Source of the DNA: Pseudofrankia sp. DC12
Lineage (GTDB): Bacteria > Actinomycetota > Actinomycetes > Frankiales > Frankiaceae
Direction: 5' to 3'
Assembly: GCF_000966285.1 (NCBI RefSeq)
Contig: NZ_KQ031391.1
Location: 1-64,000, forward strand
DNA length: 64,000 nt
The notes under the pieces were generated by a model. That model saw nothing but the letters and a program-made list of their open reading frames with translations. It was not told the origin of the DNA and ran no database searches. The position numbers and the translations under genes are program-made. Shown here one piece after another: positions 1 through 64,000 of the stretch (position 1 is its first letter; each line of letters opens with the position of its first letter).

Positions 1-46
1 CACTATTGATACTCACCCAGGGTGACGGTCGGTTGCAGGGAAAGGC

Positions 47-265
47 TCAGTGACCTCCGATGTCGCCAGCGGAGTCGCGCTCGCCTTCAAGCTCGATCGA
101 GAATCCTGGGGCAAGTTGTTCGACGAGGTGACGCCTATGCGCGCCAAGAAACTGGGTTGCCGATGTTCCTTCAATGCGGAGTTCGATCTCTATATACTCA
201 GGTTGTTCCACGCCCTTGCCGCAGAAGCAACAGCGTAGACGCTCGTTCAAGAGCACTAGGACCAC
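47..265 (-). CDS. small Cys-pair protein, candidate orphan immunity protein
   Basis: This encodes about 72 residues read towards the left edge, in the same direction as the RHS toxin and its immunity gene. A CFCGK cysteine pair near the N-terminus is followed by a beta-strand-like stretch (EYIEIELRIEG) and a His-rich turn (LGAHRRHL), so it looks like a small single-zinc-knuckle fold. I know such small proteins with a CxxCG start as uncharacterised ORFs, some of them near toxin loci. Its place after the coupled immunity gene suggests a second (orphan) immunity gene, but that is inference. The start is uncertain: GTG 265, GTG 256 and TTG 250 are all possible and none has a strong ribosome binding site. 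Confidence 0.5.
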   Translation of the reverse strand: MVLVLLNERLRCCFCGKGVEQPEYIEIELRIEGTSATQFLGAHRRHLVEQLAPGFSIELEGERDSAGDIGGH

Positions 266-448
266 CGGCCGTCCGCTACTCGCGCCTGAACCTGGCGGTT
301 TGGCATGTTCTTCATAACCGTCGTCGGCTGTCCGCTCGGGTTCGAAGGATCTCTGATTACGATGTCACTCGCCCCGCCGCCATTGTCGAGCACTTTCACC
401 GAAATCTCGGCGTCAGAACGTTCGGCGAGCCGACCTTCGGAGTCGCAG
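257..448 (-). other. open frame between the two small genes, possible displaced toxin tail
   Basis: A reading frame of about 64 codons is open here, one frame off the immunity gene, and ends in TAG at 257-259, exactly at the start region of the next small gene. It reads as an ordinary soluble segment (for example SDAEISVKVLDNGGG) with moderate third-position GC and has no convincing start codon. It may be the remnant of a displaced toxin C-terminus, as found in orphan toxin modules downstream of rhs genes. It may also be chance. I do not recognise it. Confidence 0.25.
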
Positions 449-461
449 GTAAGCGTCGGAC

Positions 462-743
462 TCAGAGCACGTCCCCTCTTGACAGGAGTTCAATTAGTTG
501 GTCTAGACGGAAGATCACAGCGGAGCGCTGTTCGCCAAGGAGCCGCGTGAAGCGAATCCCCTCGACATCAGCCTCCGCGAGACGAACGAAATTGGCTACG
601 CCCGTCCCGTCGTTTTCAAGTATCGAACTGATCGTTTGCAATACTGACTGGATCTCGTCAAGATCTAGCTTGCCTTCCATGAACAATGCCATGGAATCAT
701 GCAGATTGACCAGAAGACGCCGGTTGTACTCGCTAAAGCTCAT
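462..743 (-). CDS. candidate immunity protein to the RHS toxin
   Basis: This 93-residue acidic protein is predicted to be mostly helical and has no signal peptide or membrane segment, so it should stay in the cytoplasm. Its ATG overlaps the stop codon of the RHS gene (ATGA at 740-743), giving translational coupling. In polymorphic toxin loci the gene immediately after the toxin encodes the cognate immunity protein, which binds and blocks the C-terminal toxin domain. That role is inferred from position, size and coupling; I do not recognise the family. It is AT-richer than its neighbours, as is common for exchangeable toxin-immunity cassettes. Confidence 0.65.
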   Translation of the reverse strand: MSFSEYNRRLLVNLHDSMALFMEGKLDLDEIQSVLQTISSILENDGTGVANFVRLAEADVEGIRFTRLLGEQRSAVIFRLDQLIELLSRGDVL

Positions 744-3700
744 CGTGTGATCACCGTAATGACGATGTTGTTTTCCGTGATGACCTCGACTGTACCACTT
801 TTGTACGAGAGTCGGGCCTCTCCGTTCGGCCCCTTGACTGGCGCGCCGCGCGTACTCGTTAGAACATCATCTACGAAGTTCGGCGAGATGCTCCGCCCGG
901 CACCGGGCGCTCCCGCGGGGGCGCCGAGACCAGACGGTTGTAGCCGGTCTACAGCGTGCTGCGTGTAGAGGCGGTCACCGATCTGCGCGTATTCCCGGCC
1001 TTCCTGCGTCACCTTTGGATAGTTCTGCCAGGAGGTCCACAACAAGCGCCCGCCGCCGCTTGCGGCTTCCTCGGCCTTTGTACCCCCGGCGACGACCCTC
1101 GCGATGGCTCCGACCGCTTCGGCGCCGTCGACTTCCGGCGCCGCCAGCCCAATCAACGTCCAGGCGACCGCTTCTCCGATCGCGCATTTGACGCGGCTGT
1201 TCTGGCAGGCGTCTCGCTGGGCGTAGTAGGTGTTGAAGTGTTTCGGGTCGCGGTCGTTGCATTTGGGATTGCATTTGAGTGATCCCCAGGCCTGGTCGAA
1301 CACGCCTGGTGCGAAGATCTTCTCCTGCAGGCACTGGTACGAGGTGCCGTTCCTCGCGTCGTTCCCGATATACGCGTTGCCGCAGACGAAACGCTTGCCG
1401 GCGCTGGGTGTGTTGGATGCCGTCGGGGTCGTTGGTTTCGGGGCCTGTGCGGCGGGTGGTTTCACCCCGGCGAGCGCGGCGCTGACGCCGGCCCAGAAGT
1501 TCTTCTCTCCGCCGACCTCTTTGATCCGGTCCTGCACGGCCTTCGGCAGGGTCGAGGTCGGTGCCGGCGCCGGAGCAGGGCGCACGGGAGTCGTAGTGGG
1601 GATGGGTACGCCGGCTTTCTGGTAGGCGAGGGCGGCGCTGACGCCGGCCCAGAAGTTCGCCTCACCGCCCACCTCTTTGATCCGGGCCTGGGCGGCCTTG
1701 CTCAGCTGCGACGCGGGAGCCGGGGCCTTCGGTGCCGGCGGCTTCACCCCGGCTTTCTGGAACGCCAATGCCGCGGTGACGCCGGCCCAGAAGTTGTCCG
1801 CGCCCATCTGGGCGATCTGGCGTTGCGCCTCCGCGCTCAGCCCGGTGCCAGGCGTCCCGTCGAGCTTGAAACCGGTGGGGTCGTTGTAGGCCAGCGGGTT
1901 GGCGCCGGCGTAGGTGTACCGGTTCGACGCGGCGGTGCCGGTGATGGGCAGGTTTGCCGTGTCGCGGCTGGCGAACGTGCCGGTGGCGGGGGTGTACCAG
2001 CGGGCTTGGGCGTCGACGCGCTTGGTGGCGGGGTCGGTCCAACTGCCCTGGAACCCGACGTGCACCGCCGTGCTGCCCGTGGTGACCGGATCACCGAACG
2101 GGTCGTAGGAAGGCGAGTCCGTCAGCGCGCCGGCGGTGGTGAACGCGGCGACCAGGTCGCCGTGGGTGTCGGTGACGGTCGCCCAGTTCCCGGCCGAGGA
2201 ACCGACCGCGACCACGTCGCCGTCCGGGTCGCGGGAGAACGACGACGAGTAGTCGGTCGCGGGTTCCTTCTCCAGGCCGGCGTAGGTGAACGTGCCGCTG
2301 TTACGGGTCGCGAGGCGGTCGAGGCCGTCGTAGGTGTAGTTCTGCAGCGTGCCGCCCTCGTTGTCCGCGAGGAGCCGGCCGAAGGCGTCGAACACCGTGG
2401 TGGTGACGGTCGAGCCCTGGGTCTTGGTGTCCAGCGTGCCGCGCGCCGTGTAGGTGTAGGTCGCCGCGCCGTCCGACGTGAGCCGGTTGCGGGCGTCATA
2501 GGTGGAGGTGACGCCGTTCTTGGAGGTCCGGTTGCCGGCGGCGTCCCAGCCGTAGGTCGTCGTCGCCGACGCCTGGTTGGTCCAGGACGTCAGTTGGTTG
2601 GCCCAGTCGTAGGCGTAGGTCTGCGTGCCGGCGCCGGCGACGCCGGTGCCGCTGATGGTGGTGGACAGCCGGTTGTCGTTGTTGTCGTAGGTGTAGGTCT
2701 GGCTGCGCAGGACGGTGGAGCCGGGTCCGGTGAGGGTGTCGGAGGTGGTCCGGCCCAGGTTGTCGTAGCCGAAGGTACGGGTGGCGCCGGCGTAGGTGAC
2801 CGACGTGATCTCATCCGCGTCGTCGTAACCCAGCGTCCTGGTCCCGCCGGTGACGGTGCCGGTCACGGTGGCCAGGTCGCTGCGGGCGTTGTAGGTGAAG
2901 CTCGTCGTCCCGGCCGGGTCGGTGCGCCCGGACATCCGCCCGGTCGAGTCGTAGGTGAAACTGCTGGTCCCGTCCGGGCCGGACGCGCCGGTGACCAGGC
3001 CACGGTCGTTGTAGGTGAACGCCTGCGTCCCACCCGGCGCGTCGGCGCCGGTGAGCTGGCCGACGAGGTCGTAGGACAGCGTCCGTGACGCCGACGCGGT
3101 CCCCACCCCGGAGCCGGTCTCGCCGGTGAGACGGCCGAGGGCGTCGTAGGTGGAGGTGCGCGTGACCCCGCCGGGGGCGACGACGGTGACGGGCTCGGCG
3201 GCGGCGTCGTAGCTGGTCGTCCAGGTCCGGTCGGCCAGATTCGGATACGCGGTGGTCGAGGGTTCGATGACCTTCTCGACCAGGCCCAGCGAGTTGTACG
3301 TCGTGACCGTCGGGTTACCCCGGCCGTCGGTGACCCGGGTGACGTTGCCACCCAGGTCGTAGCCGACCGACGTGGAGATGTTGCTGCTGGAGGAAACCGG
3401 GACGGTGATGGTGCGCCGCTGGTTGCGCGCGTCGAACGTGGCCGTGGTCGTGTGGCCGTTCGCGTCCGTCTGCGAAACGATGTTGCCCGCGTCGTCGTAG
3501 CCGGTCGAGGTGCTGCGCAGCAGGGTGTTGCTGGGTGAGTACTCGCCGGCGGTGACCGCCCGGCCGGCGCGGTCGTAGGTGGTGGTCGTCTTGCGGCCGA
3601 GCGGGTCGGTCGTCGAGGCGCGCCGGCCGGCGACGTCATACGTGTACGTGGTGGTTTTGCCGAGCTCGTCGTGGGTCGCCGTGACGTCGCCGGCGCCGTT

Positions 3701-6700
3701 GTAGTCCGACGTGCTCGACGCGCCGGCGGCGAAGTTGTCGGGCAGCGTCACCCCGGTGAGGTCGCCGGCGTCGTTGTAGGACGTGTAGGTGTTGAAGACC
3801 TGGGTGAGCCACTGCTCGGTACGCGTCGTAGCCCAGACACGGTCGAGGTCGTCATAGGCGTGGAACGTCCAGGCGCCGTCCTGGTTGACCTCGGTAGTGA
3901 GGTTCCCGGCGTCGTCGTACGCCATCCGCCGTACCCCGCCGGTCGTGTGGCCGGGGACCGTCGGGTCGGTGACGGCGACGGGCCGGTCGAGCTTGTCGTA
4001 GACGGTGGTGGTGGTCTGGCCGCGGGTGTCGACGTGGGTGAGCGGCCGGGCGGCGTCGTCGTAGGTCCACTGCTCGGTCGGGGTGATCGCGGCGCCGCCG
4101 GCGGGTGGGGTGTAGGACGGGTAGGTCTTCTGGGTGACCCTGCCGAGATGGTCGTAGGTCGTGGTCGTCACCTGGTTACGGGCGTCGCGGACCTGCGTCA
4201 CCTCGCCGAACGTGTTGTATCCGACCTCTTCGGATGGCCGGTCGGTGGTGGCCGTACCGCCGTTCTCCTCGACCTGGACCGGCGGGAGAATCCGCTGGAC
4301 GGGGTTACCGGCCGCGTCGTTGACCAGGTTCGTGACGTAGGCGGAGTTCAGCGTGCCACCGGAGACATAGCCGCGAGGGTCGACAGTGCTGGTCACGTGA
4401 CTGCGCTGGTCGTAGCTGACCGCGCTCGTGTAGCGCGCCACCCCGTCACCGAACACGGTGGTCGACGACGGCCGGGACGCGTCGTCGTAGGTGTACTCGG
4501 TGCGTTCGGTCGCACTCGTGCCCGCGGCGGAGGACTGGCGGGCGATGACGTTGTCGCCCGCGTCATAGCTGAGGTCGGTCCGCCGCGCCACCCCCTGCGG
4601 GTCGACGATCGTCGCGGTTGTCCGCCCGGCCGCGTCGTACTCGGTCGCACTCGTGCGCAGCCCACCGCCGGTGGTGGTAGTGATCTCCTCGCCGGCGCCG
4701 TCGTAGGCGTGCTCGGCCAGAACGATGTCGTAGGCGCCGGAGGCGTTCAGGACCCCGTAGGCCGGCGCCGGCGGCCGGAAGCCCTGGAGGACCTCCCGGA
4801 ACGGCAGACCGTCGAGCCAGTACAGGTGCTGGACGGTGCGGCCCTCGGCGTCGGTGACCGTCGCGACCCGGCCGGCCGGGTCGTAGGCCCGAGACTCGAG
4901 AACGACGTCGCGGGGGGTGGTGCCGGCGACGGGGTCGTCGACGAAGTCCTGCAGGGTGGTCGTCGCGAGCTGGTTGTGGGCGGTGTAGGTGTAGGAGGTG
5001 ATCGTGCCAATCGGGTCGGTCTTCGTCGCGATGTTGCCGTTCGGGTCATACGTCGTCGCATAGGTCGACCAGGGGAAGCTGCCCGCGCCGGCGGTCTGGT
5101 AGGTCTGCCGGTCGTCGTTGTCGTAGCTGTAGGTGGTCGTGCGGGCGGTATCGCCGCCGGTGGCGTCGGAGATGGTCACCTGGGTCAGGCGGCCGTTGGC
5201 GTCGTAGGTGTTCGTCGTGACCGGGGTGTGCACCACAGAGGTGATCAGGTTGGTCACACCGGGTTCGGTGACCTGCGCGACCTGCCCGAGCTTCGTGTAG
5301 GCGTACGACGTCGTCAGCCCAGAGGGGAAGGTGTCGGAGGTCTCCTTTGATGTGAGGCGGCGGCCCAGTTCGTCGTAGGTGTAGTCATGCACCAGCCCGG
5401 CGGTGTTCTGGTCGCGGCGCAGGTCACCCTTGGCGTCGTAGCCGATCGTATCCGTCTTGCCGCGCTGGTCGGTGTGCGAGATTTGCAGGCCGCGTGGGAT
5501 CGTCCCGCCCCCGGTCGCCGCCGCCTCAGTGCCGTTCGAGAAGGCCCAGCTCTCGGTGCGCCCAGAGGGGTAGCCCGGTGTCGCCGGGTCCGTGCGCGCG
5601 ACCAGCTGACCGAAGCTGTTGTAGCTGAAGAAGGTCGCGTAAGTGTTGTCCGACGCCGACGCAGACCGGCCGTCGCGATAGATGGTGATCATGTCATTGC
5701 GCGGATCACCCGGCGCGGCGAGATAGTAACTGTAGTACTCGGTGTTCACGAACAGCGTGCCGCCGTAGTAGGCGCGGGCCTGGGAGCGGGACAGGACGTT
5801 GCCGCGGGTGTCGGTCTCGGTCTGGACGATGTTGCCGTTCTCGTCGATGACCTGGCGCAGGAAGCCGCGGTCGTTGTAGACGAACTGCCGGTTGCCGATG
5901 CTGTCGCGCTGGGAGATCAGCTGGCCGTCGTGGTACTCGTAGTCGACGGCGTTGCTCCGCGGGTCGGTGACCCGCACGACCGTGTTCGGGCTGGTCGCGG
6001 TCACGGCGTAGGTGGTGCGGTTACTCATACCGTCTTCGCGCCAGGCCACGGTGCCGTCGGTGTTGTAGCCGATGATCGCGTCGACGTTGCCCGCGGGCAA
6101 CGTAATCTTGCCTAGCTTGCCGTTGTAGGCGTAGTCGTAGGCCGTCGGATTGGTCGTGTGCGGGGCGGTGACCGAAGTCAGGCTGTCGCCGGAATAGGCG
6201 TAGCTCCAGGTCAGCGGGCTGGAATACGCGGCGACGTTCTGCGTGGCGACGGATGTGACGTGGCTGCCGGTCCAGGTCAGTGACAGTGACCGCAGCGTGG
6301 TCAGGTTCGCCACCGTCGTCAGCTGGGCACTGCTGTTGTAGGTCAGGTCCAGCTGCCGGCCGGCCACGTCGGTGACCCGCGTGAGCCGTCCGTCGGAACG
6401 GAAGGTGTACGCGGTCCCGGACTTCTCGGTCAGCGTGGTAGCGGCGATCGCGGTGAAGTCGTCGAGCCGCCCGGACCCGGTCGCCTCCGCGAACGGGCCG
6501 GCGCGGCTGCCGTAGAACAGCGCCGGGTCGTTCACCGAGAGGATCTGGGTGCCGTTGCGCTGCAGGTAGATGTTGGGCCCGTTCGTGATCACCGTCATGG
6601 TGTCCGACGCGGTGCAGCACAGACCGGCGCTGGAGGTCGCGACGACGGTCTCGGTACCGGCGACGCGTTTGATCAGCTGCCAGGTCCCCGCCGACGGCTG

Positions 6701-9700
6701 GGCCACGACCCGCCAGTAGTCGTTCCCGCCCGCATACCGGAACGCCAGGCCCAGGCCCGCCTGCACGACCGGCATTTTGAACGAGAACGTGCCGTCCGCG
6801 GCAGCCGACACCGTCGCCGCGTTCCGGTTCCCGGACGCGGTGGCAAGGTACGCCGCGTTCCCGGAAATGCCCCAGGTGCCGTTGCCCAGCCCCGGAAGCG
6901 GCTGCGTCTGCCACTGCTCACCGGTGTCGGTGGCCCCCAGCGACGTCGAGGAGTCGGCGCGGGTGAAGGAGTCGCGGTGCGCGTCGTCGAGGATCGTGAT
7001 CGAGCCGATCCGGCCCGCGCCGGTCTGGTAGGAGTACAGCCCGGCCTTCGTCGCCGTCGACAACGTCGCATCCGTCACCGTGCCGACCACCTGGTCGTTG
7101 CGGTAGACCGTCAGCGTCGACCCGGACATCCGGACCGCGTAGCTGTCACTCGCCGCGCAACACGCCCCGGCGAACGTCGCGACGTTCGTCCACGCCGAGT
7201 TGACCCGCTTGGTCAGCACCAGCGAGTTCGTCGACGGCATGACCTGCAGGACCCACAGGTTCGAGGCGTCCTGGACCCGGAACGCGATACCCGTCGAGTC
7301 CTGCGCGACCGGCGCGGTGAACCGCACCGTCCCGTCCGACGGCGCCGGGATGACCGCGAAGGAATTCGTTCCCGAGACCGCGTAGGCAGCGTTGCCGTTG
7401 ATCCCCCAGGTGCCGGACAGGACCTGCCAGGACTCCCCGGTGTCCGCGGCGCCCAGCGAGCTGGTCGAGTTCGGCGCGGTGAACGACGCCACCGACGGGC
7501 TCGGCGCCTGCACCAGCGAGTAGTAACCATCCTGCGGGGTGAACGTGCCCGACCAGTTCCGGCCAAACCTGCTCTCCCGCCCGTCCGGATACCGCGCGAC
7601 CAGGTTGCCCTCACCGGAGTCGTCGACCCGGACGTTCTGATCCCACTGCGACGACCAGCCCGTCCCGAACAGACCAACCGCCGAGTTGGCACTGTTGTAG
7701 GTCCGGGACAATGCCAGGCTCGGCCCCGTGCCGGCGACCGACACATCGGTCGTCGAGGACGCATAGCTCCTGATCAGCGGCGACACCGAGTCCACCGACG
7801 GCACATAGGGGTCACCACCGAAATGCGCGCTCGTCGTCGGCGCCGGGACCTGGGCGTAGATCGTCATCGGCGCCGTCCACGCGCTGTACGTCCCACCCGA
7901 CGCGACCCGGCCCCGCCAGTAGTACGGGTATCCCCAGGCCAGCGCGTTCACCGGCACCTGCCACGACGAACTCGAGATCAGACCACCCGACGACGCACAG
8001 AAACCGCTGTTCGCATCCGTACCGGAGCAGATCTCGAACTCATACGACAGGCCCGAACCGCTACCCGTCAGCGACAGCACCGGGCGCAGCGTCCCGACCC
8101 GCTCAGCGTCCAGCGGCGCCGACCCCGTCACCGCGACCCCACCCGCGGGCGGGGCGACCAGCGCGACCGGCAGCATCGCGATCCCGTGCGTCGAGAAGAA
8201 CGCCCCACCCGTGCCGGTGTCCTGCATGTCGAACTTGACGATGTAGCTACCCGCCGGCGGCGGGCTCACCGTCGCCTGCACATCCACCGTCTGGCCTCGG
8301 GCCACCGCGACCGGCAGGTTCGTCTGATAGCCCTGCGCGACGATCTGCGTGGTCCCCGTCGCGTCGTACACGTGGTAGGACAGCTTGTAGTTCCCGTTCG
8401 CCGGCCACGTCGACTGGCCCAGGTTCGTCACCCGAACCTTGATCTTCCCCGGCTGGGTCGCGGTCAACGCCTGGTCCCAGACCGGTGACCCCGTCGGCCA
8501 CGTGTACGACGCGCCATACGGCGACCAGGTGATCGACAGCTTCGGCCGGTAATCGGTACCCGACCCCGCCGCGCCGCAGGCGCAGTCCTGGGAGGCGAAC
8601 TCCTTGTACTGCGCGACGTCGATCGCCGACGCTCGGATCGACAGGCCGTTGTTCGTCGTCGACCCGTCGTTCCACCCCTGCACCAGCGCCGTCAGCCGCG
8701 AGTCGCTGAACGACTCCCAACCCGCGTCACAACCCGAGGTACCGGTCTGGTGAGAGAACGTCGACTGCGCGACCTCACCACCGATCGTCGCGCCCGGCCA
8801 GACCATCGTCGTGCCGTTCCACGCCGCCGTCACCCCGTACAGCGACACCGGATGCGCCGTACACGCGTCATGCGACGCCGTGTTGTACAGCGACACCTGG
8901 GCCGAGAGGATGTTCGCGTTCGCCAGCGCGCTGTTGTTCGGGAAATGCACGTAGGCCCGGTTCTCATCACCGGACACCGCCAGGCCAGCCCGCAGCGCGC
9001 CGTCGGTCGCGTGCGACGTGCTCGGCGTCGCCGCCGACACATACGTGTCATCCGTCGTCGCCGCGATCTGGGTCACCGTCGGGTCCACCCGTACGGGGAA
9101 CGCCCGTCCCGGCGCGGCGAGCCACGCCGGGTCGAGCTCTACGTGCAGCACCTGCGTGCCGGCGTCGGCGATCAGGCTGTAAGAGACCCCTTCGGACTTC
9201 ACTCCCGAGGCGTCTTCCATCCAACCGCGGGGGATCAGGGCGACGGTCTTGCCGCTCTGGTCGACGAGGAGCACCTGGCCGGTCTTGTCCAGGCTCGCCG
9301 TGAGCCCTTCCAGGGTGAGCGGGAACGCCCAGCTCGTCGGCGCCGACGCCGACCGCAGGATCAGGGACTCCTTCAGGCCGGTGGCCGCCGCGGACAGCTC
9401 CACGTCCGCGCCAGCCCGCGCCCCGGTGAACGTAACGGCGTTGTCGTCCACCATTCCCGGTACTGTTGTCGCGCCATCCAGCGCGAAGGCGACCGACTGG
9501 CCCTGGCCGACCTCGACCTGCGCGAGCTGCGGGTCATCCGCCCTTGCCGCGATGTCCACCGGCGCCGGCGCGGCCGCCGTCTCGTGCCGGCCGTCGGCCG
9601 CGTCGACCAGCTGGGTGTCCACATCGACCCACTGGCCGGAATCGTCGCGCAGCCGGGTCGGCGCCGCGGTCAGCTCCGTCGTGTACGTGCCATCAGGGTT

Positions 9701-10243
9701 GTGGAACACGGTCGCGTTCGACGAGCGAGCGGAGGTGACCTCGGTCCGGCCCGCCTGCGCGGCCACATCGGTGTCGGTCAGCGCCGGCGCGAGCTCATCG
9801 GCTGACGGCTGGTCCGCGTCCGCCGGCACCTCCGGCAGGACCACCTCCCCGGCCGGCGCGTCCGCCGCCGCCGGGTACACCACCCGATGCGGCACCGGCT
9901 GCGGGGTGTCCGGCACCGCGTCGGCGACCGCGCCCGCTTTCGCCACCACATCGGCGACCTTCGGAGCGCCGTCCCGCGACGTCGCCGACGCCGGGACCAG
10001 ACTGTCCCGGCCCGCCGCCGTCCCGTTCGTCGACTCCGGCAGCTTCACATCCTTGAACGGGTTCTGCTCCGAGAGCGGCACCAGCTTCGGCGAGGTCACG
10101 CGGTCGTAGACGACCAGCGACAGTCCGGTCAGGATCAGCACCGGCACGAGCAGGAGCGCGACCCGCTGCGCGCGGGCACGACGCCGCCACATCTTCTGGC
10201 CGAAGGTCAACGAACGTCGCACAGGCGAGAGCCAGCCGGGCAT
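740..10243 (-). CDS. giant RHS/YD-repeat polymorphic toxin, membrane-anchored
   Basis: The protein has about 3167 residues from ATG 10243, which has GGAG seven bases upstream; the frame stays open to 10609 but without a comparable start. An Arg-rich N-terminus and one membrane helix (about residues 29-46) come first. A DNRLRE-like beta domain (near 390), an NBR1-like Ig domain (about 590-680) and two tandem beta-sandwich repeats (centred near 1030 and 1210, each with a CCxASD motif) follow. A very long YD-repeat shell ends in an RHS core signature (YTYAGANPLAYNDPTG, about residue 2790). The variable C-terminus has three NFWAGV repeats, a six-Cys segment, an Ala-rich helix and a final ~95 residues (HAVDRL ... 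ITVITR). This end resembles the small RNase-like BECR/DUF4258 toxins; that assignment is tentative. RHS shells of this kind encapsulate and deliver a C-terminal toxin to competing cells, as WapA does in Gram-positives. Confidence 0.9.
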   Translation of the reverse strand: MPGWLSPVRRSLTFGQKMWRRRARAQRVALLLVPVLILTGLSLVVYDRVTSPKLVPLSEQNPFKDVKLPESTNGTAAGRDSLVPASATSRDGAPKVADVVAKAGAVADAVPDTPQPVPHRVVYPAAADAPAGEVVLPEVPADADQPSADELAPALTDTDVAAQAGRTEVTSARSSNATVFHNPDGTYTTELTAAPTRLRDDSGQWVDVDTQLVDAADGRHETAAAPAPVDIAARADDPQLAQVEVGQGQSVAFALDGATTVPGMVDDNAVTFTGARAGADVELSAAATGLKESLILRSASAPTSWAFPLTLEGLTASLDKTGQVLLVDQSGKTVALIPRGWMEDASGVKSEGVSYSLIADAGTQVLHVELDPAWLAAPGRAFPVRVDPTVTQIAATTDDTYVSAATPSTSHATDGALRAGLAVSGDENRAYVHFPNNSALANANILSAQVSLYNTASHDACTAHPVSLYGVTAAWNGTTMVWPGATIGGEVAQSTFSHQTGTSGCDAGWESFSDSRLTALVQGWNDGSTTNNGLSIRASAIDVAQYKEFASQDCACGAAGSGTDYRPKLSITWSPYGASYTWPTGSPVWDQALTATQPGKIKVRVTNLGQSTWPANGNYKLSYHVYDATGTTQIVAQGYQTNLPVAVARGQTVDVQATVSPPPAGSYIVKFDMQDTGTGGAFFSTHGIAMLPVALVAPPAGGVAVTGSAPLDAERVGTLRPVLSLTGSGSGLSYEFEICSGTDANSGFCASSGGLISSSSWQVPVNALAWGYPYYWRGRVASGGTYSAWTAPMTIYAQVPAPTTSAHFGGDPYVPSVDSVSPLIRSYASSTTDVSVAGTGPSLALSRTYNSANSAVGLFGTGWSSQWDQNVRVDDSGEGNLVARYPDGRESRFGRNWSGTFTPQDGYYSLVQAPSPSVASFTAPNSTSSLGAADTGESWQVLSGTWGINGNAAYAVSGTNSFAVIPAPSDGTVRFTAPVAQDSTGIAFRVQDASNLWVLQVMPSTNSLVLTKRVNSAWTNVATFAGACCAASDSYAVRMSGSTLTVYRNDQVVGTVTDATLSTATKAGLYSYQTGAGRIGSITILDDAHRDSFTRADSSTSLGATDTGEQWQTQPLPGLGNGTWGISGNAAYLATASGNRNAATVSAAADGTFSFKMPVVQAGLGLAFRYAGGNDYWRVVAQPSAGTWQLIKRVAGTETVVATSSAGLCCTASDTMTVITNGPNIYLQRNGTQILSVNDPALFYGSRAGPFAEATGSGRLDDFTAIAATTLTEKSGTAYTFRSDGRLTRVTDVAGRQLDLTYNSSAQLTTVANLTTLRSLSLTWTGSHVTSVATQNVAAYSSPLTWSYAYSGDSLTSVTAPHTTNPTAYDYAYNGKLGKITLPAGNVDAIIGYNTDGTVAWREDGMSNRTTYAVTATSPNTVVRVTDPRSNAVDYEYHDGQLISQRDSIGNRQFVYNDRGFLRQVIDENGNIVQTETDTRGNVLSRSQARAYYGGTLFVNTEYYSYYLAAPGDPRNDMITIYRDGRSASASDNTYATFFSYNSFGQLVARTDPATPGYPSGRTESWAFSNGTEAAATGGGTIPRGLQISHTDQRGKTDTIGYDAKGDLRRDQNTAGLVHDYTYDELGRRLTSKETSDTFPSGLTTSYAYTKLGQVAQVTEPGVTNLITSVVHTPVTTNTYDANGRLTQVTISDATGGDTARTTTYSYDNDDRQTYQTAGAGSFPWSTYATTYDPNGNIATKTDPIGTITSYTYTAHNQLATTTLQDFVDDPVAGTTPRDVVLESRAYDPAGRVATVTDAEGRTVQHLYWLDGLPFREVLQGFRPPAPAYGVLNASGAYDIVLAEHAYDGAGEEITTTTGGGLRTSATEYDAAGRTTATIVDPQGVARRTDLSYDAGDNVIARQSSAAGTSATERTEYTYDDASRPSSTTVFGDGVARYTSAVSYDQRSHVTSTVDPRGYVSGGTLNSAYVTNLVNDAAGNPVQRILPPVQVEENGGTATTDRPSEEVGYNTFGEVTQVRDARNQVTTTTYDHLGRVTQKTYPSYTPPAGGAAITPTEQWTYDDAARPLTHVDTRGQTTTTVYDKLDRPVAVTDPTVPGHTTGGVRRMAYDDAGNLTTEVNQDGAWTFHAYDDLDRVWATTRTEQWLTQVFNTYTSYNDAGDLTGVTLPDNFAAGASSTSDYNGAGDVTATHDELGKTTTYTYDVAGRRASTTDPLGRKTTTTYDRAGRAVTAGEYSPSNTLLRSTSTGYDDAGNIVSQTDANGHTTTATFDARNQRRTITVPVSSSSNISTSVGYDLGGNVTRVTDGRGNPTVTTYNSLGLVEKVIEPSTTAYPNLADRTWTTSYDAAAEPVTVVAPGGVTRTSTYDALGRLTGETGSGVGTASASRTLSYDLVGQLTGADAPGGTQAFTYNDRGLVTGASGPDGTSSFTYDSTGRMSGRTDPAGTTSFTYNARSDLATVTGTVTGGTRTLGYDDADEITSVTYAGATRTFGYDNLGRTTSDTLTGPGSTVLRSQTYTYDNNDNRLSTTISGTGVAGAGTQTYAYDWANQLTSWTNQASATTTYGWDAAGNRTSKNGVTSTYDARNRLTSDGAATYTYTARGTLDTKTQGSTVTTTVFDAFGRLLADNEGGTLQNYTYDGLDRLATRNSGTFTYAGLEKEPATDYSSSFSRDPDGDVVAVGSSAGNWATVTDTHGDLVAAFTTAGALTDSPSYDPFGDPVTTGSTAVHVGFQGSWTDPATKRVDAQARWYTPATGTFASRDTANLPITGTAASNRYTYAGANPLAYNDPTGFKLDGTPGTGLSAEAQRQIAQMGADNFWAGVTAALAFQKAGVKPPAPKAPAPASQLSKAAQARIKEVGGEANFWAGVSAALAYQKAGVPIPTTTPVRPAPAPAPTSTLPKAVQDRIKEVGGEKNFWAGVSAALAGVKPPAAQAPKPTTPTASNTPSAGKRFVCGNAYIGNDARNGTSYQCLQEKIFAPGVFDQAWGSLKCNPKCNDRDPKHFNTYYAQRDACQNSRVKCAIGEAVAWTLIGLAAPEVDGAEAVGAIARVVAGGTKAEEAASGGGRLLWTSWQNYPKVTQEGREYAQIGDRLYTQHAVDRLQPSGLGAPAGAPGAGRSISPNFVDDVLTSTRGAPVKGPNGEARLSYKSGTVEVITENNIVITVITR
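1480..1830 (-). repeat. three imperfect repeats coding the NFWAGV linker motif
   Basis: Between the RHS core and the toxin tail the protein repeats a unit of about 45 residues: a helix ending in IKEVGGE (or IAQMGAD), then NFWAGVSAALA (VTAALA in the first copy), then an Ala/Pro-rich spacer. On the plus strand the copies are marked by the shared string acgccggcccagaagtt near 1485, 1637 and 1776. The spacers differ in length, so the copies have diverged since duplication. Confidence 0.85.
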
Positions 10244-11147
10244 CACGCAGCTCCGAACACGTAAGAGAACACACCGGACCAGCACCGTCAGGCACAGAAA
10301 CACCGCCCACGGCGCCAATAAAAGGAAGAAGCCCGCAGGGCAAGTCGCACCCGAGAAAGGCAACGGCGGCCATGCGGTGAAGACCGGACACAGGGCGATT
10401 CCCGGGGTGGGGGAACGCGCTCCTGACGCTTCATTGCGCCCGGCGAAACCGCGGGCCCACCCCAGATACAGGTCACGGGCCCACAGTGGTGAAGTTCTAC
10501 TGCGGAGCATACTATGGCGGCCCAACGACCCCACGTCAAGCGTCGCATCCAACACCCAGGAACGGCGCTCAGCCAGCGGATCGATGCAGCAGACCAGGAC
10601 AGGCTGCATGCGGAACGATCACCACGCCGAGGACCACGGTTCGCGATAACATCGAGTGACTATCCACAGGCGCACGCGTTACCGAGGTGCGCGCGCGGTA
10701 CCCGGAGCACCGCCGCCAGTTGACCCGGTAGCCCTCTGACCTGCTACTCTCTCGCCGTCTCAAGATTTTCTGTGAGTTTCCTTTGCGGAGGCATCGACGG
10801 AATGGCACGATGGCGTCCCCCACCCCAGAACCACCCCTCCGGCCGAGCCGAAAAACTCAGGCGCAACGTTCTCCACATGCCCAGAGACGATCTTCTCGAC
10901 GCGCGCCTGATCACGATTTTCACAAGCCCTCGCACGGTGTCGGCGCAGCCATGTCCTAAAAACAAACTTCAACCTCGGAGAAGGCTTCGAACAGACGTCA
11001 CCACAGGAGTTCTTCAGACCGGCTAGTCGCCGGGCTCTGCCGCTAGGGCGAGCCCGCTATCCGTCGTGCGTGTAAATCCGGCTGACGGCTGCACGCGCGT
11101 CGGGGCCACACCCTCCCTGAGGGTCGCGGAGAAGAAACGGGCCGAAC
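10244..11147. other. intergenic region between RHS and transglycosylase genes
   Basis: These 904 bases separate divergently transcribed genes and should hold both promoters. Open frames on both strands have no recognisable product or good start. A TTGACC at about 10720 could be a -35 box for the plus-strand gene, but I do not see a well-spaced -10 partner. I identify no other element. Confidence 0.4.
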
Positions 11148-12818
11148 GTGAGACGGAAAACATCCGTGCCCGAATCATCGGCGTCCGAACTGGCATCGCC
11201 GACGGCTTCGAGGGCACAGGCGACTCCGCCTGCCCCATCTCCCGGCGACGCCACCGTCTCGCCCCAGGCACAACCGGCCGCGGACCCTCTGGCGAACACG
11301 CCCGCGCCCGCTGAGCAGGTCGTGCGGCAGGTCCGACGGCCACAGGGACGCCACCGCAGGATCCAGGCACACACGGAAGCCGTCCACCGGCTGCGGACCA
11401 TCGGCCTACCGACCGTCGGACTACCCGCCGTGCTCGCGTTGCTGATCGTCTGCCAGTCACCGCAGCACAGCGGCGACACCTCGGCCGGCGGCCAGGCCGT
11501 CCCGCCGGCCACGGGCACGAGCTATCCAATGCCGTCGCTCGACCCGGACAGCCTGCCCGCCGGCTACACCACCCCAAGCCCCGGCGATGCCGGCGACGCG
11601 CAGGTACCCACGGGCGCACTCGCGACCGCCGCGGCCGGGCCCGGCACGAGCACCGGCCTGGTCACCCTCACCAGCTCCGACCGCCGGATCCCCGCACCGG
11701 TCCTCGCCGCCTACCAGCAGGCCGCCACCGCCCTCGCCGGCGAGCTACCGGGCTGTCACCTGCGCTGGCAGCTCCTCGCCGGGATCGGCAAGGTCGAGTC
11801 CGGCAACGCCACCGGCCGCCAGATCAGCCCCAACGGCACGGTCTCCCCCACCATCCTGGGCCCCCGCCTCACCGGCGGCGGCTTCGCACGGATCCTCGAC
11901 ACCGACCACGGCGCCCTCGACGGCGACACGACCTACGACCGCGCCGTGGGCCCGCTGCAGTTCCTGCCCTCCACCTGGACCGGCGCCGGACGCGACGGCA
12001 ACAACGACGGCCACAAGGACCCCAACAACATCCACGACGCCGCCCTCGCCGCCGGCAGCTACCTGTGCGCCCACCACCGCGACCTCACCAACCCAGCGCA
12101 ACTCGCCGCCGCCATCCGCGCCTACAACCCCTCCGACGCCTACGTCCGCGCCGTCCTCGCCTGGACCACCGGCTACACCACCACCACACCCACCCCGATC
12201 ACCCCGCCGACCGCCGCCACCGGTCCGACTGAGGGCGATGCACAGACCAGCGGGGCCGGCCCCTACCCCGTGTTCGCCCTCACCCCGATCGGCACCGCCC
12301 CCGAGACCTCATCCGCCTCCCCGACACCAGCCGCCTGTAACGCCCTCACGATCACGACCGGCAGCCTCACCGCCACCCTCACCACGACCACCCTCAACCT
12401 CACCGCCCGCTACACCACCCCCACCGGCTCAGACCCCGACGGAACGATCACCCTCCACACCCTCGCCCGCAATCCCGCAGGTGAGGCCCTCGCCGACACC
12501 GACCGGCCGCTACCCCTCAAGCCCAGCGACGACCTACCCGTCCTGCTCACCCAGCTCCCCCTCGACCAGCTCACCGACCCCGGCCACACCACCACCATCA
12601 CCCTCACCCTCACCACAACCCCACCCGGCTGCCCCACCCAAACCCTCACCACCCTCACCATCACCAACATCACCCGACCCGCCACCACCCCCACCACGAC
12701 CCCGGCCGCCACCAGCACCCCGACCCCAACCACCAGCCCCACCCGGTCAGCCAGTCCCACCCCCAGCGCGAGCCCGCACCCGACCGTCAGCCCCACCGTG
12801 ACGCCTACGGCACCATGA
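11148..12818 (+). CDS. membrane-anchored lytic transglycosylase with Thr/Pro-rich tail
   Basis: The protein has 556 residues from a GTG start. An Arg/Ala-rich cytoplasmic N-terminus leads to one membrane helix (about residues 85-104), so the rest is extracytoplasmic. An SLT-like domain (about 175-345) contains the presumed catalytic Glu in GKVESGNATG and the family motif GPLQFLPSTW, followed by DPNNIHDAALAAGSYLC. Such enzymes cleave the MurNAc-GlcNAc bond of peptidoglycan. A C-terminal beta-rich domain (about 400-510) recurs in the gene at 13015, and a long Thr/Ser/Pro tail ends the protein. The stop overlaps the next small ORF (ATGA). A role in wall remodelling is known for the family; its partner here is unknown. 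Confidence 0.85.
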   Translation: MRRKTSVPESSASELASPTASRAQATPPAPSPGDATVSPQAQPAADPLANTPAPAEQVVRQVRRPQGRHRRIQAHTEAVHRLRTIGLPTVGLPAVLALLIVCQSPQHSGDTSAGGQAVPPATGTSYPMPSLDPDSLPAGYTTPSPGDAGDAQVPTGALATAAAGPGTSTGLVTLTSSDRRIPAPVLAAYQQAATALAGELPGCHLRWQLLAGIGKVESGNATGRQISPNGTVSPTILGPRLTGGGFARILDTDHGALDGDTTYDRAVGPLQFLPSTWTGAGRDGNNDGHKDPNNIHDAALAAGSYLCAHHRDLTNPAQLAAAIRAYNPSDAYVRAVLAWTTGYTTTTPTPITPPTAATGPTEGDAQTSGAGPYPVFALTPIGTAPETSSASPTPAACNALTITTGSLTATLTTTTLNLTARYTTPTGSDPDGTITLHTLARNPAGEALADTDRPLPLKPSDDLPVLLTQLPLDQLTDPGHTTTITLTLTTTPPGCPTQTLTTLTITNITRPATTPTTTPAATSTPTPTTSPTRSASPTPSASPHPTVSPTVTPTAP

Positions 12819-13018
12819 CCGCGCCACCTCACACGCCGGATCACGCCGCGCATGCCTCCACCAATGCGCCCGCGACCAAACCCAGGCCTACGACTCGCCG
12901 GTCTCCCTCGCGTCGTGGTCCGAATCGTCCAGGTTTCGGCGCTACTCTGACCGCTCGACGACGCCGCCGGCACCCACAACTCGGCAGCGCCCCGACCCGG
13001 GAAGGAGCCACCCGGTGA
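12815..13018 (+). CDS. possible small Arg/Thr/Pro-rich coupled ORF
   Basis: This 67-codon frame begins with an ATGA overlap on the transglycosylase stop and ends with a GTGA overlap on the next start. The product is strongly basic and low-complexity with no recognisable domain. The two overlaps fit a translationally coupled three-gene operon. The composition could equally arise by chance in such GC-rich DNA, so it remains a candidate only. Confidence 0.35.
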   Translation: MTAPPHTPDHAAHASTNAPATKPRPTTRRSPSRRGPNRPGFGATLTARRRRRHPQLGSAPTREGATR

Positions 13019-14163
13019 GCCGGCACCGACGCCCCCACCCCCGACGCACCACCGCCACGACCGCCCGCCCGGGGCGCGCCGTGGCCACCCGGCCGCTGCC
13101 CGCCGTCCCGCCAGCGGTCAAGCCTGAACGCCGCCCCGCCGTGCCCGCCGGCACGGCGGAGACAAAGCCGACTGGCCCACGCGCGGGCGCCCACCGCCGA
13201 ACCCGACCCACCACCCACCGAAACCTCGGCCCGGTTCAACTCCTCGCGCTGCCGCTGATCGGCCTCCTGCTACTCCTCGGCGACGACCTCCACCAACCCG
13301 GCGACGACCACACCAGCAGCCTCACCACACCCCGCGCTAACCAGCCGGCGACCCCAGCCAGCTACCCGACACCATCCACCCGGCCCGACACCGACGCCAC
13401 CGTCGCCGCCACCCCCTTCGCGCTCGCCACACCAAGCACCAGCGAACAGGCCGCGACCAGCGCCTACCCGGCGGCGACACCGCCCCAACCGTCAGCCACC
13501 AGCACACCCGACCCGACACCGACTACACCCTCAGCACCCGCTACCCGGGCCAGCCCCACGCCCCTGATCACCATCCCCCTCATCGCCCTCATCACCAACG
13601 GTCCGGCATCCACCACCACCGCGCTCGCCTCAGCCACACCCGAGGCCGCGCCCACCGTCACCATCACCGCCAGCACCCCCGACGACCCCACAACCCAGAC
13701 CCCCACCCCAAGTCCCACCCCAAGTCCCAGACCAAGCTCGACCGCCAGCCTCACGATGACACCGATCCCGATCATCAGCCTCACCCCCTACACCACCTGC
13801 AACACGATCACCCTCGACCCGGCCAGCCTCACCGCCACCATCGACCACACCGGCGGCCACACCACCCTGACCGTCAGCGGCACCTACACCGCTCCCTCCA
13901 CCAGCACACCCGACCAGACCACCATCCACACCGACGTCCGCGCCCCCGCCGAAACGGACGACACCCCACTCGAACAGTCCGACACCACCGTCCCCACCGA
14001 ACCAGCCATGACCCCGGCCGCCCTCGCATTCGTCGACCTCGACCAACTCCCAAACCCCACCCCGAACACCCTCACTCTGACCCTCACCGTCACCCCTACC
14101 AGCTGCGCACCGACAACCCTCGCCACCATCATGATCATAAATGCTGGTGGGTCGTCACGGTGA
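13015..14163 (+). CDS. membrane-anchored Thr/Ser/Pro-rich surface protein
   Basis: The protein has 382 residues from GTG 13015, with a good GAAGGAG box at 13001-13007. It has an Arg-rich cytoplasmic N-terminus, one membrane helix (LLALPLIGLLLLLG, about residues 75-88), a long low-complexity Thr/Ser/Pro/Ala stalk and a C-terminal domain of about 115 residues. That domain starts at TTCNTITL and aligns with the end of the transglycosylase at 11148: both have a CNxxT start, SLTAT, PD(Q/G)T, a LDQL motif and a second Cys about 20 residues later in a TLTLT strand context. The two Cys could form a disulfide. The function is unknown; shared architecture and operon suggest both act at the cell wall. 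Confidence 0.75.
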   Translation: MSRHRRPHPRRTTATTARPGRAVATRPLPAVPPAVKPERRPAVPAGTAETKPTGPRAGAHRRTRPTTHRNLGPVQLLALPLIGLLLLLGDDLHQPGDDHTSSLTTPRANQPATPASYPTPSTRPDTDATVAATPFALATPSTSEQAATSAYPAATPPQPSATSTPDPTPTTPSAPATRASPTPLITIPLIALITNGPASTTTALASATPEAAPTVTITASTPDDPTTQTPTPSPTPSPRPSSTASLTMTPIPIISLTPYTTCNTITLDPASLTATIDHTGGHTTLTVSGTYTAPSTSTPDQTTIHTDVRAPAETDDTPLEQSDTTVPTEPAMTPAALAFVDLDQLPNPTPNTLTLTLTVTPTSCAPTTLATIMIINAGGSSR

Positions 14164-14370
14164 CCACCGCGTCATCGGGGGGAGCGCTGAACGTCCTATT
14201 TCCAGGCGCTTCTTGGCACGCCGCAACTGGGCCAGTCCCCGGGACCGGGACCGACGCGACGCCACCGTCGATCTTCCCGACCCATGGCGCGCTGCGCCGT
14301 GGAATTTGGGCGGCCTCACTCGCTCCTGACCGTTCCCCATTCTGGCCCTGCCCGGCAGCGGGTCGGCTGA

Positions 14371-16032
14371 TCACAGCCCGAAGTCGGGCTCGACGTCCGG
14401 GGGGCTGCCGGTATCGACGGGCGCGGAGCCCTGCCCAAGCGCGGCATAGGCGTCGTAGGGCAGGTAGTTCGTAGCCAGCGCCGCGAGGGTGACAAGCGGT
14501 TCCCTGCCTGTCAGGCGCACACCGCCGGAGGCCTCCAGCAGCGACCGAAGGTCCTCGCCGGTACGGCGCAGGGCAGCGGTCATCTCCAGGGAGCGGCAAC
14601 GCAGCAGGCCATGATCGCGGTCGCGGATCTCCACCCAGCGCGGTTGGGCCAGGCGGGCCGCGGCCAGGTCACCGGGATGCGGACGGACCGGCGTGGCCCG
14701 CGTCGCCAGCGGCGTCGGGGTGGCGGCGAGGTAAGCCGCCTTGTGGGGCTGCGGCTGGAGGCCAGGCAGGAGCCGATAGCGGGCAAGCAGTTCTCGCGAC
14801 GCGGTCGCCGCGGCCGCATACCTCGCCAGGAGGGCCGCGGCGTGGTGTGACGTCAGCGGTCCGTAACTTCCTTTTTCGGTGCGGCTGGTCAGCAGGCCAC
14901 GGTCCAACAGCCTGGCCGCGGTCGCCGCTCCGCAGGCGGCCAACTCCGGCACGACCAGCAGCACACGGCGGACCTCGGTCATCGCACCCGCCGGCAGCGG
15001 GGCGTCTGGCCGATCGTCAGCCCCGACCAGCCCGATGAACTGGCGGCGCACGTCCAGCGCCAGCCTGATCACTGGGGCGCCGTCGCGTCCCAGCGACTGG
15101 ACGTCCCGCAACTCGGTCAGCACCGACCGCCAGGACACCCGGGCCGCGACAGCCTGCGCCCGCGCCACCATCAGCAGGTCACGCTGGGACGCCGGCAGCC
15201 GGGCGAGCGTCCGCCACGCGATCCACCCGGCCTGTTGGCACACGACCATCGCCAGGTCCCCGAACCCGACCAGAAGACCATGACCAGGCTCGTAGCCAGG
15301 CCGGCTGAGCGCGTGCGCAGCTTCGCGGAGCCGGTCGAGTCGCCGCTCGAACGACGAAGCGCCCACATCGCTGAACAGCGGACCGACCTCGTCCAACACC
15401 CCCGGCCGGTGCGGTTCGCCGCGCTGGGCGGCCACCTCGTCCGCCGCGCCGGCCAACCCCGCGACCAGGCGCAGGACGCGCAACGCCGCCGGCTGGACGA
15501 TCCCGAGATCGTCCACCGCGTACCAGCCGCCCGCCGACGGCGCGGAGCGTTGCATCAGGTCCCGCGCACCGGCGGCGGCGAGCCCCGTGACCGCGGCCAG
15601 ACGGCCCGCCGCCGCCGCGAGGGCGCCGGGGTCCGCCAACAGCCAGGCGTCCGGCCCGCGCGGCTCACCGTCCGGTCCGCGCTGCGCCGCCAACAGATCA
15701 TGCGCAACCGCCAGACGCTCAACCGCGCCATCCCACAGACTCACCCCGGCCAACCCGGTAGCGGGGCGCCCAAGACCGCGCAACCTCCGGCGCACGCCGT
15801 CGACCAGCCCTGCCAACACCCGCGCGGGATGCTGGGAATCCATCCCCGTGGCCAAGAAGCCGGCGTGACGATGCGCCACCTCGACCAACGCCACCAGCCC
15901 CGCCGCGTCCTGCTCCAACTGCGCCAGCGACATCCGCTCCCGTGCCGCCCCAGCCGCGAACGCCGCCGACCGCTCGGCCTCCCCCAGCAGCCAGCCATAG
16001 GTCAACCGGCCCTCCCCAGGCCCGTCAGCCAT
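14371..16032 (-). CDS. unrecognised Ala-rich helical protein, 553 residues
   Basis: This minus-strand gene overlaps the end of the gene at 16025-16390 by eight bases (atggctga), which fixes the start at ATG 16032; the longer frame to 16311 is only the antisense shadow of that gene. The product is soluble, very rich in Ala, Leu and Arg and predicted almost entirely helical, with no clear Walker, HTH or catalytic motif. It converges on the surface-protein gene at 13015. I do not recognise the family and can only say that it forms an operon with the 121-residue protein upstream. Confidence 0.7.
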   Translation of the reverse strand: MADGPGEGRLTYGWLLGEAERSAAFAAGAARERMSLAQLEQDAAGLVALVEVAHRHAGFLATGMDSQHPARVLAGLVDGVRRRLRGLGRPATGLAGVSLWDGAVERLAVAHDLLAAQRGPDGEPRGPDAWLLADPGALAAAAGRLAAVTGLAAAGARDLMQRSAPSAGGWYAVDDLGIVQPAALRVLRLVAGLAGAADEVAAQRGEPHRPGVLDEVGPLFSDVGASSFERRLDRLREAAHALSRPGYEPGHGLLVGFGDLAMVVCQQAGWIAWRTLARLPASQRDLLMVARAQAVAARVSWRSVLTELRDVQSLGRDGAPVIRLALDVRRQFIGLVGADDRPDAPLPAGAMTEVRRVLLVVPELAACGAATAARLLDRGLLTSRTEKGSYGPLTSHHAAALLARYAAAATASRELLARYRLLPGLQPQPHKAAYLAATPTPLATRATPVRPHPGDLAAARLAQPRWVEIRDRDHGLLRCRSLEMTAALRRTGEDLRSLLEASGGVRLTGREPLVTLAALATNYLPYDAYAALGQGSAPVDTGSPPDVEPDFGL

Positions 16033-16390
16033 CACCCAACGCCGCCAGCGCCTCGCGCGTGAACAGCGCCGCGCGCGCCACCAACCCCGGCTCCACCGCC
16101 ACCACCAGGCCGGCCACCAGCCGGGCCGCGGCAGTGGCCAACACCCCCCGGACATCGCAGGCCGCCACCCGCTCGCCACCGACCGGACACGACGGCGGCG
16201 CCTCCAGCCCACAGTCCTCCAGACAGAACACCGCCAGATGCACATCCGCCAACGCCGACGACGACCCATAGGCGTCGAACACCGGCCAGTGCAACAGACC
16301 GGACGCCGCATGCTCCAACAACATCAACGCCGCGTCCAACACCGGCCCGTCCCACACCACAAGCTCTTCTGTCCGCGCATGCCAGCCCAT
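16025..16390 (-). CDS. small unrecognised protein, first gene of a two-gene operon
   Basis: This encodes about 121 residues from ATG 16390, with GGAGGT five bases upstream, the best ribosome binding site in the neighbourhood. The frame is open to 16522 but the extension lacks such a site. The protein has an acidic mixed N-terminal half with four Cys (FCLEDCG, PSCPVGG, AACDVRG) and an Ala-rich helix at the end. Two Cys pairs could bind a metal. The following gene starts inside its last codons, so the two are probably co-translated. I do not recognise it. Confidence 0.7.
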   Translation of the reverse strand: MGWHARTEELVVWDGPVLDAALMLLEHAASGLLHWPVFDAYGSSSALADVHLAVFCLEDCGLEAPPSCPVGGERVAACDVRGVLATAAARLVAGLVVAVEPGLVARAALFTREALAALGDG

Positions 16391-17157
16391 TCGGCACCTC
16401 CCTACAGCGGCGAGATCAACCAGCCGAGTGCACCACCAGCCAAAGCCGTCAGCCCACAAGGCGCGACAGCCTGTGGACAGGTTCGGACCTGTGGACACCA
16501 CAAACGTCACAGCGCCGATCACCCGAGCCGCCGCGAGGTCGACCTTTCCCCGGACGGCTCACATGAGGTAGCTGACGGACGCCGTTTCATCGGCCAGTGA
16601 CCCACCGTGGCACGTTGGCGTGCCTCCTGGTCCTACGTGCGCCCCACCCACCAACGCTCCGAGGGGGATACGTCGCAATTCGGTAGGCAAGCCGGACGGC
16701 GACAGCCACGTCTCCGCGCTCCGGGAAGCGAACAGCGCAGCCGCTACAGATGCCGGCGAATGTCAGTCGTACGGCGGCCCGCGGCCAGCCCGTCATGTAC
16801 CGCATCGACGAAACCGGCAAAGGGCGTCCCCGCCACTTTCCAGACCAGAGCAACAAGGACAGTGCGCGCAGCCACGAGTGTCCCGCCGCCGGGCCGGTTG
16901 CGAGCTATCACCACCGACCTCTGCCGGCGCGTCGTCACGCCAGGCCGCATCAACGATCGGGGGCAGCGCCGCAGAAGCCTCGCCGAGCAGACCCCGCCTG
17001 TCGCGCTACGGCCGGAGAGTCCGGCGGACGCCAACCGCAAGGCCCCGGAGCCGGCCTGAAGGCCCGATCACCCTCGGGAGCCCGATCCCCAGCCGGATCA
17101 TGACGCGGATCACTGCCACTCCGTGGCGTCTGATGCCGTGAGCTGCCGGCAAGTCCC
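16391..17157. other. intergenic region, nothing recognised
   Basis: This stretch lies upstream of the two-gene operon and left of the tRNA-Ala fragment. Open frames on both strands are of the shadow type with no consistent start or domain. The promoter of the minus-strand operon must be near 16400-16500. I see no repeat or RNA gene. Confidence 0.4.
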
Positions 17158-17178
17158 ACGGACAAACGACGGACAAAC
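17158..17178 (+). repeat. two direct copies of ACGGACAAAC, putative integrase arm sites
   Basis: ACGGACAAAC occurs at 17158-17167 and again at 17169-17178, an 11-bp period that puts both on the same face of the helix. They lie about 60 bp from the tRNA-Ala fragment and upstream of the integrase, where arm-type binding sites of tyrosine recombinases or excisionase sites are usually found. Confidence 0.5.
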
Positions 17179-17188
17179 AATCAAAAGC

Positions 17189-17211
17189 CTTGATCAAAAA
17201 ATATGATCAAG
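17189..17211. repeat. AT-rich inverted repeat CTTGATCA / TGATCAAG
   Basis: This is a perfect 8-bp inverted repeat with a 7-bp A/T spacer in an otherwise very GC-rich setting, between the direct repeats and the tRNA-Ala fragment. It may be an excisionase/regulator site or part of the attachment region. AT-richness suggests element-derived DNA. Confidence 0.5.
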
Positions 17212-17234
17212 ACTGCGGCTGTGGACATCAGGGG

Positions 17235-17276
17235 TGGAGGTGAGGGGACTCGAACCCCTGGCCTCCTCCGTGCGAG
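17235..17276 (-). pseudogene. 3' fragment of tRNA-Ala(CGC), attachment-site copy
   Basis: Read on the minus strand this is the 3' 42 nucleotides of a tRNA: anticodon loop CTCGCAC (anticodon CGC), stem half GGAGG, variable AGGCC, T-arm AGGGG-TTCGAGT-CCCCT, acceptor half CACCTCC and discriminator A. U at position 70 fits the alanine G3:U70 identity pair. The expected 5' stem half CCTCC is absent; the adjacent sequence does not pair. The break exactly at the anticodon loop is what integration by a tyrosine recombinase leaves behind. By geometry the element lies to the right, where an integrase gene follows. No intact tRNA-Ala partner is in the window. Confidence 0.75.
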
Positions 17277-17650
17277 AGAAGCGGCGAGCCGACCGGGCGA
17301 CGCAGGAAGCAGACATCCGCGAGTGCGAAGGCGACCAAAAGCACGGCCGACGGCACTTCAGCTCACAGCGGTCCTGAAAACCCTCGAACGCGGTAATGAT
17401 CACCCCCGTAGCCTGCGATGCTGGCGGTCGCGCCTGCGGGATGACCGCGGTGGTGACCCAGTCTGTCTCCGGGGCACTGGCGGTGACTCGCAGAGTGACA
17501 GTCGCGGTGTTGTCGGTGCGGACCGTGCCCGGTTATGGCGATCTCGTCACATGTCTCAGCTGACAGGCCTGGTCAACGGATCGCGGCCAGCGATGCCCCC
17601 GAGGAAACGAGCCAGCGGCCGTGCAGCACCGCGAGTCGGAGCGCCGTCCG

Positions 17651-19228
17651 GTGAAGGGCACCGTCTACAAGCGGTGCAACTGCACGGACCCGGTGACGAG
17701 GAAGGAGTTGCGGAAGCGGTGCCCGAAGCTGTCCAGGTCCGATCATGGTTCCTGGTGGGCGATGCACGATATTCCGCCAGGGCCAGGTGGGCGGCGGCGC
17801 CGTGCGTCTCTCGGTCCGTATGCGACCTCTACGGAGGCGGATCAGGCCCTGGCGGACTCGCTCGCCCAGCTGAACCCTGGAGCGGGAACCACGCCGGATA
17901 ATCGGGATCTCACGTTCGGCCGTTACCTGGACTGGTGGATCGAGAACCGGGCGGACCTGAAGCCGTCGACCCGGCGCGGCTATTCCAAACACATCGAGAT
18001 CTATCTGAAGCCCGGGCTGGGGCACCTAAAGCTCATCGAACTGCGCGACGACCACTTCGACGAGCTCTACAAGGCGATGCGGCAAGTCGGCCGAGACCAG
18101 GGCACCAGGCGTCCGTCGTTCATGCTGCAGCGGCTACTCGAAGTACGCCGAGACGATCCAGCACGGCGCCGACCACTTGGCGCGACGACCATCGCCCGGG
18201 TCCACGCGACCGCGCGAAAAGCTCTCAACGACGCGGTACGCCGGCCCAGCATGCCGCTGCGAGCGAACCCATCGATGCACGCCGAGAGGCCAAAGCCCCG
18301 TCGTCGCCCCGCCCTGCTGTGGACCACGCCGCGGGTCGCCGCGTGGGAACGCACGGGCCGAATCCCGTCGCCGGTGATGGTCTGGACGCCGGCGCAGACC
18401 GGGGCGTTTCTCGACTTCGCCGCCGCCGACCGGCTCTACCCGCTGTGGCATCTGGTCGCCCACCGTGGCCCGCGGCGCGGCGAGGCCGTCGGTCTCGGCT
18501 GGCCGGAGGTCGACCTGGACGCCGCGACGGCGTTCATCGCCGACAACGACCCTGGCATCGACGACCCGTTCGACGACTACGGCGACGCCGAGGACGAGAC
18601 GACGAAAAGCCGCGCCAGCGACCGAACCATCACCCTCGACCGCACGACCGTCACCGTACTGAAGATCTGGCAGCGCCGGCAGAACGCCGAACGAACAGCC
18701 GCCGGCGACCAATGGGTCGAATGCGGCAAGGTCTTTACCCACCCCGACGGACGACCGCTCACACCAGACGGCGTCAGCCAGCGATTCGACCGGCTCGTCA
18801 CCCGCTACACCACCATTCGCCGCGAACACGCCGAGCACGGCTGGGACATCGACCGTCTCGCCGCCTACCACCGCATGCCCGCAGCCTCCATCCGGGCCGC
18901 GCTCGAACAAGGACCGCTCCCACCGATCCGGTTTCACGACATGCGGCACAACGCGGCCAGCCTCACCTACCACGCCACCCGCGACATGAAGGCTGTCCAG
19001 AACCTGCTCGGCCACGCCTCGATCCAGTTCACCGGTGACATCTACACCACCCTGTTCGAAGAAGCCGACCGCGACGCCGCGGAAGCGGCCGCCGGCCTCG
19101 TTCCCAGAACCAACCTCCCCGACGGTTGGGCGGACTTCCAGAACAGCTCCGACACGACCGAAGCCGCCGCGCCAGATCCAGGCGAAACAAAACCGCCAGG
19201 CATTGAAGGCCCCGACCTCGGCCTCTGA
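17651..19228 (+). CDS. int: tyrosine recombinase / integrase
   Basis: The protein has about 525 residues. GTG 17651 has GGAG ten bases upstream and gives the usual integrase opening (KGTVYKRCNC); GTG 17621 is an alternative. An N-terminal DNA-binding region and SAM-like core-binding region precede the catalytic domain. There the active-site elements are visible: Arg in GPRRGEA, a beta-hairpin Lys candidate (TKSRASDRT), HDMRH, LLGHASI and the nucleophile in DIYTTL. An acidic insertion (DDPFDDYGDAEDE) lies between the first Arg and the Lys. With the tRNA-Ala fragment 380 bp upstream it is the likely integrase of a tRNA-Ala-specific element. Its second end is not seen here, so that element may be truncated or extend beyond the window. 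Confidence 0.9.
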   Translation: MKGTVYKRCNCTDPVTRKELRKRCPKLSRSDHGSWWAMHDIPPGPGGRRRRASLGPYATSTEADQALADSLAQLNPGAGTTPDNRDLTFGRYLDWWIENRADLKPSTRRGYSKHIEIYLKPGLGHLKLIELRDDHFDELYKAMRQVGRDQGTRRPSFMLQRLLEVRRDDPARRRPLGATTIARVHATARKALNDAVRRPSMPLRANPSMHAERPKPRRRPALLWTTPRVAAWERTGRIPSPVMVWTPAQTGAFLDFAAADRLYPLWHLVAHRGPRRGEAVGLGWPEVDLDAATAFIADNDPGIDDPFDDYGDAEDETTKSRASDRTITLDRTTVTVLKIWQRRQNAERTAAGDQWVECGKVFTHPDGRPLTPDGVSQRFDRLVTRYTTIRREHAEHGWDIDRLAAYHRMPAASIRAALEQGPLPPIRFHDMRHNAASLTYHATRDMKAVQNLLGHASIQFTGDIYTTLFEEADRDAAEAAAGLVPRTNLPDGWADFQNSSDTTEAAAPDPGETKPPGIEGPDLGL

Positions 19229-19243
19229 CCGTTCCCAACCCAG

Positions 19244-19275
19244 CGCGCCGGCTCTGAACAGGGCCGGCGCGTTTT
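19244..19275 (+). terminator. rho-independent terminator after the tRNA-Ala integrase
   Basis: A perfect 9-bp stem (CGCGCCGGC / GCCGGCGCG) with a 10-nt loop is followed by TTTT, 15 bases after the integrase stop. Confidence 0.8.
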
Positions 19276-19489
19276 GCTTGCCGCCCGGCACCGATCAACC
19301 GCACACGGACGGCAGCACACACTCCGGACCCCGCCAGCCCACGTTCGTCACTCTCTGCAACCAGCAGGCGAGGCTCCAAAAGTAGTTGCGGTCGCAACGT
19401 CAGCGGTTCGTCAGCAGCAACGCCATTCTCTGGCCCGATCGGGATCTTGACCCATCGGGGAAACCCCTGCGGCACAGGGGAAGTGGGTG

Positions 19490-19533
19490 TGTGGGGCGGG
19501 TGGGGCTCGAACCCACGACCGGAGGATTATGAG
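19490..19533 (-). repeat. attL: attL core, 3' copy of tRNA-Met
   Basis: This 44-bp copy of the tRNA-Met 3' half runs from the first base of the anticodon loop (CTCATAA on the minus strand) past the acceptor end. Identity with 32715-32758 is exact and stops at both sides. The 5' half of a tRNA is absent, as expected for the left boundary. Confidence 0.92.
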
Positions 19534-19639
19534 ATCTTGAGTGTTCCGTCCGCGGGTGTTCGCCACTGTCCACCGGTGCAGGTCACACCTCTGGCGACAG
19601 TCCCGGGCGTCCACGCTCGTCCACTGTCGTCCGCCGGCT

Positions 19640-19660
19640 TGGCTGCCAAACTGGCTGCCA
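19640..19660 (+). repeat. paired TGGCTGCCA sites next to attL
   Basis: TGGCTGCCA occurs at 19640-19648 and 19652-19660, 12 bp apart. The same pair with the same spacing lies beside attR (32625-32645). The 9-mer is itself dyadic (TGGC-T-GCCA). Position on both arms suggests integrase or Xis arm-type binding sites. Confidence 0.7.
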
Positions 19661-19846
19661 TTCACCGGTAGACCGGTCTAGGGCGCCGCTGCGAGCAGAA
19701 CTCAACGTTGGCCGCTACCGCCCACGGCTCCTGGCTGCGGATCTTCGTTGGCAAGCCGACCCGTACCGCAGGCGCGCCAGCGCCGAGGAACGGAAGCGGC
19801 GCGGCAGCACGCTATTGCCCAGCTACAAATGTCGGTCGCGATGCTA

Positions 19847-20689
19847 TTAGACGACCCTGCGGAACCGCATTTCTCCGTCCTTAATGAACATCTCCATCTT
19901 CTCGTTTGGCTCGCTGGATTGAAATTGAAAGATAATGGCTATCGTCCTGAGGTCTTCTGCGAGCCCTGTCAGCTCGTCTTCTGTGAATCCATTTCCATCA
20001 AAGTCCTTCTCTTCGGCTGCCTGTAGGAGAATCTGCTCTCCGATGAAAATCCCATAGCGATCCAGAAATCGAACCAGAGCCTGGGTCTGCCAACTGTCAT
20101 CGCGGCCGGCGCTTCTTAGCGACGACAGCATGTTGTGAAAGAATGGTCGAAGGTTTGCGACGCGAGCGGGATTCCTAAACGAATAAGTTGCGAAGTAACC
20201 TACCAAAGCGTCTCCCACCAAGACTCCTGGTGAGGGAGAGTCGTGGACATCTAGGTTGGCGAGCGTTTTCAAGGTGACCAGTAGGCCAGCCCTGGAACGT
20301 GAGTAACTTCCAATCCAATCATCACCTCGCAGATCTAGGTACTTTTTGCCCCTTAGATCTGCTGGCACCAAGGAATCATTGAAGTTTCCAAGCAGTACTG
20401 GAATCACGACGTGAGATTCGTTCGATATCTCGCGCAGCATCGCCGCGTCAAGCTCGTTGAGCACCCACCTCGATTGAAGTGAAGCTTCGGATATAAAGAC
20501 GAGGGCTGACACGCTTGAGCGTATTCCATTGTTAATCTCCTCGCGTATGCGAGCGCCGAATTGCAAGTGAGTCTGATCCCACCAGACGTCAAGCCCTTCG
20601 CTTTTCAAATCCTCCACTATACGCCAGACGACAGGCCGGTCCTTTGAGCTGTAGCTGATGAACGTGTGATTGTCGGAGCGTCGTGGCAC
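19847..20689 (-). CDS. TIR-domain protein, candidate defence effector
   Basis: The protein has 280 residues from GTG 20689. Residues 9-140 form a TIR domain: FISYSSKDRP opens it, WWDQ follows, and SRWVLNEL supplies the Glu (residue 79) that is catalytic in NAD-hydrolysing TIRs. The C-terminal half is an unrecognised, probably helical domain. Bacterial TIR proteins usually cleave NAD+ or make signalling nucleotides in anti-phage systems; no obvious partner (Sir2, SLOG, SAVED or cyclase) is beside it, so it may act alone or with a partner elsewhere. It is clearly AT-richer than the rest of the element, with A/T-ending codons, a sign of recent transfer. It is carried as AICE cargo directly inside attL. 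Confidence 0.85.
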   Translation of the reverse strand: MPRRSDNHTFISYSSKDRPVVWRIVEDLKSEGLDVWWDQTHLQFGARIREEINNGIRSSVSALVFISEASLQSRWVLNELDAAMLREISNESHVVIPVLLGNFNDSLVPADLRGKKYLDLRGDDWIGSYSRSRAGLLVTLKTLANLDVHDSPSPGVLVGDALVGYFATYSFRNPARVANLRPFFHNMLSSLRSAGRDDSWQTQALVRFLDRYGIFIGEQILLQAAEEKDFDGNGFTEDELTGLAEDLRTIAIIFQFQSSEPNEKMEMFIKDGEMRFRRVV

Positions 20690-21225
20690 GGCTGCCCTTT
20701 CATGAGGTTGGCGCGGGTCTCGATCTGAGTCGTCGGCCCTCTACCGCGAGTGGATAGACGATATCGTTTGGCTAGACGATCGTGATGCGGTGGGATCGAT
20801 ATGGGTCCACTGCGACGCTCCGGCGAGCACGGCCCGCCAGGGCCGCGCGCAGCCGTCGCGCGGCGCGGTTCTTGATCTCAAAACGAGCAATTCGGCAGCG
20901 CATCATGGCTGCGCGGCACGCATGCCGATCATCTCGGACCTGGCCAACGAGGGCTTGCCCTCCCATGGCTGTGGCGAGCGTGATCCCTTCGGTGTGCCGG
21001 CGGGCTTGCCCTACCTCCGGGTTCTCGGCCGTGCAAGATCCGCCGTAGAGCCTTGATCCACGAACAGCTGTGCGGATCTTGTGCGGTCGGGGTTCCGGTG
21101 GTAGCCCTCGGGCGTCGGCATACCGAAGTGATCACGCGGACCTGTTCTGTTCCTCCCACCCCTTTGGGAGCCGGCGGGGGGTTCGGGGGGCGAAGCCCCC
21201 TGAGGTCTTCCCGGCGGGGCGCCTG
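20690..21225. other. AICE intergenic region, nothing firm
   Basis: These 536 bases lie between the TIR start and the end of the PhzF-like gene and should contain the TIR promoter. A basic 64-codon frame on the minus strand (20772-20966) and shorter plus frames have no recognisable family. The AT-richer first part near 20740-20790 looks like the promoter zone. I see no repeat. Confidence 0.35.
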
Positions 21226-21900
21226 TCAGAGCTGGCGGGGTGGGTCTTCGGTGACGTGGCCGCCGATGTCGGCGTAGCCGGCGGGTCCTGGTGCGGCGTG
21301 GATGATGGAGCCTTCGCCGTGGTGGATGGTCATGCGGCGGCCGAGGGCGGCGGCGAGGCGCATGGCTCCGGTGCCGCAGGCTTCGTCTTCGGGGATGCCG
21401 ACGCGGGCGGCGTAGGTGCGCATGCGGGCGATGCCGGCGGCCTCGTCGATCCAGGCCCACAGTTGGGTGAAGTCCTGGGTAGGGCTGAGCGGGCCGTCGA
21501 GGTCGTCGACCTGGCGCGGGTCGTCGAGGCGTTCGGCCCACCACGGCGGGGTCATCGACAGAGGCGCGCGGACCCAGACCCCGGCCGCATCGGTCCAGCT
21601 CTCGGCCTCCCGGCCGGTCGTGCGCAGGACGGACGGGTGGTGTCCGGTGAGGCGGGCGATGGTCCAGGCGGCGCCGACCGCGGCGTGTCCGGCGAACGGG
21701 ATCTGGCGCGAGAGGTTGTGGATCGAGATCTCGGCCTTCTCGACGTCGTCGAGGAAGATGGTCTCGCTGTAGCCGAGGGTCTTGGCGATGGCCTGGCGCT
21801 CGTCGGGGCCGAGGTTGACGGGGTCTTCGATGAGGCCGAGCGGGTTGCCGCCGTGGCCGTTGGCGTCGCTGAACACGCGGACGACGTGTGCTGTGACCAC
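21226..21900 (-). CDS. PhzF-family isomerase-like protein, short form
   Basis: The protein has 224 residues. The PhzF fold is indicated by the N-terminal VVRVFSDANGHGGNPLG, by YSETIFL, whose Glu corresponds to the catalytic Glu of PhzF, and by the C-terminal DEACGTGAMRLAAALG loop. PhzF isomerises trans-2,3-dihydro-3-hydroxyanthranilate in phenazine synthesis, but most relatives have unknown substrates. At 224 residues it is shorter than the usual 260-300, mainly in the middle, though the ends of both half-domains are present. It is on the minus strand in the AICE, between the TIR gene and a large XRE regulator, and is probably cargo. No phenazine genes are near. Confidence 0.75.
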   Translation of the reverse strand: MVTAHVVRVFSDANGHGGNPLGLIEDPVNLGPDERQAIAKTLGYSETIFLDDVEKAEISIHNLSRQIPFAGHAAVGAAWTIARLTGHHPSVLRTTGREAESWTDAAGVWVRAPLSMTPPWWAERLDDPRQVDDLDGPLSPTQDFTQLWAWIDEAAGIARMRTYAARVGIPEDEACGTGAMRLAAALGRRMTIHHGEGSIIHAAPGPAGYADIGGHVTEDPPRQL

Positions 21901-22036
21901 TCGGCGTGCCTCCCCGGGTGTGGCGTTCCGGGGTCCACGATGCCTGCCGCGACGGGCGTTGTCCTGGGACTTGGCGGGTTCGCGGAAGGTTGACGAGCGG
22001 TCATGATCCGCTGGGCCGGCGCGGGCCGGCGCCCTG

Positions 22037-23404
22037 TTAGAAGGCGGTGATCTCTTCGCGCAGGTCGGCGGCGAGCGATATCCCGCGGTAAGGGCCGGTG
22101 GTGAGGAGGGTGGACATGCGGCCGAGGCTGCGACGGTGCCACTCGACCCGCTGTGGTTCCGGGATCGTCAGGACGGGGCGCAGAGATTCGCGGGCGGCCT
22201 CGACGTCGCCGAGGTGCAGGCGTGACGTGGCCTGGTAGATGTGGCCGAGCAGCTCGTCGCCGACGTACCGCTCCTCGGCAGGCCCGGTCTCGAACATCTC
22301 GATAGCGGTCGTTGCTTCACGGTCGGAGATGCGGGCGCTGTCCCGGTCGGCGAACCAGATCAGAGCGCTCGTGCCGTAGAAGTGGACCTTCGTTCGGGGG
22401 AAGCCGAACAGGCCGACGGCGAACTCGTCGGGCTTGGCCTGGTCGGTGGCGTGCTTCGCCGCGTCGAGCGCCTTATGGGTTCCGGCAAGGTTCCCCAGAT
22501 TCGCGTGACACTGGGCCTGGCCGCAGACGAGGCGGGCGAAAGCGGTTCCGGTCGGGTGTAGTTCCATGCCGGCGTTGATGTAGCGGGCGGCTTCGGTGTA
22601 GCGGCCGTCCAGGCGGGCGATCAGGCTTTGGGTGCCGCGTGCCCAGACGGCGAGGTCGCGGTGTCCGGCGAGGTCGGCGCACAGCAGGGCCGCGCGGGCG
22701 TTCGTCATCGCGACGTTGGTCCGGCCGACGTCCATGGTGGCGTAGGCGAGGATGCCGGAGAGCTGGCCGGCGATCAGGTGCAGGTCGCGGAGCTGGTCGG
22801 GCCGGTTCGGCCGGTCGATCGCGGCGAACACTCGGGCGCGGAGCGGGACGGCCTGGGACAGGATCGCCTCGGGCGCGGCGGACATGTAGTCGATGGCAAG
22901 GCGGCGGGTGTCGTCGGCGAACTGCTCGACGGTGAGCGGGTCCAGCCTGGCCATGCCGTACCGGTCCAGGAACGCGAGGGCGTGCGTGGCGGCCGCGGTT
23001 CCCAGATCGACGTCAGTGCTCGCAGCGGCCATCGCTCCGGCGGCACCGGCGAGGACGATTCGCCGGTCGGGCTTGGCCGGCTCGTCGAGCACCACGGGCG
23101 GGGCCGGCGCGGCGGTGGGGCTTGCGGTCTCGGCGAGTCCGAGCAGGGCGCGCGGGATGTCCAGACCGTTCGCGAACCGCTCATACATATCCAGGCTGGT
23201 GACCTGGCGCTTTCCCCTGAGAATGTGCGAGATGTGCGACTGGGGGACCTCGCACAGGGTGGCGATCTGGGTTTGGGTCGCGCCGGTCCACCGCTGGTAG
23301 GTCTTCAGCAGAGCGCCGATATCGCGTCTGGCCAGGGCTTCTGTGACCTCGGGGCGTTGCCAGAAGTCGGGCGGGGTGACGGGGCGGGGGCTGCGTGGGG
23401 TCAT
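22037..23404 (-). CDS. XRE-family regulator with TPR-like C-terminus
   Basis: The protein has 455 residues from ATG 23404. An XRE helix-turn-helix lies at about residues 28-85 (TQTQIATLCEVPQSHISHIL ...). A Thr/Ala/Pro linker, a short hydrophobic segment (IVLAGAAGAMAAAS) and about 300 residues of helical repeats follow, like the TPR sensors of RRNPP/streptomycete regulators. Such proteins are frequent on actinomycete plasmids and AICEs. It is transcribed divergently from the gene at 23602 and could control it. The ligand is unknown. It lies upstream of the PhzF-like gene on the same strand, 136 bp apart. Confidence 0.85.
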   Translation of the reverse strand: MTPRSPRPVTPPDFWQRPEVTEALARRDIGALLKTYQRWTGATQTQIATLCEVPQSHISHILRGKRQVTSLDMYERFANGLDIPRALLGLAETASPTAAPAPPVVLDEPAKPDRRIVLAGAAGAMAAASTDVDLGTAAATHALAFLDRYGMARLDPLTVEQFADDTRRLAIDYMSAAPEAILSQAVPLRARVFAAIDRPNRPDQLRDLHLIAGQLSGILAYATMDVGRTNVAMTNARAALLCADLAGHRDLAVWARGTQSLIARLDGRYTEAARYINAGMELHPTGTAFARLVCGQAQCHANLGNLAGTHKALDAAKHATDQAKPDEFAVGLFGFPRTKVHFYGTSALIWFADRDSARISDREATTAIEMFETGPAEERYVGDELLGHIYQATSRLHLGDVEAARESLRPVLTIPEPQRVEWHRRSLGRMSTLLTTGPYRGISLAADLREEITAF

Positions 23405-23601
23405 GTGCGCGGCCTTCCGTGGGGGCGCTTTATCCCTGACCTGCCAGTCGTGGCGCTATGCGGGAGTGTAGCCACCCTTCGTATACGCCCATAGCCCTTC
23501 CAACACGATCTGGTCGCGGAAAGGCTTCGGCCAACCCCGCCGCGGCGGCGCTCGTCGCGGCGGGGCCGGAAATGGCCTGTGAGCAGAACGGAGAGTGTCA
23601 G

Positions 23602-24108
23602 ATGACGCGGGACCTCGCGAACGGCCTGGTAGAAGTCGCTGAGAACGGCGAACACGGGACCTCGGCCGGCGGTGCGATGCCCGAACTGCGGGACTCGTCG
23701 CCTGGGGTCGTGGCTACGCCGTGGGACGGCGATGACTGGGCACTCGTCGTCGGATCGGGCTCGGACCTCGCGGAGCTGTACGACGGAATCGCGGGCCTCC
23801 CGACGGGCCTGGCGTTCGTCGAGGCATTCGGCGATGTCGATCTCGTCCTGGTCTACCGGCCGGCGGGCACGGCGGCGACGTCGGCCGGACCGCTCGGCGC
23901 GCTCGTGGACCAGGCGGTGCGGCACGGCGGGACGCTCGTTGGCTCCGTTGGTCCGGGCGGTCTGTCGACCGGCGAGCAGTACCGAACCGCTGCGGAACGG
24001 GCCGCGTTCGCCGCTGGGCAGGCCGATGCGCTCGGCAGGATGCGACGCGCGCTGACGGGAGAGGCCGACGCACGGCCCAACGGCCACGGTGTGCCGATCG
24101 CGTCGTAG
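23602..24108 (+). CDS. AICE accessory protein with FGDVD motif, long form
   Basis: The protein has 168 residues from ATG 23602, with GGAG eight bases upstream; the frame is open further upstream without a better start. The central ~45 residues (LAELYDGIAGLP ... FVEAFGDVDLVLVYRP) match the small AICE protein at 29861 (LAAILADLP ... FTEHFGDVDAVLVFRN). The C-terminal part is an Ala/Gly-rich helix. The family is unknown. The gene is divergent from the large XRE regulator and is followed by a convergent small XRE gene, so it may be regulated separately from the transfer operon. Confidence 0.7.
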   Translation: MTRDLANGLVEVAENGEHGTSAGGAMPELRDSSPGVVATPWDGDDWALVVGSGSDLAELYDGIAGLPTGLAFVEAFGDVDLVLVYRPAGTAATSAGPLGALVDQAVRHGGTLVGSVGPGGLSTGEQYRTAAERAAFAAGQADALGRMRRALTGEADARPNGHGVPIAS

Positions 24109-24204
24109 TAACCACATCGGACAGCAGACGGGCCGGACCTGGCGGGCGAACAACCCGCGGGTCCGGCCCTCCGTCGTTCCCGGCTTGATGACGCCCGACC
24201 GCGG

Positions 24205-24594
24205 CTAGGACGCCCCGATCACGCGGGCGATCTCCTCGACGTAGCGCTCGATGCGCACGATCGCTGCGAGGACCTCCTGGGCCACGCTGACGTCGGCGAA
24301 GTCGGTCGCGACTGGATCGCCTACCAGGACCCGCAGCAGGTGATCGGCGGGCCAGTCCAGGGCACGGCAGATCGCGGCCAGTGTGGGGTTCTGGACCCGG
24401 CGGCCTCTGCTTCCGCGCTGGAGCGCGCGCACGGTCGTCACGGAGACCCCGGACCGGTCGGAGAGCCGCTGCTGTCCGATGCGGAGCTTCGCCATCCGGT
24501 GGTTGAGGGCCACCGCGACAGCGCCCCAGTCCTCGTCGGAAGCCGATCCACGCGCGGTGTATGGCTGACTCGGGCCATCATTCGTCATCCCCAT
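24205..24594 (-). CDS. small XRE-family regulator
   Basis: The protein has 129 residues with a helix-turn-helix at about residues 30-85 (IGQQRLSDRSGVSVTTVRALQRG, then NPTLAAICRALDWP). The rest is a short helical tail. It is divergent from the pra-like gene at 24765. In pSAM2-type elements a repressor in this position (KorSA in pSAM2, a GntR protein) controls pra; this XRE protein may play that role here, which is inference. The 170-bp gap to pra is comparatively AT-rich and is the obvious place for its operator. Confidence 0.82.
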   Translation of the reverse strand: MGMTNDGPSQPYTARGSASDEDWGAVAVALNHRMAKLRIGQQRLSDRSGVSVTTVRALQRGSRGRRVQNPTLAAICRALDWPADHLLRVLVGDPVATDFADVSVAQEVLAAIVRIERYVEEIARVIGAS

Positions 24595-24764
24595 GGGCCA
24601 GAGTCAACCCGGCTTTTAGCGCGTAAGCAAACAACATCGCTATTTATACGGTCACGTCATACACAGGCGCATAGTAGGTTGGCGAGAGGTTCGCGGAGGG
24701 CGCATCGTTAGCACACACCCCAAACGCCCGGATGGTCCGGGTACGGGTACAGGAGGTGTGCACG

Positions 24765-25178
24765 GTGGCGATTCCTCGTCGTATTCCTATCGCGTTCGCG
24801 GATGCGTTCCCGAACGGTGCCTACGTGCTCGGCGTCGAGCAGTCCAACGACTTCGAGAAGTCCCGGCCGGGGTCACCTCCGGTCCAGGAGCGTGACCGTG
24901 ACTCGAACCTCCCGATGTGGGTGGTGCGGATCATGGACGCGGACCCGACGGCGCGGACCGCGGAACTGAAAGTGAAGATCGCCGCCGAGACGGCGCCGGT
25001 CATGCCGGACCCGATCCCGGGCACGCCGTTCCGACCGGTCGAGCTGGTCGACGTGCAGGTGATTCCGTGGGTGGACTCGAACGGAGCGCGGCCGAAGCAG
25101 ATGTTCGCGCTGCGGGCCTCGGGCCTGCGTCCGGCGTCGCCTGCGGTGGGCCGGCGGAACTCGGGGGCTGCGGCGTGA
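24765..25178 (+). CDS. pra: Pra-like activator of AICE replication, integration and excision
   Basis: The protein has 137 residues from GTG 24765, with a perfect AGGAGG at 24751-24756; the longer frame from 24732 would bury this site. The sequence (AIPRRIPIAFADAFPNGAYVLGVE ... PVELVDVQVIPWV) is typical of the small streptomycete proteins annotated as plasmid replication, integration and excision activator, after Pra of pSAM2. Pra switches on the repSA-xis-int operon. Here it is the first gene of the plus-strand run that ends in xis. Its stop overlaps the next start (GTGA). Confidence 0.7.
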   Translation: MAIPRRIPIAFADAFPNGAYVLGVEQSNDFEKSRPGSPPVQERDRDSNLPMWVVRIMDADPTARTAELKVKIAAETAPVMPDPIPGTPFRPVELVDVQVIPWVDSNGARPKQMFALRASGLRPASPAVGRRNSGAAA

Positions 25179-25528
25179 GCGGCCGTACGGTCAAGTCGCG
25201 CACCCGCCTGTCGTCCCACCTGTCGGTCTGCGGCGGGGCCTCGGTCCACCTCAACATCTACCCGGAGCGCTCCCCGATCCTGACCCTGACCACAGGGGAC
25301 GTCTCGGTGACGATCGCGATGTCGACCACCGACCTCGACGCGACGGCGATGCAGTTCGCCCGTGACCTCGCGGACGCGGCGGCCCGGTTCGCCGAGGACT
25401 GCACCCGCTTCGCCCTCAACGCCAACCCTGACACCGACCCAGCGGCGGAACCGGTTAACCCGGCGTCCGGACTGGCCTCGCCCTCCTCGCGTGGGGCGGG
25501 TCGTTCTCGGGGCTCACGCGCCGCATAG
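25175..25528 (+). CDS. small conserved-position AICE protein
   Basis: The protein has 117 residues from GTG 25175, which overlaps the pra stop, so it is coupled. A beta-rich N-terminal half (VHLNIYPERSPILTLTTGDVSVTIAM) is followed by a helix (ATAMQFARDLADAAARFAEDC) and a disordered Ser/Arg-rich tail. I do not recognise a family. The position between pra and the translocase suggests a role in replication or transfer control. Confidence 0.65.
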   Translation: MSGRTVKSRTRLSSHLSVCGGASVHLNIYPERSPILTLTTGDVSVTIAMSTTDLDATAMQFARDLADAAARFAEDCTRFALNANPDTDPAAEPVNPASGLASPSSRGAGRSRGSRAA

Positions 25529-25545
25529 GCACGTTTCTTACGGGC

Positions 25546-25591
25546 GTCCCGGGGCCGCCGGCCTGACATAAGGCGTCGGCTGCCCCGGGAC
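25546..25591 (+). terminator. long hairpin plus pyrimidine tract before traB
   Basis: Perfect 10-bp arms GTCCCGGGGC / GCCCCGGGAC enclose a second nested stem (GCCGGCCT / AGGCGTCGGC). A 30-nt pyrimidine-rich tract follows, without a clean T run. It could attenuate transcription between the pra pair and the translocase gene. A similar C5-A-T-rich pyrimidine tract precedes the cruciform at 30190. Confidence 0.6.
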
Positions 25592-25640
25592 CTGCCCCCC
25601 ATTTCTTCTCTTCCTTTCTTGCCCCTGGCTTTGCCCTGCC

Positions 25641-27359
25641 GTGAAACGGGTGGTATTTGTCATGCGCAGAATCAACGGGGACCGCCGTTTCCCGTCCCTG
25701 CCCGCACGTCACGACAAGATCCGCATCCCGCTGTGGTGGGTCGTCGTCGGCATGCTCGGCCGCCTCGCCGGCCGCTGCCTGCTTGTCGTGTTGCGCCATC
25801 CGGTCGCGGTCGGCGTGCTCGTGATCCTGACGGCGTTCTACCGCCAGACCGGCGTGCTCGGCCTCGGCGCGCTGGCCGGCTTCGTCGTGCTCGTGTCGGG
25901 GGCCTGGCGGCTGGCGCATCGGGCGTCGTTTGACCGGGCGGCCTGGTGGAGCTGGGGCCGGCTGCGCCTGGTGGCGGTGTATCGGCGGAAGTGGCGGCCG
26001 GCGACGTTGCATTGCGGCCTGGCGATCCAGATCCCCGCGTCCAACGCCGAGACGGTCAGCTTCCACGAGTACTTCCCCCGTATCCGTGGCTTCCGCGCCT
26101 CGCCCGCGGTCGAGTCGCTGCGCGTCGAACTGCTCCCGGGTCAGACACCGGAGCTGTGGGCAGAGCAGGCCGAAGCGCTACGGCACGTCTACCGGGCACG
26201 GGCATGCCGGGTCCGCAGCGACCAGGTCGGATTCATCTGGCTCGACTTCTACCGCCGCGACCCCCTCGACCGGCCCGTGACCCCGGCCGATGTCGACGGA
26301 CCCGACGGACCCGACGGTCTCGACCATCTTCCGATTGGACGGCGTGAGGACGGCGGCCCGTGGCTGCTGCCCCTTCGCGGATCTCACGTCCTGGTCGCCG
26401 GGGCGACAGGGTCGGGGAAGGGCTCGGTGCTGTGGTCGCTGATCCGCGCACTCGGCCCCGCCGTCGCCACAGGTCTCGCCGAGCTATGGGTGTGCGATCC
26501 CAAAGGCGGAATGGAGATGGCCGCGGGAGCACCGCTGTTCGCCCGGTTCGCCTACGACCTGCCTGCCATCGCCGATCTCCTCGACGACGCCGTAGCCCGC
26601 ATGCAGACCCGTGCCGACGGGCTACGCGGTGTGGCCCGGCTTCACACGCCGACGGTGGGCGATCCGCTCATCGTGGTCCTGGTCGACGAGATCGCCGCCC
26701 TGACTGCCTACGTGACAGATCGCGATCTCAAGCGGCGCCTCTCGGCGTCACTGGGCCTCCTGCTGTCCCAGGGCCGCGCGCCGGGCGTTGTCGTTGTGGC
26801 TGCGGTCCAGGACCCGCGTAAGGAGACGTTGCCGTTCCGGGACCTGTTCCCGGTCCGGGTCGCGCTGCGCCTGGTGGAAGCCGAGCAAGTCGACCTCGTG
26901 CTTGGGGCCGGATCCCACGACAAGGGCGCCCGCTGCCAGGACATCCCACCGAACCTGCAAGGCACCGGCTACGTGGCCGAGGACGGCGGCGGCGACCCTG
27001 TCCGGGTCCGCGCGTCCTGGCCCGACGACGCGGAAATCCGTCGGACCATCGACCGCCACAGCGCTCCGGCGGCCGGCGCGCTGGCGGTGCTGCGCCCGGT
27101 CCCACCACGGCTGGAACTGCCCGGACCGACGATCGCACCGGAGATCGCTGACATCCTGCGTGCCCGTGGCATGGGGCATCTCCTCGGCCTCGACGGGCCG
27201 GCTCGGCGTCGGCGGCTCGCCTGGCCCTGGCGCAAGGGAGACGTACCGCGTCTCCGTCTGGGCGGGCCGGCGGGGGGCTGGGTGCCGGACACCGATCGAC
27301 CGGTCGACGGCTGGGTGCCGGATCTCACCGAGTACGGCGATCCCTGGGCCGAGAAGTGA
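25641..27359 (+). CDS. traB: TraB/FtsK-SpoIIIE-type DNA translocase
   Basis: The protein has 572 residues from GTG 25641 (ATG 25662 is an alternative). Membrane helices lie in the first ~100 residues (IPLWWVVVGMLG; AVGVLVILTAF; LGLGALAGFVVLVSG). The ATPase domain has Walker A GATGSGKGS (about residues 253-261) and Walker B LIVVLVDEIAAL (about 343-354), then the FtsK-type AAVQDPRKETLPFRDLFPVRVALRL region. A hexameric pump of this kind moves double-stranded AICE DNA between hyphae. The C-terminus, where TraB proteins recognise clt repeats, is basic. Its stop overlaps the repSA start (GTGA). Confidence 0.92.
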   Translation: MKRVVFVMRRINGDRRFPSLPARHDKIRIPLWWVVVGMLGRLAGRCLLVVLRHPVAVGVLVILTAFYRQTGVLGLGALAGFVVLVSGAWRLAHRASFDRAAWWSWGRLRLVAVYRRKWRPATLHCGLAIQIPASNAETVSFHEYFPRIRGFRASPAVESLRVELLPGQTPELWAEQAEALRHVYRARACRVRSDQVGFIWLDFYRRDPLDRPVTPADVDGPDGPDGLDHLPIGRREDGGPWLLPLRGSHVLVAGATGSGKGSVLWSLIRALGPAVATGLAELWVCDPKGGMEMAAGAPLFARFAYDLPAIADLLDDAVARMQTRADGLRGVARLHTPTVGDPLIVVLVDEIAALTAYVTDRDLKRRLSASLGLLLSQGRAPGVVVVAAVQDPRKETLPFRDLFPVRVALRLVEAEQVDLVLGAGSHDKGARCQDIPPNLQGTGYVAEDGGGDPVRVRASWPDDAEIRRTIDRHSAPAAGALAVLRPVPPRLELPGPTIAPEIADILRARGMGHLLGLDGPARRRRLAWPWRKGDVPRLRLGGPAGGWVPDTDRPVDGWVPDLTEYGDPWAEK

Positions 27360-29116
27360 CCGGCCCGGACCAGGACGACGCCGACCCCGGACCCGCCGCC
27401 ACGGGAGCGGGCGAGGAACCGCGGCCCGGATCTCGGGCGGCCCGGATGCGGATGCCCTTGGCGCGTCAGGTTGTGGAGGCGGTCGCGGTCGAGGAGGGCG
27501 TGTGCGTGCGGCCGGTCGCGTTGCGCCGCGTCGACCTCGACACCGGCGAAACCGCCATCGTTCCCGCACCGTGCGGCGCGACGCTGGCCTCGAAATGCCC
27601 GCCCTGCGCGGAACGGGCTCGTCGGCTGCGGATGGCGCAATGCAAGACCGGCTGGCATCTCGACGACGAACCCTTGCCCCCGCCGGACCCGCCCGACGAC
27701 GAGGCCAAACAACTCGGCCGGCTACGCGCTGACCTCGAAGCGATCCGCACCGAAGCCGAAAAGACCGGCGACACGGCCGGGGTCGCTGATGCCGACGAGA
27801 TGATCGGACAAGTCGACGAGCACCTGGCCGACCTCGGCGTCCGTGGGAAGGCTGCGCCGGACGATCGGGAACGACCTCGGCGGACGCGTTCGACTCGGCG
27901 GCGTCAGGACGCTCCGGATCTGCCTCGGCTGCCTGTCGACAAGCGGACGATCGGGCGGACCTTCACCGCGCCGGATGGCACGGCCTGGCGGCCGTCGATG
28001 TTCCTCACGCTGACCTGTGACACCTACGGCCGCGTGTTCGCGGACGGCACGCCGATGGACCCGGACACCTACGACTACGGGCGGGCTGCGCGGGATGCGA
28101 TCCACTTCCCGAAGCTCGTCGACCGGTTCTGGCAGAACCTGCGGCGCGCGGTCGGCTGGGAGGTGCAGTACTTCGCGGCCCTGGAACCGCAGCGGCGGCT
28201 CGCTCCGCATCTGCATGCCGCGTTCCGCGGAACGGTCCCGCGCGTACTACTTCGGCAGGTCGCGGCCGCGACCTATCACCAGGTCTGGTGGCCACCCACC
28301 GATCGACCCATCTACCCGGCCGCAGGTCCAGGGCTACCCGCCTGGGACGAGCAGACCGGCGGCTACGTCGACCCGACGACCGGCGCCGAGCTGGTCTCGT
28401 GGGAAGAGGCGCTCGACGCGATCGGACCGGATGACGAACCGGCGCACGTCGTGCGGTTCGGGCCGCAGATCCGCGCGGACGGCGTCACCTCGAACAGCGA
28501 CACCGCCGGCCGGCTGATCGGCTACCTGACCAAGTACCTCACCAAGTCACTCGATGGCTGTCACGCCATTACGACCGACCGGCAACGCGCCCACGTCGAC
28601 CGCCTGGCCGCGACGCTGCGGCACGAGCCGTGCTCGCCGAGCTGCGCCAACTGGCTGCTGCACGGCATCGCCCCGAAGAACGCCCGGCCCGGCCTCGTAC
28701 CCGGCCGGTGCAAAGGCAAGGCGCACAGGCGGGAGACGCTCGGGTTCGGCGGCCGGCGCGTCCTGGTCTCCCGCAAATGGTCCGGCAAGACCCTCGGCGA
28801 CCACAGAGCCGACCGCGTCGACTTCGTCCGCGAACAGTTGCAAGCACTCGGCAAGCACGCCGACCCGAACAGCCCAGCGGCGCGAGCGGCCGACGAGACC
28901 CGGGCCGACGCGCGGCGTGTCGCCTGGGAGCTGGTCCGTCCCGGCGACCCGGACGCGCCGCGGCGCGAGCACCTGATCCTGCACGCCGTCGCCGAGCGGC
29001 AACGCTGGCGGACCCAACTCGCCGATCCCGCGGCCACCGGACCGCCACCAGGCGGCCCGCCCGACGAGGCTCGATCCTCCGATCCGCTGCACGCTCGTAC
29101 CGAGGAGGGACCGTGA
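27356..29116 (+). CDS. repSA: RepSA-like rolling-circle replication initiator
   Basis: The protein has 586 residues, coupled to traB by a GTGA overlap. The N-terminal third has a Cys cluster (APCGATLASKCPPC, then MAQCKTGWH) like the zinc-binding region of RepSA proteins. The catalytic part has an MFLTLTCDTYG strand, the HLH metal-binding motif in LAPHLHAAFRG (about residues 284-292) and GYLTKYLTKSL (about 389) with the likely nicking region. A second Cys pair (CSPSCANWLLHG) follows. RepSA nicks the double-strand origin of the excised element; in pSAM2 the origin is near or inside the gene. The next gene, xis, overlaps its stop. Confidence 0.9.
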   Translation: MTGPDQDDADPGPAATGAGEEPRPGSRAARMRMPLARQVVEAVAVEEGVCVRPVALRRVDLDTGETAIVPAPCGATLASKCPPCAERARRLRMAQCKTGWHLDDEPLPPPDPPDDEAKQLGRLRADLEAIRTEAEKTGDTAGVADADEMIGQVDEHLADLGVRGKAAPDDRERPRRTRSTRRRQDAPDLPRLPVDKRTIGRTFTAPDGTAWRPSMFLTLTCDTYGRVFADGTPMDPDTYDYGRAARDAIHFPKLVDRFWQNLRRAVGWEVQYFAALEPQRRLAPHLHAAFRGTVPRVLLRQVAAATYHQVWWPPTDRPIYPAAGPGLPAWDEQTGGYVDPTTGAELVSWEEALDAIGPDDEPAHVVRFGPQIRADGVTSNSDTAGRLIGYLTKYLTKSLDGCHAITTDRQRAHVDRLAATLRHEPCSPSCANWLLHGIAPKNARPGLVPGRCKGKAHRRETLGFGGRRVLVSRKWSGKTLGDHRADRVDFVREQLQALGKHADPNSPAARAADETRADARRVAWELVRPGDPDAPRREHLILHAVAERQRWRTQLADPAATGPPPGGPPDEARSSDPLHARTEEGP

Positions 29117-29304
29117 CCAAGCTCCTTCTGACCCCGGCAGAGGCGGCCGACCAACTCGGCCTCGGCCGCTCCACCGTCTACGAACTCATGGCCGCCGGCG
29201 AGCTGGAATCGCTGTGCATCGGACGGGCGCGGCGCATCCCCTGCGATGCACTGGCCGCCTACATCGAACGCCTACGCGGCCAGCAGAACGGCTCGGCCGC
29301 ATGA
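29113..29304 (+). CDS. xis: excisionase
   Basis: The protein has 63 residues from GTG 29113, overlapping the repSA stop (GTGA), with GAGGAGGGA five bases upstream. The sequence is a MerR-type winged HTH typical of AICE excisionases: LLTPAEAADQLGLGRSTVYELMAAGELESLCIG and ARRIPCDALAAYIERL. Xis bends attL and attR so that Int excises the element. Unusually for pSAM2-like elements, xis and int are not adjacent: about 1.4 kb with a minus-strand HTH gene and two small genes lies between them. Confidence 0.93.
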   Translation: MTKLLLTPAEAADQLGLGRSTVYELMAAGELESLCIGRARRIPCDALAAYIERLRGQQNGSAA

Positions 29305-29378
29305 GACCCGAAGCGCTACAGCAGACGCGCGGGCCTCCTGCCCCGGGACAGGGGCGGCGCCGGTTAATCAAGTGCTGC

Positions 29379-29738
29379 TCAGGCCAACGGGTCGTAGTCG
29401 CCGGCAAGCCATCGCAGAAACCTGCGCGGACGGTCGATGGAGGTCTGAACCGCGGTCGACGATTTCCCGCCGGTCAGCAGAAGTTGCTCGTACCGAGCAA
29501 GCGCCTGGTGCAGGTCGTCAAGGGTCCATCGCTCAGCTTGATCCTTAGCTGGCCTCGGCGCCTTGCGGGCGGCGTTCCATCGCTCGACGTCCTCGGCGCT
29601 CCACACCTTCCCCATGCTCAGCACCGCCACGGGCTCGGGAAACGCGGAGTCGTCGCGAAGGATCTGATGGACCCGCGACGGGCTCACGTCTAGGAGCTGC
29701 GCGATCTCCGCGGCGCCCATGAGTTTGATCGTCGGCAT
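29379..29738 (-). CDS. HTH regulator, AlpA/MerR-like N-terminus
   Basis: The protein has 119 residues. The N-terminal winged helix (MGAAEIAQLLDVSPSRVHQILRD, then KVWSAEDVERW) resembles AlpA/excisionase-type DNA-binding domains. The C-terminal half is an unknown helical segment ending in RRFLRWLAGDYDPLA. It is divergent from the gene at 29861, and the 122-bp gap has a consensus promoter overlapped by a perfect dyad, so autoregulation and control of the 29861 gene are likely. Confidence 0.8.
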   Translation of the reverse strand: MPTIKLMGAAEIAQLLDVSPSRVHQILRDDSAFPEPVAVLSMGKVWSAEDVERWNAARKAPRPAKDQAERWTLDDLHQALARYEQLLLTGGKSSTAVQTSIDRPRRFLRWLAGDYDPLA

Positions 29739-29752
29739 GGTCGGATCATAGC

Positions 29753-29781
29753 TTGACGAGCCAGTAGCTAATGGCTACTGT
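29753..29781 (+). promoter_or_regulatory. promoter with overlapping operator dyad
   Basis: TTGACG (29753-29758) and TACTGT (29776-29781) are separated by 17 bp. The perfect dyad CAGTAGC-taatg-GCTACTG (29762-29780) covers spacer and -10. It drives the gene at 29861 and would be blocked by a protein bound to the dyad, most simply the divergent HTH protein. Confidence 0.7.
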
Positions 29782-29796
29782 AGGCGTTAGCGGCCC

Positions 29797-29820
29797 CGGC
29801 GGGTGCTGTAACACCCGCCG
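29797..29820 (+). promoter_or_regulatory. hairpin in the 5' leader of the 29861 gene
   Basis: Perfect 9-bp arms CGGCGGGTG / CACCCGCCG with a 6-nt loop lie 15-40 nt downstream of the promoter, before the ribosome binding site. It could be an operator or an mRNA-stabilising hairpin. Confidence 0.55.
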
Positions 29821-29860
29821 AGACCTAGATCCCAGTCCTGACGACACAGGAGCGAGACCT

Positions 29861-30157
29861 ATGGACATCTTCTCGTCTGGCGGCTTCGGCGCGTGGCGCA
29901 CCCCCGGCGGCAACTCGCCGCTCGTCGCGGTGCACGCGACGGCCACCGGCCATGAGCTGACGATCCGCCCCGGCGCCGACATCGGCGACCTGGCCGCGAT
30001 CCTCGCGGACCTTCCGGCCGACGCCTTCTTTACCGAGCACTTCGGCGACGTCGACGCGGTCCTGGTCTTCCGCAACGTGCCCGAAGACCCCGCACTCGTC
30101 CGGGCCGGCGCGACCCCGCCCGCGGAACCGGCAGCGGCGAGCATCGCCCGCCCGTAG
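29861..30157 (+). CDS. AICE accessory protein with FGDVD motif, short form
   Basis: The protein has 98 residues from ATG 29861, with AGGAGCGAG upstream. The region LTIRPGADIGDLAAILADLPADAFFTEHFGDVDAVLVFR matches the middle of the AICE protein at 23602. It consists essentially of that domain plus a short Ala/Pro tail, so the domain can stand alone. It has its own regulated promoter. The function is unknown; two copies on one element suggest a role in AICE maintenance or transfer rather than simple cargo. Confidence 0.7.
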   Translation: MDIFSSGGFGAWRTPGGNSPLVAVHATATGHELTIRPGADIGDLAAILADLPADAFFTEHFGDVDAVLVFRNVPEDPALVRAGATPPAEPAAASIARP

Positions 30158-30189
30158 CGGTATCTCTGCCTGCTCCACCCCCATTTTTC

Positions 30190-30331
30190 TTCCGTTCCTC
30201 TGGTGGCGTTCCAAGCCGTCGGGGAGTCGGACGTGTCCAGGGTCGACCGAAGGTCGATCGCGCAAGCGACGCGATAGCGCCCTGGACGCGGCCGGCTCCC
30301 CGACGGACCCTCCCACGCCAGAGAAACGGAA
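30190..30331. other. large cruciform-like structured element
   Basis: Two arms of about 52 nt (30190-30242 and 30280-30331) are imperfectly complementary, with long exact parts: TTCCGTT, CTCTGG, CCGTCGGGGAG and GTCCAGGG all recur in reverse complement. The 37-nt apex folds into two further hairpins (TCGACC-gaa-GGTCGA and TCGCG / CGCGA). The result is a long stem with a forked tip. No gene lies in it. Candidates are a single- or double-strand replication origin, a transfer site, or a structured leader controlling the downstream 30414-int operon. Confidence 0.75.
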
Positions 30332-30413
30332 CCCCGAACCTGCGCCCGGCAGCGACAGCCGCACCCGGCGCCATTCTGTTCCGCTCTCTTCCGGCAAGGA
30401 GCCCTGATCCGTC

Positions 30414-30677
30414 ATGCCCGAAAACAGCGCCAACCCTCCGGCCAGCGACTCGGCGTACTACCGCTCCACCCCGGCCGAGCTGGCCAGAGCACACGCCGAA
30501 ATGGCCAGCTACTCGGCCGATCAGCGCTACGTCTACGCCTGCGGCGCCCTGCGCTACGTCGCCCAAGAAGTGGCCACAGCACGCGTCGACACAGCCACCG
30601 TCGCCGCTGCCCGCTACGCACTCGCCCTCGCCCAAGCAGCCCGCGAAACCCCCATCGACCGGACGGAGGCCATCTGA
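30414..30677 (+). CDS. small AICE protein coupled to the integrase
   Basis: The protein has 87 residues, with AAGGAG 11 bases before the ATG. It is soluble, mostly helical and Ala-rich (ELARAHAEMASYSADQRYVYACGALRYVAQEVATARVD ...). Its stop and the integrase ATG share one base (TGATG), so the pair is co-translated. I do not recognise the family; small ORFs in this position are common in AICEs. Confidence 0.7.
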   Translation: MPENSANPPASDSAYYRSTPAELARAHAEMASYSADQRYVYACGALRYVAQEVATARVDTATVAAARYALALAQAARETPIDRTEAI

Positions 30678-31972
30678 TGCCCGCGCGCAAGGGCCGCCGT
30701 GGCGCTGGCGAGGGCGCGATCTACAAGGACGCCACCGGCCGCTGGCGCGCCGTTGTCGACCTCGGCTGGAAGAACGGCAAGCGGCAACGGAAGTACCTTT
30801 CCGGCCAGACCCGCGCCGAGGTCGCCGAGAAGCTCCGGAAGGTACGGCGGCAGCAAGAGGACGGCGTGGTCGTCGTGGTGACGTCCGGCAAGAAGCCGTT
30901 GACGGTCGACCAGTGGCTCACGTTCTGGGTTGGGCACATCGCCCCGGCGCGCGTCCGGCCCTCCACGCTCGACGGGTACCGCAGCAAGGTCAATCATCGG
31001 ATCATTCCGGCGCTGGGCGGCTACAAGCTCGAAGCGCTCCAGCCGGAGAACGTCGAAGCCTGGCGAGACGAGCTGCTCGCCGAGGGCCTCGCTCCGGCGA
31101 CCGTTCGGCAGTGCTTCCGCATTCTCAGTCGGGCGCTCAAGGTCGCGGTGCAGCGCGGAAAGGTCGCCCGGAACGTCTGCGCGCTCGTCGATGCGCCGTC
31201 GGTGGAACGCGACGAAATCCAGGCGCTGACGGCAGGGCAGGCCCGTCAAATCCTCAAGGTCGCGGCCGACGACTTCAACCCGGCCCGGTGGTCGGTCGCG
31301 CTTTCGCTGGGACTGCGTCAGGGCGAAGCGCTCGGCTTGGCCTGGGACGCGGTCGACCTCGTCCGCGGAACCCTCGCGGTCCGGCAAGCCCTCCAGCGCC
31401 GACCCTGGCGGCACGGATGCGGCGAGACGCCGTGCGGGAAGAAGCGTGCGGGAAGCTGCCCGGCCCGCGTCGGCGGGGGCTTGGTCCTCGTCGCGCCCAA
31501 GAGTCGCGCGGGCCGACGCACGATCACGCTACCGAAGCCCCTTATCCGCGCGCTGCGCGCCCAGCGCGACCGACAGCAGAAAGCCGCGGAGCAGGCCGGC
31601 GACCTGTGGAAGAACGAAGGAAACCTCGTCTTCACTCAACCAAACGGCCGTCCCATCGATCCGGCCCGCGACTGGGCCACCTGGAAACGCCTGCTCGAAC
31701 TGGCCGGCGTTCCGCACGCCCGGCTGCACGACGCCCGGCACACCGCGGCCACGCTGCTCCTGGCCCAGGGAACCCCGGCCCGCGTCGCCATGGAGATCCT
31801 CGGCCACTCCCAGATCAGCCTGACCCTCGACACCTACAGCCACGTCGTCCCCGAACTGCAACGCGACGCGGCCGACCGCATCGGCTCGGCTCTCTGGGGA
31901 GACGACACGGGCGAGCGTGACAAGAACGACGAACCGGTCGGCGACGACGACCAGGACGAGCAGAGGTCCTGA
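30677..31972 (+). CDS. int: tyrosine integrase of the AICE
   Basis: The protein has 431 residues. The N-terminal AP2-like domain (AIYKDATGRWRAVVDLG) and the core-binding domain (about 75-170) precede the catalytic domain with R214 (LGLRQGEA), K275 (APKSRAGRR), H351 and R354 (HDARH), H377 (LGHS) and the nucleophile Y387 (LDTYSHV). A Cys-containing insert (C248, C253, C261) near the catalytic Lys is typical of AICE integrases. The gene points to the tRNA-Met gene 740 bp downstream, which carries attB. The complete catalytic set suggests a functional enzyme. Confidence 0.95.
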   Translation: MPARKGRRGAGEGAIYKDATGRWRAVVDLGWKNGKRQRKYLSGQTRAEVAEKLRKVRRQQEDGVVVVVTSGKKPLTVDQWLTFWVGHIAPARVRPSTLDGYRSKVNHRIIPALGGYKLEALQPENVEAWRDELLAEGLAPATVRQCFRILSRALKVAVQRGKVARNVCALVDAPSVERDEIQALTAGQARQILKVAADDFNPARWSVALSLGLRQGEALGLAWDAVDLVRGTLAVRQALQRRPWRHGCGETPCGKKRAGSCPARVGGGLVLVAPKSRAGRRTITLPKPLIRALRAQRDRQQKAAEQAGDLWKNEGNLVFTQPNGRPIDPARDWATWKRLLELAGVPHARLHDARHTAATLLLAQGTPARVAMEILGHSQISLTLDTYSHVVPELQRDAADRIGSALWGDDTGERDKNDEPVGDDDQDEQRS

Positions 31973-32087
31973 ATCCGGGCTGCTCGTTGGGGCTGGACTG
32001 CGCGGTGCCAGCAGTCCCTGACCGTGACGTCGGCCGCCCCGGCAGGCACGGATGCCTGATCGGGTTAGGACGTGAAATGGTCGATCG

Positions 32088-32570
32088 GTGACGCTTCGCA
32101 TGATGGTCGACCGTGACTCCCTCACGCTCGACCGGATCTCGCCGCTCTTCGTCGGCGGCAGAGTCTGGCTCCAGGCGGGGAACACGGCCTTCCCCTGTCA
32201 GGGCTGGACAGACGAACCGCTCTCGGTCATCGGTTCGATGGGCACCGCCATCGACCGCATCCGCACGGGCGAGGAAGAGGAATGGGACTTCTACTTCTTC
32301 GATGGCTCCTACTTCGTCAAGCTGCTGCCTGATACCGCGGAGGCTGGCTCCGCGCCGATCGTCCGGGTCGTGGGACTCGACGACCACGACGAGGACAACC
32401 CCGTCGTCGGGGTGGACGTCCGGGTCCCGTTGCTCGACCTTGAGAACGCATTCGTCCAAGCTGTCCGGACGCTGCGGGACTGGGCCGATAGCACCGGCTC
32501 TCCTGAGCTCATCGCAGCCGTCGCTCGCACAGGCTCGCCGCTGGACGGATGGGGATCGGACGTCGGATGA
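32088..32570 (+). CDS. unrecognised acidic protein between int and attR, immunity-like
   Basis: This encodes up to 160 residues from GTG 32088; ATG 32100 or 32103 are possible and none has a clear ribosome binding site. It is acidic and aromatic-rich, with the pattern TAFPCQGWTDEPLSVIGS ... EWDFYFFDGSYFVKLL, which I associate with a family of small actinobacterial proteins of unknown function. Size and acidity resemble cytoplasmic immunity proteins, but no toxin is next to it. It lies inside the AICE, the last gene before attR, a usual place for recently acquired cargo. Confidence 0.6.
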   Translation: MTLRMMVDRDSLTLDRISPLFVGGRVWLQAGNTAFPCQGWTDEPLSVIGSMGTAIDRIRTGEEEEWDFYFFDGSYFVKLLPDTAEAGSAPIVRVVGLDDHDEDNPVVGVDVRVPLLDLENAFVQAVRTLRDWADSTGSPELIAAVARTGSPLDGWGSDVG

Positions 32571-32624
32571 CCGCATGGAGCTGACCACGATCACACGGCA
32601 TCCGGGCGGCCGCATCCGCGCGGG

Positions 32625-32645
32625 TGGCTGCCAGCGTGGCTGCCA
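32625..32645 (+). repeat. paired TGGCTGCCA sites next to attR
   Basis: TGGCTGCCA occurs at 32625-32633 and 32637-32645, with the same 12-bp register as beside attL. It ends 69 bp before the core. Likely arm-type sites for Int/Xis. Confidence 0.7.
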
Positions 32646-32714
32646 GAAACGATCAAAGGTCGCCGTCCCTGATCCACTCGGGGGCGGCGACCTGCAAAAA
32701 CTACATAGCGTGAC

Positions 32715-32758
32715 TGTGGGGCGGGTGGGGCTCGAACCCACGACCGGAGGATTATGAG
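32715..32758 (-). repeat. attR: attR core within tRNA-Met
   Basis: Exact copy of the 44-bp sequence at 19490-19533. It comprises the anticodon loop through the 3' end of the tRNA-Met gene plus two downstream bases. Confidence 0.92.
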
Positions 32759-32790
32759 TCCCCTGCTCTGACCGGCTGAGCTACCGCCCC
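32717..32790 (-). tRNA. tRNA-Met (CAT)
   Basis: A 74-nt cloverleaf is complete: acceptor GGGGCGG / CCGCCCC with discriminator A, D-arm GCTC / GAGC, anticodon arm GGGGA-CTCATAA-TCCTC (anticodon CAT), T-arm GTGGG-TTCGAGC-CCCAC. The normal Watson-Crick acceptor top (G1-C72) means it is not a typical initiator; it is an elongator Met (or a CAT tRNA modified to read AUA). CCA is not encoded. The 3' half was regenerated by AICE integration. Confidence 0.93.
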
Positions 32791-33289
32791 GGGCTGACGC
32801 AGTCTACCGGCTGCGGTCGACTGGGGACGTAGGCGCCTGCGCTGTAGGCACATCCGTCTCGCGACGCGGACCGTTGGTGGTGCCAATGAACGCCCTGTGT
32901 CGCGCTGTGTCGGCCTTTTGGCCTCAGACTGGCCACACGCGGTTGCTCACGCTCCGTGGAGCCGGTTCGTACGGCCTCGAGGGCGTGCCGGCGCCCTGAT
33001 CGGTACCGCCCAGGGCGCTGACTTCGTCGACATCTACTCCTAACGGGGCTCCGCCCCAGCCCGACGAGGCATGCGCGCTGGTTCCGGACCGAGGGCAGGC
33101 TCACGCAGGGACCTGCGATCTGCCGGCCGATCGCCGCCATCCGCTACGCCTAGTGATGATGACCAAAGCTTATCGCCGAAACTGCTGGTCAGGTGCGCTT
33201 GCGTCGCGCGCCGTGGAGCGGATGTTCGTCACGCTACGTCAATTTGACTCGATCTTCACGGCTTTCGCCGACCAAGCCTTCTAGGCGCT
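32791..33289. other. degenerate region right of tRNA-Met
   Basis: No intact gene is visible. Short frames on both strands stop often and match nothing I recognise. The sequence continues on the right into a truncated ABC-transporter binding protein, so this is probably decayed chromosomal DNA. Confidence 0.35.
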
Positions 33290-33771
33290 GGCTGGCCCTT
33301 GGAGTCCCGATCAAGGTTGTGCTGAACGCCGGTGGCTTCAGCACCTCGCTCCTCGACACGTTCGGCTCAAAAACTGCCGGGCTGTCGAGCGCCTCAACCT
33401 TCGTCGCGCCGAAATCCGCCGCGATGACCACCTACGACAACGCGATGAGCAGCTATGCGCCAAAGCTGCTGGATCCGAGCGACGAGATCGCGACCGCGCC
33501 CTACGTGGCGGCGGACGAGATGATCCAGGGCCTCCGGTTGGCGAGCCCGTGCCCGACCCGTGCCACGTTCATCCGGAACCTACGCCAGGTAACGGACTTC
33601 ACCAGCAGTGGCCTGATGGCCCCGGTAGACCTGTCCAAGCCCAAGAAACCGCAGGTCTGCAAGAACTTCGTCAGGGTCGACCCGACCGGACGCGGTTTCA
33701 GCATGGTTCCCCCACCTGCGGCGCTCAACCACGCTGGGTTCTGGTGTGGCCAGGTGCTTTCAGGCTCATAG
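33290..33771 (+). pseudogene. truncated branched-chain-type ABC substrate-binding protein
   Basis: The last ~160 residues of a type-1 periplasmic binding protein are readable (GVPIKVVLNAGGFSTSLLD ... YDNAMSSYAP ... APYVAADEMIQGL ... STRATF-like RATFIRNLRQVTDFTSSGLMAPVDL), ending at a natural stop after GFWCGQV. The N-terminal lobe, signal peptide and lipobox are missing and the frame upstream is interrupted. No permease or ATPase genes are near. The remnant would not function. Confidence 0.7.
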
Positions 33772-34183
33772 CCGGGCTGACTACGCGCCGGGGTCGCGGA
33801 GCCCGACCGCGTCGTGGCGCCAGAAACTGTTCCGCGTAGACCAGTGTCCCGGTCATCCACGGCTGGTAGGTGGGAAGACGCAGGCCCTGGAAGCAGGGCC
33901 GCGGCAAGATAACAGCCCGGATTGATCAAACTACACTTCCAGTCTGATCGCGCCTGAGGAAGTGCTTAGAGTTGATCAGGAAACCCAGTAACCACAGGCG
34001 GTTCACGTCGCTGTCGGCCTATCCGTGCCGACCGAATCCGACTACCTTGAGTTGTCACACGCTACTGAGCGTGATCGCCGCGCCGCTCGTGACGAACCTC
34101 CATGGCCGGGACCGTGGCGGCCGCCGCCTGCCGGCTGCATCCGGCTTTTGGCTGCGACGACCGCGCCGAGGCCGGACTGGTCA
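33772..34183. other. intergenic region, nothing firm
   Basis: Between the binding-protein remnant and the end of the M50 protease gene. A plus-strand frame of 100 codons (34025-34327) ends antisense to the protease tail and looks somewhat protein-like near its end (LPGPAQILTSGPDDIAAY), but it has no start support. Nothing else is recognised. Confidence 0.3.
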
Positions 34184-35719
34184 TCAGTCGGCGGCGACCC
34201 CGGCCTGGGCCGCCACATCGCGGCCGCGCTTCCCGGACCCGCTCAGATCCTTACCAGCGGCCCCGATGACATCGCCGCCTACACCGCCACACTCGACCGC
34301 GCCGACGTTCTCGTCGAGCCGATCTGAAGTCCGTCGACCGCCGCCGGGGCGTCGGCGCGCCGTCAGGAGAGCCACCGCGACCCGCGGCACTCGGCGGGAG
34401 ATCCGGAGCAGCATGACGATCATTCCGGCGGCCGGCAACGCGACCAGGACCATGCTGACGGCCCCGGCGAGTGCGGCGACCACCTCTCCGCTGGACAGTG
34501 CCCGGCACACCTGGCTGAACTCGCCGCGCACCGCCGAGGCCGTCCGGGGCAGCACGAAGGGCGCGTAGACCACCACCATGACGAGGTTGACCACGATCAC
34601 CGGTCCGGCGAACAGCGCCCAGGCGGTCACCATGACCTGGGCCCGTCTGGTCAGGCCGGCCAGCGGCGGATTCGGGGCCGATCTCGTGCCTGGCCGAGCT
34701 CGCCGCCGGAACGGGATCGCGCGCGCCGCCGCCCGGGCCGCCGAGCGCATGGCCGGACCCATTCGGTCGAACAGGTCCGGCACCCCGACGAGATCGCTGA
34801 CGACGTAGTAACCGTCCAGCCGGACGAACGGTGCGAGCTGCCGCACCGCGTCCAGGTGAACGAGGACCGCGGCTGTCACGAGCACCTCGGCCCGGGTGAT
34901 GGCGAACGCGCCGATGACGAGCAGCGCGAAGATCCCGTTGAAGTAGACACCCCCCAGGTCGGTGCGCAGCCGCCCCCGGCGAGGCAGCCGGTAGGAGTCG
35001 GTGACGTCGGTGAAGAAGGCCGGCCAGACGAGGTACATGCCGACGCCGATCACACCCGGCCGCGCACCGCCGTAGCGGCAGGCCGCCGCGTGGCCGCACT
35101 CGTGGAACAACGCGCAGACGAGGGTCAGCCCGACCAGCGCCAGGATCATCCACGGGGTGGCCAGCACCGCGGCCGCGCTGTCCCGGGCGCTGTGCCGACC
35201 GAACAGCCAGACATCGGCGGACACCAGCCCGGCCAGCAGGACTGCCATGGCCGCCGGCCGGAAGAGCACCGCGAGCGCCCCGCTGATCCGGTGGACGACC
35301 GGCGCGGGCAGCAGGGTCCGCCTGCCGGCGAGCAGCAGCAGCGAGTTCGCCCGCGGCGCGGGGGTGACCCCGGTCGGGGCGGCGATCAGACCGAGCGGCA
35401 TGAGCCGGTGCGCCAGCAGGTACGCGACGTCGTCGCCGCTCACCTGGCGACCGCAGCGCGTCCCGGCGTGCCCGGCGATCGCGGCGAGGTCGCGGCTGCC
35501 GTCCGCCGCCTCGAGGATCCGCGCGAGCAGCTCGGTGAGCGCCACGGCCTGGCCGTCGGCCCGACGCGCCAGGAAGACGGGCCGCGCGAGGCCCGACCCG
35601 GCGAACTCGCCGAGCAACGCCAGGCCGTCGGCCCGGACCGGCCGGGCGGGCAGCGCGGCCCGACCCGGCTCGGCGCTGCCCGCGCCTGCTGACGCGTGCG
35701 GGAGCGCGGGCTCGTTCAT
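34184..35719 (-). CDS. M50-family membrane metalloprotease with N-terminal RRE-like domain
   Basis: The protein has 511 residues from ATG 35719, with GAGAGGA seven bases upstream. Residues ~45-115 look like a PqqD-type RiPP recognition element (LTELLARILEAADGSRDLAAIAGH ... VSGDDVAYLLAHRLMPLGLI). Several membrane helices follow, with zinc motif HECGH (about residues 204-208) at the end of one and a RLDGYY-VVSDLVGVPDL segment (about 297-313) for the third ligand, as in the peptide zinc metalloproteases of RiPP loci. It would bind leader peptides through the RRE and cleave in the membrane. Two precursor-like genes lie directly upstream on the same strand. The last ~50 residues are low-complexity and may be an accidental extension. 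Confidence 0.82.
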   Translation of the reverse strand: MNEPALPHASAGAGSAEPGRAALPARPVRADGLALLGEFAGSGLARPVFLARRADGQAVALTELLARILEAADGSRDLAAIAGHAGTRCGRQVSGDDVAYLLAHRLMPLGLIAAPTGVTPAPRANSLLLLAGRRTLLPAPVVHRISGALAVLFRPAAMAVLLAGLVSADVWLFGRHSARDSAAAVLATPWMILALVGLTLVCALFHECGHAAACRYGGARPGVIGVGMYLVWPAFFTDVTDSYRLPRRGRLRTDLGGVYFNGIFALLVIGAFAITRAEVLVTAAVLVHLDAVRQLAPFVRLDGYYVVSDLVGVPDLFDRMGPAMRSAARAAARAIPFRRRARPGTRSAPNPPLAGLTRRAQVMVTAWALFAGPVIVVNLVMVVVYAPFVLPRTASAVRGEFSQVCRALSSGEVVAALAGAVSMVLVALPAAGMIVMLLRISRRVPRVAVALLTARRRPGGGRRTSDRLDENVGAVECGGVGGDVIGAAGKDLSGSGKRGRDVAAQAGVAAD

Positions 35720-35807
35720 CGAACGTCCTCTCAGCGCCATGGTGATCCGCGCGGCGAGGCGCCCGACAGTGCCTGCTCGTCGACTGGCCTGTTCGTCGAA
35801 CCGGGAA

Positions 35808-36236
35808 TCACATACCGAACAGCCGCCGAATGAGATCCAGCCATTGACCGCCGCCTGGCTGTGCGCTCTCCGGGTGGAGATCGCTGCCAGGAGCGCTGGC
35901 GGCAGGCGAGTCGCCGGCGTGGTGCCCGGCGGCAAAGCTGTCCGGGCTCGACTGCTGGACTATGATGTTGATCGTCGGCATGAAGGTAATCACGACCGGC
36001 ATGTAGCCGCCGCTGACCTGCGGCTGCGAGACGGTGTTTACCACCGCATTGTTCGAAGCGGGCGATCCGATTGGGAAGTTGCTTGAAGTGGGCGAGTTGA
36101 CCGCGGCGTTGGTGGGGGAGAACCCATACCGGCTGGTCCCGACCGCGGCGAGCGTCGTCCGGTCGGGAAGCAGCTCCGCCCACTCGTCGGTCAGCTCTCC
36201 GCGATTGCCCCAGTGGTTCATGCCGGCGTCACTCAT
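35808..36236 (-). CDS. RiPP-precursor-like protein B
   Basis: The protein has 142 residues from ATG 36236, behind GGGGAGACGG. The N-terminus has ELTDEWAELLPDRTTLAAV, nearly the same as protein A. Then comes an Asn/Ser/Pro-rich segment with NAAVNSPTSSN and GSPASNNAVVNT, a hydrophobic stretch (PVVITFMPTINIIV), a Ser/Ala/Gly linker and a C-terminal amphipathic end (WLDLIRRLFGM). The conserved acidic N-terminal motif looks like a leader recognised by the RRE of the downstream protease. No signal peptide is present. The modified residues, if any, are unknown. It is longer than most RiPP precursors. Confidence 0.7.
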   Translation of the reverse strand: MSDAGMNHWGNRGELTDEWAELLPDRTTLAAVGTSRYGFSPTNAAVNSPTSSNFPIGSPASNNAVVNTVSQPQVSGGYMPVVITFMPTINIIVQQSSPDSFAAGHHAGDSPAASAPGSDLHPESAQPGGGQWLDLIRRLFGM

Positions 36237-36360
36237 TTCCGTCTCCCCGTAAAGTGCCTCCGCGACAGTCCTCAATGAGTGAGGCTAGCGGACCAGGGAA
36301 GGAGAGTGAAACATCTGCGCGGGCGTGTCGCCGAGCCGGGAATTTACTCCTGCCCGCCGG

Positions 36361-36621
36361 TCACCACTGGTTGAGGAAGGTGTCACCAAGGGCGACGGAA
36401 TTGATGTACGCACCGGCGTTGCCGATCGCCTGCACCATCGAGCTGTTGCCGGTGACGACGTTGTTGCTGGCCGGTGAGTTGACCGGTGAGTTGTTACCGG
36501 TACCCACGGACTGACCGTTCTGGAACACCATCAGCGTGATCCGGTCAGGCAAGAGCTCGACATATTCTGCCGCCAGCTCGGCCACGTCCATCCCGGGCCG
36601 GACTGTCTCCGTCAGATCCAT
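36361..36621 (-). CDS. RiPP-precursor-like protein A
   Basis: The protein has 86 residues from ATG 36621, behind GGTGGGG; the frame is open to 36873 but the extension is Arg/Pro-rich and has no better start. The presumed leader (VAELAAEYVELLPDRITLMV) matches protein B. The presumed core is rich in Asn, Ser, Gly and Val: GNNSPVNSPASNN, then VVTGNSSMVQAIGNAG and a terminal FLNQW. It has no Cys and few Thr, which argues against a classical lanthipeptide. It is followed by protein B (124 bp) and the RRE-M50 protease on the same strand, probably one transcript. Confidence 0.7.
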   Translation of the reverse strand: MDLTETVRPGMDVAELAAEYVELLPDRITLMVFQNGQSVGTGNNSPVNSPASNNVVTGNSSMVQAIGNAGAYINSVALGDTFLNQW

Positions 36622-37283
36622 TACCCCACCATCCCCACGTTCGGTCCCCGAACCGCGCCCGCGTTGACTGTCATGAGGGCACGGCTGGTGGCTCGCGACG
36701 ATTTGTGACGCATATGCCTCGGCTGGTGATGCGGGCGCCACCGCAGAAGTCGCCCCGGTATCAGGACGGACTTCCTGGCCCGCGGCATCCGGCCGGTACA
36801 TCAGGACCCTAGGCCCGGCCACGACGGACCGCAAAGCGATGTTGCCCGCCCCGGAGGGGACACCGTTCGGCATCTCGCGGCTCTCCCTGGGGCGGCCGGC
36901 GACCCTGCGCCGCTGCGGCCAGGGCCGCCGGCCTGCGCGCCCGAGGCTGCCGGCTCCGGCCGGTCAGGCCGGCCGCCCGACTCGGGCGGCCGACGCCGCC
37001 GACCGGAGCCGGACGCGGGTCAGGGCCGGTCGACCTGGCCGCTCCACGCCCCGGACTCGGTGCCACGCTCCTCGATGAATGCCTTGAACCGCTTCAGGCC
37101 GGCCTTCACCCGCCGGTCGTCCGCGCCGACGGCCGAACCGACCTCCGGCTCCGTGAGCCTTTGGTTTTGGGTCGGCGCCGGCGGACAGGGCGTCAATATC
37201 ATCGGCGAATTATCGAACAACTGTGGCGGCGATCTGGGGTTGATAAGCAGGTCGCTGCGGGGTCTCACGCGAATTGTCATCCA
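36622..37283. other. upstream region of the RiPP-like locus
   Basis: It should contain the promoter of the precursor genes. A GC-rich palindromic stretch lies at about 36900-37000 (repeated CGGCCGG-type blocks). A minus-strand frame ending at 37020 reads plausibly over its last 45 codons (LTEPEVGSAVGADDRRVKAGL ...) but has no start support. No modification enzyme gene is present before the IS30 copy at 37376, which may have removed part of the cluster. Confidence 0.35.
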
Positions 37284-37298
37284 ATGAACGAGTCCGCG

Positions 37299-37375
37299 AT
37301 GAGCATGGTCGACAAGGTGCGAAACACGCTGCAGCGCGTCACGGGACACGCAAGCGGACCGCCGGCCGAGTCACT
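37299..37375 (+). pseudogene. 5' stub of a CsbD-like stress protein gene cut by IS30
   Basis: ATG 37299 opens MSMVDKVRNTLQRVTGHASG, the usual start of small CsbD-family stress proteins. After about 25 codons the frame runs into the left inverted repeat of the IS30 element. The rest of the gene is not found on the other side of the IS. Confidence 0.6.
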
Positions 37376-37401
37376 GGGCGGAATCAAGCGGTCATGGCGA
37401 C
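37376..37401 (+). repeat. IS30 left terminal inverted repeat
   Basis: GGGCGGaATCAAgCGGTC followed by TGGCGAC; overlaps the transposase stop codon. It matches the right end in 21 of 26 positions. Confidence 0.85.
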
Positions 37402-38390
37402 ACATGACTTTCCAGCAGCTCGGTAAAGACCTCGAGCGGCGTCGCCCATTTGAGCGTCTGCCGTGGCCGCCCATTCAGCTGCGTGGCCACCATATCAAGT
37501 TCTTCCTGCGTGTGCAAGGACAGGTCGGTGCCCTTCGGGAAGTACTGGCGCAGCAACCCGTTGGTGTTCTCGTTCGAGCCGCGCTGCCACGGTGAGTGCG
37601 GGTCGCAGAAATACACGGGAATACCGGTGCGGACGGTGAAATCGGCGTGCCGGGCCATCTCCTTTCCCTGGTCCCAGGTCACCGAGTTCCGCATGAACTC
37701 GGGCAGGGTCTCCATCTTCTTGCCCAGCAGGTAGGCGACCTTGTCGGCGTTACGGTCGTACGGTATTCGCACCAACATCACGAACCGGGTCGTGCGCTCG
37801 ACCAGCGTGGCGATCTGCGACTTGTTGCCCTTCCCGATGATCAGGTCGCCCTCCCAGAAACCGGGGACGGCGCGGTCCTCGGCCTCCTTCGGCCGCTCGC
37901 TGATGTTGACCATGCCGACGATCCCGCCCCTGGTCAGGGTGCTGCGCGACCGGTTGACCCGCCTGGCCCGGCCCTTACGCAGCGCGATCTTCAGTTCCGT
38001 CCGCAGCTCGCCGCGCGCCTGGAGGTAGAGGCACTCGTAGATTGTTTCGTGGCTCACGCGCATGCTCTCGTCGTCGGGAAAGTCCGTGCGCAGTCTCTCG
38101 CTGATCTGCTTCGGCGACCACTTCTCGACCAGGCCGGTGTTCACCGCGTCGTGCAGCTCCTTCGACGCGACGAGTTTCCGTTCCTTCGGGCGGGCGCACA
38201 TCAGATCACACCGTGCCTGCGCATCCACCGCCCGATACGCCGCGGCACCGCCGTTACGCTCGATCTCCCGGGAGATCCCCGAATGATGACGACCGAGCAC
38301 AGCGGCGATATACCGAGCCGAACGCTCCTGACTCAACTCCCGCGAGATGACCTCGCGGTCCTCCACCGTCAACCGCTCCCGTACGCCCAT
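37392..38390 (-). CDS. IS30-family transposase
   Basis: The protein has 332 residues, full length for the family. An N-terminal HTH_38-type domain (LTVEDREVISRELSQERSARYIAAVLGRHHSGISREIERN) and a second HTH (WSPKQISERLRTDFPDD) precede the DDE catalytic core: first Asp in GFWEGDLIIGK, second Asp in SVTWDQGKEMARH, Glu in GSNENTNGLLRQYFPKGTDL. The gene ends inside the left terminal repeat. No frameshift is visible, so the element may be active. Confidence 0.95.
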   Translation of the reverse strand: MGVRERLTVEDREVISRELSQERSARYIAAVLGRHHSGISREIERNGGAAAYRAVDAQARCDLMCARPKERKLVASKELHDAVNTGLVEKWSPKQISERLRTDFPDDESMRVSHETIYECLYLQARGELRTELKIALRKGRARRVNRSRSTLTRGGIVGMVNISERPKEAEDRAVPGFWEGDLIIGKGNKSQIATLVERTTRFVMLVRIPYDRNADKVAYLLGKKMETLPEFMRNSVTWDQGKEMARHADFTVRTGIPVYFCDPHSPWQRGSNENTNGLLRQYFPKGTDLSLHTQEELDMVATQLNGRPRQTLKWATPLEVFTELLESHVSP

Positions 38391-38435
38391 CCACCATCCA
38401 GCCCCTCGACACCATCGCGATCATCCTATCGGGGC

Positions 38436-38461
38436 GTCGCTACGACCGTTTGATGCCGCCC
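38436..38461 (-). repeat. IS30 right terminal inverted repeat
   Basis: Reverse complement reads GGGCGGcATCAAaCGGTC then GTAGCGAC, partner of 37376-37401. It lies 45 bp upstream of the transposase start. Confidence 0.85.
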
Positions 38462-38780
38462 TGGGTGGCGCGAACGGCCCCGGCTCGGTGATGTTCTCGG
38501 TGAGCGCCCCGACCTCGGCGACCGCCCTGCGCCTCTACTGGATGAGCGCGTTCGACCCGGCGGTCCACGGCGATGGCCCGTCGAGGGCGTCGGCCTGCGA
38601 GCCGTCGAGGGCCGGATCCGGGCGCCGACCAGAAGATCGTCGAATCGCAGCGCCCGGCCAGGGTGTTCGCCGCCACCGAGACGCACCGCGCGTTCGACGC
38701 CCTCGGCGTCGCCTACCGCAAGGCGCTACGCGAATGGGCTTCGCCGGCTGGCCACCGCCGCGGGCCGCGCGGCGACGCGC
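38462..38780 (+). pseudogene. C-terminal remnant of a Rieske-type ring-hydroxylating oxygenase
   Basis: Directly after the IS30 right end the frame reads LGGANGPGSVMFSVSAPTSATALRLYWMSAFDP, then shifts; further on ADQKIVESQRP and FDALGVAYRKALREW are readable in another frame. The IVESQRP motif is characteristic of the end of Rieske oxygenase alpha subunits. The N-terminal Rieske [2Fe-2S] and iron-binding parts are missing, and there is at least one frameshift near 38570-38620. It would not be functional. Confidence 0.6.
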
Positions 38781-39164
38781 CCGCGGCGCGGCGACACCCG
38801 TCCAACGCCGGCTCAAGGTTCCCAGCGTTGAGTCTGCATCCCGAGAAACCAGCGGGAGGCACCACTTCAGCCGCACCACTTCAGCCACATCACGGAGGAC
38901 AACTGACCGTCTATCGCGATCACGGCGCGTCGAACAGCGCGCTCACTGATTCGCCGTTGTGGATGCGCCGGACTGCTTCGGCCAACGCCGGGGCAATCGA
39001 GAGGACCCGCAGCTTGTCGGTGCGGTGCTCCATCGGAATCGGCACGGTGTTGGTGCACACGATCTCCAGCACATCAGGCTGGTCTGACAACCGGTTGAGG
39101 GCTCCCGCCGAAAACAGTCCGTGCGTGCAGGCAACACGGATCGAACGCGCTCCCAACTCGCGCA

Positions 39165-39175
39165 GGCGCTCCAGG
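39165..39175 (+). repeat. target-site duplication, left copy (GGCGCTCCAGG)
   Basis: Exact 11-bp match to 41261-41271, immediately outside the IS4-family terminal repeat. Length fits IS4-type transposition and shows a direct insertion. Confidence 0.92.
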
Positions 39176-41260
39176 CAATGCCGTTGTAAGGCGCTTGATC
39201 GCGAGGTGTGAGGTACCCGGCCGCGCCTGAGCTAACGGTGACGTTGGGTGACGGTCGGGGGTGGGGTGGGAGGTCGCCGGAGCGGAGGATTTGGGTGCTG
39301 GGAGTGCCCGGATTGCGGGGTTTGAGCGGATCTCCGGGTGAGGTGAAGGGTGTCGAAGCCAGTTCCCTGACCCGGAGTCCGCCGTGTCCTGTTTCTATCC
39401 TGTCGTCCCGTCGGTCGCGCTGCCCGGGGTGGCCTTCGGCCGGGTCGGTGCCGGGCTGCTGGCGGTGCGTGCCGAGGACCTGGCCGCGGGGCCGGTTCGC
39501 ACGGCCGGGCGCCGCGGCGGCGGCCGGGCGCCGGCCCGCGACCGCCGCGGCCTGCTCACGCTGGCTGAGGGCGCGCTCCCGGCCCGCCACGGCGACCAGG
39601 TGATCGTCTACCGGCCGGTGCTGGCCGGGACGCTCAGGGCCTACGACAACGGGGATCTGGCCCTGTCGGGCCGGGCGGCGGACCACGTGTCGCTGGGAGC
39701 GGCGGAGGCCGAGCTCGACCGGCGGCTCGGCCCCGGCGCGCTCGACCGGCTGATCGCCGAGGCGTTCACCCAGTTCCAGGCGACGACACCGCCCGGCAGC
39801 GACGACGCCGCACCTGATGACGCCGTGCGCGGGCAGGAGACGGCGTTGGCGTTGACCCGGGGGGTCGTCGTGCGGGCGCTGGTCCTGGGGTCGTGGATGG
39901 CGGGCACCGGGTGGGACGACGTGCTGGCGGCGTTGTTCGCGCCGGTCGCGGACGTCCCGTTCACCCGCTGCTCCGCCACGCCCGGCGGGCCGGCGTTCTC
40001 CCGGGCGCGGCGCGGCGTGCCGGGGGTGGTGGTCGCCGCGGTGTGCGAGGCGGTCCTGGTGGTGCTGCGCGCGGAGCTCCTCGACCCGCACGACCCACAG
40101 GCGCTGGCCGCGGGAGCGTTCCGGGTCGCCGGCTTCGACGGGACCCTCCTGCGGCTGCCCGACACGGCGGCGAACCGGGAGCGCTTCGGGGCGGGCACCG
40201 ACCCGGCGCCGTTCCCGCACGTCCGCCTTCTGATCGACGTCGACGCTGGGACGAAGACCCCGCTCGGCTACGCCCACGGCCCGTCCTCGGGCGCGAAGGA
40301 CGCCGGTGAGCAGACGCTGCTCGAGCAGGTCGCGACCGCCACCCCGGCGATCTGTCACCCTGGGCTCCTGCACGTCGGGGACCGTAACTTCCCCGGCGCC
40401 GAGCGGCTGAGGCGGCTGACCGGCGCCGGGATGAACCTCGCGGTGCGGCTGCGCGCCGGGATCACCGTCGACGTCGACACGTGGCTGCCCGACGGCTCGG
40501 CGCTCGTCGACCTCGGCACCGACGACGTGCTGCACGGCTGGCGCGACGTCGAGTGGGACGTGTTCGCCGACGGCGTCCACACCGGTGAGACGTTCGCCGT
40601 GGCCACGAACATCACCGACCCCGCCGCGCTGCCCGCGCTCGCTCTCACCGCCGGCTACCGGGCCCGATGGGGCGCGACCGAGACCCCGATCCGCGAGACC
40701 AAGGCCACCCTGAACGACTCCGGACCCGGAGCCGGGCCGATGCTGCGCGCCACCGACCCGTTCGAGGTCGACCAGGAGATCCCCGCTCTCCTGCTCGGGG
40801 CGGCTCTCCTGCGCGCGGTGCAGCGCAGCGCCGCCGCGCAGGCCACCCCCGCCCAGCGCGGCGCCCGCGCCGGGCAGCCGGTCCTGGCCCGGGAACTGTC
40901 CACCAAGGCCACGGTGCTCGCGCTCACCCGCCACCTCGGCGCGGCGACCCCCGGCCTGCCCGACGAGGTCGTCGCACACCGGCTCGCCGCCATCCACAGC
41001 GCACTCAGCCGGCGGCGCAACACCCCCGACCGCAACCGCACCCGCGAACGCCGGGCGAAGAGCGTCTCGGAGTTCCCCCACGCCGGACCCGGCCTCACCA
41101 CCCGCAAGGTCGTCTACGAGACCCGGATCTGCGGACCGATCACCGACACCCTCACCACGGCGGCCCCAACACTCACGCTTCCCGATGTCACCGAACGTGA
41201 CCACACTCAGCCAGCCATGGCAGCCTGACCCACGCGATCAAGAGAGTTTCACTGGCATTG
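39176..41260 (+). mobile_element. IS4-family insertion sequence, 2085 bp
   Basis: It is bounded by imperfect inverted repeats that both start CAATGCC and share CTTGATCGCG about 17-28 bases in, flanked by the 11-bp duplication GGCGCTCCAGG. One transposase gene fills most of it. It is inserted in the prs-like gene. Intact duplication and ends imply a recent event. Confidence 0.92.
39384..41228 (+). CDS. IS4-family transposase
   Basis: The protein has 614 residues from GTG 39384. The DDE domain is visible: VAGFDGTLLRLPDT (first Asp), LLHVGDRNFPGAERL (second Asp), and YRARWGATETPIRETKATL, the Y-(2)-R-(3)-E-(6)-K signature of IS4-type enzymes. The N-terminal ~200 residues are Ala/Arg-rich with the conserved FSRARRGVP region. 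No frameshift is seen. The long antisense frame of 753 codons over this gene is a shadow. Confidence 0.95.
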   Translation: MSCFYPVVPSVALPGVAFGRVGAGLLAVRAEDLAAGPVRTAGRRGGGRAPARDRRGLLTLAEGALPARHGDQVIVYRPVLAGTLRAYDNGDLALSGRAADHVSLGAAEAELDRRLGPGALDRLIAEAFTQFQATTPPGSDDAAPDDAVRGQETALALTRGVVVRALVLGSWMAGTGWDDVLAALFAPVADVPFTRCSATPGGPAFSRARRGVPGVVVAAVCEAVLVVLRAELLDPHDPQALAAGAFRVAGFDGTLLRLPDTAANRERFGAGTDPAPFPHVRLLIDVDAGTKTPLGYAHGPSSGAKDAGEQTLLEQVATATPAICHPGLLHVGDRNFPGAERLRRLTGAGMNLAVRLRAGITVDVDTWLPDGSALVDLGTDDVLHGWRDVEWDVFADGVHTGETFAVATNITDPAALPALALTAGYRARWGATETPIRETKATLNDSGPGAGPMLRATDPFEVDQEIPALLLGAALLRAVQRSAAAQATPAQRGARAGQPVLARELSTKATVLALTRHLGAATPGLPDEVVAHRLAAIHSALSRRRNTPDRNRTRERRAKSVSEFPHAGPGLTTRKVVYETRICGPITDTLTTAAPTLTLPDVTERDHTQPAMAA

Positions 41261-41271
41261 GGCGCTCCAGG
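41261..41271 (+). repeat. target-site duplication, right copy (GGCGCTCCAGG)
   Basis: Partner of 39165-39175 on the other side of the IS4-family element, inside the prs-like coding sequence. Confidence 0.92.
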
Positions 41272-42172
41272 AGCTCAAGGACCGTGCTGCCCTTGGCGAT
41301 TTCGTCGTCCAACACGATGACATCCCGGTCGGCGATGTCGCCGATGACCGAGCTGATGCTCACCCGGTCATCGGCGAAGCGCTGCTTGGCCCCGGCGGCC
41401 ACCTTCGCGCCCAACAGCCGGGCGAAGGCTGCCGCCTCCTTTGCGTTGCCCAGATCCGGGGACACGACCGTCATGTTGGTCAGGTCGTAGCGGCGGAAGT
41501 GCTGCGCGAGTTCCCTCAGCGCATGGAGATGGTCCACCGGAACAGAGAAAAACCCGTGCACCTGCGGCGAGTGCAGCGTCAGCGCCAGAACACGGCTCGC
41601 TCCAGAGGTGACCAGCAGGTCCGCCACCAGGCGCCCGCCGATAGAGATTCTCGGCGCGTCCTTCTTGTCGGAGCGGGCATAGGCGTAGTGCGGCATCACC
41701 ACGGTGATACGGCTGGCGGACGCCCCGCGAGCGGCGTCACACATCAGCAACAGCTCGACGAGGTGCTCCTGCACGGGAGTGACCAACGGCTGGACCAGGA
41801 AGACATCCCGTTCACGGCAGTTCGCCTGCAGTTGCACCTCGAGACAATCGTTCGCGAACCGGTTCACCCGGACCGGACTCAGAGGGACCCCCAGGTGAGC
41901 GCACACCTCCGCCGCCAGCTCGGGGTGAGCACTACCGCTGAACACGGCGATCTCTCGCACGACACTCCTCGCTTGATCGACTCGAGTCCATGCACACGCT
42001 GGTGCCACGACCGCCGAGGTTAGCCCGTCGCGTGATCGGTGGCGGTGTCCCTGGTGGTCACGAAACAGGCTCAGCTACGACCGCCGGAGGGCTGAATCGG
42101 CGACATGGAGACGCCGCGGCGGGCGAGGCAGGATGGGGCTCGGCGCCACAGTCGCGGCCAGCCTGCCGGGTC

Positions 42173-42973
42173 TCAGCCGTCGCCGAAGCCGCGGTAGGTG
42201 CCCGACGCGTCCACCGCGTTGACCAGCCCTGGCTGGCCCATCGTCAACGCATTGGCGTGCTGCACGGCCTCTGAAGTGAGCCGCTGACCGGTCTCCGTCG
42301 CGTGCTGGCCGTAGAGCTCGCGAACCTCGTCGAGGTTGAAGTCACTCAGCCGCAGCGACGCCACCGCGATGTTGAACGGACTCGGGGACGTCAGAGTGGT
42401 CGGGTCGCCGCTGGAGGCGATTTTGTAGTCACGGACGTCGCGCAGGCCGCAGAGCGCCACAGACGCCGGAAAGCCGGTCGGGCGGTCGGCGAAACCGCCG
42501 CGCAGTTGACGAAGCACGCTGAGCAACGTGCGTCCGCCCAAAGAGTCGATCTCATCGAGGAAGAGCACGAGCGGGCGCGGGCAGGTCTCCGCCCAGACGG
42601 CGAACGCGTCCGAGAGCGGGCCTTCGTCCCAGCTGTCCGGCCAGGGCGGTGGCCGCAGATCGACCGGCAGGTTGGTTCGTGCCGTTCGACCGGCGCCTGT
42701 CAGGATCGCTCGAGTGGCCGCGCCGATATCGTCCGGCCAAGGCTGGCCGGCCTCCATCGACAGCACCACCGCCGCATAGCGGCCACTCGCGGTCAACTCG
42801 GCCGCCAGCGCACGCAGCGCCGTCGTCCTGCCCGTCTGGCGGGGAGCGTGCAGGACGAAATACTTCCTGTGCCCAACGAGATCAGGGACTTCGGGTAGCC
42901 GCGCCGAGGCCGGGATCATGTAGTGATCGCTCAGCACACACGGCCCCGTCGTGTTGAACGAGCGGGCCACCAC
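42173..42973 (-). CDS. AAA-like ATPase protein, C-terminally truncated
   Basis: The protein has 266 residues. Walker A is APRQTGRTTALRAL and Walker B LVLFLDEIDSLGG, followed by a LRQLRGGFADR arginine-finger region and the LTMGQPGLVNAV segment. This is the AAA-like family of P-loop proteins often encoded in actinobacterial and cyanobacterial accessory regions; members usually run to about 400-500 residues with further helical domains after the GQPxLVNA motif. Here the frame ends 14 residues after it (ASGTYRGFGDG), so the 3' part seems deleted or shifted. It lies upstream of the prs-like gene on the same strand. Confidence 0.72.
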   Translation of the reverse strand: MVARSFNTTGPCVLSDHYMIPASARLPEVPDLVGHRKYFVLHAPRQTGRTTALRALAAELTASGRYAAVVLSMEAGQPWPDDIGAATRAILTGAGRTARTNLPVDLRPPPWPDSWDEGPLSDAFAVWAETCPRPLVLFLDEIDSLGGRTLLSVLRQLRGGFADRPTGFPASVALCGLRDVRDYKIASSGDPTTLTSPSPFNIAVASLRLSDFNLDEVRELYGQHATETGQRLTSEAVQHANALTMGQPGLVNAVDASGTYRGFGDG

Positions 42974-43139
42974 CCACCGCCTTCCGGACGCGTACCACTG
43001 ATCGCGACTCTACGCAACCTGTGGTGGGACCCCGTTGTGGTCATTGGCCCGCGGGATCAGTCATGACAGACCGCACACTGGGAGCGACGACGACGGCGAG
43101 CCTCTGACGGACCCAGCACCCACCTTGATGTTCCTTCTG

Positions 43140-43391
43140 CGACATCGGCCATTTCTTGGTCCTGCACACCGACACCTTCGGCAGCGCCGACGTGCCGGCG
43201 GTCGAACCGCGGTCCACCGCACCGAGCGGACCGTCGAGGCCAACTACCGGCACCCGAGCGTGAACCCGGTCGCCGAGCCGGGCCCGGACGGCCGCCGGCC
43301 CGTCGGCGAGACCTTCGTCCGGTACCGGGTCGAGCTGCCGTTGGCGGCCTGGCTGGGTGGCGCGAACAGACCGGGCAGCGTCGTGTTCTGA
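43140..43391 (+). pseudogene. second Rieske-oxygenase-like remnant
   Basis: The frame ending at 43391 reads VEANYRHPSVNPVAEPGPDG ... FVRYRVELPLAAWLGGANRPGSVVF then stops. Just upstream, in another frame, FLVLHTDTFGSADVPAV resembles the preceding part of the same family. The last 12 residues overlap the first residues of the remnant at 38462 (LGGANGPGSVMF) and the DNA shares TGGGTGGCGCGAAC. The two pieces therefore come from related copies or a rearranged gene. Neither is functional. Confidence 0.5.
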
Positions 43392-43812
43392 GCGAAAGTG
43401 GCCACGCCCGCCGACCCGAGGCGTCGTCACCGGACGTACCCGGCATTCTCGGCGCCACCGTTGCCAGTTGGCTGATAAACCAAACGTCGCGTATTTCCAG
43501 CACTTCGCGATCTGGCGCCGGTCCTGAATCTGATCAGCCGGCACCGGGCCTCACGTCTCCTGATCGTGAGCACCGGCGGCCGAGCTGTGTCTGCGATAGC
43601 ACCTACGCCTCGGTGGCTATGCTGCGCAGGTGGCGACGGCTGAATTCGATATCGATCTACCTGGCGGGCGAGGCGGACGTGACCACTCCATCGGTGTAGA
43701 TGGCGTCAGGCCGACGATTCGGTGTCCAGCAGCGGAAGTATGGCCATGCGCCCCAGTCGTTCGCATGTACTCGCCGACGACATCGAACGTGCGAACAGGG
43801 AGGATTTCGCTG
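43392..43812. other. intergenic region, nothing recognised
   Basis: Between the Rieske-like remnant and the secreted-protein gene. A weak frame continues upstream of 43813 without start support. GGGAGG at 43798-43803 is the ribosome binding site of the next gene. Confidence 0.4.
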
Positions 43813-44718
43813 GTGGTCTCAGTGCTGCGAAAAACGGTGCCACTGCTGATGGCCTCGGTCGCCCTTCTCGTCCTGCTGCCCAGCACGGCGCTGGCCGCCG
43901 ACACGACCCAGTACGCCCTCGATCCAACCCGCGGGAATGGTGTGGCGATTCCCTTCGAGGGATACACCGACCAGCACGGAAACCCGGTGCCGATAAGCGG
44001 CGCCGTCGGCGTCGACCTGGTGTTCGGGTCGGGCTCGAACCAGTATCTGCCATGTCAGAAATTCAATCCGTCCACCGGCACCGGCGACACGTTCGTGAAC
44101 GCCTGCCAGACCCCGAGCAGCTACGCCACCTACACCCGGTTCCCCGTCGGCGGCGGGCTGTTGTTCCCGCACGGCTACTTCATGGGCAACACACAGCCCG
44201 ATCTGGTGCGTGGCGGAATGCTGACCACCAACTGGGGAGCACGCGCCACCGCCCTGTCGGTCGAGTTCTACCCACAGCAGGACCTCGACTCCGTGTACGT
44301 CCACCCCCGGTTCGACGTCAGCCGGTTCGACCACTACGCCAACGGCTGGGCGTACTCGCCGGCCGTGGGCCGCATCACCCTGGCCACACTCGCCGATCCG
44401 GGCACCACGCACTTTGGCGGGCGGCTGACGGACGCCGGCCGGGCCGTCGCGCCGGGCCGCGCCCGGATCACGATCTTCGGCGGTGAGGCGCACTCGTCCA
44501 CCGGCTACCGGATCGCCTCGTTCGCGGTCGTCACCAGCACGGGCACCGACCGCTGGGACAGCGGCGCGATGTACGCCGGCGGGCAGCAGCTCTACATCCT
44601 GGACACAGTCACGCACCAGCAGTGCATCATCGGCCGCTCTCTCATCACCGGCGCGATCGACATCGATCTCGCCAGGCCCGGATTCGGCGACGCCAACGCC
44701 CGCTGCACGGCAGTGTGA
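43813..44718 (+). CDS. secreted protein of unknown function
   Basis: The protein has 301 residues from GTG 43813, with GGGAGG nine bases upstream; the longer frame to 43630 would hide the signal peptide. A clear Sec signal (RKTVPLLMASVALLVLLPSTALA) ends at an AxA-type site before ADTTQYALDP. The mature part is beta-rich with Cys residues at LPCQKF, NACQTP, QQCIIG and ARCTAV, which could form two disulfides. Motifs such as FPHGYFMGNTQPDLVRGGM and FDVSRFDHYANGWAYSP are not known to me. It is isolated, with pseudogenes on both sides. Confidence 0.75.
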   Translation: MVSVLRKTVPLLMASVALLVLLPSTALAADTTQYALDPTRGNGVAIPFEGYTDQHGNPVPISGAVGVDLVFGSGSNQYLPCQKFNPSTGTGDTFVNACQTPSSYATYTRFPVGGGLLFPHGYFMGNTQPDLVRGGMLTTNWGARATALSVEFYPQQDLDSVYVHPRFDVSRFDHYANGWAYSPAVGRITLATLADPGTTHFGGRLTDAGRAVAPGRARITIFGGEAHSSTGYRIASFAVVTSTGTDRWDSGAMYAGGQQLYILDTVTHQQCIIGRSLITGAIDIDLARPGFGDANARCTAV

Positions 44719-45140
44719 CCATCCAGCGAGTCACAGCGCCCTAGCTCTGTGAGGAAGAACGGGTTCCCGACGGTGCGCGAGCGCAGCTGCTCGGCCTTGT
44801 CGCCGCCCGGGTCGCGGCCGGACAGCTCCCGGACGAGCACCCGGACCTCCTCGGTGGCGAGCCCGTCGAGCCCGAGCCTGCGCGCGCCGGGCCGCGACAG
44901 CGCCGACAGCGTGCCGATGAGCGCCGACGCCTCGTGCCGCCTCAAGGTCGCCACCAGCAGCAGGCCCGGCCGGGCGATGGACGCCACGTGGACCAGTAGC
45001 CGCAGCGTCGCGTCGTCCGCCGCGTGGATGTCCTCCAGCACGACGATCAACGGGCCGGCGGCAGCCAGGAACGCGCCGACCGCCTCGAAGAACCGCAGCC
45101 GCGCCCCCTGCGCGTCGGACGCCGGGATCGCCTCCAGCCC

Positions 45141-45190
45141 GCCCCGCAGGACACCCTGCCCACCTCGTCGGGCAGGGTGTCCTGCGGGGC
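45141..45190. repeat. perfect 21-bp inverted repeat with 8-bp loop
   Basis: Arms 45141-45161 and 45170-45190 are exact reverse complements (GCCCCGCAGGACACC ... ), loop ACCTCGTC. It lies in the ATPase remnant at a frame break, so it probably arose by templated inverted duplication. Confidence 0.92.
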
Positions 45191-45342
45191 CGTGGCGGCG
45201 AGGTCGCGCAGGACCCGTTCCCAGGGCCACAGGGCGGGTGCGGTCTCGTGGCCGGGACTCGACCCCCAGCCGACCGGCACGTCGGCGGTCGCGCGGAACC
45301 GCCTCAGCAGGCTCGTCTTGCCGACGCCCGGCTCGCCGTCCA

Positions 45343-45369
45343 CCAGCACGACCAGCACGACCAGCACGA
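45343..45369 (+). repeat. three tandem copies of ACCAGCACG
   Basis: A 9-bp unit is repeated exactly three times in the ATPase remnant, just before Walker A, coding Val/Leu repeats on the minus strand. It coincides with the first frame break. Confidence 0.9.
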
Positions 45370-45510
45370 CGCCTTCGCCGCCTCGCGCAGGAAGTCCAGC
45401 GCGCTCTCGCAGCCGACGAAGACCGGCTGGTCCGCCGCGGGCTCAGGGGCCCCGCGCGCCGTCGTCTGTTCCGGCGCCGGCACCGGGAACGTCACCAAAC
45501 CCGAGATCAT

Positions 45511-45948
45511 CTCAAAACGGGCACGTCGTTCCCCACCCAGCCCTCCTCAAACCCGACCAGACCCACGACCTGCGCAGAAAGACTTTGCAGGCCACCCTGG
45601 GTCAAGCGCGGCGTAGGACGGAAGGGTCCTCGTTGGCACCTATAGGCTAGGCCCGCCGCGGCGGGCGCAGCCGAACTCTCCGGCGCGCGGATGGCGAGGA
45701 TGTCCTGGGCGTCAGAAACACGGTTGCCTCCGCTCAGTCACCCCAAGGGACTCGCGAGCAATGGCCAGCTTTGCCGCCAACGGGCCATTTGTCCAGACCT
45801 TGGTGATTCCGGATCGTCACGCGGTGCCGGCGCGGCGCCGTCGGGCCCGTCGAACCCTGGCCGGGGCGGGGTCTCCCGCCTGGCGGCCAGCGTCATCTTG
45901 ATCGCCAGGGATGGGTCCTCCGCCCCGCGCGCGCCGTCCGCCGGTGAC
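45511..45948. other. intergenic region, nothing recognised
   Basis: Between the ATPase remnant and the NUDIX gene. Frames here are of the shadow type with no start or domain support. It marks the transition from the decayed zone to the intact chromosomal block. Confidence 0.4.
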
Positions 45949-46425
45949 CTAACGGAGAAACGGTGCCGCGTCCGCCAGGTAGTCGCCGATCCGGATGCGG
46001 TGCGAGGGGTGCATACCGAGGTCCGCGATCTCGTCGAGCGTGAAGAAGGCGACGGCGGTCGACTCGTCGCTCACCGCCAGTCCGCCGCCGACGAGGGTGC
46101 ACGCACAACAGATCGAGAACTGCTGGCGGACCTCGCCATTCTCGTAGGCGAAGACGTGCCCCGGGTCGGAGTAGATCCCGACGATCCGGTCGACGACGAC
46201 GTCGAACCCGGTCTCCTCGCGGACCTCCCGGACGACGCAGCCGGCGAACGTCTCGCCGAGGTCCATCCCGCCGCCGGGCAGCGCCCATTCGCCGTTGTCG
46301 GCCCGCCGCTGCAGCAGGATCCGCCCGTCCTGGTCCGGCACGACCGCGCAGCCGCCGACCACCAGCGAGTTCGGCGCGGGCGCCGCGGGCACGTGGTAGT
46401 AATCGATGCGTCGCACACGGTGCAT
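45949..46425 (-). CDS. NUDIX hydrolase
   Basis: The protein has 158 residues from ATG 46425; the upstream extension to 46509 is Arg-rich with no family match. The complete NUDIX box is GGGMDLGETFAG ... REVREETGF, which coordinates Mg2+ for cleavage of nucleoside diphosphates linked to another moiety. The preceding strand (VVPDQDGRILLQRRADNGEWALPG) and the late AVAFFTLDEI segment are typical. The substrate cannot be predicted. It is the first intact gene after the decayed zone. Confidence 0.9.
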   Translation of the reverse strand: MHRVRRIDYYHVPAAPAPNSLVVGGCAVVPDQDGRILLQRRADNGEWALPGGGMDLGETFAGCVVREVREETGFDVVVDRIVGIYSDPGHVFAYENGEVRQQFSICCACTLVGGGLAVSDESTAVAFFTLDEIADLGMHPSHRIRIGDYLADAAPFLR

Positions 46426-46697
46426 TGTCCACCGGTGTGCGCGGCGGCGGCCGTGGATTCGGCGTGGCCGGTCCCGGGCCGCACCCGCCACGGCCGGGCT
46501 GCGCCGCACCGCCGGCCTAAGGGCACCCGCCGCCCTCAGTCAGTCCGGTGGCTGCACCTCGGGCGGTGCGGGCGTCGCCTCGGCCGCGCGGAGGTCCCGG
46601 AGCAGCCCGGCGCGGACCGGGCCCGAGCCGTACCGGGCTTCAACGTGTCGGATATCCGTCCGGCCGTTCCGGACCGACCCACCGGGGCCCGATCGCG

Positions 46698-47123
46698 TCA
46701 GGCCAGCGGGTGGCCGGTGGTGACATCGACGTGGTCGGGAATCGACTCGTGGCGGTCGCCGACGGTCGAGGTCCCGGTTGGCTCGAAGAGGAGGACCGAG
46801 GCTCCGTCGCGAGACGACGGGCGGTGTTCGACGCCACGGGGGACAACGAAGACGGCGCCCTTCGGCAGAACCACGGCCCGTTCCCCCTCGCCGGCCTCGG
46901 TCGCACCGGCACCCGGCCCGCGCAGGGCGATCCGGAGTTCTCCATCAATGACCAGGAAGAACTCGTCGGTGTCGTCGTGGACGTGCCAGACATGCTTGCC
47001 AACAACCTTCGCGATACGCACGTCGTAGTCGTTCACCCGGGTCACGATCCGCGGGCTCCGCAGGTCCTCGAATGTCTCGAGTGCCTCCGCGAGCTTCACT
47101 GGGCCGTTCTCTTCGATGCTCAC
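46698..47123 (-). CDS. cupin-domain protein
   Basis: The protein has 141 residues from GTG 47123. The single cupin barrel has motif 1 HVWHVHDDTDEFFLVIDGELRI, with two His and a Glu as metal ligands, and motif 2 LPKGAVFVVPRGVEHRP. It is a small mono-cupin of the kind that binds a divalent metal and acts as an isomerase, dioxygenase or ligand-binding protein; the role is unknown. It is divergent from the GNAT gene at 47272, with a 148-bp shared promoter region. Confidence 0.85.
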   Translation of the reverse strand: MSIEENGPVKLAEALETFEDLRSPRIVTRVNDYDVRIAKVVGKHVWHVHDDTDEFFLVIDGELRIALRGPGAGATEAGEGERAVVLPKGAVFVVPRGVEHRPSSRDGASVLLFEPTGTSTVGDRHESIPDHVDVTTGHPLA

Positions 47124-47271
47124 GACGTCATCATCGCGCCGCGCCGCCGGCCGCCGCCCGGCGTTGCACGAACAGGGCCGCGCCTTGCGGAAACCCGGCC
47201 GCCGCAGCGATCCGCTCCGGCGAAGGCAAACCATTTCGGGCGGCACGCCCGGCTGTACGACGCTCGTCCGC

Positions 47272-48063
47272 GTGAGTGCCGAGAAGCTGCTGGCCGTGTA
47301 CGACGCGCAGGTCCGGGGGTCCTTCCCGAGCCGGCTGCCGGCCGGTTGGCTCGGCGAGCGGGACGGGCCGCTGACCCGGTGCCTGACCATCAACGGCGGC
47401 TTCGCCATGCTCACCGAGGACGCGGGGGGCCTCGACGGTGACGCGCTGGAGTCGCTGGTCGACCGGACCTTCGCCTACTACGACGCGCGTGGCCTCGGCT
47501 TCGAGTGGAAGACGTTCGACCACGACCGCGCGGACCCACGCCCGATGCTGACGGCCCGCGGCGCGGTGGCCGAGGCTCATGAGGCGCTGGTGCTCGGCGA
47601 GTCCGCGGCCCTCGCGGGCGTGCCGGTCCTGCCCGCCGGGCTGACCCTGCGCCAGGTCTCGGCCCGTGCCGACCTGGAACGCGTCGCGGAGCTGGCCAGC
47701 ATGGTCTGGGCCGCCGACTGGTCGTGGCTCGCGGACGACCTGGAGAACCGGCTGGCCGGCGCGCGGGAGCCGGTCGAGATCTTCGCCGTCGAGGACGGCG
47801 GCGCGATGGTGAGCGCGGCCTGGCTGGTGCCGCTGGCCGGCACCCGGGTCGCGGGCCTGTGGGGCGGCAGCACGCTGGCGGCCTACCGCCGCCGCGGGCT
47901 CTACCGGGCTCTCGTCGCGCACCGCGCCGCCCGGGCCGTCGCGCTCGGCTACCCGCTGCTGCAGGTCGACGCCTCCGACGACAGCCGTCCGATCCTGCGC
48001 CGCCTCGGCCTGCACGTCGTCGGCGGAACCGTCCCCTACCTCAGCGCCGAGACCGTGAACTGA
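47272..48063 (+). CDS. GNAT-family N-acetyltransferase
   Basis: The protein has 263 residues from GTG 47272. The C-terminal half is a GNAT domain: GLWGGSTLAAYRRRGLYRALVAHRAARA contains the acetyl-CoA-binding RRRGLY loop and LLQVDASDDSRPILRRLGL the final strands. The N-terminal half (FEWKTFDHDRAD, PADL-like region) resembles a degenerate second GNAT-type fold, as in many two-domain actinobacterial members. The substrate is unknown. Confidence 0.87.
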   Translation: MSAEKLLAVYDAQVRGSFPSRLPAGWLGERDGPLTRCLTINGGFAMLTEDAGGLDGDALESLVDRTFAYYDARGLGFEWKTFDHDRADPRPMLTARGAVAEAHEALVLGESAALAGVPVLPAGLTLRQVSARADLERVAELASMVWAADWSWLADDLENRLAGAREPVEIFAVEDGGAMVSAAWLVPLAGTRVAGLWGGSTLAAYRRRGLYRALVAHRAARAVALGYPLLQVDASDDSRPILRRLGLHVVGGTVPYLSAETVN

Positions 48064-48092
48064 CAGGGGCGCCGACGCCCGGCGCGGGCCGA

Positions 48093-48629
48093 CTACCGGT
48101 CCGCGCCGGGCGCCACCGCCTCCAGGACGGTGTCGAGGGCGCCGTTCAGCTCGGCGCGCAGCGGCTCCGGGAGGCCGAGCGCGGATTCCCACGCGTGCAG
48201 CCGGTCGTTGACGCGACGACTGAGCGCGTCGCCGGCCGGTGTCAGCTCGACGGTGACCCGGCGCCGGTCGGACGGGTCGGGGGCCCGCAGGACCAGGCCG
48301 GCGGCGACGAGCCGGTCGAGCGTCAGGGTCATGCCGCCGCTGGTGCGCCCGAGTACCCGGCACAGCCGGCTCGGCGCGCCCCGGCCCCCCGGCGAGCGCC
48401 GGATCGCACCGATCACCAGGTAGTCCGCGACGGTCACGCCATACGGTTCGACCAGGCCGTCGAGCGCAGCCGAGACGAGCATGTTGAGCCGGACGAGGCG
48501 GGCGAGCAGGCCGGCGTGCCCGGTCAGGCCGACCTCGTCGACCCAGCCAGGCTCGCTGACGGTGGCCCCGGGGCGCGGCGGCGGGCCCGGGGTGTGCGCA
48601 CCGCGGGCGACGGCCCGCCCGTTCGGCAT
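48093..48629 (-). CDS. MarR-family regulator
   Basis: The protein has 178 residues with the winged-helix MarR core at about 35-150: YLVIGAIRRSP, the recognition helix in GRTSGGMTLTLDRLVAAGLV and the wing DPSDRRRVTVELTPAG. It lies 18 bp after the amidohydrolase gene on the same strand and is probably in its operon. It likely represses the divergent amidohydrolase/cupin promoter region and responds to a small phenolic or acyl ligand; the ligand is inference. Confidence 0.9.
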   Translation of the reverse strand: MPNGRAVARGAHTPGPPPRPGATVSEPGWVDEVGLTGHAGLLARLVRLNMLVSAALDGLVEPYGVTVADYLVIGAIRRSPGGRGAPSRLCRVLGRTSGGMTLTLDRLVAAGLVLRAPDPSDRRRVTVELTPAGDALSRRVNDRLHAWESALGLPEPLRAELNGALDTVLEAVAPGADR

Positions 48630-48647
48630 TCTCGCGACTCTACGGAT

Positions 48648-49901
48648 TCATTCCTTGATGCCGAACCGTTCCAGGCCGAAGGCGCGGATGGCATTGCCGC
48701 GGACGAACTTGTAGACCTCCGGTGCGGTCATGCCGGCGCCAGCGCACAGCCGGTGGGCGACGGCCAGCGAGTTCGGCCAGGTGCCGTCGGTGTGCGGGTA
48801 GTCGGTCTCGAAGACGATCTGGTCGAGGCCGACCTCGCCCCGGGACAGCAGGCCGTGCTGGTCGTCGAACAGGCAGCCGTAGACGCGCCCCGTGACGTAG
48901 CTGCTCGGCGGGTTCGGCAGCCGGGCGCCGCCGCCGACGTCGCCCTTCCAGACGAGGTCCATCCGCTCCAGCAGGTACGGCATCCAGCCGACCTGGCTCT
49001 CGGCGTAGACGATCGTCAGGCCGGGGAACCGGTCGAGCGTGCCGGAGAAGATCCAGTCGCACAGCGAGCCCTCGGCGTTCTGCGACGACAGCGACATGCT
49101 GACGGCCAGCGGCGCGTCCGGCGACGTCGAGGGCAGCGTCGAGGACGAGCCGATGTGCATCGTTACGACCGTGCCGGTCTCCTCGCAGGCCCCGAAGAGC
49201 ACATCCCAGGCGCCGGAGTGGATCGAGGCGAAGCCGAGCCTGCTCGGGTTCTCCGAGAACGACACCGCGTACGAGCCCTTGGCCGCGCAGCGGCGCACCT
49301 CGGCGGCGGCGAGCGCCGGGTCCCACAGCGGGATGAGGGTGAGCGGGACCAGCCGGCCCCGGCCCGCGCCGCCGGCCCACTCGTCGATCATCCAGTCGTT
49401 GTAGATCTGGATGCAGGCGAGCGCGACCTCCTTGTCCGGCCGCTCGGAGAAGCCCTGGCCACAGAACCGGGGGAACGTGTTCGGGAAGTTGACCGCCGCC
49501 TCGACGTGGTTGGTGTCCATGTCGGCCAGGCGCGCGTCCCGGTCGTAGGTGCCGGGGCGGAAGTCCTCGTACACGGCCGGCAGGTTCTTCACCTCCGCAG
49601 GTGGGATGCCCGCGGACGCGTGCAGCAGGCCGGTCGGGTAGACGAGGTCGTCGTAGAGCCACAGGTCGCACCAGCGGCCGTCGGGGGCGCCGCGCTCGAA
49701 GCCGTAGTGGCCGCCGGAGAAGTGCAGCGTCAGCCGGTCACGGACGACCTTCGGGCCGCGGCCGCGCATCGACGCCGGGAGCTCGCGCTGCCATAACTCG
49801 CGCGGCTCCAGGATGTGGTCGTCCACCGAGATGATCTTCGGGAAGTCCTCCGGCGCCGGAGTGACGGTCCCGGGCGCGGTGCTGTCGTCGGTCACGGTCA
49901 T
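48648..49901 (-). CDS. amidohydrolase-family metal-dependent hydrolase/decarboxylase
   Basis: The protein has 417 residues. The amidohydrolase_2 TIM barrel is shown by the N-terminal ISVDDHILEP (Asp and His instead of the usual HxH), the ADMDTNHVEAAVNFPN strand, a TMHIGSSS His, and VFETDYPHTDGTWPNS with the metal-binding Asp. This subgroup includes gamma-resorcylate-type decarboxylases and related enzymes of aromatic or steroid metabolism. The neighbours (a MarR regulator, and a divergent cupin, acyl-CoA ligase and DUF427 protein) suggest a small catabolic unit. The substrate is unknown. Confidence 0.9.
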   Translation of the reverse strand: MTVTDDSTAPGTVTPAPEDFPKIISVDDHILEPRELWQRELPASMRGRGPKVVRDRLTLHFSGGHYGFERGAPDGRWCDLWLYDDLVYPTGLLHASAGIPPAEVKNLPAVYEDFRPGTYDRDARLADMDTNHVEAAVNFPNTFPRFCGQGFSERPDKEVALACIQIYNDWMIDEWAGGAGRGRLVPLTLIPLWDPALAAAEVRRCAAKGSYAVSFSENPSRLGFASIHSGAWDVLFGACEETGTVVTMHIGSSSTLPSTSPDAPLAVSMSLSSQNAEGSLCDWIFSGTLDRFPGLTIVYAESQVGWMPYLLERMDLVWKGDVGGGARLPNPPSSYVTGRVYGCLFDDQHGLLSRGEVGLDQIVFETDYPHTDGTWPNSLAVAHRLCAGAGMTAPEVYKFVRGNAIRAFGLERFGIKE

Positions 49902-49957
49902 CGGGCGGCCCCTCGGTCCCGGGCGCGGAGGCCCTGATCAGAGCTGGATTGCCGATC

Positions 49958-49971
49958 GCTTTCCAGAAAGC
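49958..49971. promoter_or_regulatory. possible operator dyad between divergent operons
   Basis: GCTTT-ccag-AAAGC lies in the AT-richer middle of the 137-bp gap between the amidohydrolase and cupin starts. It is a plausible site for the MarR protein encoded in the left operon. Confidence 0.4.
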
Positions 49972-50038
49972 TACTTTTCACCAAGCTACCCGGCGGCCCT
50001 CTCTCTGTCAGCGGGTCGCGGACAGGAGGTAAGGCGGC

Positions 50039-50572
50039 ATGGCGGAGCTGAAGATCGTTTCGGTGGGAGATGTCCCGTGGCACGAGGTGAAGGCGCAGGC
50101 CCATCCGGGCGGGCGGCGGGTGTCGGTATGGGAGAAGTTCCTGGAGTGGTCGCCGGAGCGGATGGCCATCTACGCCCGCTACGACCCCGGCATGGTCGTC
50201 GAACGGCATGGCCACGGCAGCGACCACTTCGTCTTCGTCCTCGCCGGTGAGGTGCTCGTCGGCGACCGGCCGTGCCCCGCTGGCACACACCTCACCCTCG
50301 AGCACGGCGCCGCGTTCGGCCCCCTGGTCGCGGGGCCTGAGGGCGCGACCCTCTACGAGGTGATGACCGGGGACCCACGCGCGCTCCCGGCCGATCCGGC
50401 AGGGTTCGCCGAGCTTCTCGCCTCCCGGGGCATCGAGCCGCTGCCCAATCCCCCGGTCCCCTGGCCCGGCTGGCTCGCCCCCCGCACCGACCACCAGGCG
50501 GGCCCGCGGGCGAGCAGTCCCGCCGGTGGTGCGGCAGCCGGAAACGACCCGCGTAGCGACCTCGGCGGGTAG
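50039..50572 (+). CDS. cupin-domain protein
   Basis: The protein has 177 residues from ATG 50039, with AGGAGGT eight bases upstream. The cupin fold is indicated by YDPGMVVERHGHGSDHFVFVLAGEVLVGDRPCPAGTHLTL with two His. The C-terminal ~50 residues are Pro/Gly-rich and disordered. It is the first gene of an operon with the acyl-CoA ligase and the DUF427 protein. Possibly it acts on the same substrate as the divergent amidohydrolase. Confidence 0.87.
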   Translation: MAELKIVSVGDVPWHEVKAQAHPGGRRVSVWEKFLEWSPERMAIYARYDPGMVVERHGHGSDHFVFVLAGEVLVGDRPCPAGTHLTLEHGAAFGPLVAGPEGATLYEVMTGDPRALPADPAGFAELLASRGIEPLPNPPVPWPGWLAPRTDHQAGPRASSPAGGAAAGNDPRSDLGG

Positions 50573-50646
50573 CGTCGGCCGCGCGTGACCGGACGACCAG
50601 CCACCAGCTCGGGCCCGGCCGGTCCCGGGGTCGAGGAGGCACGTTC

Positions 50647-52457
50647 ATGAGCCAGGTGGCGGCGAACCCGGCGACCGGGGCCTACCGGCAGGCCCGCGAC
50701 CAGCTGGTCGCGCTCGGTCACGACTACCAGCGGGCGGTCGAGGCCTTCCGCTGGCCGGATTTGGGCGCGACCTTCAACTGGGCGGTCGACTGGTTCGACG
50801 GGGTGGCCCGGGAGCGGCCCGACGCGCTGGCGCTCGTCGTCGTCGAGGAGGACGGCCGGCGCGCGTCGCTGACCTACGCCGAGATGAGCCACCGGTCGAG
50901 CCAGGTGGCCCGATGGCTCTCCCAGGCCGGGGTCAGCCGGGGCGACCGGGTCATGCTCATGCTCGGCAACCAGGTCGAGCTCTGGGAATCGATGCTCGCG
51001 ATCATGAAGCTGGGCGCGGTCATCATGCCGACGACGACCGCGCTCGGCCCGGCCGACCTCGCCGAGCGCCTCGCCCGCACCGGCGCCCGTCACGTGATCG
51101 TCGACGCGTCCAGCCGGGCCAAGTTCGACAGCCTGCGTGCCGATCCCGGCGACGCCACCCGCGCGCCACTCCCGCCAGGCAGCTTGGCGCCCGCCGGGAT
51201 CGCCCCGGCCGAGCTGACGCGGGTCGTGGTGCGCGGTGACGCGGTGCCGGAACCTGGATGGCTGCGCTACGAGGACGCCTACGCGATCGCGGCGCCGAAC
51301 GTCGGCCATCCCGGGACCGCGCCGGGCGACACCTTGTTGCTCTACTTCACCTCGGGCACGACCAGCCGGCCCAAGCTCGTCGAGCACACCCAGGTCTCCT
51401 ACCCGGTCGGCCACCTCACGACGATGTACTGGATCGGGCTGCGGCCCGGGGACGTGCACCTCAACATCAGCTCACCGGGCTGGGCCAAGCACGCCTGGAG
51501 CTCCTTCTTCGCGCCGTGGAGCGCCGAGGCGACGATCTTCGTCTACAACTACACGCGCGGTTCGACGCGGCGGCGCTGCTCGGCCAGCTGCGCACCGAGG
51601 CCGTCTCGTCGTTCTGCGCCCCGCCGACCGTATGGCGGATGCTGATCCAGGCCGACCTGTCCGCCGGGCGGCCGGCCGCGCTGCGGGAGCTGCTCGGTGC
51701 GGGCGAACCGCTGAACCCCGAGGTCATCGAGCAGGTCCGCGCCGCCTGGGGGCTGACAATCCGCGACGGCTTCGGCCAGACCGAGATGACGCTGGCCGTC
51801 GGCAACACTCCCGGTTCGGCGGTGAAGCCGGGCTCGATGGGCCGTCCGTCGCCGGGCTACCCGGTCGTGCTCGTCGATCCGCTCACCGGGGCCGTGAACG
51901 GGGCCGAGGGCGAGATCTGCCTCGACCTGCGGCCCGCTGGCCGGCCGCTGCCGCTGATGACCGGCTACGCCGACGACCCGGCCCGCGACGCCGAGGCGAA
52001 CGCCGGCGGCTTCTTCCACACCGGCGACGTCGCCAGCCGCGACGAGGACGGCTACATCACCTTCATCGGCCGCACCGACGACGTGTTCAAGGCGTCCGAC
52101 TACAAGATCAGCCCGTTCGAGCTGGAAAGCGTGCTCATCGAGCATCCGGCGGTCGCCGAGGCGGCTGTCGTGCCGGCTCCGGACCCGCTGCGGCTCGCGG
52201 TGCCGAAGGCGTACGTCACCCTGAGCGCAGGGCACCCGCCGGACCGGGAGACCGCGCTGTCGATCCTGCGGTACGCCCGCGAGCACCTGACCCCGTTCCA
52301 GCGGGTCCGCCGCCTGGAGTTCGCCGAGCTGCCCAAGACGATCTCCGGCAAGATCCGCCGGGTCGACCTGCGCGAGCAGGAGACCGCGCGCTCCGACGCG
52401 GGCGGGCCGGACGCGGCCGAGTGGCGTGACGACCAGTTCCCCGAGCTCAAGGGCTGA
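50647..52457 (+). pseudogene. AMP-dependent acyl-CoA ligase, broken by a +2 frameshift
   Basis: ATG 50647 has GAGGAGG upstream. Codons up to about 51552 and from there in another frame to 52457 together encode a full ANL-superfamily ligase of ~600 residues. The P-loop-like YFTSGTTSRPK and GWAKHAW precede the break. The second part has GAGEPLNPEV, DGFGQTEMT, GRTDDVFKASDYKISPFELE and the catalytic Lys region PKTISGKIRR. At the break IFVYNY is followed by an extra AC (…tacACgcgcgg…), a dinucleotide slip. Without it the protein would read YNYARFDAAALL. It would activate a carboxylic acid as acyl-CoA. It may be a real inactivation or a sequence error; the rest is well conserved. Confidence 0.9.
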
Positions 52458-52543
52458 ACCGGGCCGGCCAGGGTCGTGCGGGAACGACGCGGGCGGGCCG
52501 GCGGTTGCGCAAGGGAGCGGACGAGGGCAGAGATGAGGCACTC

Positions 52544-53383
52544 ATGACGACCACGACCGGCTCAGCTACCACGAGCGACTCGACCACCCGTACTGCGCCG
52601 GCCGCCGGCCCGACCGGCGCGGGGTCGCTGCCGGAGGCCGGCACGGCCAAGCCGTCGGCGGCGAACGCCCGCGGCCGGGTGCACGCCGAGCAGGCGCACA
52701 AGCGGGTCCGGGCGCTGCTCGGCGGCCACGTCGTCGTCGACACGATCCGGCCGGTCCTGGTCTGGGAGGGCCCGCACTACCCCGTGTACTACGTGCCCGC
52801 CGAGGACGTCCGGGCCACCCTGGAGCCGAACGGGAAGACCGTGCGGTCACCGAGCCGGGGCGACGCAGCCCGCCACGACGTGGTGATCGGCGGCCACCGG
52901 GCGCAGGACGCGGCCGGCACCTACCCCGACTCCCCGGTCCCCGAGTTCCAGGGCTTGGTCCGCCTCGACTGGGACGCGATGGACACCTGGCTGGAGGAGG
53001 ACGAGATCGTCTACGGCCACGCGCGCAACCCGTATCACCGGGTCGACATCATGGCCAGCTCGCGGCACGTGACCGTCGAGATCGGCGGGGTGGCGGTCGC
53101 CGATTCGGTCCGCCCGGTGGTCCTGTTCGAGACCGGCCTGCGGCCCCGGTACTACCTGCCGCTGACCGACGTGAAGACCGAGCTGTTGCGCCCCTCCGAC
53201 TCGGCCACCCACTGCCCCTACAAGGGCACCGCCGGGTATTTCTCGGTCGAGGTCGACGGCGCGGTCCACGACGACGTCGTCTGGATCTACCGCACCCCGC
53301 TGCCCGAGAGCATCAAGGTGGCCGGCCTGGTCTGCTTCTACGACGAGAAGGTCGACGTCTTCGTCGACGGCGTCCACACCTGA
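52544..53383 (+). CDS. DUF427-domain protein (two domains)
   Basis: The protein has 279 residues from ATG 52544. A disordered Ser/Thr/Ala N-terminus leads to two DUF427 units: GGHVVVDTIRPVLVWEGPHYPVYYVPAEDV and GGVAVADSVRPVVLFETGLRPRYYLPLTDV, the second followed by THCPYKGTAGYFSVEVDG and CFYDEKVDVFVDG, the family signature. DUF427 proteins are compact beta folds of unknown activity, common in actinobacteria. It lies 86 bp after the ligase gene on the same strand. Confidence 0.9.
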   Translation: MTTTTGSATTSDSTTRTAPAAGPTGAGSLPEAGTAKPSAANARGRVHAEQAHKRVRALLGGHVVVDTIRPVLVWEGPHYPVYYVPAEDVRATLEPNGKTVRSPSRGDAARHDVVIGGHRAQDAAGTYPDSPVPEFQGLVRLDWDAMDTWLEEDEIVYGHARNPYHRVDIMASSRHVTVEIGGVAVADSVRPVVLFETGLRPRYYLPLTDVKTELLRPSDSATHCPYKGTAGYFSVEVDGAVHDDVVWIYRTPLPESIKVAGLVCFYDEKVDVFVDGVHT

Positions 53384-53397
53384 GCCGGGCCCTGGGG

Positions 53398-53871
53398 TCA
53401 GTCCCGCCGCTGGAACAGTGAGTCGGGAACCATCGCGTCGGTCCGCACGACGCGGTGCGCGAACAGCCAACGTCCCTCGGCGGGAACCAGCACGTCGCGG
53501 TAGCGGCCCCAGTGGTCGAGGCCCGCCGCGGTCAGGACCGCGAAGTAGGCCGACGCTCGAATGCGCTCCGGGGTGACCTCGTCGAACCGCAGGTTCGTCA
53601 CGAAGTGCCGGACGAACGGCGGCCGGCGCGCGCCGGCGGCCGCGTCGCCGTCGGCGGCATCGTCAGCGGCGGCCGGCTCGGTCGCGCGGACGCCCGACAG
53701 GGTCCGCACGATCTCCGCCCGGCCGTGCGCGGCCCAGCCCTTGGACTCCAGCACGCCGTCGGCAGTGAAGCAGGCGGCCAGCTCGTCGAGCAGGAACCGG
53801 TCGCCGCTGTGGTTGTAGGCGGCGACAGTGTCCCGCACCTGCTCGCGAGCGATCAGTTCCCAGGGCTCCAT
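53398..53871 (-). CDS. SnoaL/NTF2-like protein
   Basis: The protein has 157 residues. The NTF2-like cone fold is indicated by the N-terminal helix region REQVRDTVAAYNHSGDRFLLDELAACFTADGVLES and by the late strands ASAYFAVLTAAGLDHWGRYRDVLVPAEGRWLFAHRVVRTD. An Ala/Asp-rich loop of about 20 residues interrupts the middle. Members include dehydratases, isomerases and small-molecule binders of aromatic pathways. It converges on the DUF427 gene and lies downstream of the Dyp peroxidase gene on the same strand. Confidence 0.87.
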   Translation of the reverse strand: MEPWELIAREQVRDTVAAYNHSGDRFLLDELAACFTADGVLESKGWAAHGRAEIVRTLSGVRATEPAAADDAADGDAAAGARRPPFVRHFVTNLRFDEVTPERIRASAYFAVLTAAGLDHWGRYRDVLVPAEGRWLFAHRVVRTDAMVPDSLFQRRD

Positions 53872-53920
53872 GGCAGGTCAGCCTAGGACGCCGCCGTCCC
53901 CCAGTCGCGCGGCTTGTGCC

Positions 53921-54829
53921 CTAGTCGTCGTCCTCGGGCGCGAAGCCGGCCAGAGCGGTGACCGGGGGGATGAAGTAGTAGGCGCCGCTGACCGGGGTCG
54001 TGTAGAGGGTCAGCGCGTCCCGGAGGCCATCCTCGGTGGCGCCGGCCATGCGCCGAAGCATCAGGTCGAGGATGCGCTGCTGGGCGGCGAAGCCGACGAA
54101 CATCGTGCCGTGGTCGGTCGCGGTGCCGTACGCGACGTTGCGGCGGAAGATCTTCAGCTCCTCGCCGTCCTCCTCGACCACGTTGCGGGAGACGTGCGAC
54201 GTCGCCGGCATGACGTCCTCGGCCAGCTCGACGCTGTCGGCCTTGGTCCGGCCGATCACCTTCTCCTGCTCGGCGACGGGCAGCGCCTCCCAGCTGCCGG
54301 TGGCGTGCGTCCACTTCTGGTAGAGGAGAACGCTGCCGCCGGCACCGGGCCCGTCTGCGACGATCACGACGCCCGGCGCGTCCAGCAGCGACGGGTTCTC
54401 GGTGCCGTCGACGAAGCCGGTCAGGTCCCGGTTGTGCGCGTAGACCCAGCCACCGGTCTCGGTGGCGACCGTGGCCACGTCGACGACCGCGGCGAGCACG
54501 TCGCGGGAGTTCGTGTAGACCGTGGTCCGATCGCTGCCGGCGATCCACAGCCAGGCGTCATGCTGGGTGGCGGGCATCTGGAAGCCGTCGGCGCCGACGA
54601 TCGGCGTGTTGAACCCGGTGACGCCGGCTGGCAGCCCAGCGGCCACGGCCTCGGCCCACAGCTCGGGCCGGAAACCGGCGACGAGGTTGACGCCGCCACC
54701 GGTCGACAACGGGCCGGCGAGACCGGCGACCGCCTTCACGAGGTCGACGGCGGACGCGCCGTCGACGAGGTCCAGTTCCAGGTAGCTGTGCTCCGGCGCG
54801 CCCAGCCCGAAGATCCCCGCTTGCGTCAC
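53921..54829 (-). CDS. Dyp-type haem peroxidase
   Basis: The protein has 302 residues from GTG 54829; the frame is open to 55174 but the extension is Arg/Pro-rich and has no family match. The Dyp motif GFVDGTENP carries the distal catalytic Asp, and the RRNVAYGTATDHGTMFVGFA region ends the haem pocket; the proximal His is likely in ATSHVSRN or DHGT. The two ferredoxin-like halves are complete and the size fits class B enzymes. Such enzymes oxidise bulky substrates with H2O2 and are often encapsulin cargo; no encapsulin gene is near. Confidence 0.92.
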   Translation of the reverse strand: MTQAGIFGLGAPEHSYLELDLVDGASAVDLVKAVAGLAGPLSTGGGVNLVAGFRPELWAEAVAAGLPAGVTGFNTPIVGADGFQMPATQHDAWLWIAGSDRTTVYTNSRDVLAAVVDVATVATETGGWVYAHNRDLTGFVDGTENPSLLDAPGVVIVADGPGAGGSVLLYQKWTHATGSWEALPVAEQEKVIGRTKADSVELAEDVMPATSHVSRNVVEEDGEELKIFRRNVAYGTATDHGTMFVGFAAQQRILDLMLRRMAGATEDGLRDALTLYTTPVSGAYYFIPPVTALAGFAPEDDD

Positions 54830-55233
54830 GTGCCCATCCGCTCCCTCCGCTGGCGGCCTTCGGCCGCGCGCGCGTTCCGACACGGGCTCCCCGGGGCGTC
54901 GACGGCCGCGCACGCCCGGACACCTGGCGCGGGGGCACCCAGCGCCGACGCTACACAGCGCCCGACGAGGTCCGCCGGGGGCATGGAGATCGTCACGGCG
55001 ACGTCGGCGCGGGCAATCGGGCCCGAGCGCACCGGGCGCCGCGGATTGGCCGTCGTGGCCGCTGGAAGCCGGGTACTCCCAGGTCTCTGGGCAAGATCTG
55101 GGCGGCTGCCAAACCATCCGCCGGATATCGACCGCCAGGCGGCTCGGCGCGCCATGATGGCCTCGAGCCGACATCCCGCCGGGGAGGGGCGATCATGGGT
55201 AGGCAGTAGGAACCGATCGCGAGCAGGCCGTAC
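54830..55233. other. intergenic region upstream of the Dyp peroxidase
   Basis: It holds the divergent promoters of the Dyp and PPOX-like genes. A perfect small hairpin GCGGCC-ttc-GGCCGC (54853-54867) lies just upstream of the Dyp start and could affect translation. Nothing else is recognised. Confidence 0.45.
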
Positions 55234-55712
55234 ATGCCGGGCTATGGGACGCTGCCGGCCGAAGAGGGCGGCGGTCTGCTGCCGTGGAGCTGGGCGGTCG
55301 AACGACTGGCCGCGTCGAACGACTGGCCGCGTCGCACGACTACTGGCTGGCCACGGTCCGGCCGGACGGGCGCCCGCATGTCATGCCGGTCTGGGGCGTC
55401 TGGCTCGGCGACGCCCTGTGGTTCAGCTCCGGCGAGGCGTCCCGCAAGGCCCGCAACCTCTCGATCCGCCCCTTCGCGACGCTCACCACCGACAACGCGG
55501 CCGAACCCGTCATGGTCGAGGGCCGTACCGACCGGATTCGCGCGCCACCACGATCGGCCGTGTTCACCGCCGCGGTGAACACGAAGTACCGGACCGACTA
55601 TCCAGTCGCATTCTTCTCCGCCAACGCGACCTTCCGGCTGCGCCCCAGCACCGCCTTCGCCCTCACCGACTCCAACTTCACCGGCTCGCCGACCCGCTGG
55701 GCGTTCGCGTAG
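55234..55712 (+). pseudogene. pyridoxamine-phosphate-oxidase-like flavin protein, frameshifted
   Basis: ATG 55234 opens MPGYGTLPAEEGGGLLPWSWAVERLAAS; the continuation HDYWLATVRPDGRPHVMPVWGVW lies in another frame. The shift is caused by an exact 17-bp tandem duplication (55297-55330). Without it the protein has about 153 residues with the PPOX split-barrel signature (ATVRPDGRPHVMPVWGVW, RKARNLSIRP, TDSNFTGSPTRWAF). Such proteins bind FMN or F420. An internal ATG at 55284 could allow a shortened product of 142 residues keeping most of the fold. Confidence 0.85.
55297..55330 (+). repeat. 17-bp tandem duplication GTCGAACGACTGGCCGC
   Basis: Two exact adjacent copies (55297-55313, 55314-55330), then a partial third GTCG. 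The duplication adds 17 bases and breaks the PPOX frame. Confidence 0.95.
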
Positions 55713-55854
55713 TCGACGGGCGTCGCCGTGGCGCGGGACGGCTTGGGCGGCTCGCGGCGTTACGGTCCAGGACGACCGGACGGCGCGGTGCTCTCCCGCC
55801 CGCGGCGTTGGGCGTCCGAACCCGTGCTGGCATCCGAGAGCGAGGAGCGTTCCG

Positions 55855-56265
55855 ATGAGCTGGAACGACACCGTCATTGCCGAGTTCCGCGCGAACCACG
55901 GCGAGGTGACGACCGGTGGTTTCGGCCGGGCCCTGGTGCTGCTGCACAGCGTCGGGGCGAAGAGCGGTGTGGAACGGGTGAACCCGGTGCTCGGGCGCCG
56001 TTCCGGGGACGGCTGGGTCGTCGCCGCGTCGTTCGCCGGAGCGCCCTCGCACCCGGCCTGGTACCACAACCTGGTCGCCCACCCGGACACCACGATCGAG
56101 ACCGCCGATCAGGGGACCGTGCCGGTCACTGCCAGCGAGCTCACCGGGCCCGACTACGACCGTGAATGGGCCGGCTTCGTCGGGCAGTCGCAGACCTTCG
56201 CCGAATACCAGAAGAAGGCGGGCGACCGGAAGATCCCGCTGGTCCGCCTGCGCCGACGCGGCTGA
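55855..56265 (+). CDS. deazaflavin (F420)-dependent nitroreductase-family protein
   Basis: The protein has 136 residues. The DDN-type split barrel is shown by IAEFRANHGEVTTGGFGRALVLLHSVGAKSG, then NPVLGRRSGDGWVVAASFAGAPSHPAWYHNLVAHP and a final VGQSQTFAEYQKKAGDRKIPLVRLRR. These actinobacterial proteins use F420H2 to reduce nitro groups, quinones or enones. It follows the PPOX gene on the same strand by 142 bp; both may use the same type of cofactor. Confidence 0.92.
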   Translation: MSWNDTVIAEFRANHGEVTTGGFGRALVLLHSVGAKSGVERVNPVLGRRSGDGWVVAASFAGAPSHPAWYHNLVAHPDTTIETADQGTVPVTASELTGPDYDREWAGFVGQSQTFAEYQKKAGDRKIPLVRLRRRG

Positions 56266-56693
56266 GCCAGCCGTAGCACCGTCTGACGGCCGTCGCGCGA
56301 TTCCTCTGGCGGGAGGCCCCCGGCGGCGGCGGCCGGGCTCCGGCATGTTCTCCTTCTGCCCTGGTTTCGGTGGCTCGCCGGGAGCCCGCGTCGCACGCTT
56401 GGATCAACCAAGTCGCCGGCCGCAATGCACTCTCGAGTGGAGCGCGAGAACGGACAAAAGGGCGTATTGCTTTCTTGCCGGAGCCCTGCCGGCGGCGGTC
56501 GGGCATTCCGGAGAGACGACCCGGGATAGCACTTCACCGAGGTATATCTCGCCGCTTCGGCACGGGTGGGCGGAACGCCGGTGACCGGGCTGACGAACCC
56601 GAGACCGGGCCGTGACGAATCCCAGGCCAGGCGGGTGGCCGGGGTGACGATGGGCACCTGACAGCGCTGTCCCACCGGCCGAAGGAAGGTTTT
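56266..56693. other. leader region of metK
   Basis: These 428 bases precede metK and contain its promoter and a good AAGGAAGG box (56682-56689). An AT-richer patch near 56455-56480 could hold the promoter. I looked for a SAM or SAH riboswitch core and did not find a convincing one, though a structured leader of this length is possible. Confidence 0.4.
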
Positions 56694-57947
56694 ATGTCCA
56701 GGCGCCTTTTCACGTCCGAATCCGTTACCGAGGGCCATCCCGACAAAGCGGCCGACCAGGTCAGCGACGCCCTGCTGGACGCCTATCTGGCCGCCGACCG
56801 GTGGTCCCGGGTGGCGGTCGAGACGCTCGTCGCGAACGGGAGGGTGCACGTCGCCGGCGAGGTGACGAGCGACGCCGACGTGGACGTCGTCGGCACGGTG
56901 CGGCGCACGCTCGCCGACATCGGGTATGACGCGGCGACCGGCTTCGACGCGGCGAAGGTCGACGTGCTGGTGTCCATCGGCCAGCAGTCGCTGGACATCG
57001 CCCAGGGTGTCGACAACGCCTACGAGACCCGTACCGGGCTGGGACCGTCAGCCCAGCGCGGCGCGCGCGGGACCAATAGCCGGGCCGACGACCTCTCCCG
57101 CCAGGGCGCCGGCGACCAGGGAATCATGTTCGGCTACGCCAGCGACGAGACACCCGCCCTGATGCCGCTGCCCATCACGCTCGCGCACCGGCTGGCGATC
57201 CGGCTCGCCGCCGTCCGGCACGACCAGTCCCTGCCGTACCTGCGCCCGGACGGCAAGACCCAGGTGACGATCGAGTACGACGGCGACCGGCCGGCGCGGC
57301 TGGACACGGTCGTCGTCTCGGCCCACCACGAGCCGGGACTGGACCTCGACGGCCGGCTCGCCCCGGACATCCGCGCCCACGTCGTCGAGCCGGAGCTCAA
57401 GCGCCTCGCCGAGGAGCTCGGCGGCCGGGCCGGACTGGAGGTCGACGGCTACCGGCTGCTGGTGAACCCGACCGGCCGCTTCGAGCTCGGCGGCCCCGCG
57501 GCCGACGCGGGCCTCACCGGCCGCAAGATCATTATTGACACCTACGGCGGGTCGGCGCGCCACGGCGGCGGGGCGTTCTCGGGCAAGGACCCGTCGAAGG
57601 TCGACCGGTCGGCGGCCTACGCGCTGCGCTGGGTGGCCCGCAACGTGGTGACGGCCGGCCTCGCCCGCCGGGTGGAGCTGCAGGTCGCGTACGCGATCGG
57701 CAAGGCCGAGCCGGTCGGCCTCTTCGTCGAGACGTTCGGGACCGAGCAGGTCTCCCCCGAGGTGATCCAGCGTGCCGTGGGCGAGGTCTTCGACCTCCGC
57801 CCGGCAGCGATCATCCGCGACCTCGACCTGCTGCGCCCGGTCTACCGGCAGACCGCCGCGTACGGCCACTTCGGCCGCCCGCTGCCCGACTGCACCTGGG
57901 AGCGGTCCGACCGCGCCGCCGCCCTGCGCGCTGCCACGGGCATCTAG
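56694..57947 (+). CDS. metK: S-adenosylmethionine synthetase
   Basis: The protein has 417 residues, full length. It makes S-adenosylmethionine from methionine and ATP in the cytoplasm. Family motifs are all present: [13 protein letters not shown] at the N-terminus, [12 protein letters not shown], the methionine and phosphate loop [22 protein letters not shown], and DTYGG before it. Human-type ERSD appears near the end (WERSD). It has no methionine-cycle neighbours here, and divergence in some positions suggests it could be a second copy. Two strong hairpins follow. Confidence 0.96.
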
Positions 57948-57963
57948 AAGACACCGCTGGGGA

Positions 57964-58004
57964 GCCGCCGGCCCGGGGGATGCAACCTCGCCCGGGCCGG
58001 CGGC
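57964..58004 (+). terminator. strong hairpin after metK
   Basis: Perfect 14-bp arms GCCGCCGGCCCGGG / CCCGGGCCGGCGGC with a 13-nt loop, 16 bases after the stop. No T-tract follows, as is common for actinobacterial terminators. Confidence 0.75.
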
Positions 58005-58011
58005 CGTCAAT

Positions 58012-58056
58012 GGAAGCCGTCCAGAAGGGCGCTTGCGCGCCCGCTGGACGGCTTCC
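58012..58056. terminator. second nested hairpin after metK
   Basis: A 13-bp outer stem (GGAAGCCGTCCAG / CTGGACGGCTTCC) contains an inner GGGCGC-TTGC-GCGCCC stem. It probably serves both strands as a bidirectional terminator. The following 190 bp contain two copies of GGCGCTTCGCG and a CCACCCG/CGGGTGG dyad. Confidence 0.7.
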
Positions 58057-58245
58057 GGGTTCGGCGCTTCGCGCCCCTCCCAGCCTTTTGCGATGGTTGG
58101 CGAAAAGGAACGAGGGCGGGCGCCTGTCCAGGGCCAGGACGATGGTGCGTTCCGCTGTGTGGGCGGCGGGTTTGGCGCTTCGCGTCTCCCCACCCGTCCG
58201 GGTGGGTCCCGAGTGTGCGGTCCGGGTGGGTTTGACGGCGGGGGG

Positions 58246-58671
58246 TCAGTGGCGGCCGGCGGCCTCGACGAGCTCGGTCAGGACGCCACCGAGGCCTTTC
58301 GGGTGGATGAACGCGATCCGGCTGTCCGAGGTGCCGTGCACCGGCGTCTTGTTCACCAGGTCGAAGCCGCTGACGGTGAGCGAGGCCAGCGCCGCGTCGA
58401 TGTCGTGGACGCCGTAGGCGATGTGGTGGATGCCCGGGCCACGCTTGGCCAGGAACTTGCCCACCGGGGTGTCGTCGCGGATCGGCTCGAGCAGCTGGAC
58501 ATAGGAGCCGCCGGTGTCCCCGTCATGGACGAGCAGCATCGCCTCGCGCACGCCCTGGCGGTCGTTGGTCTCCTGGTGCACGCACTTCAGGTTGAAGGCC
58601 TGCTCGTAGATCGGGATGGTGTCCGCAAGGGAGGCCACCGCAATCCCGACGTGATCGATCCTCGTCAGCAC
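58246..58671 (-). CDS. mce: methylmalonyl-CoA epimerase
   Basis: The protein has 141 residues from GTG 58671 (GTG 58725 is possible). The VOC fold is complete: IDHVGIAVASLADTIPIYEQ with the first His ligand, QLLEP with a Glu, GPGIHHIAYGVHDIDAAL with the second His and LVELVE-type end GGVLTELVEA. It interconverts (2S)- and (2R)-methylmalonyl-CoA in propionate and odd-chain metabolism. It is divergent from the RyR-domain gene and converges on metK. Confidence 0.93.
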   Translation of the reverse strand: MLTRIDHVGIAVASLADTIPIYEQAFNLKCVHQETNDRQGVREAMLLVHDGDTGGSYVQLLEPIRDDTPVGKFLAKRGPGIHHIAYGVHDIDAALASLTVSGFDLVNKTPVHGTSDSRIAFIHPKGLGGVLTELVEAAGRH

Positions 58672-58925
58672 GCCGGTAGCGTCTCCCGGCGCCGTCGGCG
58701 CAGTCCACCGTTGCCGGCGTGACACGCGCGACTACCGCGCCGTCCGCACCCTTTCCGCTGGTCTTCGCCGCGCTATTTCGCAGGACGCCGCATCCGACCC
58801 GTTCGGGCTGCTCCTGTCGGCAATCGGATGTCGCGGCACTGGGCCGAACCGGACTCCGCGGGCATAATGTTCGGTCGCGCGGCCAATCGAAGGAGCAGGG
58901 CCCGAAGGAGCATCGAAGGAGCACG

Positions 58926-60740
58926 GTGGACGGCAGCAGGCACCGACAGCGCGGGAATGCCGCGCGCACGGCGGTGCGCGGTCTGGTCGTCGGGCCACGG
59001 GCATGGCGGCTGCTGTGCACGCTGGCCGCCGCCGCGGCGGTCGCGCTCGGCATCCTGGGCCAGTGGCGAATGGACCGGGCCGCGCACGTCCCCGGCTCTT
59101 TCGGGAACCATTTCCTGGACCTGTTGTACGGCGCGCTCGGCCTGTTCGTCTTCCAGCCGCCCGCCCTGCCCGACACCGCCCTCTCCGTCCCGCTGCAGGT
59201 AGCCCGGTTCCTGGCGCCGGCGGCGACGCTCTACGCGCTCGCGGACGTGCTGGTGCTGCCGACGGCCCGGCTGCGGGCCCGCCTCGCCAGCGGCCATGTC
59301 GTCGTGTGCGGCTCCGGTCCGGGCGCGCTCGCGCTGGTGGCGAAGCTGCGGGCGGCCCGGATTCGGGTGGTACTCGTCGCCGAGCACGGGAGGGCGGACC
59401 TGGTCGACCTGGTCGGCGGTGACGGGGTGACGGTGCTCGTCGGCGACCCGGCCAACGAGGCGCTGCTGCGCTCGGCCGGCGTCGGGCGGGCCCAGCGGCT
59501 CTACGTCACCGGCCCGGCGACCGGGCACAACGGCGCCGTCGTCACCGCCGCCCAGACCGTCGCCAGGGCGGCGGGCCGCGCCGGGGCCAGCCCGCTGCGC
59601 TGCCTCGTCGAGGAGTCCGACCCGGACGTGCTCGACGCGATGTGGATGCTGCTGCTGCGCCGCCCGCCGAGCGACCCGGTCACCATCGAGTTCTACAACC
59701 CGGCCCGGCTGGGGGCCCGGCTGCTGCTCGACGAGGTCCAGCCCCGCTGGGACCCGGTCGGCGCGGAGCCGGTCGTGGTGGCCGGGCTGTCCACGTTCGG
59801 GCGCGAGCTGATCGTGGAGATGGCCCGCCGCAGGCACCGGGCGCTCGGGCACGGCGCGGCGCGGCTTCCGGTCGTCGTCGTCGACGAGCACGCGACAGTC
59901 CTCGTCGACCGGCTCTGCCGGCGATATGCCGTCGTTGAAAACATGCTCGACCTCGCCCACGAGGAGAGCGATGTGGACGCCCTCGGGCTCGACCAGCTCG
60001 TCCACCCCAGCCTTCCCGGCGCCTACGTCACCCAGATCTTCGTCTGCTACGCGGACGCCGAGCTGGCGCTGCGCAAGGCGCTCGCGACATCCCGGCCACC
60101 GACGCGCCGGTCGGTGGTGGTCCGGGTCGACCGGATGAGCCCACTGGGCGAGGCGCTCCGCCCGGGCAGCGCGGAAAGGCAAGGCCCGATGGCCGCCCTC
60201 TACGACGATCTCGACTTCTTTCCCGAGCGGGAGCGGGCGTGCGACCCGGACGACGCGCCCGACGACCGGCTGGAGGCGTGGGCGGAGGCGATCCACCAGG
60301 ACTACTGCCGGCAGCGGCTGGAGACCGGCGAGGTGCGCGACGACAACGAGGCGCTGGTCGCGTGGGAGAACCTGCCGGAGAAGTACCGGTCGAACAACTA
60401 CGACCAGGCCCGCGACATCGAGACCAAGCTGCGCCTGATCGGCTGCGCCAGCGCGCGGATGGACTCCGGGGGCGAGGAGTTCGCGTTCACGCCCGACGAG
60501 GTGGACCGGCTGTCCCGGTGGGAGCATGAGCGCTGGATGCACAACCGGGTCGCGCACGGCTGGACCTTCGGCGAGGTCCGGGACAACGACAGGCTGTTGC
60601 ATCCGGACATCCGGCCGTACGACGAGCTGTCGGCGGAGACGAAGGAGAAGGACGCCCAGATGGTGCGGCTGATCCCGGAGCTGCTCTCCGGCGCCGGCTA
60701 CCGTGTGGTCCGGTTCCCGACCCCGGCCACGGCCGGCTGA
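58926..60740 (+). CDS. membrane protein with TrkA_N-like Rossmann and RyR domains
   Basis: The protein has 604 residues from GTG 58926, with GAAGGAG upstream; the frame is open to 58719 without such support. Membrane segments lie at about 25-45, 60-75 and 80-105. Two Rossmann-like regulator domains follow: VVVCGSGPGALALVAKLRAARIRVVLV opens the first, and VVVAGLSTFGRELIVEMA the second. The C-terminus is an RyR domain: RWEHERWMHNRVAHGWTFGEVRDNDRLLHPDI ... YDELSAETKEKDAQMV. The layout is that of ligand-gated K+ channel-like sensors, but no clear TVGYG-type filter is seen. RyR domains in bacteria are thought to bind small ligands. Confidence 0.85.
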   Translation: MDGSRHRQRGNAARTAVRGLVVGPRAWRLLCTLAAAAAVALGILGQWRMDRAAHVPGSFGNHFLDLLYGALGLFVFQPPALPDTALSVPLQVARFLAPAATLYALADVLVLPTARLRARLASGHVVVCGSGPGALALVAKLRAARIRVVLVAEHGRADLVDLVGGDGVTVLVGDPANEALLRSAGVGRAQRLYVTGPATGHNGAVVTAAQTVARAAGRAGASPLRCLVEESDPDVLDAMWMLLLRRPPSDPVTIEFYNPARLGARLLLDEVQPRWDPVGAEPVVVAGLSTFGRELIVEMARRRHRALGHGAARLPVVVVDEHATVLVDRLCRRYAVVENMLDLAHEESDVDALGLDQLVHPSLPGAYVTQIFVCYADAELALRKALATSRPPTRRSVVVRVDRMSPLGEALRPGSAERQGPMAALYDDLDFFPERERACDPDDAPDDRLEAWAEAIHQDYCRQRLETGEVRDDNEALVAWENLPEKYRSNNYDQARDIETKLRLIGCASARMDSGGEEFAFTPDEVDRLSRWEHERWMHNRVAHGWTFGEVRDNDRLLHPDIRPYDELSAETKEKDAQMVRLIPELLSGAGYRVVRFPTPATAG

Positions 60741-60839
60741 CACCACCGAGGACTGCGCTCGCGTGACGAACTCCCCCGTGCCAGCTACCCGCCGCGCGCA
60801 GCCAGGCGCGCCCGTTGGACCGCGTCCCGGGCCGGCCGC

Positions 60840-61463
60840 GTGACGGTCCTGCCGATCAGGGTGCTCGGCGACCCGGTGCTGCGCACGCCCGCCGAGCCGG
60901 TGACGATCTTCGACGCCAAACTGCGCCGCCTTGTCGACGACATGATCGAGACGATGTACGCGGCGCCCGGGGTGGGGCTCGCCGCGCCGCAGGTCGGCGT
61001 CGGGCTGCGGCTGTTCGTCTTCGACACCGACTGGCAGCCGAACCGGCCCGACCGGCACGAGGACGAGACCGACCCGCAGGCCGCGGACCGGCCGCGCGGG
61101 CGCCTGCCGCGGGTCGTCGCGAACCCGGTGCTGGAGCTCGGCCCGGGTGAGCAGCAGGACCAGGAGGGCTGCCTGTCGATCCCCGGCCTGCACTACGCGA
61201 CGGCCCGGGCGGCGGCCGCGGCGGTCCGCGGCGTCGACGCGGCCGGCGACCCGGTCGAGTACGCCGGCACGGGCCTGCTGGCGCGCTGCCTGCAGCACGA
61301 GACCGACCATCTCGCCGGCACCCTTTACCTCGACCGGCTGACCGGCCTGACCCGCCGCTCGGCGCAGCGGGCGCTGCGCGACGCGGCCTTCGTCACGCCG
61401 GATCCCGCCGGCGACGGCGCCGACGGGCCGGGCGGTTTCCTCAGCGCCCTGCGCCGCCGCTGA
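60840..61463 (+). CDS. def: peptide deformylase
   Basis: The protein has 207 residues from GTG 60840. It removes the N-formyl group from new proteins. All three motifs are visible: GVGLAAPQVG, EGCLSIPG (metal-binding Cys) and QHETDHLAGTLY (HExxH). An acidic insertion (RPDRHEDETDPQAADRP) between motifs 1 and 2 and an Arg-rich tail make it longer than usual. It lies 99 bp after the RyR gene and 36 bp before the aldolase on the same strand. Confidence 0.96.
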   Translation: MTVLPIRVLGDPVLRTPAEPVTIFDAKLRRLVDDMIETMYAAPGVGLAAPQVGVGLRLFVFDTDWQPNRPDRHEDETDPQAADRPRGRLPRVVANPVLELGPGEQQDQEGCLSIPGLHYATARAAAAAVRGVDAAGDPVEYAGTGLLARCLQHETDHLAGTLYLDRLTGLTRRSAQRALRDAAFVTPDPAGDGADGPGGFLSALRRR

Positions 61464-61499
61464 CCGGACGGCCTGCCGGTTTCCGTATCGTGCCAAGGC

Positions 61500-62558
61500 A
61501 TGACCATCGACCTGCGCAGCGACACGGTGACCCAGCCGACGGACGGGATGCGCCGGGCGATGGCCGCCGCCGAGGTCGGTGACGACGTCTACGGCGAGGA
61601 CCCGTCGGTCCGGGCGCTGGAGGAGTACGGCGCCGGTCTGCTCGGGCATGAGGCGGCGCTGTTCGTGCCGAGCGGGACGATGGGCAACTTCTGCGCGCTG
61701 CGCGCGAACGCCGAGTTCGGCACCGAGGTGCTCGCGGACGCCGAGGCGCATGTCGTCACCTATGAGCTGGGCGGGCTGGCCGTGCTCGGCGGCGTGCAGA
61801 CCCGGACGCTCACGGGCCTCGCCCTGGACCTGGACCCGGCGGTGATCGCCGAGCAGATCCGGCCCGGCGCCCGCACCTGGCCGACCCGGCCGCGGCCGGC
61901 ACCGGTGAGCCATTCGATGGTGGCGACGAGCGTGGTCGCCGTGGAGGACACCTGGGCCCGCGGCGGGGGCCGCATCCTGCCCGTGGAGCGGCTGGAGCGG
62001 CTGCGCGCCATCACGGACGCCGCCGAGGTGGTGCTGCACTGCGACGGCGCCCGGCTCTGGAACGCCGCGGTCGGCCTCGGCGTCGAGCCGAGCCAGCTGG
62101 GCCAGCTGTTCGGGACGCTGTCGGTGTGCCTGTCGAAGGGGCTGGGCGCGCCGGTCGGGTCGCTCGTCGTCGGCGACGCGGCGCCCGTCGCCCGGGCCCG
62201 GGTGTGGCGCAAGCGGCTCGGCGGCGGGATGCGCCAGGCCGGGGTGCTCGCCGCCGCGGGTCTGTACGCGCTGCGCCACCACCTGGACCGGCTGGCCGAC
62301 GACCACCGGCGGGCCGCGGCCCTGGCCGCGGTGCTCGCCGACGCCGCGCCCGGCTGCGTCGAGCCGAAGCACGTCGACACCAACATGATCTTCCTACGGG
62401 TCGACGACGCAACCACCTTCCTGGCCCGGGCTCGGGAGCAGGGGGTTCTCGTCGGCGCCTCCGGGCCCCGCGAGGTCCGCCTCCTGACCCACCTGGACGT
62501 GGACGACGCGGACATCCGCGCGGCCGGCGACGTCCTCGCCCGGTTGCTCGCCGGCTGA
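61500..62558 (+). CDS. ltaE: low-specificity L-threonine aldolase
   Basis: The protein has 352 residues. It cleaves L-threonine or allo-threonine to glycine and acetaldehyde with PLP. The fold-type I features are present: IDLRSDTVTQPT at the N-terminus, GDDVYGEDPSV, PSGTMGN in the cofactor phosphate region, LHCDGARLWNA with the PLP Asp, and SVCLSKGLGAPVGS with the PLP lysine. The C-terminal HVDTNMIFL and LTHLDV motifs complete it. It probably belongs to the same transcript as def. Confidence 0.95.
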   Translation: MTIDLRSDTVTQPTDGMRRAMAAAEVGDDVYGEDPSVRALEEYGAGLLGHEAALFVPSGTMGNFCALRANAEFGTEVLADAEAHVVTYELGGLAVLGGVQTRTLTGLALDLDPAVIAEQIRPGARTWPTRPRPAPVSHSMVATSVVAVEDTWARGGGRILPVERLERLRAITDAAEVVLHCDGARLWNAAVGLGVEPSQLGQLFGTLSVCLSKGLGAPVGSLVVGDAAPVARARVWRKRLGGGMRQAGVLAAAGLYALRHHLDRLADDHRRAAALAAVLADAAPGCVEPKHVDTNMIFLRVDDATTFLARAREQGVLVGASGPREVRLLTHLDVDDADIRAAGDVLARLLAG

Positions 62559-62706
62559 CCACCGGGCCGCGTGGCCGGGGCTGCGCCACGGAGTGACGGC
62601 CCAGCGCGCCTGAACGGGCCAGCGGGCCGGGCCTGGGACGGCCACGGCACGCGCCAGGTCGGCGGAAACGGGTCCGGCGCGCCGTTTCGGCCGCAGAATC
62701 GCCCTC

Positions 62707-63948
62707 ATGACGTCTCCTGCGCCCGCGTCCCCGGACGGCACGGTCCCGGCGGGCCCGAACGCGCAGGACACGGACGCGCAGGGCACGGACGCGCAGGGCA
62801 CGGACGCGCAGGGCACCCCGGCGCAGGACCCGGGCGGGCCCGGCGCCGCTGGGCTGCACGCGGTCGCGCGGGGCACGGTCGCACGGGGCTTCGAGGCGGT
62901 GCGGGCGGCGTTCGAGCGGGTGCTGGCCGAGGCGACCGGCACGGGCTCTGCCGTCGCCGCCTGGCACGACGGGGCCTGGGTCGTCGACCTGTGGGGCGGC
63001 CGGGCCGACGCCGCCGGCACGACCGGGTGGGACCGCGACAGCATCGTCATGCCGTACTCGGTGACGAAGCCGTTCGCGGCCGTCTGCGCGCTGCTGCTCG
63101 TCGAACGCGGCCAGCTCGACCTCGAAGCGCGGGTCAGCCACTACTGGCCCGGCTTCACCGCGCCGGCGACGGTCCGCCATGTGCTCGCCCACCAGGCCGG
63201 CCTGGTGGCGTTGGAGACGCGGCTGCCGACCGCGGCGCTGTTCGACTGGGAGCTGATCTGCGCCGAGCTCGCCGCCACCGCGCCGCTGTGGACGCCGGGC
63301 ACCGCGCACGGCGAGAGCGCGCTGTTCTACGGCCACCTCGTCGGCGAGCTGGTCCGCCGCGTCGACGGGCGGGGGCTCGGGGAGTTCCTGCGCGCCCAGG
63401 TGTGCGGGCCGCTGGGCCTGGACTTCGCCGTCGGCCTCGGGCCGGCGCAGCAGCGGCGGTGTGTCGAGCTCACCGGCCTGGACGCCGACTTCCGCGCGCG
63501 GACGGCGGCCACCCGCCCCGAGACCTACCGGCGCGCGGTCGGGAACCCGCCGGGCGTCCAGGACGGTGCTGTCGTGAACAGCGCGCGGCTGCGGGCCGCC
63601 GAGATCCCGGCGGTCAACGGCCACGGGACGGCGCGCGCCGTCGCCGGGCTGTACGCGGCGCTGCTGTCCGGGCGGCTGCTCGGGCCGGGCCTGCTCGCCG
63701 AGGCGTCGACGGCCCAGTGCTCGGGTGTCGACCGGGTGATGGGCGGGGCGAACGCCTGGGGGCTCGGCTTCGGCGTCGACGACGACGGGTTCGGCATGGG
63801 CGGGCTGGGTGGCAGCCTCGGCTGGGCCAGCCGGGACGGCCGCTACGCCTACGCCTTCCTGACCGGCTCGATGGGTGACCACGCCCGCTCGACCGCGGTG
63901 GAGAACACGCTGCGAGACTGCCTCGGGCTCGCGCCGCTCCCCCAGTGA
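62707..63948 (+). CDS. serine hydrolase, beta-lactamase/esterase (class C) family
   Basis: The protein has 413 residues. The catalytic SxxK motif is SVTK in IVMPYSVTKPF, the Tyr motif is the Y in LFYGHLVGEL, and the third motif is probably in the GMGGLGGS loop. A region typical of actinobacterial esterase-like members (HDGAWVVDLWGGRADAA) precedes SxxK. The N-terminal ~50 residues are disordered and contain DAQGT repeats encoded by 15-bp tandem DNA repeats. No signal peptide is seen, so it is probably cytoplasmic. Confidence 0.92.
   Translation: MTSPAPASPDGTVPAGPNAQDTDAQGTDAQGTDAQGTPAQDPGGPGAAGLHAVARGTVARGFEAVRAAFERVLAEATGTGSAVAAWHDGAWVVDLWGGRADAAGTTGWDRDSIVMPYSVTKPFAAVCALLLVERGQLDLEARVSHYWPGFTAPATVRHVLAHQAGLVALETRLPTAALFDWELICAELAATAPLWTPGTAHGESALFYGHLVGELVRRVDGRGLGEFLRAQVCGPLGLDFAVGLGPAQQRRCVELTGLDADFRARTAATRPETYRRAVGNPPGVQDGAVVNSARLRAAEIPAVNGHGTARAVAGLYAALLSGRLLGPGLLAEASTAQCSGVDRVMGGANAWGLGFGVDDDGFGMGGLGGSLGWASRDGRYAYAFLTGSMGDHARSTAVENTLRDCLGLAPLPQ
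62769..62813 (+). repeat. three exact 15-bp tandem repeats in the hydrolase N-terminus
   Basis: The unit CACGGACGCGCAGGG occurs three times in a row, coding TDAQG. The length is a multiple of three, so copy number can vary without loss of frame. Confidence 0.92.
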
Positions 63949-64000
63949 CGGGCCGCGCGCGAGGCGGCGGTCACGGCGCCTGCCTGCGGGCGGCGCCGGC

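Follow-up and report, generated by a model that had tools for sequence, protein, structure and literature searches.

Peptides A and B, two small leader-bearing precursors encoded side by side in the window (the whole stretch of DNA that was analysed, 64,000 nucleotides), are followed by a gene for an M50 protease with an RRE-type domain at its N-terminus. We propose, with a probability of roughly two in three, that A, B and the protease constitute a self-contained module in which an intramembrane protease, guided by its RRE domain, removes the leader and no dedicated modification takes place. The ELLPxR leader would serve as an address tag that holds the core inert, carries it to the protease and is bound there by the RRE domain, presumably on the cytosolic side. 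The M50 domain would then separate core from leader at a putative site in or at the membrane, after which the core would be released, probably unmodified, with no dedicated modifying enzyme taking part. The leader and the RRE-M50 protease form a conserved chassis, and the core is its exchangeable part. The features of the locus are as follows.

36361-36621, minus strand: peptide A precursor, 86 aa (translation; homologs adjoin an M50 gene in the Frankia group)
36532-36621, minus strand: leader of A, residues 1-30, ending in ELLPDRITL (alignment A1)
35808-36236, minus strand: peptide B precursor, 142 aa (translation; alignment A2, 14 rows)
36150-36236, minus strand: leader of B, residues 1-29, ending in ELLPDRTTL (alignment A2)
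34184-35719, minus strand: RRE-fused M50 intramembrane protease, 511 aa
35372-35647, minus strand: predicted RRE-type domain, protease residues 25-116 (AlphaFold2 model, structure alignment)
34412-35329, minus strand: site-2-protease-like membrane domain, protease residues 131-436 (structure alignment)
35090-35104, minus strand: HECGH zinc motif, protease residues 206-210
34814-34816, minus strand: D302 (in LDGYY), presumed third zinc ligand, protease residue 302

The translations bear out the coordinates given in the initial annotation, the ELLPDRxTL leader that it saw in both peptides and the M50 gene directly downstream; the three genes share one strand and are separated by 124 and 88 nt. 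Peptide A is a leader followed by an Asn/Ser/Pro-rich core and reads VAELAAEYVELLPDRITL, then NNSPVNSPASNN; peptide B reads GELTDEWAELLPDRTTL, then NAAVNSP and SPASNN, and contains a hydrophobic stretch. Invariant leader residues are L16, A17, E19, E22, L23, L24, P25 and R27 in A (alignment A1, 21 rows) and E18, E21, L22, L23, P24 and R26 in B (alignment A2, covering 14 of the 16 B peptides; the gene caller, a custom script rather than a standard program, missed the two from loci L078 and L081). Below E 0.5, a second leader HMM, whose rows include A and B together with first-round matches, matched A and B alone among the 596 ORFs of the window, so the likeness of the two leaders is not due to chance. 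A Pfam and NCBIfam scan of the precursors returned no model at its cut-off.

The AlphaFold2 model of the protease (pLDDT 88) supports the fusion of an RRE-like and an S2P-like fold in a single chain. Residues 25-116 align with the RREs of TbiB1 (Z 7.9), PqqD (Z 6.9), TruD (Z 6.9) and LynD (Z 6.6); against five solved RRE proteins the scores span Z 6.0-7.9, which are middling values, and leader binding is a prediction. The initial annotation had placed an RRE at residues 40-120; its fold was recovered, while its limits move slightly upstream, to 25-116 counted from the Met at 35719. Look-alikes of this fold exist, among them winged-helix DNA-binding domains (PMC7470986). Carbamoyltransferase C-termini (GdmN, NovN) match the RRE-like stretch at Z 5.5-7.2, and unrelated helical structures reach Z 7.0-7.5 against the protease model, the RRE matches all lying below Z 8. 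Residues 131-436 align with S2P from M. jannaschii (3b4r, Z 8.4), RseP (Z 7.7-8.2) and SpoIVFB (Z 7.6). With the protease model as query, Foldseek alone returned no row at E<=0.001, and a PDB sequence search with the protease gave no match at E<=1. H206, E207, G209, H210 and D302, the last of which we take from the M50 family to be the third zinc ligand, are invariant in 50 aligned relatives (alignment A4: the window protein and 49 of 78 usable proteases).

Linkage between leader and protease extends far beyond the Frankia group. A scan by exact short peptide patterns found at least 321 relatives, of which the best 80, a choice favouring close relatives, were examined: 13 Frankia-group and 67 other loci. 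The independent linkage test used the first leader HMM, made from Frankia-group peptides only (35 peptides). In the 67 other loci it matched 78 of 8,329 ORFs at E<=0.1, and all 78 lay directly upstream of the protease gene and on its strand, a zone that makes up 7.4% of the sequence. With shuffled ORFs there was one match, which was not upstream of a protease. The two outcomes that the initial annotation had named as counting against it, a leader that does not recur beside this protease family and residues without an RRE fold, were both looked for, and neither was obtained. By HMM or motif, leader peptides are present at 79 of the best 80 of at least 321 loci, and two or more at 62 of them; among the 67 other loci, the second leader HMM found peptides in 62 and the motif in four (L131, L155, L137, where the motif is LPAKE, and L179, where the peptides lie on the opposite strand). 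In one incomplete genome of the family (G016, locus L089), the 3.9-kb contig that carries the protease gene encodes no leader peptide.

The leader adjoins the protease across genera and phyla, and the chassis is conserved among many Actinomycetota and also occurs in Chloroflexota MAGs. Further alignments cover 18 of 20 strong Frankia-group loci (A3) and 35 of 132 peptides (A7); use of the FastTree tree was confined to its distances and to the clades of the Frankia group and Protofrankia. A phage origin was rejected, as none of 35 pattern-matching IMG/VR stretches encoded a relative. A plasmid scan matched 59 records, and two Streptomyces plasmids carry a near-full-length relative with 39% identity, about the level seen in Streptomyces genomes.

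In the 6-kb neighbourhoods of the best 80 of at least 321 loci, no enzyme family besides the protease and no transporter family occurs in more than 21 of 80, and no immunity gene was recognised. Families were defined by all-against-all BLAST, and neighbour genes were named from their sequences unless Pfam-based. At Streptomyces-type loci among these 80 a thiolase (15/80), an FAD monooxygenase (14/80), a short-chain dehydrogenase (11/80) and a cyclopropane-synthase-like methyltransferase (9/80) recur. Of four neighbours in the window, Pfam identified three, as integrase, transposase and phosphoribosyltransferase, and had no match for the fourth. The earlier observation that the locus lacks a modifying enzyme was supported for the module, none recurring with it in these neighbourhoods. 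The accompanying suggestion of a modification gene lost at the boundary it labelled IS30 was not supported: both peptides and the protease are found, in differing surroundings, at 15 other Frankia-group A+B loci, which are equally minimal, and since the trio is found in several unrelated gene contexts, such a loss need not be invoked.

These observations bear directly on the RiPP label. The family has a conserved leader with a variable core (leader HMM, core comparison) and, on the fold model, a predicted RRE; no enzyme dedicated to modification recurs beside the precursor genes in the neighbourhoods. RiPP status is not established because no modification is indicated. The core could still be modified by an enzyme encoded elsewhere, with the local genes supplying precursors and a maturation protease. 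RREs are typical of RiPP pathways (PMC7470986, PMC10036551), the RRE-M50 protein is a relative of MpaP, the protease of daptide clusters, and three genomes contain paralogs of peptide A with no protease gene close by, which shows that the parts can be separated. We nevertheless consider this unlikely: the minimal module persists through many gene contexts and with cores that differ widely, and because it is constant over such cores, a single trans-acting enzyme would have to accept them all.

The closest known systems are the daptides and the epipeptides. MpaP (NCBIfam NF041824) is an RRE-dependent intramembrane peptidase that takes off the leader, so an RRE-fused M50 protease is in itself not new, and daptide precursors are likewise short, with a conserved acidic leader removed in an RRE-dependent manner (PMC10036551). 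The window protease, however, scores 96 bits where the daptide_HExxH cut-off is 300, lies at a tree distance of 4.8 from an MpaP-like protein and at most 2.1 from the six relatives measured, and is paired with a different leader, ELLPxR. Nor does the daptide set of oxidative decarboxylase, aminotransferase and methyltransferase recur, as judged from BLAST families rather than daptide HMMs. In epipeptide loci, too, a short peptide is matured by an M50 protease (YydH/LiaK/EpeP, NCBIfam NF058609), but the window protease scores 42 bits where that model requires 225, and a radical SAM enzyme was not noticed among the shared neighbour families when their sequences were read without an HMM. Membership of either family was rejected on scores, with which gene content and tree agree.

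A single leader type precedes at least five unlike cores, including the Frankia A/B pair, Protofrankia hydrophobic 60-mers, His-rich tails and a beta-arch-like unit of about 21 residues. The last, NxAxAxNxxSxxSxAxxxAxQ, is the commonest, at 62 of the best 80 of at least 321 loci, and occurs in tandem copies in some proteins (the grouping excludes 10 of the 132 cores, those longer than 100 aa). It resembles repeats found in S, an apparently secreted protein that lies beside the peptides in most relatives examined among the best 80 of at least 321 (alignment A6, 40 S proteins) and is modelled as three strand-turn-strand rungs. The likeness is clearer from hmmsearch and matching register than from hhalign, which is weak (E 0.025 with a probability of 2% and E 0.0067 with 6%, against 0.096-0.43 for reversed controls). 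For S, FapC was the top Foldseek row yet non-significant (E 0.037, prob 0.04), nothing appeared at E<=0.001, and VIA gave weak rows, the best being a urease accessory protein (Z 3.9). PDB sequence searches at E<=10 with the peptides and S returned 4 and 11 unrelated, non-significant rows, none of them a curlin or Fap chain. The Frankia A/B cores were rejected as versions of the beta-arch unit, as hhalign against the other cores and S gave no clearer signal than the reversed sequences did; they correspond neither to the common core nor to S.

A bolder hypothesis than leader removal, and a tentative one, is that in the wider family the protease frees single-rung beta-arch peptides that stack extracellularly on the three-rung S to form a fibre or coat, and that, as part of the same possible scenario, the chassis was re-used for the Frankia A/B, hydrophobic and His-rich cores. 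Curli and Fap amyloids use their own secretion types. The wider family resembles them in its short strand-turn-strand cores with N/S/Q at fixed spacing, in the tandem copies and in a multi-rung, apparently secreted relative that may act as a nucleator; here, in contrast, leader, RRE and M50 would replace curli- or Fap-type secretion, and the Frankia cores are not similar.

Alternatively, A and B might be released as an antimicrobial or signalling pair, as in class II bacteriocins or epipeptides. The presence of two or more peptides at 62 of the best 80 of at least 321 loci, the Protofrankia hydrophobic core and the hydrophobic stretch in B would fit, and EpeP, thought to cleave and export its substrate, matures an antimicrobial peptide (PMC10885120); yet dN/dS of 0.2-0.55 between relatives (0.17-0.41 for A and 0.27-0.55 for B, each against four relatives) does not indicate rapid diversification, the neighbourhoods hold neither a recognised immunity gene nor a widespread transporter, and most loci have Asn/Ala/Ser-repeat cores tied to the apparently secreted partner, all of which make a bacteriocin pair quite improbable. 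SpoIVFB and RseP, with which the protease shares its S2P fold, function in signalling, and a helix-turn-helix regulator, mostly divergent, is encoded close to 43 of the 67 other loci, but regulated intramembrane proteolysis with the peptides as inhibitors or sensors rather than products is very improbable given that the regulator family is found at 0 of 13 Frankia-group loci and that exchangeable cores, His-rich tails and tandem core copies are unlike inhibitors.

No description of the system was found in open-licence papers. RREs serve as class-independent markers of RiPP pathways (PMC7470986). If RRE-guided leader removal without dedicated modification is correct, an RRE can serve proteolysis alone, and RRE mining would not be limited to modified natural products. 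The association of core type with protein S, for which related species were counted as independent, makes the surface-assembly hypothesis directly testable in Streptomyces; should it hold, this would be an RRE pathway with a structural, unmodified product, and an unrecognised route to extracellular structures.

The locus sits in a 6.88 Mb genome of the Frankia group and comprises two putative precursor genes, a protease gene and, upstream of them, a gene labelled in the initial annotation as an IS30-type transposase:

36361-36621, minus strand, peptide A precursor (86 aa)
35808-36236, minus strand, peptide B precursor (142 aa)
34184-35719, minus strand, M50 protease (511 aa)
37392-38390, IS30-type transposase gene, upstream of A, B and the protease

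A, B and the protease are separated by gaps of 124 and 88 nt, and the translations of A and B carry the shared leader block and the Asn/Ser/Pro segments that the initial annotation had described. The transposase has 22 matches in the genome: 15 full-length, near-identical copies and 7 fragments or relatives.

The protease scores 11 bits on Pfam M50, which is sub-threshold, and its zinc motif is invariant in 50/50 protease sequences. It is distinct from the proteases of daptides (96 bits on NCBIfam daptide_HExxH, cut-off 300) and epipeptides (42 bits on NCBIfam YydH/LiaK, cut-off 225). An AlphaFold2 model built from 50 sequences reached a pLDDT of 88.4 and a pTM of 0.84; queried with Foldseek alone, it gave no match at E ≤ 0.001. 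In structural alignment with VIA, run on the 239 PDB chains ranked top by Foldseek, residues 131-436 were matched to the Methanocaldococcus jannaschii S2P (Z 8.4), RseP proteins (Z 7.7-8.2) and SpoIVFB (Z 7.6). Residues 25-116, starting slightly upstream of residues 40-120 where an RRE fold had been anticipated, aligned with five RRE proteins at Z 6.0-7.9: the lasso RRE TbiB1 with bound leader (5v1u/5v1v; Z 7.9, 3.0 Å, 82-84 residues), PqqD (5sxy; Z 6.9, 90 residues), TruD (4bs9; Z 6.9), the heterocyclase 4v1t, which we take to be LynD (Z 6.6), and ThcOx (8pz5; Z 6.0). The C-termini of the carbamoyltransferases GdmN and NovN align to the same residues (Z 5.5-7.2), and the single RRE values are middling, with unrelated helical matches reaching Z 7.5. 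We nonetheless assign residues 25-116 of the model as a probable RRE-type domain, because five different RRE proteins agree on one stretch and because the related daptide protease MpaP is described in passages of PMC10036551 as an RRE-peptidase that removes leaders in an RRE-dependent way.

Within the GTDB family, 25/35 genomes have protease matches. These are strong (E < 1e-70) in 19 genomes, one of which has two loci (20 loci in all), and only distant (E 9e-15 to 4e-7) in the remaining six. The A and B pair is present at 16/20 strong loci, in keeping with the earlier reading of the three genes as a coherent system. Three Protofrankia-type loci encode just one peptide, 60 aa long, in which the shared leader is joined to an unrelated, hydrophobic core; the last, L089 (L-numbers denote stretches around protease relatives or related loci), is a 3.9-kb contig of an incomplete genome on which no leader peptide was found. 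Each gene of the window was compared with four relatives, and dN/dS came to 0.17-0.41 (A), 0.27-0.55 (B) and 0.34-0.50 (protease). The flanks, as read from sequence, vary by locus group (dehydrogenase-like, NagB-like and small membrane protein genes, among others), so the module looks self-contained, and the proposed loss of a modifier at the IS30 boundary is not required.

Stand-alone A paralogs, sharing the leader and containing Cys in their cores, occur in this genome and two others (L090:9649-9909, L091:9628-9888, L092:9945-10205), with no protease within the 20 kb fetched. In one Frankia, peptide B bears a long Asp/Tyr/Arg/Val-repeat tail (L078:11267-12232; sequence partly X). At distant-match family loci L093-L095, daptide-like precursors with ELExxEAP-type leaders, in tandem in L094 and L095, lie next to M50 and ABC transporter genes; these loci are distinct from the A/B/protease system.

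Beyond Frankia, 84,980 species genomes were scanned with two short peptide patterns, yielding 321 protease relatives. The best 80 were kept: 13 from Frankia, Pseudofrankia or Protofrankia and 67 others, mainly Streptomyces and kin, but also Rubrobacteraceae, Acidimicrobiaceae, Thermoleophilia and Chloroflexi MAGs. The 67 non-Frankia-group loci supplied 8,329 ORFs, which were searched with a leader HMM built from 35 Frankia-group peptides. At E ≤ 0.1, all 78 matches (43 loci) lay on the protease strand within 2.2 kb upstream, a zone making up 7.4% of the sequence searched; at E ≤ 1 and E ≤ 10, 84/85 (47 loci) and 97/107 matches were upstream. Shuffled ORFs gave 1, 3 and 10 matches at the three thresholds, none upstream. 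L156, a MAG titled Frankiaceae among the 67, had no match at E ≤ 1. A second-round HMM, which is partly circular, reached 62/67 loci, and leader peptides were recognized by motif at four more. With this second HMM, 13 stretches at other M50 matches, daptide included, gave one in 1,416 ORFs at E ≤ 0.1, a long ORF. The leader motif thus recurs beside this protease family, with at least one leader peptide at 79 of these best 80 loci (154 peptides); in the exception, L157, the contig stops 488 bases before the protease gene. Among 119 sampled genomes of the phylum, eight, this one included, have the protease at E ≤ 1e-60. Near-full-length relatives (39% identity) on two Streptomyces plasmids (NZ_CP107797.1:200308-201576, NZ_CP102333.1:75003-76235) suggest that the module may travel on plasmids.

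The shared leader carries unlike cores. In the common type (35 aligned of 132 peptides), leader L, P and R and core N41, N47, A55, Q61 and Q67 are invariant, and the core follows NxAxAxNxxSxxSxAxxxAxQxxxIxQ. Compared by hhalign, the two main core groups match at 77% probability (reversed control, 1.7%). Other cores are His/Pro/Cys-rich (L147), His/Gly/Asp-rich (L175), of two further, unlike kinds (L162, L172), or of the Frankia and Protofrankia types. The L147 and L175 peptides (L147:7328-7699, L175:7345-7716) adjoin the same protease family, and their long His-rich tails could possibly bind metal. Elsewhere, at least two tandem arch-like cores follow one leader or leader-like start (L117:7411-7842, L116:4563 onward, L137:543-1271), and some leader peptides have as neighbours small proteins that lack ELLPxR yet show a similar N/A/V/Q repeat (L118:7438-7680, L148:6816-7022, L125:1834 onward).

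Core type and the presence of S, an apparently secreted repeat protein, go together. Judged by eye, S has a signal-peptide-like start. It is encoded close to the protease in 53/67 other loci and in 0/13 Frankia-group loci among the 80, and it occurs in 1/35 family genomes. Two of the 53 are fusions to the protease C-terminus (L137:1500-3875, L173:7770 onward), and the family case is a third (L089:1770-3923); such fusions would link S and protease functionally. Of the loci with arch cores (beta-arch-like units of about 21 residues), 52 have S and 2 lack it; of those with other cores, 0 have it and 14 lack it. This count leaves out 11 truncated loci and one without a visible peptide (Fisher 1e-12, species not being independent). 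The repeats of S keep the core spacing, with Cys in place of Ser (S repeat NVAIAINENCDTCVAVAEAYQ, core NAAVAANVLSDNSVAYANAEQ). Among 1,091 called proteins, a Streptomyces-type core HMM matched 29 at E ≤ 1 (17 S, 10 leader peptides outside the peptide filter, one further S and one S-fused protease), against one match, not S, in shuffled proteins; at E ≤ 10, S made up 34/53 (shuffled, 5/12). The other core HMM gave four S in 18 matches at E ≤ 1 (shuffled, 0 in 3), and direct hhalign of cores against S was weak. The modelled L118 S has three strand-turn-strand repeats at residues 32-123, with block pLDDT ≥ 90 there and 75.5 overall. No similarity of this kind to arch cores or S was found for the Frankia cores, so the idea that arch cores stack on S as extracellular fibres provides no evidence on A and B.

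An all-against-all comparison covered the genes called up to 6 kb from each of the 80 proteases, with 22 families listed. Besides peptides, protease and S, a helix-turn-helix regulator recurs at 43 of the 67 other loci and an 86-aa protein at 42, both at 0/13 Frankia-group loci; they perhaps regulate the module (examples L119:6502-6897, the regulator being mostly divergent, and L119:6081-6284). ABC ATPases lead the family that ranks next, at 21/80, and lower ones reach at most 16, with no widely recurring modifier among them. Enzyme-like neighbours read from sequence (thiolase 15, FAD monooxygenase 14, short-chain dehydrogenase 11 and cyclopropane-synthase-like methyltransferase 9 of 80) are candidate partners on weak evidence, since close Streptomyces share such flanks. 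Judged from sequence starts, no recognised RiPP enzyme neighbours the loci with unusual cores.

A review (PMC10885120) lists M50 proteases for both epipeptides and pearlins, and regards cleavage and export as the likely roles of EpeP. Protease-related passages of two RRE papers (all 5 in PMC12710340, 12 of 15 in PMC7470986) contain no description of an ELLPxR leader/RRE-M50 family, nor did searches of mainly open-licence papers by topic or leader letters return one. The finding made in the initial annotation is real and larger than first described: as read from sequences and models, the locus is one instance of a widespread leader/RRE-M50 chassis that has exchangeable cores, no recurring modifier, and predicted leader binding and cleavage.
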